Assembly: GCA_903847945.1 (NCBI GenBank)
Contig: CAINEY010000011.1
Location: 124,001-188,000 of the forward strand
Direction: 5' to 3'
Source of the DNA: an uncultured bacterium
Lineage (GTDB): Bacteria > Bacillota_I > Bacilli_A > Erysipelotrichales > Erysipelotrichaceae
Length of the DNA stretch: 64,000 bases
Under the pieces are notes generated by a model. That model saw only the letters and a list, made by a program, of their open reading frames with translations, was not told the DNA's origin and ran no database searches. This document shows, piece after piece, positions 1 through 64,000 of the stretch (the stretch's first letter is position 1; the number at the start of each line of letters is the position of its first letter). Made by a program: the position numbers and the translations under genes.

Positions 1-2
1 CC

Positions 3-314
3 GCCGCTGACACGTACTCGGCGCGTCCAGGGCATTCTGAACATCAAACCGGATTAACGGTGGATCTGAATGCGGGAGATGGATCGATTGGTCTCTTTGT
101 GAATACGGGAACCTATCGGTGGGTGAGTGTCAACAGTTGGCGTTATGGCTTTATCTTGCGCTTTCCTGAAGACAAGACCGATATCACCGGCTACATGTTT
201 GAACCCTGGCATTATCGGTACGTAGGAATCGAAACAGCCACGACTTTACATGAGCTAGGTATCACCTATGATGAATACGCTGTCTGGATCCATGAATCGA
301 AACGGATACCTTAA
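3..314 (+). CDS. D-alanyl-D-alanine carboxypeptidase, VanY/M15B family, C-terminal part (5' truncated by window)
   Basis: Frame open from base 3: ADTYSARPGHSEHQTGLTVDLNAGD...; SxHxxGxAxD-type M15B metal-binding motif; the ORF track start at 60 is internal. Confidence 0.85.
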   Translation, partial: AADTYSARPGHSEHQTGLTVDLNAGDGSIGLFVNTGTYRWVSVNSWRYGFILRFPEDKTDITGYMFEPWHYRYVGIETATTLHELGITYDEYAVWIHESKRIP

Positions 315-325
315 AGGAGAACGTT

Positions 326-1306
326 ATGTTTGACTATCCCAATGGAGTGACTCTGTATAATGCCGAATCGGTGATCAATGTCCCGTATTCAACCTATGTG
401 GATCCCAAAACCAAACCGAAGCTGAAAGACAGTGTGACCTGGATCAATCTGGATGATTCCGTCGCGTTCAATGACGGTTTTACGTTACTGGAGAGCTTGG
501 ATCTTCATCCGCTGGTGTTGGAACAAGCCCAGGAACAGGATCGTCGTCCGTCCTTGACCCAGTTCGGGAATGACCTCTTCATCGTCGGAAAGATGATGTA
601 TTACGAAAAAGAAGCCCTGATTTTTGAACAGGTTTCGCTGATCTTCCGTAAAGACGTCTTGATTACCGTGGGGACGTATGCCGGCGATGTGTTTGATCCC
701 ATCCGTCAACGGTTGATGAATCCGGATGATCCTCTACGCGATCAAGGTTCGGATTATCTGTTGTACACGCTTTTGGATCGCATGGTGGACGCGTATTTCG
801 ATGTGATCGATCAGATCGAAGAAGACGTGGAGACGTTGGAAGAACGGGTCCTGATGAATCATTCCTCCACCATCCTGCACGATATCCGTACCCTCAAACG
901 CGATCTCTTGGACATGCATAAACACATTTGGCCTTTACGCGACGTGCTTTCCCGCTTATCGCACGGGGAGAAGAAGATTTCCGAGAACACTCAGCTTTAT
1001 CTGCGCGATGTTCAGGATCATCTCTATCAGGTCTTGGATTCCGTTGAAACGTTACGCGATGTGCTCTCGTCGCTGGTGGATATTTACCTCTCCAACGCCT
1101 CGATCAAGATGAACGAAATCATGAAAGTCCTCACGGTCATTTCGACGATCTTCATCCCCTTGACATTCATTGCGGGGGTCTACGGGATGAACTTCAGGGT
1201 CATGCCGGAAATCGAATGGCCCTATGGCTACGCCTTTGCGTTGATCCTGATGGCTGGAGTTGCGTTGGCCATGATTCTCTACTTCAGGCGAAAGAAGTGG
1301 TTTTGA
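326..1306 (+). CDS. corA: Magnesium/cobalt transporter CorA family
   Basis: C-terminal YGMNF motif (GVYGMNFRVMPE) and two TM helices; SD aaaggag upstream. Confidence 0.95.
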   Translation: MFDYPNGVTLYNAESVINVPYSTYVDPKTKPKLKDSVTWINLDDSVAFNDGFTLLESLDLHPLVLEQAQEQDRRPSLTQFGNDLFIVGKMMYYEKEALIFEQVSLIFRKDVLITVGTYAGDVFDPIRQRLMNPDDPLRDQGSDYLLYTLLDRMVDAYFDVIDQIEEDVETLEERVLMNHSSTILHDIRTLKRDLLDMHKHIWPLRDVLSRLSHGEKKISENTQLYLRDVQDHLYQVLDSVETLRDVLSSLVDIYLSNASIKMNEIMKVLTVISTIFIPLTFIAGVYGMNFRVMPEIEWPYGYAFALILMAGVALAMILYFRRKKWF

Positions 1307-1340
1307 GGCATAATGCGCACAATCACGGTAAAATAAACCC

Positions 1341-2048
1341 ATGAACCCCTTGATTCGATTGCCTTTGGAAGGCACCACCAACACCCGCGATCTGGGCGGG
1401 TATCCCACCCGAGACGGTCATGCGACCGCTTGGCAGGTTTTCCTGCGCTCGGATGATCTTCATTCCATCACCGAAAAAGACAAAGAGCTTCTGCACGAGT
1501 ACGGGTTGACCACGGTCTTGGATCTGCGTGCGACCGTCGAACTGAAAGATCGGCCCAATCCTTACGCCAAGAACCCGGATGTGCGCTATTATCATGTATC
1601 CCTGCATGAAGCGGCCGGTCAGACACCACCCTCGGATTTACCTTACGATGCGCTCAAACACCTCTACAAAATTATCCTTGAACAATCCAAACCGCAAATC
1701 AAAGCCGCGGTTGAGATCTTGGCCAGAAGTCGGGGTGTCACGTTGTTTCATTGCGCGGCGGGAAAGGATCGCACCGGGATCTTGGCTGCGTTGATCCTGG
1801 GACTGGTCAATGTCCCCAACCGCGACATCGTATCCAATTATGAAGTCAGTTACACGAATCTGCGCCGCAATGCCTACTTCAAAGCCAACGCCCAGCATCA
1901 CAACGCTATGATGTATTCCGTCAATGATTTCATGGAAGAAACCCTGGTTTATCTGCGTGAACACTACGGCACCATCGAAGCCTACCTCGAAGGTATCGGG
2001 GTCAGTGCGGACGACTTGAATGCGTTGAAGCGCAAGTTTACCGTATGA
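1341..2048 (+). CDS. Tyrosine-protein phosphatase (Y_phosphatase3 type)
   Basis: HCAAGKDRTG P-loop; N-terminal NTRDLGGYPTRDG motif. Confidence 0.92.
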   Translation: MNPLIRLPLEGTTNTRDLGGYPTRDGHATAWQVFLRSDDLHSITEKDKELLHEYGLTTVLDLRATVELKDRPNPYAKNPDVRYYHVSLHEAAGQTPPSDLPYDALKHLYKIILEQSKPQIKAAVEILARSRGVTLFHCAAGKDRTGILAALILGLVNVPNRDIVSNYEVSYTNLRRNAYFKANAQHHNAMMYSVNDFMEETLVYLREHYGTIEAYLEGIGVSADDLNALKRKFTV

Positions 2049-2821
2049 CCACCTTTACGCTCATCACCGGAGCCAGCAGCGGCTTAGGTAAAGATTTCGC
2101 TTTGGAGTACGCCAAGGCCAAACAGAACCTGATTCTGGTTGCCCGACGGAAAGACCGCTTGGACGAACTCGCTGAAACGTGTCGGACGACGTATAACGTA
2201 CGGGTCGAAGTGTTTGCGGTGGACTTAGCTCAAGCGGAAGCTGTATCGACGTTTTTGGATAACTTGGATCCCGCCTGGTTTATCGATCGGCTGATCAACA
2301 ATGCCGGATTCGGGTGGCACGGTTCGTACGAAGACAGTGATCCGGAAACGCTGACATCCATGATCGATGTCAATGTGAAAGCACTCAGTGTACTGGCGTA
2401 TCACGTGATTCCCGCGATGAAAACCAATCGTCAAGGCGAGATCCTCAATGTTGCTTCGATGGCTGCCTTTACGCCCGGTCCGTACATGACGGAGTATTAT
2501 GCCACCAAAGCCTATGTGTTATCCTTTTCGATGGCCTTACGCGAAGAGCTGAAACCTTACGGCATCAAGGTCGCCGCATTGTGCCCGGGACCGGTCCACA
2601 CGGAATTTTTCAAGGTGGCAGCCAATACACCTAATGGGTTAATGGGTGCCATCACGCTGGAGAGCTTACCGGTGGTCCGTAAAGCGATCCGTGGATTAGC
2701 GCGGAATCATTCCGTGACGGTACCCGGACTGCCGTTCAAACTGGGACGTGTCGCCATGAAACTGGTGCCTCGGTCGATCTCCGCCAAAATCATTGCCAAT
2801 GTTCAAAAAACCCGGGGTTAA
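2045..2821 (+). CDS. SDR family NAD(P)-dependent oxidoreductase
   Basis: TGASSGLGKDFA, NNAGFG, YATKAYVLSFS motifs. Confidence 0.95.
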   Translation: MTTFTLITGASSGLGKDFALEYAKAKQNLILVARRKDRLDELAETCRTTYNVRVEVFAVDLAQAEAVSTFLDNLDPAWFIDRLINNAGFGWHGSYEDSDPETLTSMIDVNVKALSVLAYHVIPAMKTNRQGEILNVASMAAFTPGPYMTEYYATKAYVLSFSMALREELKPYGIKVAALCPGPVHTEFFKVAANTPNGLMGAITLESLPVVRKAIRGLARNHSVTVPGLPFKLGRVAMKLVPRSISAKIIANVQKTRG

Positions 2822-2832
2822 CCCGGGTTTTT
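2805..2832. terminator. Bidirectional intrinsic terminator between convergent SDR and queT
   Basis: AAACCCGGG-gttaa-CCCGGGTTT with flanking A/T tracts. Confidence 0.85.
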
Positions 2833-3339
2833 CGTGAAGAGTTTCGTGGATTCGATGGCCTTCAGGAGTGGAATCCCCAGAAGGATCACACTGAGGGCCT
2901 GTCCGGCAGCGACGCTGAGGGCATAAAACCCAAAGCCGATCCAAGTCAAGGGTCCAAAGGCGACGGAGAGTTCGGCACCGATGATCAGCGCGTTGAGGAC
3001 GATGGGCGCTGCGATCGAGATGATCGGGATCTTCTTGACCTTTAGGTGTTGGAAGTTGTAAGTGATCAAGGCTGCCATGAAGGTCGCCAAGGTTCCCCAC
3101 ACCACATCGTAATACCCGAGAATATTGAGGCCGGTGGCGGCTCCGATGAGGTTGGTCAATGCACAACCTAAAGTCAAACCGCCGATGCCCAGCGGAGAGA
3201 GCAGCGGAAGAAGGGTCATCGCTTCGGCGATGCGCACCTGGACGGGTCCAAAGCTATAAGGAGCCAAGGCCAGGGATAAAGCGGTATAGAGGGCACCGAT
3301 CATGGCGATGATCAGCCATCGACGAGTTTTTTGTTTCAT
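2818..3339 (-). CDS. queT: QueT family queuosine precursor (predicted) transporter
   Basis: MKQKTRRWLIIAMIGALYTALSLALAPYSFGPVQVRIAEAMTLLPLLSPLGIGGLTLGC; hydrophobic ECF-S-like. Confidence 0.9.
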   Translation of the reverse strand: MKQKTRRWLIIAMIGALYTALSLALAPYSFGPVQVRIAEAMTLLPLLSPLGIGGLTLGCALTNLIGAATGLNILGYYDVVWGTLATFMAALITYNFQHLKVKKIPIISIAAPIVLNALIIGAELSVAFGPLTWIGFGFYALSVAAGQALSVILLGIPLLKAIESTKLFTKNPG

Positions 3340-3342
3340 GGC

Positions 3343-3360
3343 TACTCCTTAACGGGAGTA
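3343..3360. promoter_or_regulatory. Inverted repeat tactcc-ttaacg-ggagta between divergent queT and tcdA
   Basis: 6-bp perfect arms; the left arm contains the queT SD on the minus strand. Confidence 0.4.
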
Positions 3361-3390
3361 TTGTATATAATGAATGCGGAAATCGCAAGC

Positions 3391-4086
3391 ATGACTTCAC
3401 CCTTTACGCGCATTACCTACGTCCTTTCCGATCAGCAATTCCAGCGCCTTCAACAATCGAAAGTGTTGGTTTTTGGGTTGGGTGGGGTAGGATCCTTCGT
3501 GTGTGAGGCGTTAGTTCGCAGCGGCATCGGAACCCTTGGGGTGGTGGATCATGACGTGATCGACATCACCAACCTCAACCGGCAACTCATTGCGACGATG
3601 GCTTCGGTGGGTCAAAAAAAGACCGATCTCATGCGGGATCGGTGTTTGAGCATCAATCCAAACCTCAACGTGAGAACGTATCCCGTGTTCTTTCCCGATC
3701 CGAGCATTGACGTAGGCAATTATGATCTGGTGATCGATGCGATCGACAGTGTGCCCTCCAAGATCGCCCTGATGTCGGCATGTCAGGCTGCCGGGATCCA
3801 GGAAATCATGAGTTTGGGAACCGGCAAACGTGTGGATCCGACCCAGCTCAAGGTCACCACGCTGTATCAAACTTCCGGAGATCCCTTGGCGAAGAAGGTG
3901 CGATCCTTGGCCAAGAAAGCCGGACTGCAGGATGTGAAGGTCATCACCTCGGACGAGTTGCCGCTCACCTCTCTTCAGGTTCGATCTCCGGGTGAAAAGG
4001 TCATCGTACCCTCGATGATCTTCGTTCCGGCCAGTGCAGGCCTACTCATCGCTCAACAAGCCGTCAAAACACTGGCGGGGGAATGA
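3391..4086 (+). CDS. tcdA: tRNA threonylcarbamoyladenosine dehydratase / ThiF-family protein
   Basis: VLVFGLGGVGSFVCEALVRSGIG, DHDVIDITNLNRQ. Start 3391 chosen because TATAAT (3366-3371) overlaps the alternative ATG at 3370. Confidence 0.88.
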   Translation: MTSPFTRITYVLSDQQFQRLQQSKVLVFGLGGVGSFVCEALVRSGIGTLGVVDHDVIDITNLNRQLIATMASVGQKKTDLMRDRCLSINPNLNVRTYPVFFPDPSIDVGNYDLVIDAIDSVPSKIALMSACQAAGIQEIMSLGTGKRVDPTQLKVTTLYQTSGDPLAKKVRSLAKKAGLQDVKVITSDELPLTSLQVRSPGEKVIVPSMIFVPASAGLLIAQQAVKTLAGE

Positions 4087-4114
4087 TGTATAATAAGTGG
4101 GACAAAGGGAGCCT

Positions 4115-4834
4115 ATGGAAAAAGAACTCAAAATCGCGGTACTGATCGATGCTGACAACGTCTCGGACAAGTATGTCAAAGTTATTTTCGATGAAGTCCT
4201 CAATCATGGAACAGCCACCTACAAACGCATTTACGGGGATTGGACCAAACCCCAATTCGCCCAATGGAAGAATGTGCTGCTTAATTACAGCATTTCCCCC
4301 ATCCAGCAATATGCTTACACTCAAGGCAAGAATGCCACGGATGCAGCATTGATCATTGATGCGATGGACATCTTGTATTCGGGCAATGTCGACGGGTTCT
4401 GCATCGTTTCCTCCGACAGCGACTTTACCCGATTAGCCTCCCGTTTGCGGGAAGCCGGCAAGTTTGTCTTGGGGATGGGTGAGAAGAAAACCCCGCAGGC
4501 TTTTATCTCGGCCTGTGAGAAATTCAAGTATCTGGAGATCCTCCTGACTGACAAGACTACTGAACCCAACGACGAGAAGAACGTCAAGGCATCCAAGAGC
4601 GAACTTAACCAAATCATCACCTCCATCATCGTGGAGAACAGCGATGATGACGGGTGGGTATTCATGGGTGAAATCGGGAACATTCTTTCCAAGCGCATGC
4701 CGGAATTCGATACCCGTAACTACGGTTACCCCAAACTGACACCGCTCATTTCTTCGTTCAAGAACTTTGAAGTGCAGTCCCGTAAGACCCCCAACCCCAA
4801 CATCACGCACAAGTACGTGCGCATCAAAGAGTGA
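4115..4834 (+). CDS. NYN domain protein with C-terminal OST-HTH/LOTUS-like domain
   Basis: AVLIDADNVS..., KNATDAALIIDAMDIL, FCIVSSDSDFTRLA acidic NYN residues; SD aaaggga before ATG 4115. Confidence 0.9.
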   Translation: MEKELKIAVLIDADNVSDKYVKVIFDEVLNHGTATYKRIYGDWTKPQFAQWKNVLLNYSISPIQQYAYTQGKNATDAALIIDAMDILYSGNVDGFCIVSSDSDFTRLASRLREAGKFVLGMGEKKTPQAFISACEKFKYLEILLTDKTTEPNDEKNVKASKSELNQIITSIIVENSDDDGWVFMGEIGNILSKRMPEFDTRNYGYPKLTPLISSFKNFEVQSRKTPNPNITHKYVRIKE

Positions 4835-4836
4835 CC

Positions 4837-5712
4837 ATGACGTATCTGACCTTAACCAACACTTCCCTCAAACGTTTCAATTCCTTAGGGTTGAACTCCA
4901 CCGCAGCGACGGTGTATTTGCCTTTGGAAACCCAAGGGTTGATCGAAGTACTCAAGCTGACCGCCTCCAAGAAACGCATTTTGATCGGTAAAGGGTGCAA
5001 CATCCTCTTATCGCGTGATCATTACGATGAATCATATGCCTTTATTGTGACCACGATGGCGGATGATCTGCAAGTCCATGATCACGAGTTGGTCGTGGAA
5101 ACGGGCTTATCGTTGAATCGCTTAGCGTGGTTTGCCCAGGAACAAGCCTTGGACGGTTATGCCTTCTTGGAAGATATTCCGGGAACCGTGGGTGGAGCTC
5201 TCATCATGAATGCAGGGCAATTCGATGAAGAGATCGGACCCTTGGTCCACTGGATCGAAGTGTTCGACCTCTACGACAATACCGTACACTGCATCAAACC
5301 GAACCCCGGTTTCTTTACCTACCGTCATTCCGAATTGGCCTCCCATCAGGTCGTTCTGCGGGCCGGACTCAAAGCCGTGCCGGGCAATGAAGAGAAGAAT
5401 TTGGATAAGATTCTCGACATCAAAAAGAAACGCTATTTGAAACAACCCCGGAAGTATCCCAATGCCGGTTCCGTGTTCAAACGTCCCAAGAAAGACGGCC
5501 AGGAGTTTTACACCTGGAAACTCTTCGATGAAGTGGGTTTACGCGGTTATCGCATCGGGGATGCGCAAGTCTCTGAAAAACATCCGGGATTCATTGTCAA
5601 CTTGGGCCATGCGACCCCCAACGAGATGACCTCGCTGGTCAAAGAATGCATGGATCGCGTTAAGCATCATTTTGACATTACGTTAGAACTGGAGTGGCGT
5701 GTCATTGACTGA
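4837..5712 (+). CDS. murB: UDP-N-acetylmuramate dehydrogenase
   Basis: FLEDIPGTVGGALIMNAGQF; YPNAGSVFKRP; ISEKHPGFIVN-like C-terminus. Confidence 0.95.
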   Translation: MTYLTLTNTSLKRFNSLGLNSTAATVYLPLETQGLIEVLKLTASKKRILIGKGCNILLSRDHYDESYAFIVTTMADDLQVHDHELVVETGLSLNRLAWFAQEQALDGYAFLEDIPGTVGGALIMNAGQFDEEIGPLVHWIEVFDLYDNTVHCIKPNPGFFTYRHSELASHQVVLRAGLKAVPGNEEKNLDKILDIKKKRYLKQPRKYPNAGSVFKRPKKDGQEFYTWKLFDEVGLRGYRIGDAQVSEKHPGFIVNLGHATPNEMTSLVKECMDRVKHHFDITLELEWRVID

Positions 5713-6961
5713 AACCTTACTGGTGGCAGTACGCCATCAAAACGATGCGGATTATGAAGACCGGTTAGCGGAAACCGTGCGTTTGATCGAAGCGGCGGAT
5801 TTTTCGTTGGCGTTGACAGTCATCCAGGCGATGGAAGAAGAGAATGTCCCTTCCTACGTCAAGAGCGGAAAACTCGATGAGATTCGCCATCACATTGACG
5901 CCCAATCCATCGATCTGGTCATCACCCAGGATGAACTGAGCCCGTCTCAACACCGCAATCTGGAATCGGCTTTAGGGGTCGATGTGATCGATCGGACCCA
6001 GCTGATTTTAGCCATCTTTGCCTCCCGGGCCAAGACCCGTGAAGCCAAACTGCAGGTCCAAGTCGCCACGATGCGGTACTTGTTGCCGCGCACCCTCATC
6101 AACGTCACCTCGTATGCGGGACGTCAACAGGGGGGCGGAGCTCGTACCCGCGGTTCCGGCGAACAGAAATTGGAACTGATGAAACGGGCGACTGAACGCC
6201 AGCTGCACAAGGCTGAAGCGGAACTGGCCGAGATGGAAGATCAACGGGCGGTTCAACGCCGTCAGCGTCAAAAGAATCAACTCTTTACCGTAGCTTTGGT
6301 GGGGTACACCAACGCCGGGAAATCGACCCTCTTGAATGCCCTGGTGAAGTATGCCGGAGAGGAAGAATCGAAGCAAGTGTCGATGAAGGACCGGCTCTTT
6401 GAAACGCTTCAAACGGCCTCCCGACGGATTGCCCTTAACGGTCAACCCATGATCATTACCGATACGGTTGGTTTTGTATCGCACTTGCCGCACACGTTGG
6501 TCAAAGCCTTTCGTTCGACTTTGGAAGAAGTCAATGATGCGGATCTGTTGGTGCATGTCGTGGATGGTTCGTCGCCCTTAGCCGGACGACAAGCCGAAGT
6601 CACGTTGGAAACACTGATAGAAATCGAAGCGGATCAACAACCGCGCATCACGGTCTACAACAAGTCCGATAAAGCCTGGTCGGCCGTTCCGGCCGAAGCC
6701 TTAGCCATCAGTGCCCTGAATGGGCAAGGCATCGCTGAATTGGTGAGTGAACTTATCCGACAGATGGATCGTCTGCAACCCATTCTCAGTTATCACATTC
6801 CCTATGAACACATGGCATTAGTGAGTGCCTTAAAGAAAACGTATCCGGTGGTGTCCCTGGTGAATACCGATACGGGTACCCTCATCAAAGTGCGTGCGCA
6901 TGCGGTGTATGAACCGGCTAAAGCCTACTTGATCTCCTCACACGAACGGGCATCGTCATAG
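5699..6961 (+). CDS. hflX: GTPase HflX
   Basis: GxxxGKST VGYTNAGKSTLLNAL; DTVGFVSHLPHTLVKAFRSTLEE; GGGARTRGSGEQKLE. Confidence 0.96.
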   Translation: MSLTETLLVAVRHQNDADYEDRLAETVRLIEAADFSLALTVIQAMEEENVPSYVKSGKLDEIRHHIDAQSIDLVITQDELSPSQHRNLESALGVDVIDRTQLILAIFASRAKTREAKLQVQVATMRYLLPRTLINVTSYAGRQQGGGARTRGSGEQKLELMKRATERQLHKAEAELAEMEDQRAVQRRQRQKNQLFTVALVGYTNAGKSTLLNALVKYAGEEESKQVSMKDRLFETLQTASRRIALNGQPMIITDTVGFVSHLPHTLVKAFRSTLEEVNDADLLVHVVDGSSPLAGRQAEVTLETLIEIEADQQPRITVYNKSDKAWSAVPAEALAISALNGQGIAELVSELIRQMDRLQPILSYHIPYEHMALVSALKKTYPVVSLVNTDTGTLIKVRAHAVYEPAKAYLISSHERASS

Positions 6962-6971
6962 CCCGTTTTTC
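6945..6971 (+). terminator. Intrinsic terminator overlapping the hflX 3' end
   Basis: AACGGGC-atcgtcata-GCCCGTT TTT; the left arm lies in the coding sequence. Confidence 0.75.
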
Positions 6972-6998
6972 GTTGAGGGTGTGCTACAATAAGTCCGT

Positions 6999-8108
6999 AT
7001 GATTTACCTTGATTACAGTGCGACTACTCCGCTGGATCCCCGGGTCGCGGCGAAATGGATGGACGTGGAAACCCGTGTCTACGCCAATGCCAACAGTGCC
7101 CACGCATTAGGATTGGCTTCAAAAGCCATCAATGATGCGTCGTTGGCGGTGATGGCCGGATTCTTTGGTGTACCCGTCGAGTCGATCATCCCCACAGCTT
7201 CGGCCGTGGAAGCCAATAACTTTGCGTTAAAGGGACTCGCTTTGAAATACCCCAAGAAACGGCATGTGATCGTGTCCGCCTTGGAACACGCTTCACTGAT
7301 TGGTGCTGCCGGTTATCTGGCTCATCAAGGGTATGACGTGGATACGTTGCCCTTGACGCCGCAAGGCCTCTACGATGTGGAAGCACTGGATACCCTGATT
7401 CGTCCGGACACCCTGGTCGTCTCGTTGACAGCCGTGGATTCGGAAACCGGGAGCCGGCAACCCATCGAATCCTGTGCTGAGCGATGTCGTCTGCACCATG
7501 TCTTCTTTCATACCGATCTGACCCAACTGGTGGGTAAAGGTTCCTTTGATTTGTCCCATGTCGATTTGGCGACGGTTTCGGCCCACAAAGTCTACGGACC
7601 TAAAGGCATCGGCCTCTTGATCAAGAAGCCTCACGTGGGGATCGTCCCGCTCTTGCACGGGGGACACAGCGTTACCCCGTGGCGTGCGTCAACTCCGCCC
7701 AACGGTTTACTGGCAGCGTTTGCGGAGGCCTTGCGATTGGCGCATGACGAAGCCGATCAGCGCTTGGCGATCGTTCAAGCCCGTCACGATCAGGTGATCG
7801 CTGGATTACGTCAACAATCCCGCGTCACGATCAACCAGGCATCGCAGGCTTTGCCGCATTTCGTCAATTTCTCGATCGTGGGAACCCGACCCGAAGAGGG
7901 TTTGCGATACTTCTCCGATCACGGGATCTGCTTTTCATCGAAAAGTGCCTGCAGCGGTCAGGATGAAAAATCCGTTTCGGTGTATGCCATCACCGGTGAT
8001 GAAGCCTTGGCGATCTCTTCGTATCGCTTGGGACTATCGCATTTGACGACAGTAACAGAAATCGAAACCTTCTTGAGCGTCCTAGCGGACTATGTGGGGA
8101 CTCTATGA
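6999..8108 (+). CDS. Cysteine desulfurase family protein (NifS-like, PLP)
   Basis: MIYLDYSATTPLDPRV; TVSAHKVYGPKGIGLL PLP lysine; SSKSACSG. Confidence 0.93.
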   Translation: MIYLDYSATTPLDPRVAAKWMDVETRVYANANSAHALGLASKAINDASLAVMAGFFGVPVESIIPTASAVEANNFALKGLALKYPKKRHVIVSALEHASLIGAAGYLAHQGYDVDTLPLTPQGLYDVEALDTLIRPDTLVVSLTAVDSETGSRQPIESCAERCRLHHVFFHTDLTQLVGKGSFDLSHVDLATVSAHKVYGPKGIGLLIKKPHVGIVPLLHGGHSVTPWRASTPPNGLLAAFAEALRLAHDEADQRLAIVQARHDQVIAGLRQQSRVTINQASQALPHFVNFSIVGTRPEEGLRYFSDHGICFSSKSACSGQDEKSVSVYAITGDEALAISSYRLGLSHLTTVTEIETFLSVLADYVGTL

Positions 8109-8362
8109 CGATTATTGTGATCTCCGCGGTATGGTGTCACGCCTGTCTCTCCATGCGTAAAACCATCAACGCGATCAAAACCAAACATCCGGAATGGACG
8201 TGGATCGAATATGATCTGGACTTGGATGAAGATCAAGTCGCTCCGTTTAAAATCGGGAAGATCATTCCGGTCTTTATCGTTCAAAAAAATAACACCGAGG
8301 TCAAACGGATCGTCGGTGAACACAGCCTGAGTGCGTTAGAAAGCGAACTGTTGAATGCGTAA
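8105..8362 (+). CDS. Thioredoxin-like protein with CxxC (WCHAC)
   Basis: VISAVWCHACLSMRKTI; 85 aa; cis-Pro-like IIPVFIV. Confidence 0.75.
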   Translation: MTIIVISAVWCHACLSMRKTINAIKTKHPEWTWIEYDLDLDEDQVAPFKIGKIIPVFIVQKNNTEVKRIVGEHSLSALESELLNA

Positions 8363-9539
8363 ACTTCTTATCGGGGCATTGGCCCTGTTGGCCGTATTGA
8401 CGATGGTGATGGTCCCGACCCAAGCGGTACGGGAAACCAACGTCTATTTCTTTTACTCGCAAGGGTGCATGACCTGTGCCGCGGAAGAAGTGTATCTGGA
8501 TGAGCTGGAAGCTACCGACGAGAACCTGGTCATCCACCGGTATGAGATTGCCTTCGATCAAGAAAACCAAGCGATGGTGAAAGAAATCGAAAAGGTCTTG
8601 GGTATCAAGATCCGTTCAACGCCGACCCTGTTGATCGGACGCAAAGCCATCGTTGGGTTCACCAAAGGTAATACCGAAAACGACATCGAAGCCGCCATCA
8701 AGTACTTCCGCGACAACAATGTCCGGGATGTGGTGGGTGAACTTTTAGGCATCGTTGAACCCGGACAAGGAGTCGATATCGATCCGGACAATGCGATCAT
8801 CACGTTGCCGTTCTTCGGAGAAATCAATGCTAAGACGGTCTCGGTTCCGCTCTTGGGTATCGTCTTAGGGACCCTGGATGGGTTCAATCCGTGTGCGATG
8901 TGGGTCTTACTGCTGCTCATCAGCATGCTCTTCCATTTGGAAGAAACGTGGAAAAAATGGTTCTTGGGTGGGCTCTTCTTGGCTACCAGCGGGATCATGT
9001 ACTTTATGTTCATGCTGGCGTGGTTGAATGTGACCTTGCTCTTTGGGACGATCTCCTACATTCGACTCTTGATCGCCGCCATTGCCTTGATCGGCGGGAT
9101 CGCCAACATCCGCAAGTACATCATTACGCCTCCGGGCTGTGAAGTGGTGGATGACAAACAACGCAAGAAAATCTCACAACGCGTCAAACAGATCTTCAAT
9201 CAGCCGGTGTTTGTCTTGGCTTCGTTTGGGGTCGTGGTGTTGGCCGTATCGGTCAATCTGGTGGAGCTGATCTGTTCAGCCGGATTGCCGGTCATTTACA
9301 CGCAAGTGTTGTCCTTACAGAATCTCACCGGGGTGGAATACATCCTGTACTTGTTGCTGTATCTGTTTTTCTTCATGTTGGATGACGTGCTGATCTTTGT
9401 GATTGCCATGAAAACGGCTCAACTCAGTGGAATCTCCACCAAATACTCCCGTTGGGCGCACTTGGTTGGTGGGATCCTGATGATCGTATTGGCTGTTTTG
9501 ATGGCTGTTAAGCCGGAATGGCTGATGTTGAAATTCTAA
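8355..9539 (+). CDS. Secreted thioredoxin/glutaredoxin-like domain fused to CcdA/DsbD-like membrane domain
   Basis: Signal peptide, [21 protein letters not shown] cis-Pro, then TM domain with GFNPCAMW and [11 protein letters not shown]. Confidence 0.8.
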
Positions 9540-9582
9540 TCAAAGCATGTCTTTGATAACCTTCCTGAAGGGGGGAATGGCG

Positions 9583-10407
9583 ATGTTTGCAACGTTTGAA
9601 CAATTAAATCCAGTGATGCAGGCTTTCTTGGCGACCCTGTTTACGTGGGGCGTCACGGCTTTGGGAGCCGCCCTGGTGTTTTTCTTTAAATCCATCAATA
9701 AGACTCTGCTCAACGGGATGCTGGGCTTTGCCGCCGGCGTTATGATCGCCGCCAGTTTCTGGTCGCTTTTGGCTCCAGCCATCTCGATGGCTGAAGAGCT
9801 GGGTCAAACCGCCTTCATGACGGCGACCATCGGGTTTTTGGGTGGAGGTGCCTTTCTGTATCTGGTGGATAAAGTCTTACCGCACTTGCACTTAGGTTTA
9901 GAGACCGATAAAGCGGAGGGTGTGAAAACGCATTGGCAGCGCAGTGTGCTTTTAGTGCTCGCGATCACCTTGCACAACATTCCGGAAGGATTGGCCGTCG
10001 GGGTCGCCTTTGGGGCTGTTGCGGCGGGGATCGGAACGTCCGCATCCTTGGCCGGAGCCATCGCCTTGGCGATCGGGATCGGTTTACAGAACTTTCCGGA
10101 GGGGGCTGCCGTCTCCATTCCCTTGCGTCGGGAAGGCTTCAGCCGATTTAAAGCCTTTATCTATGGTCAAGCCTCGGGTCTGGTGGAACCGATTGCCGGG
10201 GTGCTGGGCGCTTACGCGGTGATTCGGCTTCAACCGATCTTGCCGTATGCCTTGGCGTTTGCTGCCGGAGCGATGATGTATGTCGTCATCGAAGAGCTCA
10301 TTCCTGAAGCCCAGCGCGAAGAAGGCGGCTCGAAGACCGACATCGCGACCATTGGGGCCATGCTGGGATTTGCCGTCATGATGATCTTGGATGTGGCCTT
10401 GGGCTAA
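9583..10407 (+). CDS. ZIP family metal transporter
   Basis: [46 protein letters not shown] gggggg 8 nt upstream of ATG 9583. Confidence 0.95.
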
Positions 10408-10445
10408 ATGAAAAGAACCTTACGAATGATGTCATCTCAAAGTCA

Positions 10446-10475
10446 GGGAAATCTCATGCGCACGCTGGGAAATCT
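10446..10475. repeat. Direct repeat GGGAAATCT x2, 21-bp spacing, upstream of the polyamine operon
   Basis: Copies at 10446-10454 and 10467-10475; the second abuts the -10 region (TATAAT 10480-10485). Confidence 0.5.
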
Positions 10476-10499
10476 GCTCTATAATGATGTTGGTCCACT

Positions 10500-11957
10500 A
10501 TGAAATCCAACAAATCACCTCAAGAGAAAGCCCCGATCGTTTCAGCCCTTCAAGAGAATATTGCGAAGCGCACCGTCAGTTTCGATGTGCCGGGTCACAA
10601 GCAAGGGCAGGGTAACCCGCTCTTACGCGACTTCATCGGAAAACAAGCCTTACAGTACGATGTCAACAGCCGCCGGGATTTGGACAATTTGATCCATCCT
10701 ACCGGCATTATTCTGGAAGCCGAAAAACTGGCTGCCAAGGCTTTCAAAGCCGGGCATGCCTTTTTTATCGTCAATGGCACCTCAGCCGGTGTTCAAACGA
10801 TGGTCATGAGCGTCGCCAAAGCCGGTGAGAAAATCATCATGCCGCGCAACGTTCATCGCTCGGCCATCAATGCCTTGATCTTAACCGGAGCCATTCCGGT
10901 GTATGTCAATCCCGGGATCGACATGAACCTGGGCATCTCCCTGGGAATGAGCCTGAAAGACGTGGCTTCAGCCATCGATGAACATCCGGATGCGAAGGCA
11001 GTCTTCGTCAATAACCCGACCTATTACGGGGTGTGTTCCAACCTGAAAGGGATCGTCGATTTGGCCCATGCCCACGGAATGAAAGTCATCGTCGATGAAG
11101 CACATGGGACGCATTATTACTTCGGAAAGAACCTACCGATGAGTGCCATGGCTGCCGGTGCGGACATGTCGGCCGTCAGTATGCATAAAACCGGAGGATC
11201 GTTGACGCAGTCCTCGTTCTTATTGATCAAAGACGCCAAAGAGACGGCGTATGTACGCAAAGTGCTCAACTTGACGCACACGACGTCAGGCTCTTACTTA
11301 TTGACGGCATCCTTGGATCTGTCGCGTAAATATCTGGCTTTAAATGGAGCCAAACTGTTTGCGAAGGTCGTGGAGATCACCGAATATGCCCGACAGGAGA
11401 TCAATGAGATCGATGGGTACTATGCCTTTGGGAAGGAACTCATCAACGGAGATACCGTGTATGACTTCGATGTGACGAAACTGGCGGTGTATACAGCCGG
11501 GATTGGACTCAACGGCATCGAAGTGTACGATCTTCTGCGTGACAAATACGACATCCAGATCGAATTTGGGGATCTGGGCAATATCCTGGCCATGGTGTCT
11601 ATCGGGGATACGATTCCCAAGGTGGAACGTCTGATCGGTGCCCTCGATGAGATCCGGGATGTGTATGGAAAAGAATCGGTGATGTTGAAGACGCAGGAGT
11701 ACCTGCATCCCATCGTGCGCTTATCGCCGGAAGCGGCGTTCTATGCCCCGCAGAAGAAGGTCAAGTTTGCGAGTAGTGCGGGACGCATCAGTGCGGAAAT
11801 GCTGATGGCGTATCCTCCGGGCATTCCGGTCTTGGCTCCAGGGGAAGAAATCACCCAGGCAGCCATCGATACGATTCTTTACGCCAAAGCGCACGGCAGT
11901 TTCATCACCGGGGTCGAAGACCCCACCATTACCACCATTAAGGTGCTGGAGGTCTGA
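10500..11957 (+). CDS. speA: Orn/Lys/Arg decarboxylase, probably arginine decarboxylase (SpeA/Fold I)
   Basis: DVPGHKQG, NPTYYGVCSNL, VDEAHGTHYYF, SMHKTGGSLTQSS; followed by speE and agmatinase. Confidence 0.9.
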   Translation: MKSNKSPQEKAPIVSALQENIAKRTVSFDVPGHKQGQGNPLLRDFIGKQALQYDVNSRRDLDNLIHPTGIILEAEKLAAKAFKAGHAFFIVNGTSAGVQTMVMSVAKAGEKIIMPRNVHRSAINALILTGAIPVYVNPGIDMNLGISLGMSLKDVASAIDEHPDAKAVFVNNPTYYGVCSNLKGIVDLAHAHGMKVIVDEAHGTHYYFGKNLPMSAMAAGADMSAVSMHKTGGSLTQSSFLLIKDAKETAYVRKVLNLTHTTSGSYLLTASLDLSRKYLALNGAKLFAKVVEITEYARQEINEIDGYYAFGKELINGDTVYDFDVTKLAVYTAGIGLNGIEVYDLLRDKYDIQIEFGDLGNILAMVSIGDTIPKVERLIGALDEIRDVYGKESVMLKTQEYLHPIVRLSPEAAFYAPQKKVKFASSAGRISAEMLMAYPPGIPVLAPGEEITQAAIDTILYAKAHGSFITGVEDPTITTIKVLEV

Positions 11958-12814
11958 TGGAATTTTGGTTTACGGAAGAACATTCCGATGATGTCCGTTT
12001 CTCGATGCGCATCAAGCGCCATTTGTTTTCGAGACAGACCCCGTATCAGCAAATCGACATCTTTGAATCAGTGGAGTTTGGGAAAGTCCTCATCTTGGAT
12101 GATTCCGTGGTCATTACCGAGAAAGATGAGTTTATCTATCATGAGATGATGGTGCATGTGGCCATGGCGGCCCATCCGGCCATCACCAACGTCTTGGTCG
12201 TGGGTGGATCCAACGGGGGCGTTGTGCGTGAACTCATCAAGTACCCTAATCTCATTCGTATCGATGTGGTGGAAGCCGATGAAGAGCTCTTTCGGGCTTG
12301 TCGGTTGCATTTCCCCAAATTGACCAAATCCTTGGATGACCCGCGCGTCAACATCAGAGTCTCCGATGGGATGAAATACGTTCGTAAACACAACGGGGTC
12401 TACGATTTAATTCTCATCGATTCGACCGATCCGTTTGGGCCCAATGAGCCGCTCTTTACCCGGGAGTTCTACGGAAACTGCTTTACCGCGCTGAATGCAG
12501 ATGGGATCCTGGTCACTCAACAAGAATCCCCGTTCTACCCCAAGACGGCGGAAGCCATGGTGAAGGCGGTGGCGCGCATGCGCCAGCTCTTCCCGATTGT
12601 CCGGGTCTATCAGGCGCATATCCCGTCCTATCCCTCAGGGCTCTGGCTCTTCTCGTTCGCCTCGAAGACGATCCATCCGTTTCATGACTTGGAAATTCGG
12701 GCATGGGAGGCCTTAAAGCTAAGTACCCGCTATTATAATGGGGACATCCATCATGGGTGTTTCGCCTTACCTAACACCATCAAGGAGGACTTACTCAATG
12801 AAACTCAACGCTAA
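11957..12814 (+). CDS. speE: Spermidine synthase (polyamine aminopropyltransferase)
   Basis: QIDIFESVEFGKVLILDDSVVITEKDEFIYHEMMVHVA; VVGGSNGGVVRE; DSTDPFGPNEPLFTREFY. Confidence 0.97.
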   Translation: MEFWFTEEHSDDVRFSMRIKRHLFSRQTPYQQIDIFESVEFGKVLILDDSVVITEKDEFIYHEMMVHVAMAAHPAITNVLVVGGSNGGVVRELIKYPNLIRIDVVEADEELFRACRLHFPKLTKSLDDPRVNIRVSDGMKYVRKHNGVYDLILIDSTDPFGPNEPLFTREFYGNCFTALNADGILVTQQESPFYPKTAEAMVKAVARMRQLFPIVRVYQAHIPSYPSGLWLFSFASKTIHPFHDLEIRAWEALKLSTRYYNGDIHHGCFALPNTIKEDLLNETQR

Positions 12815-13664
12815 CATCGCGACGTTTGTCGGATGCAAAACGGATTACGACAATGCGCAGATCGTGCTTTTTGGCGCACCGTTTGATTCGACCACGTCCT
12901 ATCGTCCGGGAACCCGTTTCGGACCTTCCGCCATCCGTACCGAATCCATCGGTTTGGAAACCTATTCCCCGTATTCTGACGGAGATTTGATCGACTGTAA
13001 GATCTTTGATTCTGGGGATCTGGTCTTACCTTTTGGCAGTGCCGAACGCGCCTTGGAAGAAATCTATCAGCGTACCAAGACCATCGTCGATGACGGGAAG
13101 ATCCCGTTTATGCTGGGCGGGGAACACACGGTCACTTACGGGGCCTTCAAGGCTGTCTTTGAAAAGTATCCCGATGTGCACTTGATCCATTTCGATGCGC
13201 ACACCGATCTGCGCGACACGTATTACGGAGAGTGGTACTCCCACGCCACCGTCATCAAGCGCTGTTACGACCTGGTGGGCGACAAGAAAATCTATCACTT
13301 TGGTTTGCGTTCCGGAGCGCGCGATGAATTCATCTTTGCCCAAGAGCACGACATCCTCGAAAAACACAGCTGTAAGACTTTGGACCTTGCTTTGGCTCAA
13401 CTCCAAGGGAAACCGGTCTACATCACCATCGACTTGGATTGTCTGGATCCGTCCTTCTTCCCGGGAACGGGAACCCCGGAAAGCGGTGGAATCAGCTTCA
13501 TGGAGCTCTTGGATTCTGTGTTGAAGATGAGCCACTTGAAGGTGGTCGGGATGGATCTCAATGAACTTTCGCCCATCTACGACCAATCCCAAGCCTCCAC
13601 GGCACTGGCTTGCAAGCTAACCCGTGAATCGCTGATTGCCTTAAGCCTCAACGTAAAAAAATAG
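12798..13664 (+). CDS. speB: Agmatinase
   Basis: GGEHTVTYG, HFDAHTDLRDTYYGEWYSHAT, TIDLDCLDPSFFPGTGTPESGG; SD aaggagg upstream of 12798. Confidence 0.95.
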   Translation: MKLNANIATFVGCKTDYDNAQIVLFGAPFDSTTSYRPGTRFGPSAIRTESIGLETYSPYSDGDLIDCKIFDSGDLVLPFGSAERALEEIYQRTKTIVDDGKIPFMLGGEHTVTYGAFKAVFEKYPDVHLIHFDAHTDLRDTYYGEWYSHATVIKRCYDLVGDKKIYHFGLRSGARDEFIFAQEHDILEKHSCKTLDLALAQLQGKPVYITIDLDCLDPSFFPGTGTPESGGISFMELLDSVLKMSHLKVVGMDLNELSPIYDQSQASTALACKLTRESLIALSLNVKK

Positions 13665-13680
13665 CCCGTCGGGCTATTTT
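13657..13680. terminator. Bidirectional terminator carrying both stop codons
   Basis: AAAATAGCCCGtcGGGCTATTTT; TAG on + (13662-13664) and CTA (13674-13676). Confidence 0.9.
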
Positions 13681-14159
13681 CTTTTTAGAGCGTGTTCGAT
13701 GGCATGCATCAGGCTCATTGGTTCCACGGTTGGATCGTAACGTTGGATGAGTTTTCCGTCACGCCCGATCAGAAACTTCGTAAAATTCCACGGGATCTTC
13801 TTGATGGCCAAGGGATCGTGATCGGCGGCTTTGAGGGCCACGAAAAGGGGATGAGCGTTGGCTCCGTTGACATCCACTTTCCTAAACATGGGGAAGGTGA
13901 CATCGTAGGTGATCCGGCAGAAATCCAAAATACCCTGACCGTCTAAGGGTTCTTGATGACCAAACTGATCGCAGGGGAATCCCAAGACGATGAAGCCTTC
14001 TTCGCAATAGCGGTGATAAAGCGCCTGCAAGCCCTGAAACTGCGGCGTAAACCCGCACTGCGAAGCCGTGTTGACGATCAAGACGACTTTATCGCGCAAC
14101 TGATCGAAAGGAAACAAGGTTCCATCAGCCAGCGGCACGGAGAATTCGTAAAGATTCAC
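13674..14159 (-). CDS. Glutathione peroxidase (Cys type)
   Basis: VNTASQCGFTPQFQGLQALY, GFPCDQFGHQEP, PWNFTKFLIGRDG. Confidence 0.95.
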   Translation of the reverse strand: MNLYEFSVPLADGTLFPFDQLRDKVVLIVNTASQCGFTPQFQGLQALYHRYCEEGFIVLGFPCDQFGHQEPLDGQGILDFCRITYDVTFPMFRKVDVNGANAHPLFVALKAADHDPLAIKKIPWNFTKFLIGRDGKLIQRYDPTVEPMSLMHAIEHALKRK

Positions 14160-14557
14160 TTTTTAGCCAGGGCTTTTTCGATGCGTTTGAGGACATCCAG
14201 TTCCGTCTCGACCGGAGCCGGAGCCGGTTTTTCTTCTTCTTTGCGTTTGAAGCGGGCCAAGGCTTTGACCATCATGAAGATGGATAAGGCGATAATGATG
14301 AAGTCGATGACGTTTTTCAGGAAGCTGCCCACCAAAAGAGCGACTTCGGTCTTGTCGCCGACAGCTTCAACCAGGACGATCTTGATGTCGTTGAAGTTGA
14401 GTCCGCCGGTCAGAATGGAGATCACCGGCATGATGATGTCGTTGACCAGGGAACTGACGATCTTTCCGAAAGCAGAGCCCATGATGACCCCGATGGCCAG
14501 ATCGAGCACGTTGCCTTTGGAGGCGAAGTCTTTGAAGTCTTTTAAGAATTGTTTCAT
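14156..14557 (-). CDS. mscL: Large-conductance mechanosensitive channel MscL
   Basis: MKQFLKDFKDFASKGNVLDLAIGVIMGSAFGKIVSSLVNDIIMP. Confidence 0.97.
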   Translation of the reverse strand: MKQFLKDFKDFASKGNVLDLAIGVIMGSAFGKIVSSLVNDIIMPVISILTGGLNFNDIKIVLVEAVGDKTEVALLVGSFLKNVIDFIIIALSIFMMVKALARFKRKEEEKPAPAPVETELDVLKRIEKALAKK

Positions 14558-14616
14558 GGTATTACCTCGTTAGGTTCATTATACCCGATTATGTTAGAAT
14601 AGAGCACAGTGAGGTC

Positions 14617-15366
14617 ATGATGGACGGAGTCTGGATTATCGTACCGCTGGTGTTTCTGGCGGGATTCATCGATGCGATCGCAGGCGGAGGCGGATTAATT
14701 GCCTTGCCGGCGTATTTGTTTGCGGGTGTTCCGATCCACTTGGCCATGGGCACCAATAAATTGTCATCATCGATCGGGACTTTCAGTGCCACGGTGACCT
14801 TCCTTCTCCACAAACGAATCGTGATCAACGTGGCCTTGATTTCAGCCGGATTGGCCTTAATCGGTTCGTGGATCGGATCATCCTTGGCGCTGGTCATGGA
14901 TGCCTCCGTCTTGAAGACCGTGCTTATCTTTGTCTTACCGGTCATGGCGGTCATCATTCTTCGGCCGCGAAAAGAGGTCGAGGTGACTGAAAAAGCCTCC
15001 ATCGATTGGCTGCGCATCGGACTCATTACGTTTTTTGTGGGCATGTATGACGGGTTTATCGGTCCGGGGACCGGAAGTCTTTTGATCTTTGGGTTTGTGT
15101 CCGTGTTGGGCATGAGTTACACGCAAGCCTCGGCCAATGCGAAAGTGGTCAATCTGGCCAGTGGGGTTGCGGCCGTGGTGACCTTTGGGCTCAGTGGGCA
15201 AATCAATGTCCCTTTGGGCTTAGTGGCGGCGGCCTTCAGTGTGGCCGGTAATCTCTCCGGGTCGCTGTTGGCGATCCGATTTGGAAAGAAAGTGATTCAG
15301 CCCTTGCTGATCGGGGTGTTCTCGCTCCTCATGATCCGCTTGATCCTGGATGTGTTAGGCGTATGA
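14617..15366 (+). CDS. Sulfite exporter TauE/SafE family protein
   Basis: AGFIDAIAGGGGLIALPAYL, GTNKLSSSIGTFSA, GPGTGSLLIFGF. Confidence 0.92.
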   Translation: MMDGVWIIVPLVFLAGFIDAIAGGGGLIALPAYLFAGVPIHLAMGTNKLSSSIGTFSATVTFLLHKRIVINVALISAGLALIGSWIGSSLALVMDASVLKTVLIFVLPVMAVIILRPRKEVEVTEKASIDWLRIGLITFFVGMYDGFIGPGTGSLLIFGFVSVLGMSYTQASANAKVVNLASGVAAVVTFGLSGQINVPLGLVAAAFSVAGNLSGSLLAIRFGKKVIQPLLIGVFSLLMIRLILDVLGV

Positions 15367-15920
15367 AACTGAGTGTCATCGATTTTGAGACAGCGAATAA
15401 TTCATCAGCCAGTGCCTGTTCGATCGGGATCGTGGTGATTGAGGATGGGGTGGTGCTTCATGAAGCTGTCCATCTGATCAAACCGCACCAAAGCGTCCGT
15501 TACTTCTTACGTGAAAACATCGCGATCCATGGGATCGAACCGGAAATGGTGGAACATGAACCGGAGTTCGATGCGATCTGGCCTTTGCTGTATCCGTGGC
15601 TGGATAAAGGCGTTGTGGCGGCTCATCACGCTCCTTTTGATTTGGGTGTGCTGAATGCGCTCTTGGCGCTCTACGGGCTCTCTAAGCCCTTATGTATGGT
15701 CATCGATACGGTGGAAGTGGCCCGTAAAGTCTACCCGCATCTTCCGAATCATCGCCTCAATACGGTGTGTGCTTATTTGGACATTCCCCTCAATCATCAC
15801 GAGGCCTTATCGGATGCCCGGGGGAGTGCCTTGATCCTGTTGAATGCCATGGCCCATCTCAACGATTACGATCTGGGCTCACTCATTCGTCATCTTCGTT
15901 TGAAAGAAATCGTCCTGTAG
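15363..15920 (+). CDS. DnaQ-like 3'-5' exonuclease domain protein
   Basis: SVIDFETAN...SIGIVVIE (DxE), HHAPFDLGVL, HEALSDARGSALI (DEDDh). Confidence 0.9.
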   Translation: MKLSVIDFETANNSSASACSIGIVVIEDGVVLHEAVHLIKPHQSVRYFLRENIAIHGIEPEMVEHEPEFDAIWPLLYPWLDKGVVAAHHAPFDLGVLNALLALYGLSKPLCMVIDTVEVARKVYPHLPNHRLNTVCAYLDIPLNHHEALSDARGSALILLNAMAHLNDYDLGSLIRHLRLKEIVL

Positions 15921-15930
15921 TGGTTAACTG

Positions 15931-15959
15931 TTTACATTATCCTTTTCATCGTTTACAAT
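15931..15959 (+). promoter_or_regulatory. Sigma-A type promoter of the inorganic pyrophosphatase-like gene
   Basis: TTTACA (15931-15936), 17 bp, TACAAT (15954-15959). Confidence 0.7.
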
Positions 15960-15972
15960 ATTCATGAAACCT

Positions 15973-16365
15973 ATGGCTCAACTTGAAAACAATGCCTTTT
16001 TCTGGCAGAAACTCGACACTTTATATTTCTCGTCCTCGGTGGTGATCACCCAGCCGGCCGGATCCTCTCACCCGACGTACATCAACTTGGTGTACCCGGT
16101 GGATTACGGTTTTTTGAGCGATACGCTCAGTCAGGACGATTCCGGAATCGCCGTCTATAAAGGCTCGCTTTCGGACAATCAGGTCAACACGGTCATTATC
16201 GCCGCCGACATTCTGAAAAAAGACATCGAAGTGAAGTTGTTGGTGGGATGCAGCGTGGCGGAAGAAGATGCGATCTTGCGTTTCGTCAATCAAACCGATT
16301 TTCAGAAAACAATTCTGATCCGGCGCGGCAATGAAGTGCCGTCCTGGGGATTCTCTGAACAATAA
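15973..16365 (+). CDS. Inorganic pyrophosphatase-like protein
   Basis: SSHPTYINLVYPVDYGFL, VAEEDAILRFVN; alternative ATG at 15964 lies 4 nt after the -10. Confidence 0.75.
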   Translation: MAQLENNAFFWQKLDTLYFSSSVVITQPAGSSHPTYINLVYPVDYGFLSDTLSQDDSGIAVYKGSLSDNQVNTVIIAADILKKDIEVKLLVGCSVAEEDAILRFVNQTDFQKTILIRRGNEVPSWGFSEQ

Positions 16366-16385
16366 TGTCCGTTACGGACATTTTT
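16366..16385 (+). terminator. Terminator-like hairpin directly abutting the rlmD start codon
   Basis: TGTCCG-tta-CGGACA-TTTTT; ATG at 16387. Confidence 0.75.
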
Positions 16386-16386
16386 C

Positions 16387-17712
16387 ATGATGCGCGTTAC
16401 TATTGAAAAAGCCGGCATCAACGGCGAAGGCATTGCATATCTGGATCAAAAGCCGGTCTTCATCGACGGGGTTTTACCCACGGAAGTCGTCGAGATCGAA
16501 CTGACCCAAATCACCCCCACTTACCACCGCGGCAAAGTCCTGCGCCGCATCAGCGATCATCCCCAGCGCATCGTTCCCCCGTGTCCGGTCCAAGCCGAAT
16601 GCGGCGGCTGTGCCCTCATGATCGCCGACGTCGAGGTCCAACACGCCCTCAAACTGGAACACCTCAAACAAAGCCTGCGCAAGTACGTGGGCCGTTTGGA
16701 CTTCCGCCTGATCAAGCCCTTGGTCGTCAATCCGCAGCCCTTGGGTTACCGCAACCAGTTCAAGTTGCCGGTTCAGACCGAAGAGGGACGCCTGGTGGCC
16801 GGCTTGTATGCCCAAGGATCCAATCGATTGGTCAAAGCCAAGCAATGCCTGGTTCATGATCCGGGTCTTGAGACCCTCAAACCCAAGATCCTAAGGATCT
16901 TGGAACGTCACGGCGAAACCTCGTTTGATTTTACCACCCAACGGGGGATAAGAACCCTCGTATTGCGCGGTTTTGATGGGCAGTATCAGTTGACCCTGGT
17001 CATCGGAAAAGAACGCGTCGATGATGCGCTGGTAGAGGATCTCCTAAATCTGCCGGGACTTACCTCCGTATACATCTCCGTCAATACGGTACGACAAACG
17101 CACGATGTGTTTGGATGCTATGCCGTCCATCGCGGCGGGGCGAAGACCTTGCCCGTAGAACTCAACGGACTGCGTTTCGAACTGAGTCCCATGGCCTTCT
17201 TTCAGCTCAACCGTCACCAAGCCAAAGCCATTTTCACTCAGGTCGCATCGCTGATTAACCCGTCGGATGTGGTCGTGGATGCGTACTGCGGTGTCGGCGC
17301 CATGAGCCTCATGATGGCGAAAACGGGGGCCCAAGTCATCGGCGTGGAAATCAACCCGGAGGCGATCGCCAGTGCCAAGGCCAATGCGACGCTCAACGCG
17401 ATCCATAATGCCCGTTTCATTTTGGGCGATGCCCAGGACATCCTGACTCCGATCTTAAATCGGGAGAAGGTCAATGTGCTGGTCGTCGATCCCCCGCGCA
17501 GCGGACTTAGCGAGGGGATGTTGGAGGCCATTCAGAAGGCGAAGATTCCCACCCTTATTTACGTCTCGTGCAATCCGTCGACCTTGGCGAAGAACCTGGG
17601 TGTCCTGCAGTCGCTCTACACCATCCGTTCCATTACGCCTTACGATATGTTTACTCAGACGCCGCTCTTGGAAGCGGTCGTCCATCTCACGCTAAAAACA
17701 AACGGATCCTGA
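16387..17712 (+). CDS. rlmD: 23S rRNA (uracil-C5)-methyltransferase, RlmD/RlmCD family
   Basis: CGGCALM Fe-S Cys motif, DAYCGVGAMSLMMA, VLVVDPPRSGL, LIYVSCNPSTLAKNL. Confidence 0.95.
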   Translation: MMRVTIEKAGINGEGIAYLDQKPVFIDGVLPTEVVEIELTQITPTYHRGKVLRRISDHPQRIVPPCPVQAECGGCALMIADVEVQHALKLEHLKQSLRKYVGRLDFRLIKPLVVNPQPLGYRNQFKLPVQTEEGRLVAGLYAQGSNRLVKAKQCLVHDPGLETLKPKILRILERHGETSFDFTTQRGIRTLVLRGFDGQYQLTLVIGKERVDDALVEDLLNLPGLTSVYISVNTVRQTHDVFGCYAVHRGGAKTLPVELNGLRFELSPMAFFQLNRHQAKAIFTQVASLINPSDVVVDAYCGVGAMSLMMAKTGAQVIGVEINPEAIASAKANATLNAIHNARFILGDAQDILTPILNREKVNVLVVDPPRSGLSEGMLEAIQKAKIPTLIYVSCNPSTLAKNLGVLQSLYTIRSITPYDMFTQTPLLEAVVHLTLKTNGS

Positions 17713-17724
17713 TCAGGATCCGTT
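17701..17724. terminator. Perfect 24-bp palindrome terminator between convergent genes
   Basis: AACGGATCCTGATCAGGATCCGTT; contains TGA stop (17710-17712) and TCA (17713-17715). Confidence 0.85.
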
Positions 17725-18630
17725 ATTTGTTGAGGTATACCAGGTCGGGATGGTGTACGTGAAGTGCTGTGTCCAACTCAGGATGTCGCGCAGCTGGTTC
17801 TGCATGACCTCCACTTCCGCTTGTCCGAAGGGAATGGCCCACGGAACGCTGGACAAGGCATTGGCTGCGATGTAGAGCGATAAAAGTTCAAAGAAACCTT
17901 GCGGGATCGCCTGATCGAAGTAGCCGTCGATCCGTCCGCTGGCAAAGGCTCTTGAGGCTTGGACATCCCACACGATGCGATTGAACTCTTCCCAGGGATC
18001 GCCGGCATCAAAGCGGTTGAGGTCGATGATAGCCAGTTGACCGTTGGGTTGAAGGAGCAGGTTGCCGACATGGAAATCTCCGTGGTGAAGGGTGACAGGA
18101 CGGTGAGCCAGACGAAAACGGTTGGCGTTGATGACCTGGATGAACGCATCTCGGCCGGGAATTTCGATGGAGGTGGCCAAGGCTTTGGCGATCTTGCGGT
18201 CGAGCTTGGCATTGTAATGGGTTGCCCAATCAGTCAGGGGATGCAATGGAGGACAGGCATGGATCTTGGCGAGCAAGTGCCCGGCCTGTTGTCCCAGCTG
18301 GGCTTGTTCGGAGGGCGATAAGTGCGGCAAGACCGTCTCCAGATCTTCGCCTTCGATCCATGAGCACAGAAGATACCCTGTTTTTTGATCCTGACAGGGT
18401 CCGAAGTCCAAGGGGCGATTGACCGGAAGGCCGGCTTCATACAAGCGGCTCATGACCCGGTATTCATCCAGTTTGCGGGGGAGGTGCTCCAGGTCAAACA
18501 AGCGCAGTAAAAACGACCCGCGGCTTGGGGTCGTAATCGTGTATTTGAAGTCATCGGACCAGCCTTTGGTGATCAGGGTGATCGTTTCCCAGGTCTCACT
18601 GCCGGGAATGCCCAAGGTGCGGGGATCCAT
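17713..18630 (-). CDS. Aminoglycoside phosphotransferase-family kinase
   Basis: TLHHGDFHVGNLLLQPNGQLAIIDLNRFDAGDPWEEFNR. Confidence 0.9.
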   Translation of the reverse strand: MDPRTLGIPGSETWETITLITKGWSDDFKYTITTPSRGSFLLRLFDLEHLPRKLDEYRVMSRLYEAGLPVNRPLDFGPCQDQKTGYLLCSWIEGEDLETVLPHLSPSEQAQLGQQAGHLLAKIHACPPLHPLTDWATHYNAKLDRKIAKALATSIEIPGRDAFIQVINANRFRLAHRPVTLHHGDFHVGNLLLQPNGQLAIIDLNRFDAGDPWEEFNRIVWDVQASRAFASGRIDGYFDQAIPQGFFELLSLYIAANALSSVPWAIPFGQAEVEVMQNQLRDILSWTQHFTYTIPTWYTSTNNGS

Positions 18631-19427
18631 CAGATGAGGCCGAAGTGTTTGAGGGCTTTGGCGATGCCGTCGTGATGAATGTCGGCTGTGACGTAGTCGG
18701 CGGCAGCTTTGAGGTTGGCGGTGCCGTTTCCCATGGCCACTCCGATCTTGGCTTTGGTGATCATGCGCAGATCGTTGTCCGCATCCCCAAAGACCATGAC
18801 TTGATCCCAGGTGAGTCCCAAGATCTCCAAGACATCTTCGATGCCTTTGGATTTATGCACTTTCTTATCGTAGATGTCCATGCCCCAGGCAAAAGCCCGG
18901 GTGAAGTCCCATTCGGGGAATTCGTGCTGATACGGCAGGATGCGTTCCACCTCGCCGACCAAGAAAATGCCCATGGCCATGTCGTTGTCCATTAGGGCGA
19001 TATTATCCTGAGCATCCAGGAAACGGCCGTTTTCGGGTTCGCCGTGACCGTAGAACTCCACAAAACGCTGGTAGTCGTTGAGAACCAGGATTTGCTTGGA
19101 GCACTTGCAACCATACGACAGATCGAGTTCTTTGCAGCGGGTCAACAGATGTTCCACATGCTCCCGATTCAAATCATGACGTTTGAGGATGGTGTGATTG
19201 CGATCCATCACGCACTGACCGTTGATGGTGACGTAGTAGTCACTGTCCAGCACTTCAAAAACGTGCGGCTTGATGAAATAGGGGGCTCTTCCCGTAGCGA
19301 CCAGGACTTTATACCCTTTGGCGTGCAGTTGATGAATGGCGTCCACGGCGGAGGGGACGATGTGATGTTCACGTTCGGCGATCAAGGTGCCGTCGATGTC
19401 GAATACTACCAGTTTGATGTCGTTCAT
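18630..19427 (-). CDS. HAD-IIB (Cof-type) hydrolase
   Basis: VVFDIDGTLIAERE; SKGIEDVLEILGL; VFGDADNDLRMI. Confidence 0.93.
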   Translation of the reverse strand: MNDIKLVVFDIDGTLIAEREHHIVPSAVDAIHQLHAKGYKVLVATGRAPYFIKPHVFEVLDSDYYVTINGQCVMDRNHTILKRHDLNREHVEHLLTRCKELDLSYGCKCSKQILVLNDYQRFVEFYGHGEPENGRFLDAQDNIALMDNDMAMGIFLVGEVERILPYQHEFPEWDFTRAFAWGMDIYDKKVHKSKGIEDVLEILGLTWDQVMVFGDADNDLRMITKAKIGVAMGNGTANLKAAADYVTADIHHDGIAKALKHFGLI

Positions 19428-19456
19428 GAGTAATCTCCGACATCAGTGTATCACAA

Positions 19457-19494
19457 TCGTTTTCATCTCAACCATCCCTCCGTGATGAAAACGA
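19457..19494. promoter_or_regulatory. 11-bp inverted repeat between divergent HAD genes
   Basis: TCGTTTTCATC-(16 nt)-GATGAAAACGA, perfect arms. Confidence 0.5.
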
Positions 19495-19495
19495 A

Positions 19496-19509
19496 TGTAA
19501 GCGCTGCCT
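19496..19509. promoter_or_regulatory. cre-like motif upstream of the + strand HAD phosphatase
   Basis: TGTAAGCGCTGCCT, resembling TGWAANCGNTNWCW, just upstream of -35-like TTGAAA (19513). Confidence 0.3.
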
Positions 19510-19565
19510 TTTTTGAAAGCATCGGAAGTGTGGTAGAATAGTCGCGCAGGCTACAGGAGGACGTT

Positions 19566-20225
19566 ATGCTTGGGGTAATTTTTGATTTGGATGGGACCTT
19601 GCTTAACACGGTTCCCGACTTGACTACTGCCGCTAACGCGATGTTGGCTCATTACGGGGTACGACGGGTTTCAGAGCGTCAGGTCATGGATTATCTGGGG
19701 CATGGGTTAAGTGTCCTGGTGAAAAAGGCATTGCCGCCTGAGGCCCAGATCGATCCGATCGAAGCCTTGGAAGTCTTTAATCACGCTTATGCGCAGGTGT
19801 ATCGCGATCAAACGCAGCTGTATGACGGTATCGGTGAGTTAGTCAACACCTTGGTTTCCCGAGGCATTCCGGTGGCTGTGGTTTCCAATAAAGCCCAGAT
19901 CTTCTTGGATGGCTTGGTGGCCTTGCATTTCCCCGATGTCCCGTTTAAGGCGGTGATCGGCGAACGGACAGACTTACCCCGTAAACCCGATCCGATGGGA
20001 CTTTTGAGTGCTGCTCAAGCCATGAATACCGATCCAAAAAGTACGATTCTGGTTGGGGATACGGAAGTGGATGCGCAAGCGGCAGCCAATGCGGGGATGC
20101 GGATGGTGGGGGTCGCTTGGGGTTTTCGACCGGCTTTCGCCTTGCGTGAAGCGGGGGTAAAAACCTTGCTGACGAGCCCTCAAGAAATGCTTGAACTGAT
20201 TAATGATTATGCTATAATGGAATAG
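19566..20225 (+). CDS. HAD-IA hydrolase, phosphoglycolate phosphatase-like
   Basis: VIFDLDGTLLNTVPDL; VAVVSNKAQ; ILVGDTEVDAQAAANAGM; SD aggagg. Confidence 0.92.
   Translation: MLGVIFDLDGTLLNTVPDLTTAANAMLAHYGVRRVSERQVMDYLGHGLSVLVKKALPPEAQIDPIEALEVFNHAYAQVYRDQTQLYDGIGELVNTLVSRGIPVAVVSNKAQIFLDGLVALHFPDVPFKAVIGERTDLPRKPDPMGLLSAAQAMNTDPKSTILVGDTEVDAQAAANAGMRMVGVAWGFRPAFALREAGVKTLLTSPQEMLELINDYAIME
20191..20218 (+). promoter_or_regulatory. Promoter for tRNA-Ala embedded in the end of the upstream HAD CDS
   Basis: TTGAAC (20191-20196), 16 bp, TGC-TATAAT (20213-20218). Confidence 0.65.
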
Positions 20226-20231
20226 CGTTTT

Positions 20232-20307
20232 GGGGGTATAGCTCAATTGGTAGAGCACTTGGTTCGCAATCAAGGGGTCGAGGGTTCGAGTCCCTTTACC
20301 TCCACCA
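20232..20307 (+). tRNA. tRNA-Ala (anticodon CGC), CCA encoded
   Basis: 76-nt cloverleaf; acceptor GGGGGTA/TACCTCC with G3:U70, A73; anticodon loop TTCGCAA. Confidence 0.93.
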
Positions 20308-20317
20308 GACGATCAAA

Positions 20318-20340
20318 TAACCGCCTCAGGGCGGTTTTTT
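20318..20340 (+). terminator. Terminator downstream of tRNA-Ala
   Basis: ACCGCC-tcag-GGCGGT-TTTTT. Confidence 0.85.
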
Positions 20341-20391
20341 GTTGGAAGGGGTGTCGGTTTTTGGGAGTGGGTATGTTAGAATGATAGTGCC

Positions 20392-20859
20392 ATGATTTCA
20401 CAAAAAAACCTCCAGCGTTTCTTCGCAGCCTACGTGATCATCCTGGTTTACGGGATGGTCATTTATCAACGTAACCTTGATTTTTCCTGGATCGTGACCG
20501 GCGGATGGGATAAACTCCATGCGCTCATGGATCCCACCACCAACCTGATGCCCTTTGCCACGATCAACCGGTATCTGTCCGTGTTGGATCGCCCCAGCGG
20601 TTTAGGCTTATTTCTTTATAATGTCGTCGGCAACATGATCATTTTGATTCCGTTTGGGTATTTGATGCCGCTTGCGGCTAAATCGAAGAAAGCGTTGATT
20701 TGGGTGGCTTTGGCTGGACTGGTGTTGATTATCAGCATGGAACTGCTTCAATACGTCAGCATGTCGGGAACCTTGGATGTCGATGACGTACTGTTGAATT
20801 TCTCCGGAGTCTTGATCGGTTACTGGTTGAGTCCGGTAAGCCATAAACGGTGGATCTGA
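20392..20859 (+). CDS. VanZ family protein
   Basis: NLMPFATI...LYNVVGNMIILIPFGYLMPL; SMELLQYVSMSGTLDVDDVLLNFSGVLIGY. Confidence 0.9.
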   Translation: MISQKNLQRFFAAYVIILVYGMVIYQRNLDFSWIVTGGWDKLHALMDPTTNLMPFATINRYLSVLDRPSGLGLFLYNVVGNMIILIPFGYLMPLAAKSKKALIWVALAGLVLIISMELLQYVSMSGTLDVDDVLLNFSGVLIGYWLSPVSHKRWI

Positions 20860-20869
20860 GGAAACGATC

Positions 20870-21649
20870 ATGACCTTCATCGATCTGCATGTGCATGCCT
20901 TGCCCGGTCTGGATGACGGAGTCAAGGATGAACCGGAAGCCTTGGCGCTGCTTCAAAGCGCCGTGAACAGTCGCATCGAGGTGCTGGTTTTAGCCCCTCA
21001 TAAAGAACCCAAGGGACGCTTTGATCACGATAATGCGACGATTTTGAAAGCGGCCAAAGCGCTGAAGAAACTCGCTTCGACGCATAAGTTACCGGTCAAG
21101 CTTTTGGTGGGGGAAGAGTTGCGCATCAAGACCGATACGATCGAGGTGATCCGCAAAGGAACCTACCTGACGCTAGAAGGGACAGATTACGTGCAGATCG
21201 AACTGACCCGCACCAATGCCCAATCGAAACTGGTGGATCAAGCCATCGATGAATTGAAAGCTCAAGGCAAGAAGATCATCATTGTTCATCCCGAACGTTA
21301 TTTCGATGACGTTAACGAGGGCATCGAACTGGTCAAGAAGTGGGTCAATGCCGGGTGTGTCATGGAACTCAACCGGACAAGCCTCTTGAATCTGCATGGG
21401 GATACGGCTTATAAGCTGAGCCATCAGCTGATCAAACTGGGTTTGGCGCATGTCGTGGCGTCGGATGCCCATCAGGGAGCCGGTGTCCGCGTGTGTCGTT
21501 TGGATGATGTGCAGACTAGTTTACTCAAGAATTACAGCGCTCAGGTTGCGGAACTCTTGTTGAGCACGAATCCGTCACGGATCCTTAAAAATGAAGAACC
21601 GCTGCCGATCGTGAAACCGAAACCGCGCTTCTGGGTGTGGAAACGTTAG
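20870..21649 (+). CDS. CpsB/CapC-family PHP tyrosine phosphatase
   Basis: MTFIDLHVHALPGLDDGVKD; VLAPHKE; VASDAHQGAGVR. Confidence 0.9.
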   Translation: MTFIDLHVHALPGLDDGVKDEPEALALLQSAVNSRIEVLVLAPHKEPKGRFDHDNATILKAAKALKKLASTHKLPVKLLVGEELRIKTDTIEVIRKGTYLTLEGTDYVQIELTRTNAQSKLVDQAIDELKAQGKKIIIVHPERYFDDVNEGIELVKKWVNAGCVMELNRTSLLNLHGDTAYKLSHQLIKLGLAHVVASDAHQGAGVRVCRLDDVQTSLLKNYSAQVAELLLSTNPSRILKNEEPLPIVKPKPRFWVWKR

Positions 21650-21657
21650 GAGAACGC

Positions 21658-22653
21658 ATGAAAACCGTCTTATTGACTGGCGGATTGGGGTACATCGGAT
21701 CCCACATCGCCGTGTGTTTACAGCAGTCGTGGCGAGTCGTGATCGTCGATAATCTCGCCAACAGTTCTTTGGAACAGCTCGATCGGCTTCAGCAGCTCTG
21801 TCCGATCGCCAAAGCGGATGTCTTTGTGGCAGACTGTGCCGATCTGACGGCCTTTGAAGCGGTTTACGCGTCGATCCGACCGGATGCGGTCATTCACTTA
21901 GCCGGACATAAAGCCGTTGGAGAAAGCGTTGAGAAGCCGCTGATGTACTATCACAACAACCTCAACGCGACGATGAATGTATTGACCTTGTGTGCTAGAT
22001 ATGCCACGAGGACACTCATCTTCAGTTCATCGGCCACCGTTTACGGACCGCAAGTTTCACCGATGCGGGAAGATATGGCGCTTTTGGAAACGCTGAATCC
22101 ATATGCGGAAACTAAAGCCATGAGTGAACGCATGATTCGGGACTTCGTGAAAACCCATCCGGACTTTCAATCCACGGTCTTGCGTTACTTTAACCCGGTT
22201 GGCGCACATCCCAGCGGTTTGATCGGAGAACGCCCCAACGGAATTCCCAATAACCTCTTGCCCTACATCCAACAGGTGGCCAGTGGGAAACGCCCCCACT
22301 TGAATGTGTTCGGAAACGATTACCCGACCCCTGACGGAACCCCCATTCGCGATTACATCCACGTCATGGATCTGGCTCAAGCGCATGTGGCGGCCCTCAA
22401 CGGGGCGACTTTGGGACATCACGTGTATAACGTGGGAACCGGAAAGGGAACCTCGGTCCTGGAACTGGTCACTGCCTTCGAAACCGCCACGAAGATCCGC
22501 ATTCCCGTGGTCGTTACTGCGCGTCGAGCGGGAGATCTGGTGGAGAGTACAGCGGATGTCTCAAAGATCGAGAAAGAGCTCGGTTGGAAAGCCACCCGTT
22601 CCCTCGAAACGATCTGTCTGGATGCCTGGAAGTTTGAATCCTCCCAACGCTGA
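21658..22653 (+). CDS. galE: UDP-glucose 4-epimerase
   Basis: VLLTGGLGYIGSHIAVCL; NPYAETKAMSE; RYFNPVGAHPSG; SD taggag. Confidence 0.95.
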   Translation: MKTVLLTGGLGYIGSHIAVCLQQSWRVVIVDNLANSSLEQLDRLQQLCPIAKADVFVADCADLTAFEAVYASIRPDAVIHLAGHKAVGESVEKPLMYYHNNLNATMNVLTLCARYATRTLIFSSSATVYGPQVSPMREDMALLETLNPYAETKAMSERMIRDFVKTHPDFQSTVLRYFNPVGAHPSGLIGERPNGIPNNLLPYIQQVASGKRPHLNVFGNDYPTPDGTPIRDYIHVMDLAQAHVAALNGATLGHHVYNVGTGKGTSVLELVTAFETATKIRIPVVVTARRAGDLVESTADVSKIEKELGWKATRSLETICLDAWKFESSQR

Positions 22654-22675
22654 CCCGTACCCTACGGGTCTTTTT
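22652..22675 (+). terminator. Terminator overlapping the galE stop codon
   Basis: GACCCGTA-ccc-TACGGGTC-TTTTT. Confidence 0.85.
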
Positions 22676-22761
22676 CTTAGTGTATCACTACCACTGTGAA
22701 GGACTTTGGCGTATAATGACAACGCATTTAACGAAAGGAAACGGCAGCTTCTGCCTGATAT

Positions 22762-23556
22762 ATGACCGAAAAACCCAATTTAGATCCCAATTTTAATCCC
22801 TTTAAGGCTCGTCCCAAGAAGGGGACCTCCATCAAGAAAGTAATCGCGGTCATCAGCGGTAAAGGCGGTGTGGGGAAATCCACCGTGGCGGCACTGTTGG
22901 CTTCACATGCCCAAAAAGCCGGTTTTCAGACCGGACTGATCGATGGGGACATCGTCGGTCCTTCCATGGGACAACTCTTTGATGTCCATACGGCAGCCTT
23001 TGGGGATGAAGCGGGGATCCAACCCTATGTGACGCCCAGCGGGCTTAAACTCATCACCAGCAACATGCTGGTGGAAACGGAAACGACCCCGATCCTTTGG
23101 CGTGGAGCGCTCATCACTAATGCCGTGAAGCAGTTCTACACGGATGTGGTGTGGGGCAAACTCGACTTGATGGTCATCGATATGCCACCGGGAACCGGCG
23201 ACATCGCCTTGACTGTGTTTCAGTCCTTGCCGATCGACGGGATCATCGTGGTTACGACCCCGCAGGATCTGGTGTCCATGATCGTCTCTAAGGCCATTGA
23301 GATGGCCAACAAGATGAATGTGCCGATGTTGGGTCTTATCGAAAACATGAGCTATCTGGATTGCGAGGAATGCGGACACCGTCATTACCCTTTTGGTCAA
23401 AGCAAACTCAACGAGTTGGCGGACAAATATGGCTTACCGGTGATAGCGCAGTTGCCGATCATTCCGCTGTTCAACCAATTGGCCGATGAAGGCCGCATCG
23501 AAGCCATCGACAGTGAAGACTTCAAATGGCTGGTGGAATCGATCCTGGCGGATTAA
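22762..23556 (+). CDS. Mrp/NBP35-type P-loop ATPase (Fe-S carrier)
   Basis: [52 protein letters not shown]. Confidence 0.95.
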
Positions 23557-23557
23557 T

Positions 23558-24040
23558 ATGTTTGATACGGCGCGATCCGTTTTGAAACGGGATCCGGCAG
23601 CCAAAAGCCTGTTGGAAGTCATCCTGCTCTATCCGGGCTATCATGCGGTACTCTATCACCGCGTGGCGCATGCTTTTTATCGTGCTCATTTGTTCTTTCT
23701 GGCTCGCATGGTCAGTCAACTGAGCCGTTTTCTGACCGGCATCGAGATCCATCCCGGAGCGAAGATCGGCAAACGCTTGTTTATTGATCACGGGATGGGG
23801 GTTGTCATCGGCGAGACGGCTATCATCGGAGATGACTGCCTGATCTATCATCATGTCACCTTGGGTGGGGTCAATCTTCAGCCCGTCAAGCGTCATCCTA
23901 CCTTGGGCAATCAAGTCATGGTGGGGGCGGGAGCCACCATCTTGGGGAATGTCACTATCGGTGACGGAGCCCGGATCGGCGCCAATGCCTTTGTCTTGCA
24001 CGATGTCGAACCCGGACGTACCGTAGTCGGACACCGATAA
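23558..24040 (+). CDS. cysE: Serine O-acetyltransferase
   Basis: [40 protein letters not shown] hexapeptide repeats. Confidence 0.94.
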
Positions 24041-24058
24041 AGCCTTCGGGCTTTTTTT
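24039..24058 (+). terminator. Terminator of cysE
   Basis: AAAGCC-ttcg-GGCTTTTTTT. Confidence 0.85.
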
Positions 24059-24113
24059 GTGAAATGATGACGTAGAGTTTGCGGGAAAGGCGCAGAGTCC
24101 GTATAATAGAACC

Positions 24114-24884
24114 ATGTCTTATGTTCCCCGCAAAACCCGACGCCGTAAACTCAAACTGGGGCGTCTCTTCACTCTAATCGGCGTTGTCTTGGCCTTGGGT
24201 CTTAGTCTCTTCTTCGCCATCGACTACTTTTTCTTACGCGAAAAACCGGTCGTGGAGATCGATGATGTGCTTGAGGAGTTGCAACCGCAACTGACCCGCA
24301 AGCTCAACACCATCACCAATCCCTTTGATGTGGTCAATAATCGTCCCGAGAGCATCGTCATCAATGGGGAAACCATCGATCTGGTGGAACTCTACGCGGA
24401 GTATCAGGAACTCTACTATTTGGTCGAGCCCATGGAGACGGACGAGATCATCAATCAGTTCGTGGAACTCTACCTCTGGCAAAAACCGATCTATCAAGCC
24501 ATGATCTCCCGCGATCCGGCCACTGATAAACGCATCGACATGTTTGGGAACGTGTATGAATCGGATGAACTCTACTTCAAGATCATGGATGAGTTTGCCC
24601 GCCAGTTGATTGAAATGGCCGAAGAACTCAACCAAACCGACGATGTGGCCTTGAAACGGTATGGGCGATCCTTTGTCTTTGATACGATCCGTTCCTATTT
24701 CATGTATAAAGAACCCAAAGCCGTCTTCATGCGCATGCAGGATCTGGAGGCTTCCATTTCCCGCTATGACCGTGAGTTGTATGTGCGCATGTTCAAGACG
24801 TTTGCGCTGATGCATCAGCAACTCTACGCCAAGTACGGCATCACCTATCAGTGTCCGCTGTGTCCTGTTGGATCCGCCAAGTAA
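24114..24884 (+). CDS. Uncharacterised single-TM protein with C-terminal CPLCP
   Basis: Long codon-consistent ORF; N-terminal basic stretch plus TM; C-terminal TYQCPLCPVGSAK; -10 TATAAT 24102-24107. Confidence 0.8.
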   Translation: MSYVPRKTRRRKLKLGRLFTLIGVVLALGLSLFFAIDYFFLREKPVVEIDDVLEELQPQLTRKLNTITNPFDVVNNRPESIVINGETIDLVELYAEYQELYYLVEPMETDEIINQFVELYLWQKPIYQAMISRDPATDKRIDMFGNVYESDELYFKIMDEFARQLIEMAEELNQTDDVALKRYGRSFVFDTIRSYFMYKEPKAVFMRMQDLEASISRYDRELYVRMFKTFALMHQQLYAKYGITYQCPLCPVGSAK

Positions 24885-24932
24885 ACCGCATTTCGATGCG
24901 GTTTCGTGCTAAGATATACAAAAGAGCGTATT

Positions 24933-26861
24933 ATGAACTGGAACTACCTTTCAGAGATCACCTCAGCATTGTTCGTGTTAATTATCTTGACCCATTCGTT
25001 GCGTTATCGTTTGTTACCCAGCCGGCGCAACACGGTTTTTATCTGGACCGTCGGACTGGTTTTTGGATTGATCTTGTTGTCGATTGGGACGGTGGTGTTA
25101 TCCCAAGATCCGACTTTAGCGCCAATTAATGTGAGATGGGTCATCACTACGCTGTTCTATTGGCTGTATCCCATGATTCCAGTCTTGATGACGTATTACC
25201 TGATTGCAGTGATCTTTGAAGAGCATCCGCGTTGGGTATCCATTCTGTGGGTTGCCCTGTATGGCCCTAAACTGATCTTCGATTCATTTGTTTTGGCCAA
25301 TCCATTCACCGGTTTTCTGTTTCGGATCGCTGAAGAAGGTTACATTCCCGGTAAAGGGGAAGTGCTAATCTTTGGGGTTGCAATCTTATACGCCATGATG
25401 GTGGGGATCGGAACCCTGGTGTATTGGAAACGGATCCAGCGCTCATTGGCCATCACCATGCTGAGTTATGTGGGACTCATGGTTGGTGTGCTGCTGGTGC
25501 AATACCGCTTTCCCAATCTGGTTTTGGCAGGAACCGGATCGGCCTTATCGATTCTGATCCTATACCTCAACATTCAAAACAAAGACACCATCATCGATCA
25601 TCTCACCGGACTGATGAATCGTCGAGGAGCAACCGAACTGCTGAAGACTCTGGATCAGCGCCGGCTTCCGGCTCAATTGATCTTGGTTTCGTTAAAGGAT
25701 TTCAAAACAGTCAATGATCTGTATGGGACGATGATCGGGGATGTGATGTTGAAGAAGGTGGCCACTTTTTTGACGGGTTTGTCCACTATGGATTCCGTGT
25801 ACCGATATTCCGGCGACATGTTCCTAGTGGTTAACCGGGATGTTTCCAAGGATGGGCGACGTCTACTCGATCAGATGATGAAACGATTTGAAACCTCATG
25901 GGAGACCCCGACGGTGACCACGTTACTGGAAGCGAAGTTTGTGTATGCGGAATTCCCCTTGCACGCTCAAACCCCGGATAACGTGATTGCACTCTTGGAA
26001 TTCTTGATTGCCAAAATCAAGACGGATGGGAACACCGACAGGGTCATTGCCGATGCGAATTCGGTATCAGCCATGAAACGGCGTTCACGGGTCATCGATG
26101 CTTTAAAACAAGCCGTGATTATGGATCGATTTGAGATTGCCCTGCAACCCATTTACACCTTTGAAACCGATCGCTATCATCGCGCTGAGGTTTTGCTTCG
26201 CTTAAAAGACCCCGAATTGGGGCCGATCTCGCCGGGTGAGTTTATTCCGTACGCGGAAGAAGCGGGACTAATCGTGGATATCGGACGGATCGTGACGCGC
26301 AAGGCATTGACACTGATCGCGGAATGTCAGACAAAAGGACTACAATTGGATGCGTTGACGGTCAACTACTCGGTCTTGCACATGACCCAACCCAACTTGG
26401 CAGAAGAGGTCACCCAAGCCATTCATGACGCCGGTTGTTTACCGAGTGTTCTGAAGCTGGAAATCACCGAGAGCATCTTCATCAACGACTACGATGTGAT
26501 TCTGCGCAACATCCAAGCCCTGAACCGGGCCGGGATCGGGATCTACCTGGATGACTTCGGAACCGGGTTCTCCAATTTCGCCAACGTAGTCAAGTTGCCT
26601 TTGGAAGTGATCAAATTCGACCGATCCGTGATCCTGGAGAGTTTCAACTCTCCTAAGTCATCGATGATGATCAAGGGTCTGGTTGAAACCTTTGCTCTCA
26701 GTGGATTCCCTTCAGTTGCCGAAGGGATCGAAACAGTTGGGCAGGAAGAACGGGTCAAAGAACTGGGCTTTGTCGGTACTCAAGGCTACCTGCGCTCCAA
26801 ACCGCTCTCGCCGCATGACTTCATCATCTTCCTTCAGCTTCGTCAAAAAGAAAACCGCTGA
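24933..26861 (+). CDS. Membrane GGDEF-EAL protein (degenerate GGDEF, apparently intact EAL)
   Basis: Multi-TM N-terminus; LTGLMNRRG, YSGDMFLVV; EVLLRL, ITESIF, LDDFGTGFSNF, KFDRSV, VAEGIET, QGYLRSKP. Confidence 0.93.
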   Translation: MNWNYLSEITSALFVLIILTHSLRYRLLPSRRNTVFIWTVGLVFGLILLSIGTVVLSQDPTLAPINVRWVITTLFYWLYPMIPVLMTYYLIAVIFEEHPRWVSILWVALYGPKLIFDSFVLANPFTGFLFRIAEEGYIPGKGEVLIFGVAILYAMMVGIGTLVYWKRIQRSLAITMLSYVGLMVGVLLVQYRFPNLVLAGTGSALSILILYLNIQNKDTIIDHLTGLMNRRGATELLKTLDQRRLPAQLILVSLKDFKTVNDLYGTMIGDVMLKKVATFLTGLSTMDSVYRYSGDMFLVVNRDVSKDGRRLLDQMMKRFETSWETPTVTTLLEAKFVYAEFPLHAQTPDNVIALLEFLIAKIKTDGNTDRVIADANSVSAMKRRSRVIDALKQAVIMDRFEIALQPIYTFETDRYHRAEVLLRLKDPELGPISPGEFIPYAEEAGLIVDIGRIVTRKALTLIAECQTKGLQLDALTVNYSVLHMTQPNLAEEVTQAIHDAGCLPSVLKLEITESIFINDYDVILRNIQALNRAGIGIYLDDFGTGFSNFANVVKLPLEVIKFDRSVILESFNSPKSSMMIKGLVETFALSGFPSVAEGIETVGQEERVKELGFVGTQGYLRSKPLSPHDFIIFLQLRQKENR

Positions 26862-26874
26862 CGCGGTTTTTATT
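26851..26874. terminator. Bidirectional terminator, stop codon in loop
   Basis: AAAACCGC-TGAC-GCGGTTTT; EAL-protein TGA at 26859-26861. Confidence 0.85.
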
Positions 26875-28153
26875 TGGATTGGCGAGCCATGATTTGCTCA
26901 CGGTTGGGTCCGTTGGACACCAAGGCAATGGGAACCCCGATGAGAGCTTCCAATCGATCGACGTACGCTTTGGCTTCCACAGGAAGATCGTCATAATGAC
27001 GAATGTGGGAGATGTCGCAGTTCCAGCCCTTCATCGTTTCAAAGATGGGGGTTGAATGATCGAGGCGAGTGATGTTGGGGAAGTGTTCGCGACGTTTTCC
27101 GTCAGTTTCGTAGGCAACGCAAATCTTGATTTCCGGGAGGTAACCCAAGACATCCAGATTGGTGAGGGCAACATGGGTTGCGCCTTGGACTTGACAGCCG
27201 TAACGGGTCGCCACGGCATCGAAGTAACCCATCCGGCGCGGACGACCGGTAGTCGCTCCGTATTCACCGGCATCGCCCCCGCGTTTGCGGAGTTCTTGGG
27301 CTTCAACTTCATCATGAATTTCCGTCACAAACGGACCGGCTCCGACACATGAGGAATAGGCTTTGGTGACTGCCCAGATCTCATCGATCGGACGGGGGAG
27401 TGACGCTCCGATCGGGCCATAGAACGACAAAGTTGAACTGGAAGTGGAGTAGGGGTAGATCCCAAAGTCAGGATCCCTCAGGGCGCCTAACTGGCCTTCC
27501 AGGAGGATCACTTTCTGATCATCCACGGCTTGTTGGAAGAACTTGAACGTATCGTGAACGTAAGGAGCAATGGCCTCTTTGTAGCGCTTGAGTTCTGCCA
27601 TCAGATCGTCTTTGGTCATCGGGGCTTGTCCGTAGAGGTGCACCAAGAGGGTGTTCTTGGCCGGCAGGATGCGATCGAGTTTCGCTGAGAGCCATTCTTC
27701 ATCGAAGAGTTCCGAGACTTGGAAACCGATCTTGGCGAACTTATCGGCGTAGAAGGGGGCGATCCCCGAGCGCGTCGATCCGAATGCGCCTTTGCCTAAG
27801 CGTTCTTCTTCGAGTTTATCGAAGAGGATGTGGTAACTCATGACGATCTGGACACGGTCCGAAACGATGATGGTGGGTTGAGGGACCCCGCGTTCTTTCA
27901 GGGCTGCCAATTCTTTGACAAACGCATCGACATTGAGGGCCACCCCGTTCCCGATAACGTTGGTGATGTGCTGATAGAACACTCCCGAAGGCAGCATGTG
28001 CAAGGCAAACTTGCCGTAACTGTTGATGATGGTGTGACCAGCATTGTTGCCGCCTTGATATCGGACGACGATGTCGGATTCTTTGGCGAAGACATCGGTC
28101 AGTTTGCCTTTGCCTTCATCGCCCCAGTTGGCGCCGACGACTGCTTTGATCAT
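26870..28153 (-). CDS. purA: Adenylosuccinate synthase
   Basis: MIKAVVGANWGDEGKGKLTDVFA; NAGHTI; GSTRSGIAPFYADKF; the track's upstream extension to 28324 is not supported. Confidence 0.97.
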   Translation of the reverse strand: MIKAVVGANWGDEGKGKLTDVFAKESDIVVRYQGGNNAGHTIINSYGKFALHMLPSGVFYQHITNVIGNGVALNVDAFVKELAALKERGVPQPTIIVSDRVQIVMSYHILFDKLEEERLGKGAFGSTRSGIAPFYADKFAKIGFQVSELFDEEWLSAKLDRILPAKNTLLVHLYGQAPMTKDDLMAELKRYKEAIAPYVHDTFKFFQQAVDDQKVILLEGQLGALRDPDFGIYPYSTSSSTLSFYGPIGASLPRPIDEIWAVTKAYSSCVGAGPFVTEIHDEVEAQELRKRGGDAGEYGATTGRPRRMGYFDAVATRYGCQVQGATHVALTNLDVLGYLPEIKICVAYETDGKRREHFPNITRLDHSTPIFETMKGWNCDISHIRHYDDLPVEAKAYVDRLEALIGVPIALVSNGPNREQIMARQSK

Positions 28154-29541
28154 GGGTGAACCTCCGTGGTTTTCTTCAAGACTTGATCTGCGACATAGAG
28201 TCCGTGGGCAGCGGCTTGGGAGAGGGAACGGGTAAACCCGGCGCCATCGCCGATCGCGTAGAGTCCAGGATACTGCGTCAGTTCGAAGTGCGTGGTTTCG
28301 GGACGTGCCGAGTAGTACTTGCATTCAACCCCATACAAGAGGGTGTCTGCATTCGATGTTCCCGGAGCAACTTTATCGAGGGCTTGCAGGGTTTCAATGA
28401 TGTTGTCGAGTTGACGTTTGGGCATGCACAGGCTCAAATCGCCGGCGACAGCCCTTAGAGTCGGATGGACCGTGTTTTGGGCTAAGCGTTTCTCATCGGT
28501 CCGTCGACCGTGCATGAGATCACCCAAACGTTGAACCAGCACCGATCCGCCGCTGATCAGATTGCCCAGATGGGCCACATGACGGGCATAATCGATGGGA
28601 TCGTTGAACGGGGTGGTGAACTTGATGGTGCTTAATAAGGCAAAGTTGGAGTTGGGGGTCTTGCGTTCTTCTTCTTTAAAGGCGTGCCCGTTGACGGTTA
28701 GGATGTCGTTGGTGTTTTCCATCACAACATGGCCGCGTTCATTGAAACAGAACATGCGGGTGATATCGCCATAGTTTTTCGAACGATACCAGATCTTGGG
28801 TTCATAGATGATGCTGGAGAAGTGTTTCCACACTTCGTATGGGAGTTCAACCCGAACCCCGATATCGACTTGATTGTTGAGGAGCTTGACGTTGTTTTTG
28901 GAGCACCAGTGGGAGAAGAACTTCGATCCGGCACGTCCGACCGCGAAGAGGATCGTGTCGGCCGTTGCGGAGGTAAGTTGTCTGGACTTGCGATAGGTCA
29001 CGGTTTTGGTGGTCGGTTCGACCTCCGTAACTTCAGCATCCGTCAGTAAGGTGATCTTATCGCGTAAGGCATCCACCAGGCTGACCATGGTCGTGAAGTT
29101 GGCATCGGTTCCCAGGTGTTTGACCTGAGCTTGCTGCATGTGAAGATCATAGCGCAGACAAAGCGTTTTTAAGTCATCCGACGGCTGATAGCGTTGGGTG
29201 GTGGCTCCGTGGCCAACTAGGATGGCATCGGCTTGTTCGATGTAATCAAGCACGGTCTTGGGAGGTAAAAACTCGGTAAGCCATCCGCCGTATTCGGTAG
29301 AGATGATGTATTTCCCATCGGAATAAGCTCCCGCACCGGCTAAGCCTTCCATGACTCCGCAGGTGGGGCAATTGATGCAGGAAGGGACCTTACCGGTAAT
29401 AATGGGACACGACCGGTGGGTTAAATCGTGACCCTTCTCGATGAGGGCGATATTCAGGTTGGGTTGGCGCTCAGCCAGGCGGGTCGCAGCCATCAGGCCG
29501 CTGATCCCTCCGCCGATAATGATGACGTCATAATGGTTCAT
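28150..29541 (-). CDS. FAD-dependent oxidoreductase (COG2509-like)
   Basis: MNHYDVIIIGGGISGLMAATRLAE; GLYAIGDGAGFTRSLSQAAAHGL; SD ggagg. Confidence 0.92.
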   Translation of the reverse strand: MNHYDVIIIGGGISGLMAATRLAERQPNLNIALIEKGHDLTHRSCPIITGKVPSCINCPTCGVMEGLAGAGAYSDGKYIISTEYGGWLTEFLPPKTVLDYIEQADAILVGHGATTQRYQPSDDLKTLCLRYDLHMQQAQVKHLGTDANFTTMVSLVDALRDKITLLTDAEVTEVEPTTKTVTYRKSRQLTSATADTILFAVGRAGSKFFSHWCSKNNVKLLNNQVDIGVRVELPYEVWKHFSSIIYEPKIWYRSKNYGDITRMFCFNERGHVVMENTNDILTVNGHAFKEEERKTPNSNFALLSTIKFTTPFNDPIDYARHVAHLGNLISGGSVLVQRLGDLMHGRRTDEKRLAQNTVHPTLRAVAGDLSLCMPKRQLDNIIETLQALDKVAPGTSNADTLLYGVECKYYSARPETTHFELTQYPGLYAIGDGAGFTRSLSQAAAHGLYVADQVLKKTTEVHP

Positions 29542-29596
29542 GGGCGTCCTCCGACGCACCTATTTTACAGGAAAGTGTTCGCTGACACAACCGCGT

Positions 29597-29625
29597 TTGA
29601 CATCACTCTGACCCTATGGCACAAT
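29597..29625 (+). promoter_or_regulatory. Sigma-A promoter of the OsmC-family gene
   Basis: TTGACA (29597-29602), 17 bp, CACAAT (29620-29625). Confidence 0.65.
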
Positions 29626-29641
29626 GATTTCGAGGTACACT

Positions 29642-30034
29642 ATGCCAACCAAAGTCAACGCATCCTTGGAATTTAAGGCCGGATTCGATGGTCAACTGAA
29701 CTTACGCAACGGATCAATCGGGATCGGCATGGCCGATGATCAGGCTCGTCCGTATGATTTGCTGCAAGGCGCCTTGGTTAGTTGTCTCCATTCGACCTTC
29801 TTGGATATCTTAACAAAGAAACGCATTCCGTTACCGAGCGCGAAATATGAGGTCGAAGGCGAAAAAAGGGATACTGTCCCGACCATGCTTGAAAGGGTCC
29901 ACATCATCGTGACCTTGCCTTCAGGCCATGAGACCGAATACGCCAAAGCCATGGAGTTGGCTCAGAAGTATTGTTCCGTCTTCAATACGCTCAGTCATGT
30001 AGCCTCGATGTCGCTTGAAATCCGCACAGAATGA
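29642..30034 (+). CDS. OsmC/Ohr family protein
   Basis: DLLQGALVSCLHSTFLDILTKK; EKYCSVFNTLSHVASMSLEI-like C-terminus. Confidence 0.88.
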   Translation: MPTKVNASLEFKAGFDGQLNLRNGSIGIGMADDQARPYDLLQGALVSCLHSTFLDILTKKRIPLPSAKYEVEGEKRDTVPTMLERVHIIVTLPSGHETEYAKAMELAQKYCSVFNTLSHVASMSLEIRTE

Positions 30035-30089
30035 CTTGCTTTTTACGGTTAAAGGATTATGATGATTTGGTGCTTTGCACCCACCCCTT

Positions 30090-31487
30090 ATGAAAAAGAT
30101 ACTCTTGTCCCGATTTACATTCGGGAATCTCAAACCGGCTCAGCAGATCGTCATCAGTTTTATCGGTGTTATATTCACCGGTGGTTTTCTGTTGTGGCTG
30201 CCCATTTCCAATAACCCGGATGTTCCAGCAGCTCCTTTCCTGGACCATTTGTTTACGGCAACTTCAGCGGTCTGTGTTACTGGTTTAGCGGTCATCTTTC
30301 CAAGCGTTCAATACACCTGGTTTGGTCAATTGGTCATGATCTTCCTGATGCAGATCGGTGGATTGGGTCTGATGACCATGATTGCGGCCTTTGTGATCTA
30401 TTTGGGGAGCAAGATGACGCTTTCGGATCGCTTGTCGATCCTGGAAGCCGTGAATCGCTCCGGACTGAAAGATTTCCGTCGTTTCGTCCTTAACATCATC
30501 AAATACACGTTTGTCTTTGAAAGCATCGGTTTTTTGATCCTGTGCATTCAGTTTGTGCCGGAGTTTGGATGGGCCAAAGGCAGTTATGTAGCGCTCTTTA
30601 CCGCCGTCAGTGCCTTCTGCAATGCCGGTTTCGATAACATCGGTATGATCAGCCTGATCGATTATGTCCAAAATCCCATCGTCAATCTGACTGTTGCGGC
30701 TTTGATCGTCATGGGAGGCTTGGGCTTTGGGGTCTGGTTTGATTTGAGCCGGGCATCCAAATCAGTGATCAAACGAAATCAAACCCTGCGCCGGATTGCT
30801 CATCACTTGATGACCCACACCAAGATGGCGATCTTTATGACGGTATCCTTGATCCTTTCAGGCATGGTGTTGATTTATGCCATCGAATTCGCAAACCCTG
30901 ACAGTTTGGCACCGTTGGACTTTGGTACTCAAGTCATGGCCAGTTTCTTTCAGTCCGTTACTTTGCGTACGGCGGGCTTCTCGACGCTCAACATTGCAGT
31001 GTTGCGCCCAGCGACCCAGCTTATTATGATGATCTACATGTTCATCGGGGGATCTCCGGGTGGTACGGCTGGCGGGATTAAAACCACGACCTTAGCGATC
31101 TTGTTGCTGATGATCTGGGCAGAAATCAACAGTCAGAAAGACATCCGTGTCTTTGGACATACGATCGCCCGAGAGCAATTTAGAAAAGCTTTCGTTGTCT
31201 TCTTTGCCTTATTGGTCACCTTGTTGACCGGAATCGTTCTGTTGACGTTGATTGAACCGTTCGATTTCCTCTCGATTGCCTTTGAAGCGACATCCGCCAT
31301 CGGTACCGTCGGGTTGTCGATGGGAATTACCACCTCCCTGAGCGATTGGGGCAAGATCATCATCATGATGCTGATGTATCTGGGCCGGATCGGTCCCCTA
31401 ACGCTGGTGCTTTCCATCGGCGATCATTCCAAACACCTCAAGTCCAACGACTTAACTTACCCCAGTGCCAACATCTTGATTGGTTAA
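30090..31487 (+). CDS. TrkH/KtrB family potassium uptake protein
   Basis: TATSAVCVTGLAV, CNAGFDNIG, SVTLRTAGFSTLNI, TSAIGTVGLSMGIT selectivity-filter repeats. Confidence 0.96.
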   Translation: MKKILLSRFTFGNLKPAQQIVISFIGVIFTGGFLLWLPISNNPDVPAAPFLDHLFTATSAVCVTGLAVIFPSVQYTWFGQLVMIFLMQIGGLGLMTMIAAFVIYLGSKMTLSDRLSILEAVNRSGLKDFRRFVLNIIKYTFVFESIGFLILCIQFVPEFGWAKGSYVALFTAVSAFCNAGFDNIGMISLIDYVQNPIVNLTVAALIVMGGLGFGVWFDLSRASKSVIKRNQTLRRIAHHLMTHTKMAIFMTVSLILSGMVLIYAIEFANPDSLAPLDFGTQVMASFFQSVTLRTAGFSTLNIAVLRPATQLIMMIYMFIGGSPGGTAGGIKTTTLAILLLMIWAEINSQKDIRVFGHTIAREQFRKAFVVFFALLVTLLTGIVLLTLIEPFDFLSIAFEATSAIGTVGLSMGITTSLSDWGKIIIMMLMYLGRIGPLTLVLSIGDHSKHLKSNDLTYPSANILIG

Positions 31488-31497
31488 AGGAGCAACC

Positions 31498-32166
31498 ATG
31501 AAACAGAAAACGTATGCGATCCTCGGCTTAGGGATCTTCGGATCCACGATCGCCAAAACCTTAAGTGAATATCACTGCGAAGTCATCGGCATCGACAAAG
31601 ACTTGGCCAACGTTGAACGCGTGGCTGAGTTTGCGACGCAAGCCGTCCAAGCCGATTTCACCGACATCGAGCAGTTGCGCGAACTGGGCATCCAGGATGT
31701 CGATGTGGCCGTGGTGGCAACTGGATCTCAACTGGAATCGTCGATCATGGCCGTCCTGCACCTCAAAGAACTGGGGGTGCCGTTCATTGTCGCCAAAGCC
31801 AAAAACAAACTGTATATGCAGATCCTCTTGAAGGTTGGAGCCGACAAAGTCATCCGTCCCGAGAAGGAAATGGGTGAACGCGTCGCTAAGACCTTGCTCA
31901 GCCGAAACGTGGTCGATATGATCGACATCGATGAAGACTACTCGATCATGGAACTCAGTGCTCCCGGCGACTGGGTGGGCTTCGCCCTGAAGAACCTGGA
32001 CGTTCGCAACAAGTTCGGGCTCAACATTTTGGGCGTTCGCAGCGGCAATGAAGCGAAACTGAACTTCTCGATCAATGCGGATTACGTCATCAAGGCGGAA
32101 GACCAGCTCTTGGTCATTGTCGAAGCCAACAAGTTTGAAGCCATGGAATATCAGGGGAAACTCTAG
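31498..32166 (+). CDS. TrkA/KtrA family potassium channel regulatory subunit (RCK)
   Basis: YAILGLGIFGSTIAKTL; RVAEFATQAVQADFTD; RCK_C region; SD aaaggag. Confidence 0.95.
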   Translation: MKQKTYAILGLGIFGSTIAKTLSEYHCEVIGIDKDLANVERVAEFATQAVQADFTDIEQLRELGIQDVDVAVVATGSQLESSIMAVLHLKELGVPFIVAKAKNKLYMQILLKVGADKVIRPEKEMGERVAKTLLSRNVVDMIDIDEDYSIMELSAPGDWVGFALKNLDVRNKFGLNILGVRSGNEAKLNFSINADYVIKAEDQLLVIVEANKFEAMEYQGKL

Positions 32167-32190
32167 AACGGCACTCGCCGTTCTTTTTTT
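32165..32190 (+). terminator. Terminator after the ktr operon
   Basis: AGAACGGC-actc-GCCGTTCTTTTTTT. Confidence 0.85.
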
Positions 32191-32235
32191 TGAGTATAAT
32201 GAGATTAAACCTCCGCAAGGGGAAAGGACCACCGT

Positions 32236-33738
32236 ATGAGTGATTACCTGTTGGCCATCGACCAAGGCACCAGTTCCAGTCGAGCCATCATCTTCGATGA
32301 TCAGTTAAACATGCTGGCTTTGGGCCAGAAAGAATTTCCGACGTATTACCCGCATCCATCGTGGGTCGAACAGAATGCCGATGAGATCTTCGGATCCGTG
32401 GTAGCCGTGGTGTCGGAAGCCTTGGCGAAAGCCCGCTTATCCGGAAAGGATATTTCAGCCTTAGCCATCACCAATCAACGGGAGACCACCGTTGTGTGGG
32501 ATAAAGCCACCGGAAATCCCGTGTATTTTGCCTTGGTGTGGCAATCCAGACAAACCGCCGATCTCTGTCAGCAACGCATCAAACGCGGCTATGAGCCCTT
32601 ATTCAAACGGAAAACCGGATTGGTGCTCGATCCCTACTTCAGTGCCTCCAAGATCCGCTTCATTCTCGATCACATCGATAATGGACAAACCCGAGCCGAA
32701 TCCGGAGCCCTGTGTGTCGGGACAATCGATACGTGGCTAACCTACAAACTAACTAAGGGACGGGTGTATGTGACGGATGTGTCCAATGCGTCGCGTACGC
32801 TACTCATGAACATCGATACGTGTGCGTGGGATGAAGAACTGTGTCATGCCTGGAACGTGCCCATCGACATGTTGCCGCAGATCGTAGATACCAGCGGGAT
32901 TGTGGGGGAAACCGATCCGAGTTTCTTTGGGGCTCCAATCAAGATTGCGGCCTTGGTCGGCGATCAACAAGCCGCCCTGTTTGGGCAACTCTGCCTCAGT
33001 GAAGGGGATGTTAAAAACACCTATGGTACCGGATGCTTCATGCTGATGAACACCGGTGAGAAACGGGTGGCCTCGAAGAACGGGCTCTTGACTACCGTGG
33101 CTTGGCGCTTCAACGGAAAGACCGTGTATGCCTTGGAAGGTAGTGTGTTTGTTGCCGGTTCGGCCATTCAATGGCTTAGGGACGGTCTGGGACTCATCCG
33201 CAAGTCGGAAGATACGGAACACATCTGTAAACAAACCAAAGACTGTCACGGCGTGGTGGTCGTTCCTTCCTTTGTCGGTTTAGGGGCTCCCTACTGGAAT
33301 CCCGATGTCCAAGGGGCCGTGTTTGGATTGACCCGAGGGACCACGGATTCGCATCTGATTCGGGCAACCTTGGAATCCATCGCGTATCAAAGCGTGGATG
33401 TCATCAAAGCTATGGAGAAAGATGCCCATCATCCGGTTACCGGACTCAAAGTCGACGGCGGAGCTTCCCGCAATGACTTCTTGATGCAATTCCAATCGGA
33501 TGTCCTCAACACGGAAGTCATCCGTCCCATGATCAGTGAAACCACCGCCTTAGGGGCAGCGATGCTGGCCGGATTGGCAATCGGGACCTATTCGTCGACC
33601 GATGATCTGTCGCGCATCTGGAAAGCCTCCCAAAGCTTCAAGCCCAACATGAGTCCCGAGATTCGTGATTCGTTGTTGGCACGCTGGAAGATGGCGATTG
33701 ACGCCGTCATGATGTTTAAAGTTTCGGATCATGAATAA
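32236..33738 (+). CDS. glpK: Glycerol kinase
   Basis: YLLAIDQGTSSSRAIIFD; TNQRETTVVWDKATG; GDQQAALFGQLC; VDGGASRNDFLMQFQSDVL. Confidence 0.97.
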   Translation: MSDYLLAIDQGTSSSRAIIFDDQLNMLALGQKEFPTYYPHPSWVEQNADEIFGSVVAVVSEALAKARLSGKDISALAITNQRETTVVWDKATGNPVYFALVWQSRQTADLCQQRIKRGYEPLFKRKTGLVLDPYFSASKIRFILDHIDNGQTRAESGALCVGTIDTWLTYKLTKGRVYVTDVSNASRTLLMNIDTCAWDEELCHAWNVPIDMLPQIVDTSGIVGETDPSFFGAPIKIAALVGDQQAALFGQLCLSEGDVKNTYGTGCFMLMNTGEKRVASKNGLLTTVAWRFNGKTVYALEGSVFVAGSAIQWLRDGLGLIRKSEDTEHICKQTKDCHGVVVVPSFVGLGAPYWNPDVQGAVFGLTRGTTDSHLIRATLESIAYQSVDVIKAMEKDAHHPVTGLKVDGGASRNDFLMQFQSDVLNTEVIRPMISETTALGAAMLAGLAIGTYSSTDDLSRIWKASQSFKPNMSPEIRDSLLARWKMAIDAVMMFKVSDHE

Positions 33739-34429
33739 TCCTCGAATCGAGATCTGTTGCGGATCGATTGCCGATGCGTTAGTGGCTCAACAGGTAAAGG
33801 CCGATCGAATCGAGCTCAACCAAGCTCTGGAGTTGGGAGGACTAACCCCCTCAGTCGGTTTACTTCAAGCCGTTAAGTTACTTACAACGCTTCCGGTCAT
33901 GGTGATGATCCGACCGCATAATGGCCCTTATGATTACTCGGAAGCCGATTTTGAGATCATGAAAGCCGATGCCGTGTCACTTCTGCGCAAAGGCGCGGAT
34001 GGCATCGTCTTTGGAGCGTTGACTTCCCATCGGACCATCGATGTCCAACGGGTCAAGACGATGGTGGCTCTGGCCAACGGAAAACAAGTGGTCTTTCACA
34101 AAGCCATCGATCAAGTCCCGGATCTTGATGAAGCACTGAAGCATCTCATTGCGTGCGGAGTAACAAGAGTCTTGTTCGGCGGAGGGTTGGGACGCATCGA
34201 GGATCATTTACCGCTTCTTGAACGGCTTCAAGTGACCTATGGAAAACAGATTGAACTGTTGCCTGGGGGAGGACTTCACGGTGGAAACCTGCAGCAATTC
34301 ATTGAAGCCGGATTCACACAACTCCACATGACCGGAAAGCGCTTGGACACCGATCCGGTGACTTCAGTGACCCATGTTGCGGTGGATGAATCCACATTGC
34401 GTACCTGGTTAACCCCATATCAGAAATAA
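33731..34429 (+). CDS. cutC: CutC family protein
   Basis: IEICCGSIADALVAQQVKADRIELNQALELGGLTPS; MIRPHNGPYDYSEADFEIM. Confidence 0.94.
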   Translation: MNNPRIEICCGSIADALVAQQVKADRIELNQALELGGLTPSVGLLQAVKLLTTLPVMVMIRPHNGPYDYSEADFEIMKADAVSLLRKGADGIVFGALTSHRTIDVQRVKTMVALANGKQVVFHKAIDQVPDLDEALKHLIACGVTRVLFGGGLGRIEDHLPLLERLQVTYGKQIELLPGGGLHGGNLQQFIEAGFTQLHMTGKRLDTDPVTSVTHVAVDESTLRTWLTPYQK

Positions 34430-34456
34430 AAACACCTTGAATCAACAAGGTGTTTT
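34428..34456. terminator. Bidirectional terminator cutC / permease
   Basis: AAAAACACCTTG-aatca-CAAGGTGTTTTT. Confidence 0.9.
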
Positions 34457-34464
34457 TGTGTGGA

Positions 34465-35745
34465 TTAGGACCAGAGGAACCAGATCATCAGGTAGCCTGA
34501 GATCACGGCGACCAAGGTGAAGGGGACTCCGATTTTCATGAATTGAAGAGGGGTCACTTCATACCCTTCCTTGCGTAAGATGCCTAACCCGGCGATGTTG
34601 GCTGAAGCTCCGATCGGAGTCAGGTTACCGCCTAAGGTCGCACCCGTCAGAAGCCCAAAATACAGTAGATACGGACTGATGCCCAAACTGGTCGACAAGG
34701 AGGCCATGACCGGCAACATCGTCGCCACGTAAGGGATGTTGTCGATGAAAGCTGACAAGAGTACGGAGACCCAAACGACAAGCGTGAAGATGATGAACGG
34801 ATTTGATCCGGAGATGGAAGCAAACAAGGCGGCGATGTCATCGATCACTCCGACTTGGGTAATGCCCCCAATGACCACGAATAATCCGGCCAACAGCAAT
34901 AACGTTTGATAATCGATATCCTTTAGCGCGGCTTTGACGTTTTGCGGGTTTTTGTTGAATAAGAATTCATACACCAACCCAATAGCCAGCAGTGAGACAC
35001 AGATGATCCCGTTAATATACTTGGTTACAAATGGGTTATCGATGGGGAAGATGGAAGCCGTGATCAAGGCAATGACCATTCCCCCTAACAGAAACGAAGG
35101 GAAGAAATCCGTAACGACTTGTTTTTCTTCCAGATGTATCACTTGTTTCTCATTTCTGAATAACCACATCAAGATGAAGGTGCTCAGAAATGCACTGATT
35201 TCGACCACAAAGAACATGCCTATACGGCCTTGAAACCAGAAGAAATCCAGGAAATTCATGTTGGCGGCTCCACCCAAGAGAATCGAGGTCGTGTCCCCGA
35301 CCAGTGTGGCAGCCCCTTGAAGGTTGGAGGAGACCGCAATCGCAATGATGGGGTTGATCGGATTGATCTTGAGCTTCTTGGCAATGGTCATGGCCACCGG
35401 GGCGACCATCAAGACCGTCGCCACATTATCGATAAACGCCGAGATGATACCGGCAAACAGCGCTAACGAAATAATCGCCCATTTGACATTCGGGGTTTTA
35501 TCGAGAATGATGTCCGCTAACAGGGATGGCATCTTCGATTCAATGAAGAGCCAGACGATTCCCATGGTTCCACCGATCATCATCAAGACATTGAAATCGA
35601 TGGCGGGAAGAACCAAGTCAAGGGGCATGATCCCGATGACCACAAAGATGGTGGCTGAAGTTAAGGCCACGTAAGTGCGGTATTTGGGTAAAAATAAGAG
35701 GAGCGCGTAGGTCGCTACAAACAGGGCGAGAGCAAGTTCTTTCAT
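34465..35745 (-). CDS. ArsB/NhaD-like (ion transporter superfamily) permease
   Basis: FIDNVATVLMVAPVAM; SSNLQGAATLVGDTTSILLGG; FIDNIPYVATMLPV; GGNLTPIGASANI. Confidence 0.9.
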   Translation of the reverse strand: MKELALALFVATYALLLFLPKYRTYVALTSATIFVVIGIMPLDLVLPAIDFNVLMMIGGTMGIVWLFIESKMPSLLADIILDKTPNVKWAIISLALFAGIISAFIDNVATVLMVAPVAMTIAKKLKINPINPIIAIAVSSNLQGAATLVGDTTSILLGGAANMNFLDFFWFQGRIGMFFVVEISAFLSTFILMWLFRNEKQVIHLEEKQVVTDFFPSFLLGGMVIALITASIFPIDNPFVTKYINGIICVSLLAIGLVYEFLFNKNPQNVKAALKDIDYQTLLLLAGLFVVIGGITQVGVIDDIAALFASISGSNPFIIFTLVVWVSVLLSAFIDNIPYVATMLPVMASLSTSLGISPYLLYFGLLTGATLGGNLTPIGASANIAGLGILRKEGYEVTPLQFMKIGVPFTLVAVISGYLMIWFLWS

Positions 35746-35776
35746 AACAGGACTATTCTAACAGAGTTCTCGAAAC

Positions 35777-35794
35777 CACGCAAACCGTTGCGTG
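35777..35794. promoter_or_regulatory. 7-bp inverted repeat in the divergent intergenic region
   Basis: CACGCAA-accg-TTGCGTG. Confidence 0.45.
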
Positions 35795-35851
35795 AAAACG
35801 ACCCTGAAAATCTTACAATATGACTGTGGATTTGGTAGAATAGAATGGCTT

Positions 35852-36229
35852 ATGAACAAATACGACAAAGCCCTGATGATCTTCATCGTGGTGACCTCAG
35901 TCTTTATGTACGGCACTCTGGAGTGGTTTGTCCGCTCCACGACCTCGGATCAGGTCGTGGCGGTGGTCTACTACGAAGACAGAGAGGTTTTACGCATCGA
36001 CATGAAAGAGGATCGCAACTATGTGGTCGATGGGGCTTTAGGCGACGTGTTCATCGAAGTGGCGGGCGGACGGATTCGGGTCGAGAAGGAGACCTCACCC
36101 TATCATCTGTGTTCCATCCAAGGCTGGGTTCAGTACGCCAATATTCCCATTGTGTGTCTGCCCAATAAGATCGTGATCATCATTCAAAACGGCACGTTGA
36201 ATCCGGATGATCCGGATGTGATCTCATGA
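35852..36229 (+). CDS. NusG domain II-containing membrane-anchored protein
   Basis: N-terminal TM, YEDREVLRIDMKED..., CSIQGWVQYANIPIVCLPNKIVIII. Confidence 0.88.
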   Translation: MNKYDKALMIFIVVTSVFMYGTLEWFVRSTTSDQVVAVVYYEDREVLRIDMKEDRNYVVDGALGDVFIEVAGGRIRVEKETSPYHLCSIQGWVQYANIPIVCLPNKIVIIIQNGTLNPDDPDVIS

Positions 36230-36741
36230 AACACCGGTCTTCGGCACGGCGTTTGACGCTGATGACGATGCTGTTGGCTATGAGCATCCTCTTGCACATG
36301 GTCGAACCGGCTTTGCCGATTCCGGTTCCCGGGGTGAAACTCGGTCTGGCCAACATCGTCGGACTGATCACGCTGTTTCTGTTTGGCGTGAAAGAAATGA
36401 TCACGGTCAACGTCATGCGGGTCGTTATGGCGTCGCTCTTGCGCGGAATCCTGTTCGGGACAGGTTTCTGGCTTTCACTGAGCGGTGTCCTATTAAGTAC
36501 CCTGGTGACGATCCTGCTGTACAAACAAAACAAACTATCCAAGATCGGGTTATCCGTTGCCTCCGGAGCTTTTCACGGCATCGGACAGATCGGTGCCCTC
36601 ATCCTCATCAACAACACCGTGATGATGATCTATTGGTTGCCTATGCTGTGGTTCAGTTCCGTACCCACCGGGTATGTCACGGGAACCCTCAGCGTTCAGG
36701 TGTTGAAACGTTTAAAAGTCACTGAAAGAAACCGAGTATGA
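36226..36741 (+). CDS. Gx transporter family protein
   Basis: PIPVPGVKLGLANIVGLITLFLFGVKEMITVNVMRVVMASLLRG; ECF-S-like. Confidence 0.88.
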   Translation: MKHRSSARRLTLMTMLLAMSILLHMVEPALPIPVPGVKLGLANIVGLITLFLFGVKEMITVNVMRVVMASLLRGILFGTGFWLSLSGVLLSTLVTILLYKQNKLSKIGLSVASGAFHGIGQIGALILINNTVMMIYWLPMLWFSSVPTGYVTGTLSVQVLKRLKVTERNRV

Positions 36742-38528
36742 AAACCATAAAATTCTTATTGACCTTCATGGAAGGTCAGAAACTGAAGTTTACCGCCCTC
36801 ATGGGTGTCGTTTTACTGTATGTCTCGCTGTCGCTGTTTTCGCCGTTACTGTTTCAGTTCTTGATCGATAACGTCATCCAAGGGGCTCCGATCGCTAATC
36901 CGATCGTGGCATGGTATGCCGGGCTCTTCGGAGGAACGGATCTGATCCGGTCGAACCTGTGGTTGGGTGCGTTGATGATCATTGCCGTCAACCTGGTGAC
37001 CTTGGGCATGCAGTACTTCCGCGGACGGTGGAACGGGGAGATCTCCGAACACTTCGCGGAAAAGCTGCGAAACAAACTCTTTGCGCACCTGCAGCATTTG
37101 CCCTATGCGTATCACCAACGCTCCAAGACCGGAGACCTCATCCAACGCTGTACGTCAGATGTCGATACCGTTCGGCGCTTTATTGCCGGGCAGTTTGCGG
37201 AGATGCTGTATGCCGTTACCGTCACCGGTGTGGCTATGGGGATCCTCTTCAGCGTGTATCCGCCTTTGGCCTGGCGATCCATCATCGCCTTGCCGGTCAT
37301 CTTCCTCTTTGCCTATTTCTTCTTCATCAACATGCAATCGCGCTTCAAGAAGTCCGATGAAGCGGAAGGCCACATGTCCACCACCATCCAGGAAAACCTG
37401 GCCGGAGTACGGGTCGTCAAAGCCTTCAACCGTGAAGTGTATGAGCTGGAGAAGTTTGAAACCAAGAATCGAACCTTTAAAGATCTGACCTATCGGCTCA
37501 TTGAACTCTTGGGCTTCTATTGGGGAGCCTCCGACTTCATTTGCTTATCGCAGATCTTAGTAACCGTGATCTTGGGGATCCAATACGCCCAAGCCGGAGC
37601 TCTCACAACCGGACAGTTCTTCGTGTTCATCTCGTACGTCGGGATGATCTTGTGGCCGGTGCGTAACGTGGGTCGTATCTTGTCCGACATGGGCAAAATG
37701 CTGGTCTCGATTGGTCGTCTCCAGGAAATCCTTCAAACCCCGGTCGAACCGATCGACGAAGGGGATACTCCCGCCATTTCGGGCGATATCGTCTTCGATC
37801 ACGTCCACTTCAAGTACGATGACGGGGATCAGGAAGTCCTCAAGGATGTCTCCTTTACCGTCAAACAAGGCGAAACCGTCGCCTTATTGGGCCCGACCGG
37901 TTCCGGTAAGAGCTCGTTGGTCCATTTGTTGACCCGGCTCTACGATTACCAAAAGGGATCCATCACCATCAACGGGACGGAACTGCGCACCATCCAACGT
38001 CGTCATTTGCGTAAAAACATCGGGATCGTGCTTCAGGAGCCGTTCTTATTCTCCAAGACGATCTTCGATAACATCAAACTCGCTAATCCGGGTGCCGATG
38101 AACGCGACGTCAAACAGGCCGCCAAAGCCGCTTCCGTGCACCGTGTCATCAAGGAATTCGATCAAGGGTACGATACCCTGGTCGGTGAAAAAGGCGTCAC
38201 GCTGTCCGGCGGGCAGAAACAACGCATAGCGATTGCCCGCACTATTTTAAATAAGTCCCCGATCCTCATCTTTGACGACTCACTGTCCGCGGTCGATACC
38301 GAAACGGATGCCGCCATTCGCCGAGCCCTCAAAGAACTCTCCAAAGACCTCACCACCTTCATCATCACGCACCGTGTCGCGACCGCTCAAGAAGCCGATC
38401 GCATCGTGGTGTTGCAGGATGGGAAGATCTCGCAGATGGGAACCCATGAGCAACTGTGTGCCCAGGAAGGGCTCTACGCACGCATCGTGGAAATCCAGGG
38501 ACGCATGATCGAAGGAGAACTCGCATGA
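36738..38528 (+). CDS. ABC transporter ATP-binding/permease (heterodimer subunit 1)
   Basis: Walker A GPTGSGKSS, signature LSGGQKQR, Walker B ILIFDDSLSAVD (DD, degenerate catalytic Glu). Confidence 0.96.
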   Translation: MKTIKFLLTFMEGQKLKFTALMGVVLLYVSLSLFSPLLFQFLIDNVIQGAPIANPIVAWYAGLFGGTDLIRSNLWLGALMIIAVNLVTLGMQYFRGRWNGEISEHFAEKLRNKLFAHLQHLPYAYHQRSKTGDLIQRCTSDVDTVRRFIAGQFAEMLYAVTVTGVAMGILFSVYPPLAWRSIIALPVIFLFAYFFFINMQSRFKKSDEAEGHMSTTIQENLAGVRVVKAFNREVYELEKFETKNRTFKDLTYRLIELLGFYWGASDFICLSQILVTVILGIQYAQAGALTTGQFFVFISYVGMILWPVRNVGRILSDMGKMLVSIGRLQEILQTPVEPIDEGDTPAISGDIVFDHVHFKYDDGDQEVLKDVSFTVKQGETVALLGPTGSGKSSLVHLLTRLYDYQKGSITINGTELRTIQRRHLRKNIGIVLQEPFLFSKTIFDNIKLANPGADERDVKQAAKAASVHRVIKEFDQGYDTLVGEKGVTLSGGQKQRIAIARTILNKSPILIFDDSLSAVDTETDAAIRRALKELSKDLTTFIITHRVATAQEADRIVVLQDGKISQMGTHEQLCAQEGLYARIVEIQGRMIEGELA

Positions 38529-40402
38529 GTCACCATTTTGAAGAACAAGACTTCAATACCGACAAGCTGGATACCGGCTTGTGGAAGAAGATCTTTATAG
38601 CCTTACTGAAGTATAAAAAGAACCTGATTTTCCTTGTCTTTCTCATGGTCACCATCGCCAGCATCGATGTGGCCTTTCCGATGTTCAACCGCTATGCCTT
38701 GGACAATTTCGTCAACACCAACGGATCCACCGAGTCCTTAGGACTCTTCGCCCTCTTGTATTTCGGGATGATCGTGGTGCAGGGCCTAGTGGTCTTCTTC
38801 TTCATCCAGCAAGCCGGCAAGATCGAAATGGAGTACGCCTACGACATGCGCAACACCGCCTTCCGCAAGTTGCAGGAGTTGTCGTTTACCTACTTCGATA
38901 AGACCCCGCTGGGCTGGATCATGGCCCGCATGACCTCCGATATCGGCCGTTTGGCGGAAATCGTCTCCTGGTCGTTGATCGACATGATCTGGGGACTTAC
39001 CGTCATGATCGGCATCACCATCGTCATGTTCATTGTCGACTGGCAGATGGCTTTACTGATCCTCATGGTCGTTCCGGTCTTGGGCTTCATCTCGGTGAAG
39101 TTTCAACGCAAGATCCTGGATAAATACCGTCAGACCCGCAAGATCAACTCCCAGATCACCGGCGCTTACAGCGAAGGGATCACGGGAGCCAAGACCTCCA
39201 AGACCTTGGTCTTGGAGGACCAGCAGATTGCCGAGTTTGATGCCTTGACCGCCAAGATGCGCGCTGAATCCATTCGCGCGCACATCCTTTCCGCCATCTT
39301 CATGCCGATCGTCATGGGCTTGGGAACCTTCTCTCTGGCCATGATCCTGTGGCTGGGCGGACAACAGGTCCTGGTAGGCACGATGTCCTTTGGGACGCTG
39401 ATGTTGTACACGCAGTATGCCGGGTCTTTCTTTGAACCCTTGCGTCAGTTGGCTCGCCTGTTGGCGGAATTCCAAATGGCTCAAGCCAGTGCCGAACGGG
39501 TGTTGACCTTAGTCGGAACTCAACCGGATCTGGTGGATTCCGAAGCCGTCATCAAAGCTTATGGCTCCATTCTTGACCCCAAACCTGAAACCTACCATCG
39601 CCTGAACGGGGAGGTCCGTTTCGAGCATGTGCATTTCCACTACAAGCCGGAAGAACCGGTCTTGACCGACTTTAACCTGCATGTAAAACCAGGACAAACC
39701 ATTGCGCTGGTCGGAGAGACCGGTAGTGGGAAGTCCACCATCGTCAACCTCATTTGCCGGTTCTATGAACCGACTCAGGGCACCATCTTGATCGACGGTA
39801 TTCCCCTCAAGGAACGCTCGGTCGGGTGGCTGCACAGTAACCTTGGGTATGTCCTGCAAGCCCCGCATTTGTTCTCCGGTTCGGTCCGCGAAAACATCCG
39901 TTACGGAAAACTGGATGCGACCGATGAAGAGATCGAAACGGCTGCCCGTTTGGTCAATGCCCATGCCTTCATCGAGAACCTTGATAAAGGCTATGATACC
40001 GATGTCGGTGAAGGCGGTAACCGCTTATCCACCGGACAGAAACAACTCATTTCGTTTGCGCGGGCGTTGATTGCCGATCCCAGTATCTTCGTCTTGGATG
40101 AAGCCACCAGCTCGATCGACACCGAAACCGAACAGATCATCCAGCACGCCATCGAGAACTTGATGAAAGATCGTACGGCGTTTGTGATTGCCCACCGCTT
40201 ATCGACGATCGTCAATGCCGACCGCATCCTGGTCATCCGCAAAGGTCAGATCGAAGAAGAAGGAACACATGCGCAATTGATGCGTTTGAAGGGCTATTAC
40301 TATCGACTCTACACCAATCAGTTCAACGAGGACCTGCAGAACCAACTCTTGAATCTGCACCCGGTAACGGCTTCGGAAACCGAATTCGCTTACGAGGATT
40401 GA
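38525..40402 (+). CDS. ABC transporter ATP-binding/permease (heterodimer subunit 2)
   Basis: GETGSGKST, LSTGQKQL signature, IFVLDEATSSID; SD ggagaa before ATG 38525. Confidence 0.96.
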   Translation: MSHHFEEQDFNTDKLDTGLWKKIFIALLKYKKNLIFLVFLMVTIASIDVAFPMFNRYALDNFVNTNGSTESLGLFALLYFGMIVVQGLVVFFFIQQAGKIEMEYAYDMRNTAFRKLQELSFTYFDKTPLGWIMARMTSDIGRLAEIVSWSLIDMIWGLTVMIGITIVMFIVDWQMALLILMVVPVLGFISVKFQRKILDKYRQTRKINSQITGAYSEGITGAKTSKTLVLEDQQIAEFDALTAKMRAESIRAHILSAIFMPIVMGLGTFSLAMILWLGGQQVLVGTMSFGTLMLYTQYAGSFFEPLRQLARLLAEFQMAQASAERVLTLVGTQPDLVDSEAVIKAYGSILDPKPETYHRLNGEVRFEHVHFHYKPEEPVLTDFNLHVKPGQTIALVGETGSGKSTIVNLICRFYEPTQGTILIDGIPLKERSVGWLHSNLGYVLQAPHLFSGSVRENIRYGKLDATDEEIETAARLVNAHAFIENLDKGYDTDVGEGGNRLSTGQKQLISFARALIADPSIFVLDEATSSIDTETEQIIQHAIENLMKDRTAFVIAHRLSTIVNADRILVIRKGQIEEEGTHAQLMRLKGYYYRLYTNQFNEDLQNQLLNLHPVTASETEFAYED

Positions 40403-40421
40403 TGTGGTATAATCAGTGTCA

Positions 40422-40922
40422 ATGAATCCCCGTTGCCTTCCGCTCACGACCATTCGCGCGCTCCAGAACGATCTGGATGAACGCATCATGGCTATCCATC
40501 ACGTGACCCGTGACCAGACCCGCGCCAAGCGGGTTTTGGCGTTGGTGGTGGAAATCGGGGAGTTGGCCAATGAAACCCGTTGTTTCAAGTACTGGAGCCT
40601 TAAAGGTCCTTCCGAAAAGGAGACCTTGCTGGAAGAACTCAGCGATACCGTGCACTTCATTGTCTCACTGGGTATCGATCTCAAGGACTCGGCGGAAACG
40701 ATGGATTTCATCGAACGCCCGGAGGATCTCAGCACCCAGTTTTGTGACTGGGTGGAGGCGGTGTTGGCTTTGCGTGAGCACTACGACCTGACCCATTACC
40801 GACACGCCCTCAGTTACATCGGTTCGGTGGCTTTGGCTCTGGGCTTTAGTGCCAATGACGTCCACGATTTCTACGTCCGTAAAAACGAAATCAATCACAC
40901 GCGGCAAAGCAACCGCTACTAA
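40422..40922 (+). CDS. Dimeric dUTPase family protein
   Basis: ALVVEIGELANETRCFKYWS, LLEELSDTVHFIVSLGIDL all-alpha NTP-PPase motif. Confidence 0.9.
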   Translation: MNPRCLPLTTIRALQNDLDERIMAIHHVTRDQTRAKRVLALVVEIGELANETRCFKYWSLKGPSEKETLLEELSDTVHFIVSLGIDLKDSAETMDFIERPEDLSTQFCDWVEAVLALREHYDLTHYRHALSYIGSVALALGFSANDVHDFYVRKNEINHTRQSNRY

Positions 40923-40931
40923 GGAGAACAC

Positions 40932-42050
40932 ATGAGTGATAAAGTGAAACCGATGTCGATCGAAGCCCCCTACGGGACGATCGATCTGAAAATGCTGGAA
41001 GACTTTACGTCTGCCGATGGCATTTCAGGCTGTGAAAAAGAAGCCAGCCGGGTCATGAAGTCGTATTTGGAAGGGGTCGCCGATGAACTGCGTTACGATA
41101 CCCTGGGTTCACTGATTGCCTTGAAGAAAGGAACCGGAAATGGACCCAAAGTGATGTTGTCGGGCCACATCGATGAGATCGGGTTTGTGGTTCGTTCGAT
41201 CGATGATAAGGGTTTTATCCGTTTGGCACCGGTCGGGGGCTGGTGGGGGCATGTGTTGCCGGCTCATCCGGTCACCATTACGACCCGCAGCGGCAAGAAA
41301 TATGTAGGTGTGATCGGATCCAAGCCGCCGCACGGCATGGCTCCGGAAGTCCGATCCAAAGTCCAGGAAGTCAAGGATCTCTTTGTCGATCTGGGTGTCA
41401 ATTCCAAAGATGAAGTCGAACTCTTGGGCATCAAACCAGGCGACATGGTCTCTCCGAAGTCCGAGTTCACCGTGTTGGCCAACCCCAATTACCTGATGGC
41501 CAAGGCTTGGGATGACCGGGTTGGGGCCTTGATTGCGACCGATGTGCTCAAGAATCTCAAAGGCGTATCGCACACGGCGGATGTTTACGCTGTCGGTAGT
41601 GTCCAGGAAGAAGTCGGTTTGCGTGGAGCGAAGACCTCAACCTATGCGGTCAAACCGGACTTGGGCATTGCGCTCGATGTCACCATCGCCAACGATATCC
41701 CCGGGGCAGAGCCCGGATCCAAGATGGGCGTGGGGATCACCTTGGCCATCCAGGATGGCTCGCACTTGGGCCATCGCGGATTATTGGCCTATTTGGATGA
41801 CTTGGCCAAAGAACTCAATCTGACGGTTCAATACGATACCTTGTTGGCCGGTGGAACCGATTCCGGGGAAATGCATAAAGCCTTCGACGGGGTCATCAAC
41901 TGCACCGTCTCCATTCCTTCGCGCTACATCCATTCGCACCGGGCACTCATCCACCGCAAAGACTACGCCGATACAGTCACCCTATTGACCGCGTTTGTGA
42001 AGCGTGTCGATTGGGCCCTCATCGAAACGCTGCGCGGATCCAACCGATAA
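40932..42050 (+). CDS. M42 family metallopeptidase
   Basis: LSGHIDEIGFVVRSID; WDDRVGALIA; SVQEEVGLRGAK; AGGTDSGEMH; SD aaggag. Confidence 0.96.
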   Translation: MSDKVKPMSIEAPYGTIDLKMLEDFTSADGISGCEKEASRVMKSYLEGVADELRYDTLGSLIALKKGTGNGPKVMLSGHIDEIGFVVRSIDDKGFIRLAPVGGWWGHVLPAHPVTITTRSGKKYVGVIGSKPPHGMAPEVRSKVQEVKDLFVDLGVNSKDEVELLGIKPGDMVSPKSEFTVLANPNYLMAKAWDDRVGALIATDVLKNLKGVSHTADVYAVGSVQEEVGLRGAKTSTYAVKPDLGIALDVTIANDIPGAEPGSKMGVGITLAIQDGSHLGHRGLLAYLDDLAKELNLTVQYDTLLAGGTDSGEMHKAFDGVINCTVSIPSRYIHSHRALIHRKDYADTVTLLTAFVKRVDWALIETLRGSNR

Positions 42051-42056
42051 GTCCGT

Positions 42057-42088
42057 AAGCCTTTCCTCAAAGGGAAAGGCTTTTCTTT
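42057..42088 (+). terminator. Terminator after M42 peptidase
   Basis: AAGCCTTTCC-tcaaag-GGAAAGGCTT-TTCTTT. Confidence 0.85.
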
Positions 42089-42102
42089 GGTATAATGGCA
42101 CT

Positions 42103-42573
42103 ATGAAAAAAATGGAAGTACTTACCATCCTGGCTGTGTTAGGTCTGGATGCCTTAACCAAAACCTTAACCAGCACGTTGATCCCTTTTGGCGACGCGGT
42201 CACTGTGATTCCCAACTTCTTCTGGCTGACCTATGTCACCAACACCGGAGCGGCGTGGAGTTTATTATCGGATGCCCCGTGGTTCTTTACAGTACTGGGC
42301 AGTGTCGCCTCAATCGTGATTTTAGCCCTGTTGATCAAAGCGAAACCGAATCAGACGTGGTATCGGTATGCCTTGGTGTTTCTGTTTGCCGGGGCTTTTG
42401 GGAACGTCATTGATCGACTGCTGTACGGTCACGTCCGTGACTTTCTGGCTTTCAACCTCTTCGGGTATCCGTTCCCCGTGTTCAACGTGGCGGATATCTC
42501 CTTGAACGTCGGGGTGGCCTGCATGCTGCTGGATGCCGTATTGGATGAACTGAGAAAGAAGAAACATGCCTGA
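42103..42573 (+). CDS. lspA: Signal peptidase II
   Basis: VTNTGAAWSLL; GNVIDRLLYGHVRDFL; FNVADISLNVG. Confidence 0.95.
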   Translation: MKKMEVLTILAVLGLDALTKTLTSTLIPFGDAVTVIPNFFWLTYVTNTGAAWSLLSDAPWFFTVLGSVASIVILALLIKAKPNQTWYRYALVFLFAGAFGNVIDRLLYGHVRDFLAFNLFGYPFPVFNVADISLNVGVACMLLDAVLDELRKKKHA

Positions 42574-43486
42574 ACAAGAACTGATTGTCCCTGAGATCTA
42601 CCATAAACAACGCTTGGATAAAGTCCTGGTGGCTTTAGTCGAGGAGTTCTCGCGTTCCCGTCTCCAACAACTCATCGAAGAAGGGTACGTACTCCTCAAT
42701 GATGAAGAAACCAAAGCCAATGCCAAAGTCTTGACCGGGGATGTGATTACCCTTGATGTTCCGGAGAACGAAGCCATGGCGCTCTTACCGGAGGCCATGG
42801 ATCTGGATATTCTTTACGAAGACCATGACCTCATCGTGCTCAATAAACCTAAAGGGCTAGTGGTTCATCCGGGAGCAGGTAACTGGGAACACACGCTGGT
42901 CAACGGACTTTTGGCGCATTGCACGGATCTCTCGGGGATCAACGGGATTGCCCGTCCCGGAATCGTCCACCGCATCGATAAAGATACTTCGGGTTGTTTA
43001 GTCGTGGCGAAAAACGATATTGCCCATCAGCGTTTGTCCGATCAGCTTCAGGATCACAGCCTCAAACGGACCTATGTGGCTTTAGTGCATGGCGTCATGC
43101 CGCACAACACCGGCCGCATCGAAGCACCCATCGGTCGCGACAAGACCGATCGACAGAAGATGGCCGTGACTTCTGCCAATGCAAAGGCTGCCGTGACTCA
43201 CTTTACCGTGTTGGAACGTTTTGACAAGTACACGCTTGTGGAATGTCGCCTGGAAACGGGGCGTACCCATCAGATCCGCGTTCATTTCCAATACATCGGC
43301 TTTCCGGTGGTTGGCGATCCCAAATACGCACCCAAAACCACCCCGGATACGCAAGGCCAATGCCTGCACGCCAAAGCCGTCGAATTCATCCATCCGACGA
43401 GTGGTCAGAAAATGCGTTATGAAGCGCCATTGCCTGAACCCTTTCAAAAGGCCTTGGATACCGTCCGTCAAGGAAACACCTTATGA
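42566..43486 (+). CDS. RluA/RluD family pseudouridine synthase
   Basis: S4 domain, GIVHRIDKDTSGCLVVAKND, LETGRTHQIRVHFQYIGFPVVGDPKY. Confidence 0.96.
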   Translation: MPEQELIVPEIYHKQRLDKVLVALVEEFSRSRLQQLIEEGYVLLNDEETKANAKVLTGDVITLDVPENEAMALLPEAMDLDILYEDHDLIVLNKPKGLVVHPGAGNWEHTLVNGLLAHCTDLSGINGIARPGIVHRIDKDTSGCLVVAKNDIAHQRLSDQLQDHSLKRTYVALVHGVMPHNTGRIEAPIGRDKTDRQKMAVTSANAKAAVTHFTVLERFDKYTLVECRLETGRTHQIRVHFQYIGFPVVGDPKYAPKTTPDTQGQCLHAKAVEFIHPTSGQKMRYEAPLPEPFQKALDTVRQGNTL

Positions 43487-44712
43487 GTCAACACAAAGAG
43501 ACCTTATTGACCAAAACCGCTTTGGCACTCATCGAACAAGGCGGTTATCTCATCATTGATGTGCGGGTCTTGGGTAAAGAACTTTGGCTTAATCATCCGC
43601 AGCGCTTGCATGAACTTATCCGCTTGTCCATCTCGCATGGCTTTAACCTGCCCAATCAGGATGAACGCACAAAAGCCATCCAAGACGCTATCGAAAAAGC
43701 CTTTGATCAACCGATGACCCTCTTCGATGTGAAGTTCGATGAGGAAGAATCGTCTTATATCGAGAGTGACCGAAAGATCGAAGTCGTGTTGAGTCCCTTT
43801 TCGAGCGGTAACCGTTTCTTGGAGAAATTTCCGTACCTGCAGGAAGTGCTGACCAGTGCAGAAGTGACACCACAAGAGCAGGAACAACTTCAGAATCGAC
43901 TGGATGGACATCGCCCCAAACGGGATCGACAGGCGGTTAAAAAAACACCGGTCGCCACGTTAGCCATCATTATCCTCAGTCTGATTATCCATACGGCGGT
44001 CGGGATTTTGAGCGAATTCGGGATCCAACCCGAAAGTGCCGCCATCATCTTGGGGGCTTACTACAAGACCTTTATCGTCGCCAATTATGAATATTGGCGC
44101 TTCTTAACCTCAGGATTTATCCACATCAGTCTGGTTCATCTGATGGTTAACTTGTATGCGCTCTACAATCTGGGCATCTTCTTCGAGAACCAGTTTGGGT
44201 GGAAACGCATGGTTATTACGCTATTGACCGGTATCGTGAGCGGTTCGGCGTTCATGTATGTGACCAACGGCAACATCCTGGCGGTGGGACCCAGTGGGGG
44301 ACTCTTCGCCATCTTGGGATCGATCATCGTCTTTCAGTTTGAAGTGGGACTCATCAAACAGCGGGCGGTACAGATGCAGCTCTTGCAGTTGGTCATCATC
44401 AACGGGCTCATCAGTCTGATGCCCGGGATCGCCGTCATGGCGCATGTCGGGGGATTAGTGGCGGGGATCCTCTTGGCGATCTACTTCAGTCGCCGACCGA
44501 CCTGGAAAGATTTGCGCTTGCACGTCACGATCGCCTCGGCGATCTTGGTCGTGGCCGTTGGGGTTTTAATGGCGTTGGATACGAAACGGGAACCGTTCTA
44601 TCCCGATACAGATGTGGAAATCATCGAGTTCTTGGATCGGGCCGGATTTGATTGGTACACTCAGGGGTTGGAAGCCAACCTCATCGACTATTACACGAGG
44701 GAACTCCAATGA
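43483..44712 (+). CDS. Rhomboid family intramembrane serine protease
   Basis: SGFIHISLVHLMVNLYALY; VGPSGGLFAILGS; VMAHVGGLVAGI; ~150 aa N-terminal soluble region. Confidence 0.94.
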   Translation: MSQHKETLLTKTALALIEQGGYLIIDVRVLGKELWLNHPQRLHELIRLSISHGFNLPNQDERTKAIQDAIEKAFDQPMTLFDVKFDEEESSYIESDRKIEVVLSPFSSGNRFLEKFPYLQEVLTSAEVTPQEQEQLQNRLDGHRPKRDRQAVKKTPVATLAIIILSLIIHTAVGILSEFGIQPESAAIILGAYYKTFIVANYEYWRFLTSGFIHISLVHLMVNLYALYNLGIFFENQFGWKRMVITLLTGIVSGSAFMYVTNGNILAVGPSGGLFAILGSIIVFQFEVGLIKQRAVQMQLLQLVIINGLISLMPGIAVMAHVGGLVAGILLAIYFSRRPTWKDLRLHVTIASAILVVAVGVLMALDTKREPFYPDTDVEIIEFLDRAGFDWYTQGLEANLIDYYTRELQ

Positions 44713-45185
44713 AACGTCAACATGTGATTACCTGGGATCAGTACTTTATGGGGATGGCCCACCTGTCAGCTTTACGCTCTAAGGATCCATCCACTCAGGT
44801 CGGGGCCGTGATCGTGTCACCGGCCAACAAAGTCGTTTCCATTGGCTACAATGGATTACCCAAAGGGTGCAGCGATGACGAGTACCCGTGGGATCGCGAA
44901 GGCAGCGCTTTGGAGTCGAAGTACGTGTACGTTGTGCACGCCGAACTCAACGCCATCCTGAATGCGCCGATGAGTGTCCAGGGATGCCGGATCTATGTGT
45001 CGCTGTTTCCCTGCAATGAATGCGCCAAGGCCATCATTCAATCGGGGATCGCTGAAATTGTTTATGAAGACGACAAATACGCCGACACGGACATCGTGAA
45101 GGCGAGCAAACGGATGTTGAACAGTGCCGGAGTCGTGTTGCGCCAACTACCGCATCGAGTTTCCGTCAGTGTGAACGTCGAGTAA
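44709..45185 (+). CDS. dCMP/CMP deaminase family protein (ComEB-like)
   Basis: DPSTQVGAVIVSP; VHAELNAILNA; LFPCNECAKAIIQSGI. Confidence 0.95.
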   Translation: MKRQHVITWDQYFMGMAHLSALRSKDPSTQVGAVIVSPANKVVSIGYNGLPKGCSDDEYPWDREGSALESKYVYVVHAELNAILNAPMSVQGCRIYVSLFPCNECAKAIIQSGIAEIVYEDDKYADTDIVKASKRMLNSAGVVLRQLPHRVSVSVNVE

Positions 45186-46010
45186 TCGTTGAATCGTCTT
45201 AAAGTGGACTTTGGCCACTTTTTTTAAGGTTTTGAGGCCATTCTTTGCTAAAAAGTTTTCCGCAAAAGCTTCCACCGTCGCTGAGGCGCCTTTAGGGAAG
45301 GTGGTTTGATAGTGTTTGCCCATGGCATCCAACTCCATCAAAAACGCATAGCGGGCGATGACGGATGCGCAGGCTACGGCGAAGTATTTCGATTCGGCTT
45401 TGGTTTCGAAATGCAGGTTCCGATAGACTTCCGCTTCCTGATCCAAGTAACGGTAGTAGAGGGCTTCCGGGGTGAACTGATCGACCACGTTGAGGGAACC
45501 TAAGGTTACCTTCTTGACCAAGTGTAAATACGCCTGATTATGCAGTTTGGCTTTGATGGCGTTGAGGTTGTTTTGGGTTTGGACCTGATTGTATTTTTCG
45601 TTGGTCAAAATCAATAAACTGTATGGGATCTGTTGCATCAACACCGGAGCGATTTCCCGAACCACGTCATCGCTCATGGCTTTGGAGTCTTGGATGGGGT
45701 ACGTTTTCAGTTTGGCATAGGCGGCTTCATCGACATACGTAGCCACCACGACCACAGGTCCAAAGACATCCCCGGTGCCCACTTCATCCGATCCGCCATG
45801 AGCCCTAAACGGCTTTGAGAAGGCTTCGGCATAATAGGCCGCCCCATCCCCGCTGAACACGACTTTCTTGGAAGTGTACACCGTGATAGTCGTATCGGAG
45901 AGTTTGTATTGAGCCGCAACATAGGGGATCGTTTTATCGACCTTTTGATTGGCGTAAGTGGTCTGAAGGTGTCGGATCTGTTTATCCGTTAAGGTCAAGG
46001 TAATCGTCAT
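45147..46010 (-). CDS. rnhC: Ribonuclease HIII
   Basis: GGSDEVGTGDVFGPVVVVATYV; TKAESKYFAVACASVIARYAFL. Confidence 0.95.
   Translation of the reverse strand: MTITLTLTDKQIRHLQTTYANQKVDKTIPYVAAQYKLSDTTITVYTSKKVVFSGDGAAYYAEAFSKPFRAHGGSDEVGTGDVFGPVVVVATYVDEAAYAKLKTYPIQDSKAMSDDVVREIAPVLMQQIPYSLLILTNEKYNQVQTQNNLNAIKAKLHNQAYLHLVKKVTLGSLNVVDQFTPEALYYRYLDQEAEVYRNLHFETKAESKYFAVACASVIARYAFLMELDAMGKHYQTTFPKGASATVEAFAENFLAKNGLKTLKKVAKVHFKTIQRLLDVHTDGNSMR
45201..45225 (+). terminator. + strand terminator of the deaminase gene located inside rnhC coding sequence
   Basis: AAAGTGG-actttgg-CCACTTT-TTTT. Confidence 0.75.
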
Positions 46011-46071
46011 ATTCCCAGTGTATCATGGAAACTTGACTCTTTTTTAGGTATACTGTGAACAAGGTGATCCT

Positions 46072-46851
46072 ATGACTCTTGATGCGTCCCTCTTTCCACT
46101 GGTTAACCTGATTTTGATTGCCTTGGTCGTTCTCATGGTGATCTGGGGCTACTTTAAAGGCTTCTTGCTTCAGTTGCTGAGTTTTACCGTGTGGGTGACG
46201 ATCTTTCTGATGTCGTGGCTCTTGGCCCCGGTGTTGGCCCAAGTCCTGCCCATTCTGACTCCGGATGCTGCCGTAGCCCAGTTGCCGATCATCGGACCGC
46301 TGATCACCACCGCCGTGAATGCGGTGATCTGGTTTGTGATCATCGTCGTGGTGATGTTGCTGCTCAGTTTACTGTTAAAACCCGTACTCATAGCGGTCGG
46401 GAAGATCCCGATCTTAAAAGAACTCAATCATGCCTTAGGCATGCTGTTTGCGCTCTTAAAGACGGCGTTGCTGTTGGCGGCGTTGACCTTGCTGTTGGAA
46501 TCGTCGCTTTTCACCAACGGTTCCGACTTGGTTCAATCTGGGATCTTGCGAGTCGTTTCTCCGGTGACGGCTTCCATCAGTGCCCAAATCTCGACCCGGG
46601 TCGATCCAGATGGCGTCTTGGCGAAGATGCTGGATGGGCAACCCTACAGTACGGAAGACACGGTTCAGCTTGATACGTGGCTCAGTGAACGCGGACTCGA
46701 AACGGAACTGGTTTCTCCGGTCTCGAAACTGATCCGGCGTTCAGCGTTAAGCAGTGAAGATCTAGTCATCTTAAAAACTTGGCTGGAAGCCAACGGCTTC
46801 AGCAACGAGGCAATCGAGGACCTCTTATCGATGTTTAAACCCTATGAATGA
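46072..46851 (+). CDS. CvpA family membrane protein
   Basis: LVNLILIALVVLMVIWGYFKGFLLQLLSFTVWVTIFLMSWLLAP; LNHALGMLFALLKTALLL. Confidence 0.85.
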   Translation: MTLDASLFPLVNLILIALVVLMVIWGYFKGFLLQLLSFTVWVTIFLMSWLLAPVLAQVLPILTPDAAVAQLPIIGPLITTAVNAVIWFVIIVVVMLLLSLLLKPVLIAVGKIPILKELNHALGMLFALLKTALLLAALTLLLESSLFTNGSDLVQSGILRVVSPVTASISAQISTRVDPDGVLAKMLDGQPYSTEDTVQLDTWLSERGLETELVSPVSKLIRRSALSSEDLVILKTWLEANGFSNEAIEDLLSMFKPYE

Positions 46852-49129
46852 TTCCCTTGAATTTCATCTGATTTTGGAGTCGATTGCGAAACAGGCTCGC
46901 TTTTCACTCTCCAAGACCAAGATCATAGAAACCACACCGCTTCAAAAACGCTTGGAGATCCAACGCGAAAATGACCGTACGCAGGCCGCCATGACCTGCG
47001 ATCGTCTGTTGGGGCAAGTCCCCATGCAGGGGATGAGCGACATTCGCTTGATCCTGCAGGAAGCCTCCAAAGACTTAACCTTGTCCATTCCGGATCTTTT
47101 GGATGTGGCCCGTTTTGTGCGGGGTGTTGTGTTGGTCAAGGCCTACTTCACCAACGTGTCCGACTTAGGCGCTTTGGCCGATCTGGTCGAAAGTCTGAAT
47201 CCGCATCCCACCCTTTCCGAAAGCATCGAAAAGTGTTTTAATGCGGCCAACGAAGTCTTGGATACAGCTTCTCCCAAACTCAAAGACATCCGGCGTCATC
47301 TGCGTTTGACGCAAACCAAGCTCAACGACACCGCAGCTTCGTTTATTCAACGTAATGCGTCTTTCCTCAGCGAATCCATCACCCTGATTCGTAACGATCG
47401 GGTGGTAGTATTGGCGAAAAACGCTGATAAGAACCGTTTTAATGGGCTGATCCACGGGGAATCGGCTTCCGGTCAGAGTGCGTATGTGGAACCGCCGGTC
47501 TTGGTGGAACTGAATAATGCGTTAGCTTCGTTGAAGATGGATGAAGAGGAAGAAATCAAACGCATCTGTTTTGAGCTCAGTCAACGCATCAAGCCCCTGT
47601 CTGTGGAATTGGAAGCGGACCTCTTGACGTGCGCAGAATTGGATGCGGTGTTTGCGAAAGCCCGTTACGGGAATAACGCCAATGCGACCGTGGCGAAACT
47701 GGGTAAACACTTGGAACTCTTGGGTGCCCGTCATCCCTTGATCGATCCCAAAACCGTCATCGCCAACTCCTACCGCTTAGACCCCTTTAAACGCGTCCTG
47801 TTGATCACGGGACCCAACACGGGTGGTAAGACGGTTTCCCTGAAAATCATCGGCTTGAGTTGTCTGTTGGCCTACAGCGGGATTCCTGTGTGGGCCGACT
47901 CCGCAACCGTGCCGCTCTTTACGAAACTCTACGTGGACATCGGGGACGATCAGTCGATCATGCAGTCCTTGTCGACCTTCTCCGCGCATTTGACCAAGCT
48001 CAACACGATCACTCAGGCTGCCGATGAGGCTTCCCTGGTGCTCTTGGATGAGTTGGGCGGGGGAACCGATCCCATCGAAGGGGAATGCTTAGCCATGGCC
48101 GTACTCGATGATCTGCGTCAAGCCAAGGCTTGGGTCGTTGCGACCACCCACTATGCCCGATTGAAAGAGTATGGCTTGGAACACGATGACATTACTGTGG
48201 CCTCCATGGCCTTTGACTTGGAATCCATCACACCGACATACCGCTTCATTGAAGGCTTGCCGGGTTCATCCTATGCGCTAGAAATCGCCAAGCGCTACGG
48301 ATTGAAGGAATCAGTGATTTCTCAAGCGTTGGCGTATCGGGAAGCCGCCAAAACCGAACAAGCCCGCTTAACTGAACGTTTACAGGAAGCCATCGCCCAA
48401 AACAGAGCTCTTCAGGACCAACTGTTGTCTCAACAAGCCGAAGTCAAGGTCAAGTTGGCTAAACTCGAAGTCGAAGAAGCCAACCTCGAGAAGACCCGCA
48501 AAGCCCGTTTGGCAGCCATCGATGATGAAGCCAAGGAATACTTGAACACGGTGTTGGAGGAAGCAGAAACGATCCTGACGGACATGCGTCAATCCAAGGA
48601 TGCCCCGATCCATCAAAACATCGCCCGCAAATCCGAACTCAACAAACTCATCACCGAGAAGGAAGAAGAGACCAAACTCGAGAAGGCCGAGCTGGGTCAA
48701 TGGGTCAAGATCTCGATGACCAATCAGATCGGCCAGATCATCGCCATCAAACGCAACGTCGCCTCCGTGATCGTCAATGGGGTCAAAATGGACGTACCGC
48801 TGACCAAGCTGGGTCCTGCCAAAGCCCCGGAAAAGGCGAAATCCATCACGGTCACCACCGAGAAACTCGCGTATGTGCCGCTGGAACTCAATGTTATCGG
48901 CTTGACGGTCGATGAAGCCTTGGCGGATGTCGATAAGCACTTGGATGACTGCATCCGGGCTAATCTGCCTTTTACTCGCCTGATCCACGGCCATGGGACC
49001 GGTGCCTTGCGTTCCGCCATCCACAACTACCTCAAATCCAACAAGTACGTGGAAAGCTATCGCGTCGGAGGTCAAGGTGAAGGTGGTGTCGGTGCAACCA
49101 TCGTGAACTTTAAGGGAGGTTCAAAGTGA
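46844..49129 (+). CDS. mutS2: Endonuclease MutS2
   Basis: ITGPNTGGKTVSLKIIGL; STFSAHLTKLN; LLDELGGGTDPIEGECLA; C-terminal Smr IHGHGTGALRSAI. Confidence 0.96.
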   Translation: MNDSLEFHLILESIAKQARFSLSKTKIIETTPLQKRLEIQRENDRTQAAMTCDRLLGQVPMQGMSDIRLILQEASKDLTLSIPDLLDVARFVRGVVLVKAYFTNVSDLGALADLVESLNPHPTLSESIEKCFNAANEVLDTASPKLKDIRRHLRLTQTKLNDTAASFIQRNASFLSESITLIRNDRVVVLAKNADKNRFNGLIHGESASGQSAYVEPPVLVELNNALASLKMDEEEEIKRICFELSQRIKPLSVELEADLLTCAELDAVFAKARYGNNANATVAKLGKHLELLGARHPLIDPKTVIANSYRLDPFKRVLLITGPNTGGKTVSLKIIGLSCLLAYSGIPVWADSATVPLFTKLYVDIGDDQSIMQSLSTFSAHLTKLNTITQAADEASLVLLDELGGGTDPIEGECLAMAVLDDLRQAKAWVVATTHYARLKEYGLEHDDITVASMAFDLESITPTYRFIEGLPGSSYALEIAKRYGLKESVISQALAYREAAKTEQARLTERLQEAIAQNRALQDQLLSQQAEVKVKLAKLEVEEANLEKTRKARLAAIDDEAKEYLNTVLEEAETILTDMRQSKDAPIHQNIARKSELNKLITEKEEETKLEKAELGQWVKISMTNQIGQIIAIKRNVASVIVNGVKMDVPLTKLGPAKAPEKAKSITVTTEKLAYVPLELNVIGLTVDEALADVDKHLDDCIRANLPFTRLIHGHGTGALRSAIHNYLKSNKYVESYRVGGQGEGGVGATIVNFKGGSK

Positions 49130-50886
49130 ACCTGAAGGAAAAGCTGGCGACCTTACCGATGGAACCGGGGTGTTACCTGATGAAGGACGAACGGGGCACC
49201 ATCATCTATGTCGGCAAAGCCAAAAAACTCAAGAACCGGGTCAACCAGTACTTCATCGGAGCCCACGATTATAAGACCACCAAACTGGTCTCCCGCATCG
49301 TCGATTTCGACATCATCGTTACCCGAACCGAAAAAGAAGCCTTGGTTCTGGAAATCAACCTGATCAAAGAGCATCGTCCGCGGTTCAACATCCTCTTCAT
49401 GGATGACAAATCGTACCCGTACCTCAAGATCACCAAAGAACCCTATCCGCGATTAAAAGTCGTGCGGGATCTTAAGAAAGACAAGAAGGCGCTATATTTC
49501 GGGCCTTATCCCGATGCGACGGCAGCCTATGAGCTGCGTCGCCTTTTAAATGCGATCTACCCCTTGCGACAATGCGAGGTGATGCCCAAGAAGGTCTGTC
49601 TGTATTATCATCTGGGGCAATGTTTGGGGCCTTGTGAACACCCGGTGGATCCCAAGGTCTATGAAACCATGGTCGACGAGATCACCACGGCCCTCAAGGG
49701 CAACAATAAAGGCCTGCGCAACAAACTCAAGACCGACATGGAAGAAGCCACCGAGCGTCTGGATTTCGAACGGGCGGCTCAAATGCGTGATTACTTAAAG
49801 TTCCTCGACTATATTTCCGATCCCGAAAACGTGACGCAAACGTACGAAAAGGATACGGATGCGTTTGCCTATCACGAAGATAAAGGCTACATCGCCATCC
49901 AAGGGCTCTTGATGCGCAGCGGAAAGCTTCTGGATCGGCGTTTTGTACTTCAAGAGCTGCATGATGACGCCCAGGAAGCCTTCATCGAGTTCATTCTCCA
50001 ATACTACGCCGATCATCCCAAGCCATCGTTGTTGCTGCTGCCGACCGGTCTTGATCTGAGTTGGCTGGAAACCATGGATGACCTTAAGATCCATCAACCC
50101 CAGAAGGGGAAGATGAAACAGATTTTGGATCTGGTCAAAGCCAACGCCAAACAGAACCTTGATCAAAACCTCGACATGATGGCCCGTAAACACGGTGATC
50201 ACGAGGAAGCCTTGGACCAATTGGCGAAACTGTTGAACTTACCGGAGGTCGAACGCATCGAAGTCTACGATAACTCCCACACCGGCGGAACCTATGCCTC
50301 CGGTGCGTGCGTGGTCTATGAACACGGTTTACCTTCAAAGAAAGATTATCGCCTCTATGATGTCCATCAAGGTGGAGACGACCTCAAAAACATGGAGGAA
50401 GTCATTTATCGCCGCTATTACCGTATGCTCAAAGAGAAGGGGAAGAAGCCTTCGCTGATCCTGGTGGATGGCGGTTTGACCCAATTGCATGCGGTGCAGA
50501 ATACGCTTGCGTCGATGCGCTTGGATATTCCGGTCGCCGGTTTACGCAAGAACGACAAGCACACCACCGCGGAACTGCTCAACCAACAAGGGGATCCGGT
50601 CGATCTGCGTCAACATAAAGCCTTGTTTTTCCTTTTGACGGGCATGCAGGATGAAGTGCATCGCTTCGTCATCAGTCATCACAAACGCCGTCGGGCGAAA
50701 GCGCAAGTGCACAGTGTTTTGGATGATGTGCCGGGACTGGGTCCTTCCCGCAAGAAGATTCTCCTGCAGCGCTACACTACGGTGAACGCTATTAAGGAAG
50801 CCTCGCTGGACGACCTTAAAACCTTGATCCCCCCAGCCGTCGCAACGGCCCTTTATCACGCGCTCCATCCGCAGGATGTGGTATAA
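49126..50886 (+). CDS. uvrC: Excinuclease ABC subunit C
   Basis: GCYLMKDERGTIIYVGKAKKLKNRVNQYF GIY-YIG; YDNSHTGGTYASGACVVYE; LVDGGLTQL. Confidence 0.96.
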   Translation: MNLKEKLATLPMEPGCYLMKDERGTIIYVGKAKKLKNRVNQYFIGAHDYKTTKLVSRIVDFDIIVTRTEKEALVLEINLIKEHRPRFNILFMDDKSYPYLKITKEPYPRLKVVRDLKKDKKALYFGPYPDATAAYELRRLLNAIYPLRQCEVMPKKVCLYYHLGQCLGPCEHPVDPKVYETMVDEITTALKGNNKGLRNKLKTDMEEATERLDFERAAQMRDYLKFLDYISDPENVTQTYEKDTDAFAYHEDKGYIAIQGLLMRSGKLLDRRFVLQELHDDAQEAFIEFILQYYADHPKPSLLLLPTGLDLSWLETMDDLKIHQPQKGKMKQILDLVKANAKQNLDQNLDMMARKHGDHEEALDQLAKLLNLPEVERIEVYDNSHTGGTYASGACVVYEHGLPSKKDYRLYDVHQGGDDLKNMEEVIYRRYYRMLKEKGKKPSLILVDGGLTQLHAVQNTLASMRLDIPVAGLRKNDKHTTAELLNQQGDPVDLRQHKALFFLLTGMQDEVHRFVISHHKRRRAKAQVHSVLDDVPGLGPSRKKILLQRYTTVNAIKEASLDDLKTLIPPAVATALYHALHPQDVV

Positions 50887-50896
50887 TTTCCCACGT

Positions 50897-51664
50897 ATGA
50901 ATGCAATCGGGATTCTGGACTCCGGCTTAGGCGGCTACACCATTTTCAATGCTCTCCATCGCGCGTATCCTGACGCGTCGTTTGTCTTTCTGGCCGATCA
51001 AGCCAACGCACCGTATGGGGATAAATCCCGTGATGAAATCCGATCGATCGCGATCAATGCGATCGCCTGGTTTGAAACGCAAGGGATCACTGAAGTGGTA
51101 GTGGCCTGTAACACGATCAGTGCGCAGGTCCTTCCTGAAATCAAGCCTTTATTTCCGACCATGACCTTGACCGGAATCATCGAACTGACGGCGCATCAAG
51201 AAGCCGTGCTGAGCGCGAAAAGCGTGGCTGTTATCGCCACTACAGGAACCACCCGTACCCAAGCATATCCGATCACCATAACCGCAATAAATCCGCAGTC
51301 AAGCGTGGAAGGTGTAGCCTTGCCTCAACTGGTTCCGCTGATCGAAGGATTGGCTGACCGTCAGGCGATTGAGGCGTATCTCGAACCGCTCATCAATCCG
51401 CTTAAGGCAGACGTGATGGTTCTGGCGTGCACGCATTATCCATTGGTTCACGAAACGCTGCAACGCTATTTCAATGGAACTTTGGTCGATTCCATCGACC
51501 CGATCGTATCGCTGTTTGCTGACCGAGTTCTTCCCCAAGGGGAATGTAGGGTTTATACCACAAAGAATCCCGACTACCTCAAACATCAAATCGAGGTCTT
51601 GTTTCAGTCGTCCGTGGAGGTCGCTCTGACGAGCGTTCCGCATGCAAATTGTTTTAGTCAGTGA
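50897..51664 (+). CDS. murI: Glutamate racemase
   Basis: AIGILDSGLGGYTIFNAL; ADQANAPYGDKS; VACNTISA; VLACTHYPLV. Confidence 0.95.
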   Translation: MNAIGILDSGLGGYTIFNALHRAYPDASFVFLADQANAPYGDKSRDEIRSIAINAIAWFETQGITEVVVACNTISAQVLPEIKPLFPTMTLTGIIELTAHQEAVLSAKSVAVIATTGTTRTQAYPITITAINPQSSVEGVALPQLVPLIEGLADRQAIEAYLEPLINPLKADVMVLACTHYPLVHETLQRYFNGTLVDSIDPIVSLFADRVLPQGECRVYTTKNPDYLKHQIEVLFQSSVEVALTSVPHANCFSQ

Positions 51665-52121
51665 TACCCATGGCCGCAATGAGGTGTTTGCCCAATTGCG
51701 TGAACGTCATCCGTTAGCCAACGCGTATCTGCATGCCGGAGATTCGGAAACCGATCCGATCAATCTGGATGGATTTGCTTCGGTCCAAGGCAATAACGAT
51801 TACTACAGCTCCCATCCCGACCAATTGGTCTTGGATTTGGGTGGAGTACGGGTCTTGATGGTGCATAGCCATCAATATCACAATGCGAATCGGATTCCCG
51901 GTTTGGTGGCTCGGGCCAAGAAGGCGGGAGCCAAACTGGTGTTCTATGGTCATACCCACATTTACAGCGTGACAACCGTCGATGGGATCACCTTGGTCAA
52001 CCCGGGTTCCTTGTGGCGAAATCGTGATTTTACTCCTGAATCCTATGCCTTGATTACCGTTTTTGATGAACAGATTGAGATCGAGCGGATCAATTATCCG
52101 CGCACACCATCTGTGAAGTAG
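51642..52121 (+). CDS. YfcE/MJ0936 family metallophosphoesterase
   Basis: MQIVLVSDTHGR; HAGDSE; VQGNNDYYS; VHSHQY; FYGHTHIYSV. Confidence 0.94.
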   Translation: MQIVLVSDTHGRNEVFAQLRERHPLANAYLHAGDSETDPINLDGFASVQGNNDYYSSHPDQLVLDLGGVRVLMVHSHQYHNANRIPGLVARAKKAGAKLVFYGHTHIYSVTTVDGITLVNPGSLWRNRDFTPESYALITVFDEQIEIERINYPRTPSVK

Positions 52122-52139
52122 TTAAATGTGAAAACAAGG

Positions 52140-52168
52140 GCCGAACTTAACAAATTCGGCTCATTTTA
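52140..52168 (+). terminator. Terminator after the phosphoesterase gene
   Basis: GCCGAA-cttaacaaa-TTCGGC-TCATTTT. Confidence 0.6.
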
Positions 52169-52240
52169 TATACACAAAAGTATAATTGCGTATATATGAG
52201 ATACAACATAGTATATAATGGTTCTATATAGGAGGAAGTT

Positions 52241-54646
52241 ATGCGTAAAATCATTACAAGTCTTTTGGCAGTCGTCTTAAGTCTGGCTTTGTGGCCGAGT
52301 TTGAACGTCAGCGCAGCCACGGAAGATTATCCGGCCAAGTTTTTACCTATCGTTGAAGTGAAAGTCAATGTGGGAAATTCCGAGTTCGAGGATGATGCCT
52401 TCTTGCAATCGCTGATTGATGCGTTGGAAGCCCGTGGAGTGTTGGTTTCCAAGATCGATGTCGGCTATGCCGGAACGATCGACACCGACTTCTCAGTGAC
52501 CGATCCGACCAACTGGAATCTCTATGATCACTTTGGTTGGTGGGAAGAAGTGGGTGGCTTGACGAATATCTGGGGCATTTTCGAGGCCTATGTGGAGTCA
52601 CACGTGACCGGTTATGATTCGTCGACGATGTATTTGAATGACAGTTTTCTCGATGAAGCAACCTCGATGCTGCAACTGGAATACTACGATGGAACCGATT
52701 ACGCTGTCATCGATTTTAAGGATCTTTCGGGTTTGGTGACACGTATTGAAACCAACCCGCTTGATTTTGAAATCGACGGATGGGTCAATAACCTGCTCGA
52801 TGAAGCGGAAGCTGTGATCGTGGCCACACCGGAAGGTACTGCCTTAGGCATCGATGTCATCGAGGATATGTGGTATGATCCGACGGATTCGACAGCCTAT
52901 GTCGGATGGTATGATGCCACGAATTATGATTGGTATGAAACCCCGTTCCAAGCGTACGAAGATTACTTGACGCAAACGGGTTTCATGGCGAGTCTACAGA
53001 TGTCCGATGCTAGCTTTTACGATGATTACGGCTGCTTTGAATTGTACGATGCGGCCAATTATGATTATTTTTATGTTTATTTCTCACCGGTTGAATACGG
53101 TGGTCAAGAGCCGTCGCATTACCCCAGTCCCGATGAAAATCCGGATGGGGATAATCCAGTCGACTGGACCAACGATCCTCACATTGTCATTCATGATGAC
53201 GGTCAGGTCGTATTTTATGGCTATGGTTCCCCAGCGTTTAAGGATTTCATGTTGTCGGTGAACGATGCTGTTTCCGACAAGCACTTTAGTTTTGATCTGG
53301 ATGAATCGAAAGTGGATTATCACTCGATGGAAGGCGGAGGATTCCTCTTCAGCATTGCTCTCAATGATCAAGATACCGTATCCGAAGACGATGACACGAT
53401 GAGCGGTTACAGTGTGCTCTTTACTGAATCAGGTACAAATCTGTATCGCTTAACCGAGGTGAATGTCAAAGCCTTCCATGATACGGAAGGCGATGAAATG
53501 GAATATGTTTCCGGTGTTGAGCTGATTCAATCCGGTGACAAAGACACCTCCAGCGACCAACACGCCATCAAGATCGATGTCGTAAATAACGTGTTGACTG
53601 TTATGGATAATGATGTCTTGGCGTTTGACGGGATAACACTGGATGTGGTTGGGAATCGGTTTGGACCGCTGGTGTCGTATGGTTCACACGGTTGTTCACA
53701 GTTGTCATGGTTCGTTTACGACAACTTGAAGATGGGAACGTCAGTCAAAGTCGTCTCCAAGGCTCAAGACAATGTCGGAACGATTCAATGGGCAGATGGC
53801 GCTTTCCACGTGTACATCAACCTGGAAGATACGAATGATGCGACATTGATCGTCGACGACTTCGCCGAAGCCCTCAAAGCGGATGAAGCGACGTACATCG
53901 GAATCGGATTAAGTGCCTCGCAAGTGATGCATGAAGCAATCATCACGGCCAATAATGATTTAGGAGCGTACTTCGGGTATGCAAGTTACCCGCAAAACAT
54001 GAGCGAAATCGTTGCGGCGATTGCCGACTACCTGTGGCCGCTCTTGGAAGAACCGACGATTGAAAACATTCACAATGCCGTTTTGGATGCGACTGTTGTG
54101 AGTGATCTGCCGACCAAGCCGACGGTGACGATTCCAGGCGGTGTTCTGGATGTCTTTGATGAACTGGTAGCCGATCACTCGGTTGAGCTGTTGATCACGA
54201 TCAATCTGCTCGATTCGGCGAATGTCCCTACGGATGATAAAGCTTTATTGGATGCGTATTACCAAGGCTTAGCGGATAAGAACGCGATTGGATTCACTTA
54301 CCTGTCGATTTCGGGTGAGAAATGGTTGGATGATGCTTTTGATTCTGCGGTGACGTCGACACTGAAACCGATCACCTTTGTGATTACGATCCCGGTATCC
54401 TTGCGCTCAATGACTTCATTTAAAATCGTTCGGGTGCACAACGGAGTCGTCAGTGTGATTGAACCGACCTACGACGCGCAGAAGTTTACTTTGACGTTTA
54501 CAGCTGACAAGTTCTCCACGTATGCGATCCAATACTCGGATCCCGATGCCTTACCGAATACGGGGGATGCCGGGAATCTGGGCTGGTTGTTTGTCATCAG
54601 TGGGTTGATCCTGCTGGGGCTGACGAAACGTCCTCAGGCTGAATAA
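52241..54646 (+). CDS. Large acidic secreted protein with LPNTG cell-wall sorting signal
   Basis: Signal peptide MRKIITSLLAVVLSLALWPSLNVSAA; C-terminal LPNTGDAGNLGWLFVISGLILLGLTKRPQAE; SD aggagga. Confidence 0.9.
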   Translation: MRKIITSLLAVVLSLALWPSLNVSAATEDYPAKFLPIVEVKVNVGNSEFEDDAFLQSLIDALEARGVLVSKIDVGYAGTIDTDFSVTDPTNWNLYDHFGWWEEVGGLTNIWGIFEAYVESHVTGYDSSTMYLNDSFLDEATSMLQLEYYDGTDYAVIDFKDLSGLVTRIETNPLDFEIDGWVNNLLDEAEAVIVATPEGTALGIDVIEDMWYDPTDSTAYVGWYDATNYDWYETPFQAYEDYLTQTGFMASLQMSDASFYDDYGCFELYDAANYDYFYVYFSPVEYGGQEPSHYPSPDENPDGDNPVDWTNDPHIVIHDDGQVVFYGYGSPAFKDFMLSVNDAVSDKHFSFDLDESKVDYHSMEGGGFLFSIALNDQDTVSEDDDTMSGYSVLFTESGTNLYRLTEVNVKAFHDTEGDEMEYVSGVELIQSGDKDTSSDQHAIKIDVVNNVLTVMDNDVLAFDGITLDVVGNRFGPLVSYGSHGCSQLSWFVYDNLKMGTSVKVVSKAQDNVGTIQWADGAFHVYINLEDTNDATLIVDDFAEALKADEATYIGIGLSASQVMHEAIITANNDLGAYFGYASYPQNMSEIVAAIADYLWPLLEEPTIENIHNAVLDATVVSDLPTKPTVTIPGGVLDVFDELVADHSVELLITINLLDSANVPTDDKALLDAYYQGLADKNAIGFTYLSISGEKWLDDAFDSAVTSTLKPITFVITIPVSLRSMTSFKIVRVHNGVVSVIEPTYDAQKFTLTFTADKFSTYAIQYSDPDALPNTGDAGNLGWLFVISGLILLGLTKRPQAE

Positions 54647-54651
54647 CGTGT

Positions 54652-54679
54652 GCGACCATCCTCGGGTGGTCGCTTTTTT
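54652..54679 (+). terminator. Terminator after the LPXTG gene
   Basis: GCGACCAtCC-tcg-GGtGGTCGC-TTTTTTA. Confidence 0.85.
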
Positions 54680-54737
54680 ATTGTCACTCCAAGCCATTGT
54701 CGAATGAGATGAACATTTGGTATAATGTCTTGGCCTT

Positions 54738-54814
54738 GTCCTCATAGCTCAGTTGGATAGAGCATGCGCCTTCTAAGCGCACGGTCGAGGGTTCGAGCCC
54801 CCCTGAGGACGCCA
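54738..54814 (+). tRNA. tRNA-Arg (anticodon TCT), CCA encoded
   Basis: 77-nt cloverleaf GTCCTCA...TGAGGACGCCA, anticodon loop CTTCTAA; TGG-TATAAT just upstream. Confidence 0.95.
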
Positions 54815-54823
54815 TCTGAGATC

Positions 54824-54847
54824 AACCCTTCAAATGAAGGGTTTTTT
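54824..54847 (+). terminator. Terminator downstream of tRNA-Arg
   Basis: AACCCTTCA-aa-TGAAGGGTTTTTT. Confidence 0.85.
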
Positions 54848-54873
54848 AATGGTCGATCGCTAAGTGCAACATT

Positions 54874-55500
54874 TTATTTGAAAACATAAAAAAGCGCGGT
54901 GTTTGCCGCGCTTAACTCATAGGTCTGCGAGTTGCCATTGCTTCTTGTCATCCAATTTTTAACCATGTTGAGTTGGCTTTCCATGAACCAATGCGAGTAA
55001 ACGTTGTTAACCATTTCAACCGTAGGCTCGAGTCGTTTCGCGATCTCAAATGGGTTGAACTCCATATTGACCAAGAGCGATACGTGCGAGTGGAGGAAGT
55101 CGTGGATCCGGATGATCTTGACTCCAGCTCGTTGACATGCATCAACTTGTTTGCGCTTGATTGACGACGGCGCTAGGAAGATGTCGTAAGCGAATAAGTT
55201 GATTTGGCTATCTTGAGCAGGGGAGTAAGTTGCCACACGTTGTAGGGCTTCTATTCGGCTCTTGACGGATTCTTTGAGATCAAGTCATGCTTATCGTCAA
55301 TGTCGGCGTGGTGATCATCCAAGAATGACCTTACGCTGGGGATGATGGCCTTAGGACTTGCGAATGGGCTGACGGATGCAGTGATCGTGTTCCCACAGTC
55401 GTTTGTCTTGTTCTGTTTGGCCCTGAAACTGGTTGAAGGTGCTATAGGTCAATCGGTCTTTCGTTCACCAAAGAACCCCTAAAAAGAGCAGACCAAGGTC
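54874..55500 (-). pseudogene. Degraded tyrosine recombinase/integrase remnant
   Basis: Intact 3' part 54874-55236 encodes SSIKRKQVDACQRAGVKIIRIHDFLHSHVSLLVNMEFNPFEIAKRLEPTVEMVNNVYSHWF (integrase C-domain; HxxR Arg replaced by Leu). Upstream pieces (FLDDHHADIDDKHDL; TYSTFNQFQGQTEQDKRLWEHDHCI) are frameshifted/stopped. Confidence 0.75.
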
Positions 55501-55538
55501 TTATTGTGTGTTGTTGGTCAAACGACTACAATGGTTTT

Positions 55539-56456
55539 ATGAGCACTATTTTGCGAATTGATCATTTATCGAAATCCTATGGTACGGTGAGAGCGGTCCA
55601 AGAGGTTTCCCTGGAGGTTAATGAAGGGGAACTGTTTGCGTTTTTAGGACCGAACGGAGCGGGGAAATCCACCACGATCAATGTGGTGTGTACCTTGTTG
55701 GCCAAAGACAGCGGGGAAGTCACGATCAACGGATTGACCTTAGGGAAGGATGATGAGGCGATCCGAAAAGTCATCGGAGTCGTTTTTCAGAAGTCTTTTC
55801 TGGATAATCTGTTGACGGTCGAAGAGAATCTGGCTGTTCGAGCCGCTTTTTATCGATTGAGCCAAGCAGAAACCCATGCGCGCATTACCGAGCTTTCGGA
55901 GCAACTCTCGCTACAGGAGTTCCTCAAGCGGCCCTATGGGAAGCTCTCGGGAGGACAACGTCGACGGGCGGATATCGCACGAGCGTTGATCAATCGGCCG
56001 CGCTTACTCTTTTTGGATGAACCGACGACTGGATTGGATCCGCAAACCCGCCACAACATCTGGACCTACATCCAACGCTTAAGAACCGAACACAAGATGA
56101 CGATCTTCTTAACTACCCACTACATGGAAGAAGCCAACCGCTGTGACCGGGTGTGTGTCATCGATCACGGATTCATCCTGGAGATGGATACCCCCTCCAA
56201 TTTGAAAGTCAAATATGCCCCGACCTTGCTTAGGGTTAAAGCAAGCGCTGATTTTGAATCGATCTTAAAGGATTCTGGTTATTCGTATACGGCTGTCAAT
56301 GACGGTTATGATGTGGTTATTCCGGATTCGAAGGCAGCTTTACGATTACTGAGTCCGCATGAAGCGTCGATCGAACGTTTCGAGGTCCTGGAAGGAACGA
56401 TGGATACGGTGTTCCTAGCCTTGACCGGGAAGGTCATTCGGGAGGATGCCCAATGA
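55539..56456 (+). CDS. ABC transporter ATP-binding protein (DrrA/NatA-like)
   Basis: GPNGAGKSTTINVVCTLL; LSGGQRRRADIARALI; LLFLDEPTTGLD. Confidence 0.95.
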   Translation: MSTILRIDHLSKSYGTVRAVQEVSLEVNEGELFAFLGPNGAGKSTTINVVCTLLAKDSGEVTINGLTLGKDDEAIRKVIGVVFQKSFLDNLLTVEENLAVRAAFYRLSQAETHARITELSEQLSLQEFLKRPYGKLSGGQRRRADIARALINRPRLLFLDEPTTGLDPQTRHNIWTYIQRLRTEHKMTIFLTTHYMEEANRCDRVCVIDHGFILEMDTPSNLKVKYAPTLLRVKASADFESILKDSGYSYTAVNDGYDVVIPDSKAALRLLSPHEASIERFEVLEGTMDTVFLALTGKVIREDAQ

Positions 56457-57337
56457 AAAGCGTTATCGCGTTGACTCAACGGAATCTGAGGTTGTTTATC
56501 CGCAATAAGCCCTTGGTTTTCTTCAGTCTGTTGTCGGTGATGATCGTGGTTGGGCTCTATGTCTTGTTTTTGGGGGACATCAACGTTCAAAACATCCGCA
56601 GTGAGATCGGACGGGACATCCCGCAGATCGATGCCTTGGTGTTTGCGTGGATGTTGCCGGGAGCCATTGCCATCTCGACGATGACCTTGGCCTTAGGCAA
56701 CATGGAACGCTTGGTTGATGATGCCCAAAGTGAAACCCTGTCGGATTTCATGGTGTCGCCGGTGACTCGCGTGCAACTGACCCTATCCTATGTTTTGGCG
56801 ACGATCATCATTGCGTTTTTGATTTCGGGGTTGATGTTTGGGGTGAGTCTGGTGGTGGTGTGGTCCAAAGGGGGCGGTTGGATGGAACCTATCGCGATGC
56901 TTCAAGTGTTGGGCATCATCCTGTTGATGATCATCTCCAGTAGCCTGCTCAGTTTACTGATTGCCTCGTTTATCTCCAGTGCCAATACCTATGGCGTTGT
57001 GAACTCGATCACGGGAACCTTCATCGGGTTTGTGACCGGGTGTTACATGCCCATGGGGATCATGCCGGTGTTTGTCCAAAACCTCTTCAATGCCTTGCCG
57101 GTCTCGATGGGAGCTTCGCTTTTGCGACAGATCTATTTGGCGCCGATCATGGATGAGGTGTTTGCGGGAGCTCCCGCCACGTTTGTATCCGATTACCGCA
57201 TCTTTCAAGGTATCGATCTGGTGATGTTTGACCACATATTGACCCCAACGGTCATGATGATGGCGATGGTTGCTGGAGTCTTCATCTTATTTATCTTGAG
57301 TGTCCTTCGCTTTAAAACCCTACATAAAGTCGAATAA
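56453..57337 (+). CDS. ABC-2 type transporter permease
   Basis: Multi-TM, follows the ATPase with ATGA overlap; VDDAQSETLSDFMVSPVTR. Confidence 0.9.
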   Translation: MKSVIALTQRNLRLFIRNKPLVFFSLLSVMIVVGLYVLFLGDINVQNIRSEIGRDIPQIDALVFAWMLPGAIAISTMTLALGNMERLVDDAQSETLSDFMVSPVTRVQLTLSYVLATIIIAFLISGLMFGVSLVVVWSKGGGWMEPIAMLQVLGIILLMIISSSLLSLLIASFISSANTYGVVNSITGTFIGFVTGCYMPMGIMPVFVQNLFNALPVSMGASLLRQIYLAPIMDEVFAGAPATFVSDYRIFQGIDLVMFDHILTPTVMMMAMVAGVFILFILSVLRFKTLHKVE

Positions 57338-57338
57338 G

Positions 57339-57373
57339 AAAAACGATTCCGATGATCTCGGAATCGTTTTTTT
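57339..57373. terminator. Bidirectional terminator
   Basis: AAAAACGATTCCGA-tgatc-TCGGAATCGTTTTTTT. Confidence 0.9.
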
Positions 57374-57758
57374 AGGCTTTGGGTTTGATTAACAGGAGTC
57401 CTAGACTGAGCACGCTCAAGCCATAGAACAATAAAGCAACGATAGAGTAGAACGACAAGTACGGGGAAGAGCTTCCAGCGATAGCGATGACGGCGCTAAG
57501 AATCATCCCTAGAGTCTGCCAAGCCGTGGCTGTATTGAGCAGGTTGACCGTTAAGCGATACATCGGACGTTTGGAGAGTCCCGGAATCAGTAGCCACACC
57601 ACTGTGTAACCCAGTGCTGCACCGGCAACAGGAACCCAAGCAAAGCTCATCAAGGCAGAGGTCACGCCGTGGGAGAACAAGTGATACACCACCCCGAACA
57701 CAAGGGTGAAAAGGCTGAGTCCGATGAAAATCAGGGCGCGTTTGGCGTTGGGTTTCAT
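57372..57758 (-). CDS. Uncharacterised ~4-TM membrane protein
   Basis: Hydrophobic ORF; ATGA overlap with the upstream glycosidase gene. Confidence 0.75.
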   Translation of the reverse strand: MKPNAKRALIFIGLSLFTLVFGVVYHLFSHGVTSALMSFAWVPVAGAALGYTVVWLLIPGLSKRPMYRLTVNLLNTATAWQTLGMILSAVIAIAGSSSPYLSFYSIVALLFYGLSVLSLGLLLIKPKA

Positions 57759-58690
57759 TCGGTATCTCCCGTGATGTAGAGGATGTCGCTGGTTCCGCGC
57801 TGATAAACACCGGTTCCGTCATAAGTGGGCTTGTTGGTGAGGCTGCCGTTGAACCACATCGTGGCGGTTCCGCCACCATCCAAGTTATAGGCGATCTGAG
57901 CACCGTGATCCAAGAAGATCTGGGTCAGTTCGGTCAAATTGACCCCGCGAGAGGTCGAGGAGCGTCCGTCCACGACCACAAAGAGGTAATGCAGAGGTCC
58001 GATCTGACCAATAGCCGTGCGCGGGTTGTCGCTGGGGGAAACCCATTTCTGATTGGTGGTATCGACGACTACGCCATTGTTGACCAAAACCGGTCCAAAG
58101 CTCCAGCCTTGGGTGACGCCTTGTTCCACCAAGGATTCCCCATCGACACTGCCTTCAGTGTGTAAGCGCAGATTGCCGTCTTTGTCCATGATCAGAGCGA
58201 TGTTATCGGGGGCATTGCGGGGAACATCCCGAAAGAAGGTCCCGTTACGAATGACCAGTCCCACATCCCGATACCCATAGAAATCCCCGTTGATGGCCAA
58301 GATGGCTTTTTTATTCGTGGCCATGGTGGAGGGGTATTGTTTCACATTGCGCCCATAGGTATCAAAGGCCAGCGCGGTTCGAAAGAAGAGCGGGGAACTG
58401 AGCTGGATGTCGGCCACATAAATGGTCGCATCGTACTTTTCGTAGATTTCGATGTTGATCGATTTGTAGACCGTGGTCTGTGTACCGATCGAGGAATAGG
58501 TCGTATCGGACACCTCGATGGATTTGATGATTTCGGTGTCGGTTTCACACTCGCAGGGAATCGGTTCATTGTCGATGATCTTGGTCCCGCGGGCAATGAC
58601 AAAGGCATCCAACATGACAAAGGCGGATACGGTGGTGATGAGGACGGCCATGACGAGGCCGTAGACGAAGGGTACTTTAAGTGTTTTCAT
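57755..58690 (-). CDS. Phosphodiester glycosidase (NAGPA-domain) family exported protein
   Basis: N-terminal TM; AINGDFYGYRDVGLVIRNG, GWSFGPVLVNNG, NPRTAIGQIGPLHYLFVVVDGRS, AYNLDGGGTATMWFNG. Confidence 0.9.
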   Translation of the reverse strand: MKTLKVPFVYGLVMAVLITTVSAFVMLDAFVIARGTKIIDNEPIPCECETDTEIIKSIEVSDTTYSSIGTQTTVYKSINIEIYEKYDATIYVADIQLSSPLFFRTALAFDTYGRNVKQYPSTMATNKKAILAINGDFYGYRDVGLVIRNGTFFRDVPRNAPDNIALIMDKDGNLRLHTEGSVDGESLVEQGVTQGWSFGPVLVNNGVVVDTTNQKWVSPSDNPRTAIGQIGPLHYLFVVVDGRSSTSRGVNLTELTQIFLDHGAQIAYNLDGGGTATMWFNGSLTNKPTYDGTGVYQRGTSDILYITGDTE

Positions 58691-59726
58691 GGGGATGAGC
58701 GAAGACGTAACGCTTCTGGATTTGGTAGGAAATCACAAAGAGGAAGAGATCGACAAGGATCTTGAGGAGAACCACTTTCTGATTGAAGAGGGTATAGACG
58801 CCCTTGAGTAAGAAATAGGAAGCCATCATCTGAATAGCGGCCAAGCTGTAGTATTTGATGAGGGCACTCATCCAGGCCGCCTGACTCTTGAACACTAAGG
58901 TTTTATTGAGGGTAAAGTTGAGGTTGACGCTGACCAGACGGGCCAAGACGGTGGCCCACAAGATCGGATCCTGGACCTTCAGGGTATAGACCAGGAACGA
59001 GAAGAGACCCAAGTCAGCGGCCGTGGAGATCAATGAACTGGCGGAGAAACGCAAGATGCGCTTATAGATGCGGATGGAATCCAAGACCGGATTGAAGTGC
59101 GATGCCGCGTTATTGTCCAAATAGACCGTTTCGATGGGCACTTCGATGATGGGAATCCCAAGCTTTCCGCAGGCCAACAGGACATTCATCTCATACTCGT
59201 AGCGATCACCTTCGATCTTCGCCAATGCATCGAGGTGTTGGTAGTGGAAGGCTCTTAGTCCCGTTTGGGTGTCGGTGATGCGCTGACCGATGAGGTAACT
59301 GGTGATGGCCCGGGTGATGGTGTTGCCGAGACGGCTTTTGAGCGGAACATTGCTGAGATCGAAACGCCGGGCCCCCAGGATCAAGGCTTCAGGGCGTTTC
59401 TGCAAAGCTTCCAGCAGCGCAAACATGTCTTCCGGGCGATGTTGACCATCCGCATCGATGGTCACGGCGATCGAATTGTCTGGAGCATTCTTGGCTTCCT
59501 GAAGGGCAGTCTTGAGGGCTGCTCCTTTTCCGCGGTTGACCGGATGGACCAGTAAGGTGGTCTTAGGAAACAGTGAGACGGTCTTAAAAACCGAGTCACA
59601 GGCGGATGAACTCCCATCATTAACAACAATGATGCGGTTCACGCGCACATCCGCAGCCAAGGTTTGTACGAGATCGATGAGCCGTTGGTTGGGCTCGTAA
59701 GCAGGAATTAAGACCAGTGTCGTCAT
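58677..59726 (-). CDS. GT2 glycosyltransferase fused to GtrA-like membrane domain
   Basis: VLIPAYEPNQRL, VVNDGSSS, TIDADGQHRPEDM; C-terminal RFSASSLISTAADLGLFSFLVYTL...NFTLNKTLVFKS. Confidence 0.93.
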   Translation of the reverse strand: MTTLVLIPAYEPNQRLIDLVQTLAADVRVNRIIVVNDGSSSACDSVFKTVSLFPKTTLLVHPVNRGKGAALKTALQEAKNAPDNSIAVTIDADGQHRPEDMFALLEALQKRPEALILGARRFDLSNVPLKSRLGNTITRAITSYLIGQRITDTQTGLRAFHYQHLDALAKIEGDRYEYEMNVLLACGKLGIPIIEVPIETVYLDNNAASHFNPVLDSIRIYKRILRFSASSLISTAADLGLFSFLVYTLKVQDPILWATVLARLVSVNLNFTLNKTLVFKSQAAWMSALIKYYSLAAIQMMASYFLLKGVYTLFNQKVVLLKILVDLFLFVISYQIQKRYVFAHPHENT

Positions 59727-59808
59727 ATCACAGACCATTATAAAGGTTCAAGGGGTTTCTGTCATGAAAAGACGAGCACTTTATGCGGTCCGTGGTAGAA
59801 TAGTATCG

Positions 59809-62697
59809 ATGTCTACTCACCAAAAGAAACGCCATGTGCTTAAGAATGGCCCCCTGTATCTGATTGTGATTGCCTTGGTTTTCGGAACCCTGATTTTAAG
59901 TGAAGGGATTGAACGCTCCGTCGTGCCCTCGGATGAACCGGTTCCGTTAGAACCGGAAGGGCAGGCCCGAATCAACGCCCTAATCATCAACGAGATCATG
60001 AGCGCCAACGATGGGATCTATATGGATCCCAACGGTAAGACGTCCGATTGGATCGAACTCTATAACGGAACCGATCGGGCCATCAACCTCACCAACTTTG
60101 GGCTCAGTGATACGCTGGATGTGACCAAGTGGCTCTTTCCGGCGATCACGATCGAAGCCAAATCGTACTTAGTCGTTCCGCTGGATCCCGGACAGCTGGG
60201 CTTGTTTGCGGATTTCAGTTTAAGCCGGGACGGGGATGAAACGGTCGTATTAAGGGATGCGGGAGGGATAGTCATCGACTCGGTAACGACCCAACCTTTG
60301 GCTTCCGACACCGTTATGGGACGCAACCTGAGCGGACAGTGGGTCGTCATCGAGCAAGGCACCCCGGGTTATCCCAACACGACGGCGGGCTATGACGCCT
60401 ATCTGGCTTCGCTGGTCAGCGAACCGGGAGTTTTACGCATCAGTGAAGTGCTGCCGCGCAACCGAGGCAACTTCATCAGCGAGGGTGACTTGCCCGGATT
60501 CATCGAAATCACCAACACCGGATCGCAACCCATCGCCCTCAAGCGCTATGCGCTAAGCGATGATGCGCAGATTCCGTACAAATGGCAGTTTCCCGATGTG
60601 ATGCTGGATGGTGGAGAACAGATCGTCATTCTGACCGGATCCCGTTCCCGCTTCGACATTCCTTACAACACCGGTTTTTCACTCGATTCAGAGAACGGCA
60701 GTGTCGTACTCACCAACGCGCTCGGTAAAATCATCGATCGGATCGATTATGATGCCCTCAGTGATGGGATGGGACTTCAAGTCGTCAACGGAGTGATCGA
60801 ACGCTCGGTCAATCTCTCCCCGGGATATCCTAACACCGCAGCCGGAATCCAAGCGTTCAGGGAATCCACTGCCTTATCCGGAACGCTGATCCTGAGTGAA
60901 GTCATGGCCAATAACGTGTCCTTCGGATTACACAACGGCGCGTCGGCTTACCCTTGGGTCGAACTGAAGAACGATTCTGCACAGCCCATCACCTTGAGTG
61001 ACTATGCGCTCAATGACAGTGCCCGATTCTCGGATGCGGTCAGCTTGCCGAATGTGACACTTCAACCCGGGGAATACATCGTGTTCTTTTTGTCCGGAGA
61101 GGCCAACCTGTCGGTCCCCGGATATACGCATCTGGCAGTCAGCTTAGCCCAGGATGAAGGGCTTTATCTGATGCGTCAGGAGACTTTGGTGGATGCGGTC
61201 TATCCAGGAATACTGGAAATGGATCAAAGTTATGGCCGTAATGCCAATGGAGCCTGGCTGTATTTAACGGAACCCAGTCTGGGGACCCCCAACGGTTCTG
61301 GACGATTCGCGATCAGTGCCGCTCCGGTGTCCCTTCAAAGTGAAGGACGCTACCGGAGTCAGCAACTGACCGTGACCCTTCAAAGCGGTTCCACCATCTA
61401 TTATACCACCGACGGGACCACCCCGTCGACCTCCAGTCCACGCTACACCGGACCCATTACGTTAAATCAAACCGCCGTGGTTAAGGCGGTTTCTGTGCGC
61501 GAAGGGCAGTGGGATTCGCCCGTCGCCCAATACACGTATCTGCTTAATGATCTGCACGACATCAACGTCGTTTCCCTGACCGTGGATCCTCAACGTTTGG
61601 CTTACCTCAACGCCAATCCCAACAGTGCCACTCTGGAGATTCCGGCTCACATCACTTACTTTGATTCGGACGGTCCCGGGTTCTCGTTGGATGCCGGATT
61701 ACAGCTCTTTGGAGGCGTGACTCGATACATCCCCAAACGCAGTTACGTGGTGAAGTTTAAAGGGAAGTACGGCACCTCAAAACTGGCCTATCCGATGTTT
61801 GAGAACCGGGACTATGCTGTGTTTGATTCCTTGATCCTGCGTTCCGGTTCACAAGACTACAACACCACCATCATTCGTGACATCCTGGGGCTGGACATGA
61901 TGGAGTCCTCGGAGACGGTGTTGGTTCAGGCGTATGAGTCGATCGTTCTTTACATCAACGGGAAATACTGGGGTCTCTACGACATCCGCGAGCAAATCGA
62001 TGAAGACATGGTGGGGGGACAACTCAACATCCCGCGTGAGAACATCAACATTGTTCGGATCGATAACGTGGTGACTTCAGGCAGCATCGACAAGTACCGG
62101 CATATCTTAACGATGGCCAAAACCTTGGACTTCAGCGTGGAAGCCAACTACCGGGCGATGGAAGCCGAACTCAACATCGACTCCTACATCGATTACTGGT
62201 TGGCCGAGATGATGTGCGCCAACTACGATACCCTCAATACCCGCTATTTCTGGTCGCCGGATTACGACAACGGCAGAATCAACCTCTTCTTTTATGACTT
62301 GGATTACGCGTGGTATTGGCCCGATCTCAACTACTACAGCCACATGACCAATCCGGAAGGCATGGCCGTCCGTAAAGTCACTACAGCCTTGGGCATTGCG
62401 ATGGTGCAAAGCCCGATCTTCCGTGAACGGTTCCTGGAACGTTTGAGTGATTTCTTAACGAACCAGTGGACTGAGGACCTGGTGATGGATCGCCTGGATG
62501 CCCATTTGAGCCTTCTGTTGCCGGAAGTCCAGCGGGACTGGGCACGGTGGGGATTCGACTTCTCGACGTATGACAATAACGTGGACTACTTAAAAGATTT
62601 CATTCAACGTAGGACTGCTTCAGTCCTCAAAGATACCAAAGCCTATTTCGGTCTCTCGGATAGCGAATACGATGACCTCTTTGGAGATCTCCCATGA
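59809..62697 (+). CDS. Secreted multidomain protein: three lamin-tail-like domains, chitobiase/HEX C-terminal-like segment, CotH kinase domain
   Basis: INEIMSANDG..SDWIELYN; ISEVLPRNRG..GFIEITN; LSEVMANNVS..PWVELKN; YYTTDGTTPSTSSPRYTGPI; GLQLFGGVTRYIPKRSYVVKFKGKYG..LILRSGSQDYNTTIIRD..GLYDIREQIDED..INLFFYDLDYAW. Confidence 0.9.
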   Translation: MSTHQKKRHVLKNGPLYLIVIALVFGTLILSEGIERSVVPSDEPVPLEPEGQARINALIINEIMSANDGIYMDPNGKTSDWIELYNGTDRAINLTNFGLSDTLDVTKWLFPAITIEAKSYLVVPLDPGQLGLFADFSLSRDGDETVVLRDAGGIVIDSVTTQPLASDTVMGRNLSGQWVVIEQGTPGYPNTTAGYDAYLASLVSEPGVLRISEVLPRNRGNFISEGDLPGFIEITNTGSQPIALKRYALSDDAQIPYKWQFPDVMLDGGEQIVILTGSRSRFDIPYNTGFSLDSENGSVVLTNALGKIIDRIDYDALSDGMGLQVVNGVIERSVNLSPGYPNTAAGIQAFRESTALSGTLILSEVMANNVSFGLHNGASAYPWVELKNDSAQPITLSDYALNDSARFSDAVSLPNVTLQPGEYIVFFLSGEANLSVPGYTHLAVSLAQDEGLYLMRQETLVDAVYPGILEMDQSYGRNANGAWLYLTEPSLGTPNGSGRFAISAAPVSLQSEGRYRSQQLTVTLQSGSTIYYTTDGTTPSTSSPRYTGPITLNQTAVVKAVSVREGQWDSPVAQYTYLLNDLHDINVVSLTVDPQRLAYLNANPNSATLEIPAHITYFDSDGPGFSLDAGLQLFGGVTRYIPKRSYVVKFKGKYGTSKLAYPMFENRDYAVFDSLILRSGSQDYNTTIIRDILGLDMMESSETVLVQAYESIVLYINGKYWGLYDIREQIDEDMVGGQLNIPRENINIVRIDNVVTSGSIDKYRHILTMAKTLDFSVEANYRAMEAELNIDSYIDYWLAEMMCANYDTLNTRYFWSPDYDNGRINLFFYDLDYAWYWPDLNYYSHMTNPEGMAVRKVTTALGIAMVQSPIFRERFLERLSDFLTNQWTEDLVMDRLDAHLSLLLPEVQRDWARWGFDFSTYDNNVDYLKDFIQRRTASVLKDTKAYFGLSDSEYDDLFGDLP

Positions 62698-63374
62698 ACC
62701 TTCGCCATGAACTCAAATACGTAACGACACCGGGAAGGGCTCAGGCCTTGCGTTCGTCGCTCAGTGCCTTGATGGATAAGGATCCCAATGGAAATGCCGA
62801 GGGAGCCTATCAAATCATCAGCCTCTATTACGATACGATCGATGGGGCTGCCTTCTTCGATAAACTCGATGGGATCGAGTACCGACGAAAGTACCGCATC
62901 CGAGCCTACAACGCCAATCGTTCCTTCTTCAAACTGGAATGCAAATACAAGCTCCAGGATTGGACGGCCAAGGAATCCGAGACGATCGATCCTGAGCTGG
63001 TTCGAGCACTCATGAATGGATCGGAGGTGCGACCTGTTGAATTAACAGCAGGTCCTCTGACGAAACGGTTCCTGCGTGAAATCACGATGATGAATTTGAA
63101 ACCTTCAGTCATCATCCAGTATCAACGGACGGCCTTGGTCAGTGAGGATCTGGATGTGCGGGTTACCTTTGATGAACAGATCAGCATGGGTAGTTACACC
63201 ACGGATGTGTTCTCACCGGATCTGCCCCTGATTCCGGTGGTTGACGAGGAATCCGTCGTCGTGGAAGTGAAGTACAACGAAGTCTTACCGATGGTCATCG
63301 CGCTTCTCTTGCGTCCGATGACGATGCAACGCCTGGCCGTCAGTAAATACGCCTTAGGGTACAACAAAAAATAG
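62694..63374 (+). CDS. Polyphosphate polymerase (VTC)-domain protein
   Basis: RHELKYVT, ISLYYDTID, YRRKYRIRAYNANRSFFKLECKYK, VVEVKYNEVLP, SKYALGY tunnel-metalloenzyme motifs. Confidence 0.9.
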   Translation: MNLRHELKYVTTPGRAQALRSSLSALMDKDPNGNAEGAYQIISLYYDTIDGAAFFDKLDGIEYRRKYRIRAYNANRSFFKLECKYKLQDWTAKESETIDPELVRALMNGSEVRPVELTAGPLTKRFLREITMMNLKPSVIIQYQRTALVSEDLDVRVTFDEQISMGSYTTDVFSPDLPLIPVVDEESVVVEVKYNEVLPMVIALLLRPMTMQRLAVSKYALGYNKK

Positions 63375-63383
63375 GAGGTCTTT

Positions 63384-64000
63384 ATGGACATCATTCAACA
63401 GATTCAGCAGTTGCTGGTGCAGCAGTTTACCGGAACCATCACGTTAACGAGCATGCTGCTCTCGTTAGTCAGTGCCTTTGTCATTGCGCTGTACATTGTG
63501 CTGGTGTATCGCCGTACGTACAACGGTGTCGTCATGTCGAAATCGTTCGCACTGCTTCTGGTGCTGTTGGCGATGGTCACCTCGCTGGCCGTGAGGACCA
63601 TCAGTTCAAACCTGGCCTTGTCCCTGGGCATGGTCGGGGCCTTGTCGATCGTCCGTTACCGGACAGCCGTCAAAGATCCGCTGGATACCGGCTTTATCTT
63701 CTGGGCGATCATGGCGGGGATCATGGCGGGGATCGGGCTTTATCTCATTGCCATCATCAGTTCCTTGTTGTTGGGGGTGCTCTTCATGGTCATCTTCGGC
63801 GTCGAGATCAAACGTTCGGTGCAGTACCTCTTGATCGTCCGTTATGAAGCCTCAGCCCATGACTTGGTTATTGCGGCACTGAAGAAGTTACCTAAGCAAT
63901 CGCTGCGCAACAAACACCTGGTGGGTAACACCGTGGAGTTGACGTTGGATGTGCAATTGGCAGTAGGTCAGGATCATCTGATTGATCCGATCAAAGCGGT
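63384..64000 (+). CDS. DUF4956 domain membrane protein (3' truncated by window)
   Basis: Open frame from ATG 63384 (SD aggagg) to window end; LALSLGMVGALSIVRYRTAVKDPLDTGFIFWAIMAGI. Not in the ORF track because there is no in-window stop. Confidence 0.9.
   Translation, partial: MDIIQQIQQLLVQQFTGTITLTSMLLSLVSAFVIALYIVLVYRRTYNGVVMSKSFALLLVLLAMVTSLAVRTISSNLALSLGMVGALSIVRYRTAVKDPLDTGFIFWAIMAGIMAGIGLYLIAIISSLLLGVLFMVIFGVEIKRSVQYLLIVRYEASAHDLVIAALKKLPKQSLRNKHLVGNTVELTLDVQLAVGQDHLIDPIKA

Follow-up and report, generated by a model that had tools for sequence, protein, structure and literature searches.

Six genes at the end of the window, that is, the whole 64,000-nucleotide stretch of DNA analysed here, may belong together as a single divergent cassette of the cell envelope; this would be a VTC-DUF4956-CotH module of a Pel-independent subtype, with a putative polymer pathway. 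We hold this reading tentatively, at a probability of about 45%. What is new here is the occurrence of the CotH, VTC and DUF4956 genes (the trio) without Pel and with a recurrent enzyme partner, NAGPA, while the trio itself is already known. The features are as follows.

57372..57758, minus strand: small membrane protein, 128 aa, 3-4 TM segments (hydropathy)
57755..58690, minus strand: NAGPA phosphodiester glycosidase, 311 aa, with an N-terminal membrane anchor (TM at about residues 9-27; Pfam)
58677..59726, minus strand: GT2-GtrA fusion, 349 aa, DPMS/PpgS-like polyprenyl-phosphate sugar synthase (Pfam, PDB)
59727..59808, no strand: shared divergent promoter region, 82 bp (consensus and conservation only)
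59809..62697, plus strand: membrane-anchored kinase, three LTD domains, CHB_HEX_C and CotH, 962 aa (Pfam)
62694..63374, plus strand: VTC polyphosphate-polymerase-type tunnel domain, 226 aa (Pfam, 1.3e-34)
63384..64055 (L002:9385-10056), plus strand: DUF4956, 223 aa, four TM helices and a C-terminal ACT-like cytosolic domain (Pfam, 2e-10)

The cassette (57372-64055) consists of two tight divergent operons. On the minus strand the order is the DPMS-like GT2-GtrA, the membrane-anchored NAGPA and the small membrane protein, with overlaps of 14 bp between the first two ORFs and 4 bp between the last two. On the plus strand the anchored LTD3-CotH kinase is followed by VTC and DUF4956; the CotH stop (62697) and the VTC start (62694) overlap by 4 bp, and VTC ends at 63374 shortly before DUF4956 starts at 63384. 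The preliminary description had proposed these six ORFs in two divergent operons, with an ATGA coupling and a tight junction, and both the ORF check and Pfam agree with it; the domain assignments have Pfam matches for five of the six ORFs. The window ends before the DUF4956 stop, and the last 55 bp of this gene lie beyond it. Past position 64000, the plus operon ends with DUF4956 at 64055 (L002:10056), and is followed by a DUF3196-like gene and then by trigger factor, lon and engB, which were named by sequence and gene order. With DUF3196, tig and lon downstream, a Pel locus beyond the window end is ruled out.

The 82 bp between the two arms were correctly delimited before, since the genus alignment backs the starts on either side. 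Longer ORFs open at 59738 (GT2-GtrA, the longest ORF) and at 59764, while the alignment with three other genomes of the genus favours starts at 59726 (GT2) and near 59809 (CotH), and rules out the one at 59764. The region contains minus-strand promoter-like boxes (ATGACA-17-TATAAT, 59765-59737) and a plus-strand promoter-like box (TGg-TAGAAT, 59793-59801). Both -10-like boxes are conserved in the genus. As they lie only ~10 nt upstream of the two ATGs, they suggest that the transcripts of both arms may be near-leaderless.

In the minus-strand arm, the GT2-GtrA fusion matches both Pfam families (GT2 8e-16, GtrA 1.5e-11) and aligns over residues 3-336 with dolichol-phosphate mannose synthase (PDB 5mlz, E 0.0011); its match to the NCBIfam PpgS model (4e-22) falls under the PpgS cut-off. 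The NAGPA domain (PF09992, Pfam E 9e-34) has as PDB relatives the mammalian uncovering enzyme 6pki (2.5e-7) and the bacterial DUF2233 protein 3ohg. That is, it is related to the characterised uncovering enzyme, and is predicted to cleave sugar-1-phosphodiesters. The 128-aa protein, for which no Pfam family was matched, accompanies NAGPA in other genomes too (L079, L081, L082). It is a membrane protein as described before, with a small correction: hydropathy gives three to four TM segments where four had been counted.

In the plus-strand arm, the CotH ORF carries three LTD domains, CHB_HEX_C and CotH (PF08757, 8e-32), and its PDB match is CotH 5jd9. The Asp pair D807/D830 (codons 62227-62229 and 62296-62298) is intact, and is kept in 91 of 94 aligned sequences. 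Its spacing of 23 residues is that of D228/D251 in Bacillus subtilis CotH, where we take D251 to be the second catalytic Asp. The D228Q variant of the B. subtilis protein is inactive (PMC7821199).

For VTC, a single-sequence search of PDB gave chance matches only, so a profile was needed for the comparison. All Vtc4 tunnel residues checked are intact: K200, R264, R266, K281 and K294 correspond to K8, R68, R70, K84 and K93 of the window VTC, and Y359, R361, R373 and E426 to Y143, R145, R156 and E191; the Lys, Arg and Glu residues among these are invariant. The AlphaFold2 model (pLDDT 93.7) folds like Vtc4, which is the best match in Foldseek (top matches 3g3r, 3g3q and 8i6v, TM up to 0.73). Thus, neither CotH nor VTC lacks its catalytic residues, an outcome that would have spoken against the proposed pathway. 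It is highly improbable that the VTC domain is a tripolyphosphatase or another triphosphate-tunnel enzyme rather than a polymerase: the tunnel superfamily does include triphosphatases and adenylate cyclases, and where Vtc4 has T198 its bacterial counterparts share an invariant E6, but those other enzymes appear only at lower ranks of the fold search, VTC proteins fill the first 13 places among the structural matches, and each Vtc4 catalytic residue checked is conserved.

The DUF4956 model (pLDDT 85.9) has given only ACT-like matches in the fold search of PDB, the MgtC tail among them, and no membrane fold matching its TM part. R91, R93 and K97 are invariant basic residues.

Under the cassette reading, VTC would polymerise phosphate from ATP in the cytosol, and DUF4956, as its membrane partner, would pass the chain out, much as the basic TM channel does in yeast VTC. 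Carrying lamin-tail and sugar-binding-type domains, the anchored CotH kinase would phosphorylate a surface protein or glycan. The GT2-GtrA would load a sugar onto polyprenyl phosphate and present it outside, and the anchored NAGPA would strip sugar-1-phosphodiester groups from the polymer. We infer a polyP or phosphoglycan product with the glycosidase as its editor. The ATP source for CotH kinases is an unanswered question in PMC7821199. It is a long shot that the extracytoplasmic CotH takes its phosphoryl groups from polyP exported by VTC-DUF4956, and that its surface target bears the NAGPA-edited sugar-phosphates; if true, this would explain how the kinase works outside the cell, where ATP is scarce. 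Two questions become testable in tractable strains, namely the product of bacterial VTC and the phosphate source of extracytoplasmic CotH kinases.

The preliminary description held that the trio recurs and has no established function. The recurrence stands, but the functional blank does not, as CotH, VTC and DUF4956 are an accessory set of Gram-positive Pel loci (PMC7112168, PMC12345266) and trio knockouts exist in Streptococcus intermedius (PMC12345266). There, deletions of CotH and DUF4956 (SIR_1594, SIR_1592) altered the Pel amount and aggregation, while VTC deletion had no reported phenotype (PMC12345266); therefore VTC polymerase activity may be dispensable in this species. Accordingly, the trio could regulate an exopolysaccharide synthase encoded elsewhere, a role already proposed at Pel, with CotH and the ACT-like domain of DUF4956 tuning secretion and the VTC product being minor or signalling. 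In line with this, each of G001-G003 has a further trio located at a Pel locus, and PelF/PelG lie within the fetched stretch of 13 of 75 contiguous trios. We nevertheless consider this regulatory role rather unlikely for the window, considering that Pel genes occur at none of the 32 LTD-CotH loci, that PelG has no match in the window's assembly (79% complete), and that 45 VTC-DUF4956 loci have a Cthe_2159 protein instead of a kinase.

Of the 152 pairs in our sample in which the two genes are adjacent on the same strand, 142 have DUF4956 directly after VTC. The secreted-type partner near VTC-DUF4956 is CotH at 62 loci, LTD-CotH at 32 and Cthe_2159 at 45, with none or a contig cut at 38. These frequencies are not population estimates, since both the gene caller (longest ORF) and the profiles, which were home-made, are crude, and since the named sample consists of the 80 matches nearest to the window-type DUF4956; an initial alignment of DUF4956 proved too diverse to scan the collection with. 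A 2025 study did not find the trio outside Pel loci (PMC12345266), whereas for 41 contiguous trios here the fetched stretch contains no Pel gene. The trio is thus widespread as a module; in this sample most of its loci are Pel-free, and it occurs with alternative partners at the surface. In the window it is contiguous, yet not contiguous with pelDEADAFG: pel genes were not found in its flanks, and DUF4832, the partner in the streptococcal and clostridial form, is not among the scanned neighbours. The window trio is a Pel-free subtype of the module, marked by LTD-CotH.

As to the linkage of the two arms, NAGPA lies beside 10 of 32 LTD-CotH loci and 0 of 107 other trio-type loci (Fisher 1e-7); after a lineage collapse, made by eye after the data were seen, it is 5 of 27 LTD-CotH loci (Fisher ~2e-4). 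The NAGPAs next to LTD-CotH belong to at least two distinct subfamilies, in divergent and co-directional layouts. The subfamily different from that of the window adjoins LTD-CotH/VTC/DUF4956 in other lineages, divergently in L096, L100 and L232 and downstream in L086-L088 and L092. This recurrence of NAGPA as a partner suggests a phosphodiester-bearing surface product for the LTD-CotH subtype. In the window's genus, both arms occur together in four genomes at one conserved site, and are jointly present or absent. In G004-G006 the flanks (mutS2-uvrC-racemase-metallophosphatase and DUF3196-tig-lon) are intact, with two other genes at the cassette site. The proposed co-conservation of the arms is borne out by this genus pattern together with the recurrence of NAGPA in other lineages.

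The genus pattern could also reflect a single insertion or loss event. The arms would then be independent operons placed in one block by chance, with GT2-GtrA-NAGPA serving another glycan, e.g., a teichoic-acid-like polymer. GT2-GtrA-NAGPA-small membrane protein and NAGPA-small membrane protein cassettes do exist without the trio (L082, L079, L081), and the majority of LTD-CotH loci (22/32) have no NAGPA. We regard such a chance arrangement as unlikely, given that the second NAGPA subfamily adjoins the LTD-CotH trio elsewhere and that none of the 107 loci of other trio types has NAGPA beside it.

The neighbourhood survey bears out the linked cassette in part: NAGPA recurs as a partner, while the GT2-GtrA and small-TM arm at LTD-CotH loci is confined to the window's genus. 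GT2-GtrA also occurs at three Cthe_2159 loci and, with NAGPA, in other genera; most NAGPA loci are without it. Judged from coordinates alone, only 4 of ~115 VTC loci in the class sample (in G000, G001, G003 and G405) have a NAGPA gene within a few kb, so the link is subtype-specific rather than general, and a class-wide conserved pair of arms is ruled out. The preliminary description is supported on domains, catalytic residues and arm linkage, and its chemical pathway is a putative one; NAGPA is not next to VTC at the majority of VTC loci in the class sample. In the divergent arms that we call 'RF39-like', a lineage label that is our impression, the recurring second gene (cluster 19) was considered as a glycosyltransferase; it encodes an anchored repeat protein with no Pfam family.

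The Pel accessory set (PMC7112168; S. intermedius SIR_1594-1592, PMC12345266) has the same three families, contiguous and co-directional, and by locus numbers in the same order, CotH, VTC, DUF4956. The window locus differs in having no pel genes and no DUF4832, in the three lamin-tail domains and CHB_HEX_C of its CotH, and in the extra divergent arm. With the eukaryotic VTC complex (Vtc4/Vtc3/Vtc1) it shares the tunnel polymerase domain with its catalytic residues and fold; in the window, however, polymerase and membrane part are on separate genes, the putative membrane partner DUF4956 has an ACT-like domain and no SPX domain, and the operon includes an extracytoplasmic kinase. In Clostridium perfringens NELoc-2, as far as the table of PMC2879425 goes, the VTC genes lie next to CotH and a glycosyltransferase annotated as chitin-synthase-like, each with a gene directly downstream for a small protein that is membrane-located and annotated as tubulin-like, and the table describes no NAGPA. 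DPMS-type GT2-GtrA synthases (PDB 5mlz) combine GT2 with a GtrA-type TM domain over the full length, as in the window, where the enzyme differs in sitting in an operon with NAGPA.

The two divergent operons that the preliminary description placed in the last 6.6 kb of the window are borne out by the open reading frames and their Pfam domains, and their genes are as follows.

57372-57758, minus strand: 128-aa membrane protein
57755-58690, minus strand: NAGPA
58677-59726, minus strand: GT2-GtrA
59809-62697, plus strand: LTD3-CHB_HEX_C-CotH
62694-63374, plus strand: VTC
63384-64055, plus strand: DUF4956, with its last 55 bp past the window end (L002:9385-10056 in the extended stretch)
Downstream of the plus operon: DUF3196-like gene, then trigger factor, lon and engB (these three named from sequence)

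Neighbouring genes of the minus-strand operon overlap one another, and the genes downstream of the plus operon are housekeeping genes. Comparing the region with three further genomes from the genus backs the start codons of both arms. Since -10-like boxes, conserved in the genus on both strands, lie only ~10 nt from each ATG, the transcripts of both arms may be nearly leaderless.

Within the genus, both arms are present in genomes G000-G003 (on separate contigs in G002), and neither was found in G004-G007; G004 and G007 are incomplete genomes, the latter with two other VTC genes. G004-G006 have intact flanks (mutS2, uvrC, racemase and metallophosphatase on one side, DUF3196, tig, lon and engB on the other), and two small genes occupy the site of window 52241-64055, a block comprising an LPXTG-type protein, an ABC transporter and both arms. 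This joint presence and absence fits one cassette, but the pattern could be a single event. The LPXTG-type protein of the block (52241-54646) is an exported 801-aa protein with an LPNTG-type C-terminal anchor, which matches no known family, is 56% identical to its G001 counterpart (L072) and is a possible CotH substrate. In addition, the genus shows a near-complementary distribution of PPK1 and VTC: PPK1 was not found in G000, G001 and G002, which have VTC, and is present in G003-G006, of which G004-G006 lack VTC. The exceptions are G003, with both, and G007, with VTC and without PPK1.

The module itself is already known; what is new is its Pel-independent, NAGPA-linked form. In Gram-positive pel loci the accessory set consists of CotH, a polyP polymerase, DUF4956 and DUF4832 (PMC7112168). 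In S. intermedius, deletions of SIR_1592 (DUF4956-type, described as MgtC plus ACT) and SIR_1594 (CotH) altered the Pel amount and lowered aggregation, and the authors report that no CotH/VTC/DUF4956 arrangement was found outside Pel loci (PMC12345266). We have counted neighbourhoods in 186 gathered stretches. Of the 152 VTC and DUF4956 pairs that are adjacent and share a strand, 142 have DUF4956 directly after VTC. PelF or PelG lies within the fetched stretch for 13 of 75 contiguous co-directional CotH/VTC/DUF4956 trios, whereas 41 have neither although at least four genes are visible on either side, and 21 are interrupted by contig ends. Therefore, most of the sampled trios are Pel-free. G001-G003 hold both a Pel-linked set, whose DUF4832 was identified in G002, and an LTD-CotH locus; PelG has no match in the window's assembly, a 1.53-Mb draft that is 79% complete.

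Sorted by third partner, 62 loci have CotH, 45 a Cthe_2159 carbohydrate-binding protein, 32 LTD-CotH (CotH with lamin-tail domains), and 38 none or a contig cut. Pel genes occur at 15/62 CotH loci versus 0/32 LTD-CotH loci, while NAGPA lies at most five genes from 10/32 LTD-CotH loci versus 0/107 CotH or Cthe_2159 loci (Fisher 1e-7; 2e-4 after grouping by eye, which leaves 5 of 27 lineages). Another locus, L092, also has NAGPA but breaks off before reaching the kinase. NAGPA is divergent in the window genus, L096, L100 and L232, downstream in L086, L087, L088 and L092, and upstream and co-directional in L135. In the tree, a fully supported split divides the window NAGPA clade from the clade of the other loci, and both have close relatives among trio-less NAGPAs; NAGPA has thus most probably been added to LTD-CotH loci two or more times. 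At RF39-like loci (so labelled by impression) the divergent arm carries an anchored repeat protein in place of GT2-GtrA. GT2-GtrA occurs at three Cthe_2159 loci (L053, L201, L218), and a GtrA-family gene lies, by coordinates, near trio-less NAGPA in G024, G171, G172, G110 and G371 (rough chance expectation <1). From this distribution, NAGPA and GT2-GtrA are recurrent but not obligatory partners.

At several LTD-CotH loci an anchored extracytoplasmic protein adjoins NAGPA (L087:9671-11056, L092:1201-2577, L096:4042-5346, L100:4348-5376, L232:4623-6026); L087's copy, the one scanned, has no Pfam family. The small membrane protein family (57372-57758; L079, L081, L082) has an FSHGV/FAHGV/FGHGV motif and is found alongside NAGPA whether the trio is there or not.

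At the residue level, a profile built from 20 bacterial VTC sequences, searched against the PDB, matched yeast Vtc4 at 7.7e-17. In the alignment, Vtc4 K200, R264, R266, K281, K294, Y359, R361 and R373 correspond to K8, R68, R70, K84, K93, Y143, R145 and R156, all invariant among 47 sequences, and a second profile's alignment places E426 at E191. R264, R266 and E426 are the residues changed to inactivate Vtc4 (PMC9911596). The 13 best structural matches of the window VTC model (pLDDT 93.7) are all yeast VTC proteins. The DUF4956 model (pLDDT 85.9) shows four TM helices and an ACT-like C-terminal domain; a structure search gave no match for its membrane part among solved structures. Three of its basic residues, R91, R93 and K97, never vary, and position 43 holds either K or R in every sequence.

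The window CotH aligns to spore coat protein H 5jd9, and its D807 and D830, spaced 23 residues, are kept in 91/94 CotH domains. The second Asp of B. subtilis CotH is D251. D228 of that protein is catalytic, D228Q being inactive (PMC7821199). Both the mammalian uncovering enzyme and DUF2233 3ohg are related to the NAGPA domain, whose protein carries a single predicted N-terminal TM anchor, and GT2-GtrA residues 3-336 align to dolichol-phosphate mannose synthase 5mlz (E 0.0011).

Overall, the cassette is a real, well-formed gene system, and we favour the reading that its six genes form a surface-phosphate cassette. The analysis shows the genes, residues, predicted folds and anchors, and linkage; substrates, products and transport direction are inferred. 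VTC-DUF4956 would act as the polymerase and the route through the membrane, analogous to yeast VTC with its basic TM channel (PMC9911596); the anchored CotH would be a kinase outside the cell acting on a putative substrate there; GT2-GtrA would supply sugar, and NAGPA would be the trimming enzyme. A bolder idea, of low probability, is that exported polyP would feed the CotH kinase. The chief fact against the surface-phosphate cassette is that knocking out VTC was silent in S. intermedius, where deletion of SIR_1593 left Pel amount and aggregation unchanged (PMC12345266).

The 45 Cthe_2159 loci, e.g., L053 and L202, where this carbohydrate-binding protein stands in place of CotH, show that VTC-DUF4956 does not need a kinase, and the polymerase/membrane pair therefore has interchangeable secreted partners. 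In G003 the LTD-CotH gene is broken by a frame change between its lamin-tail and kinase parts (L063:5985-6007), either an assembly error or real, and at L076:5783-8296 one VTC gene has two DUF4956 genes alongside.
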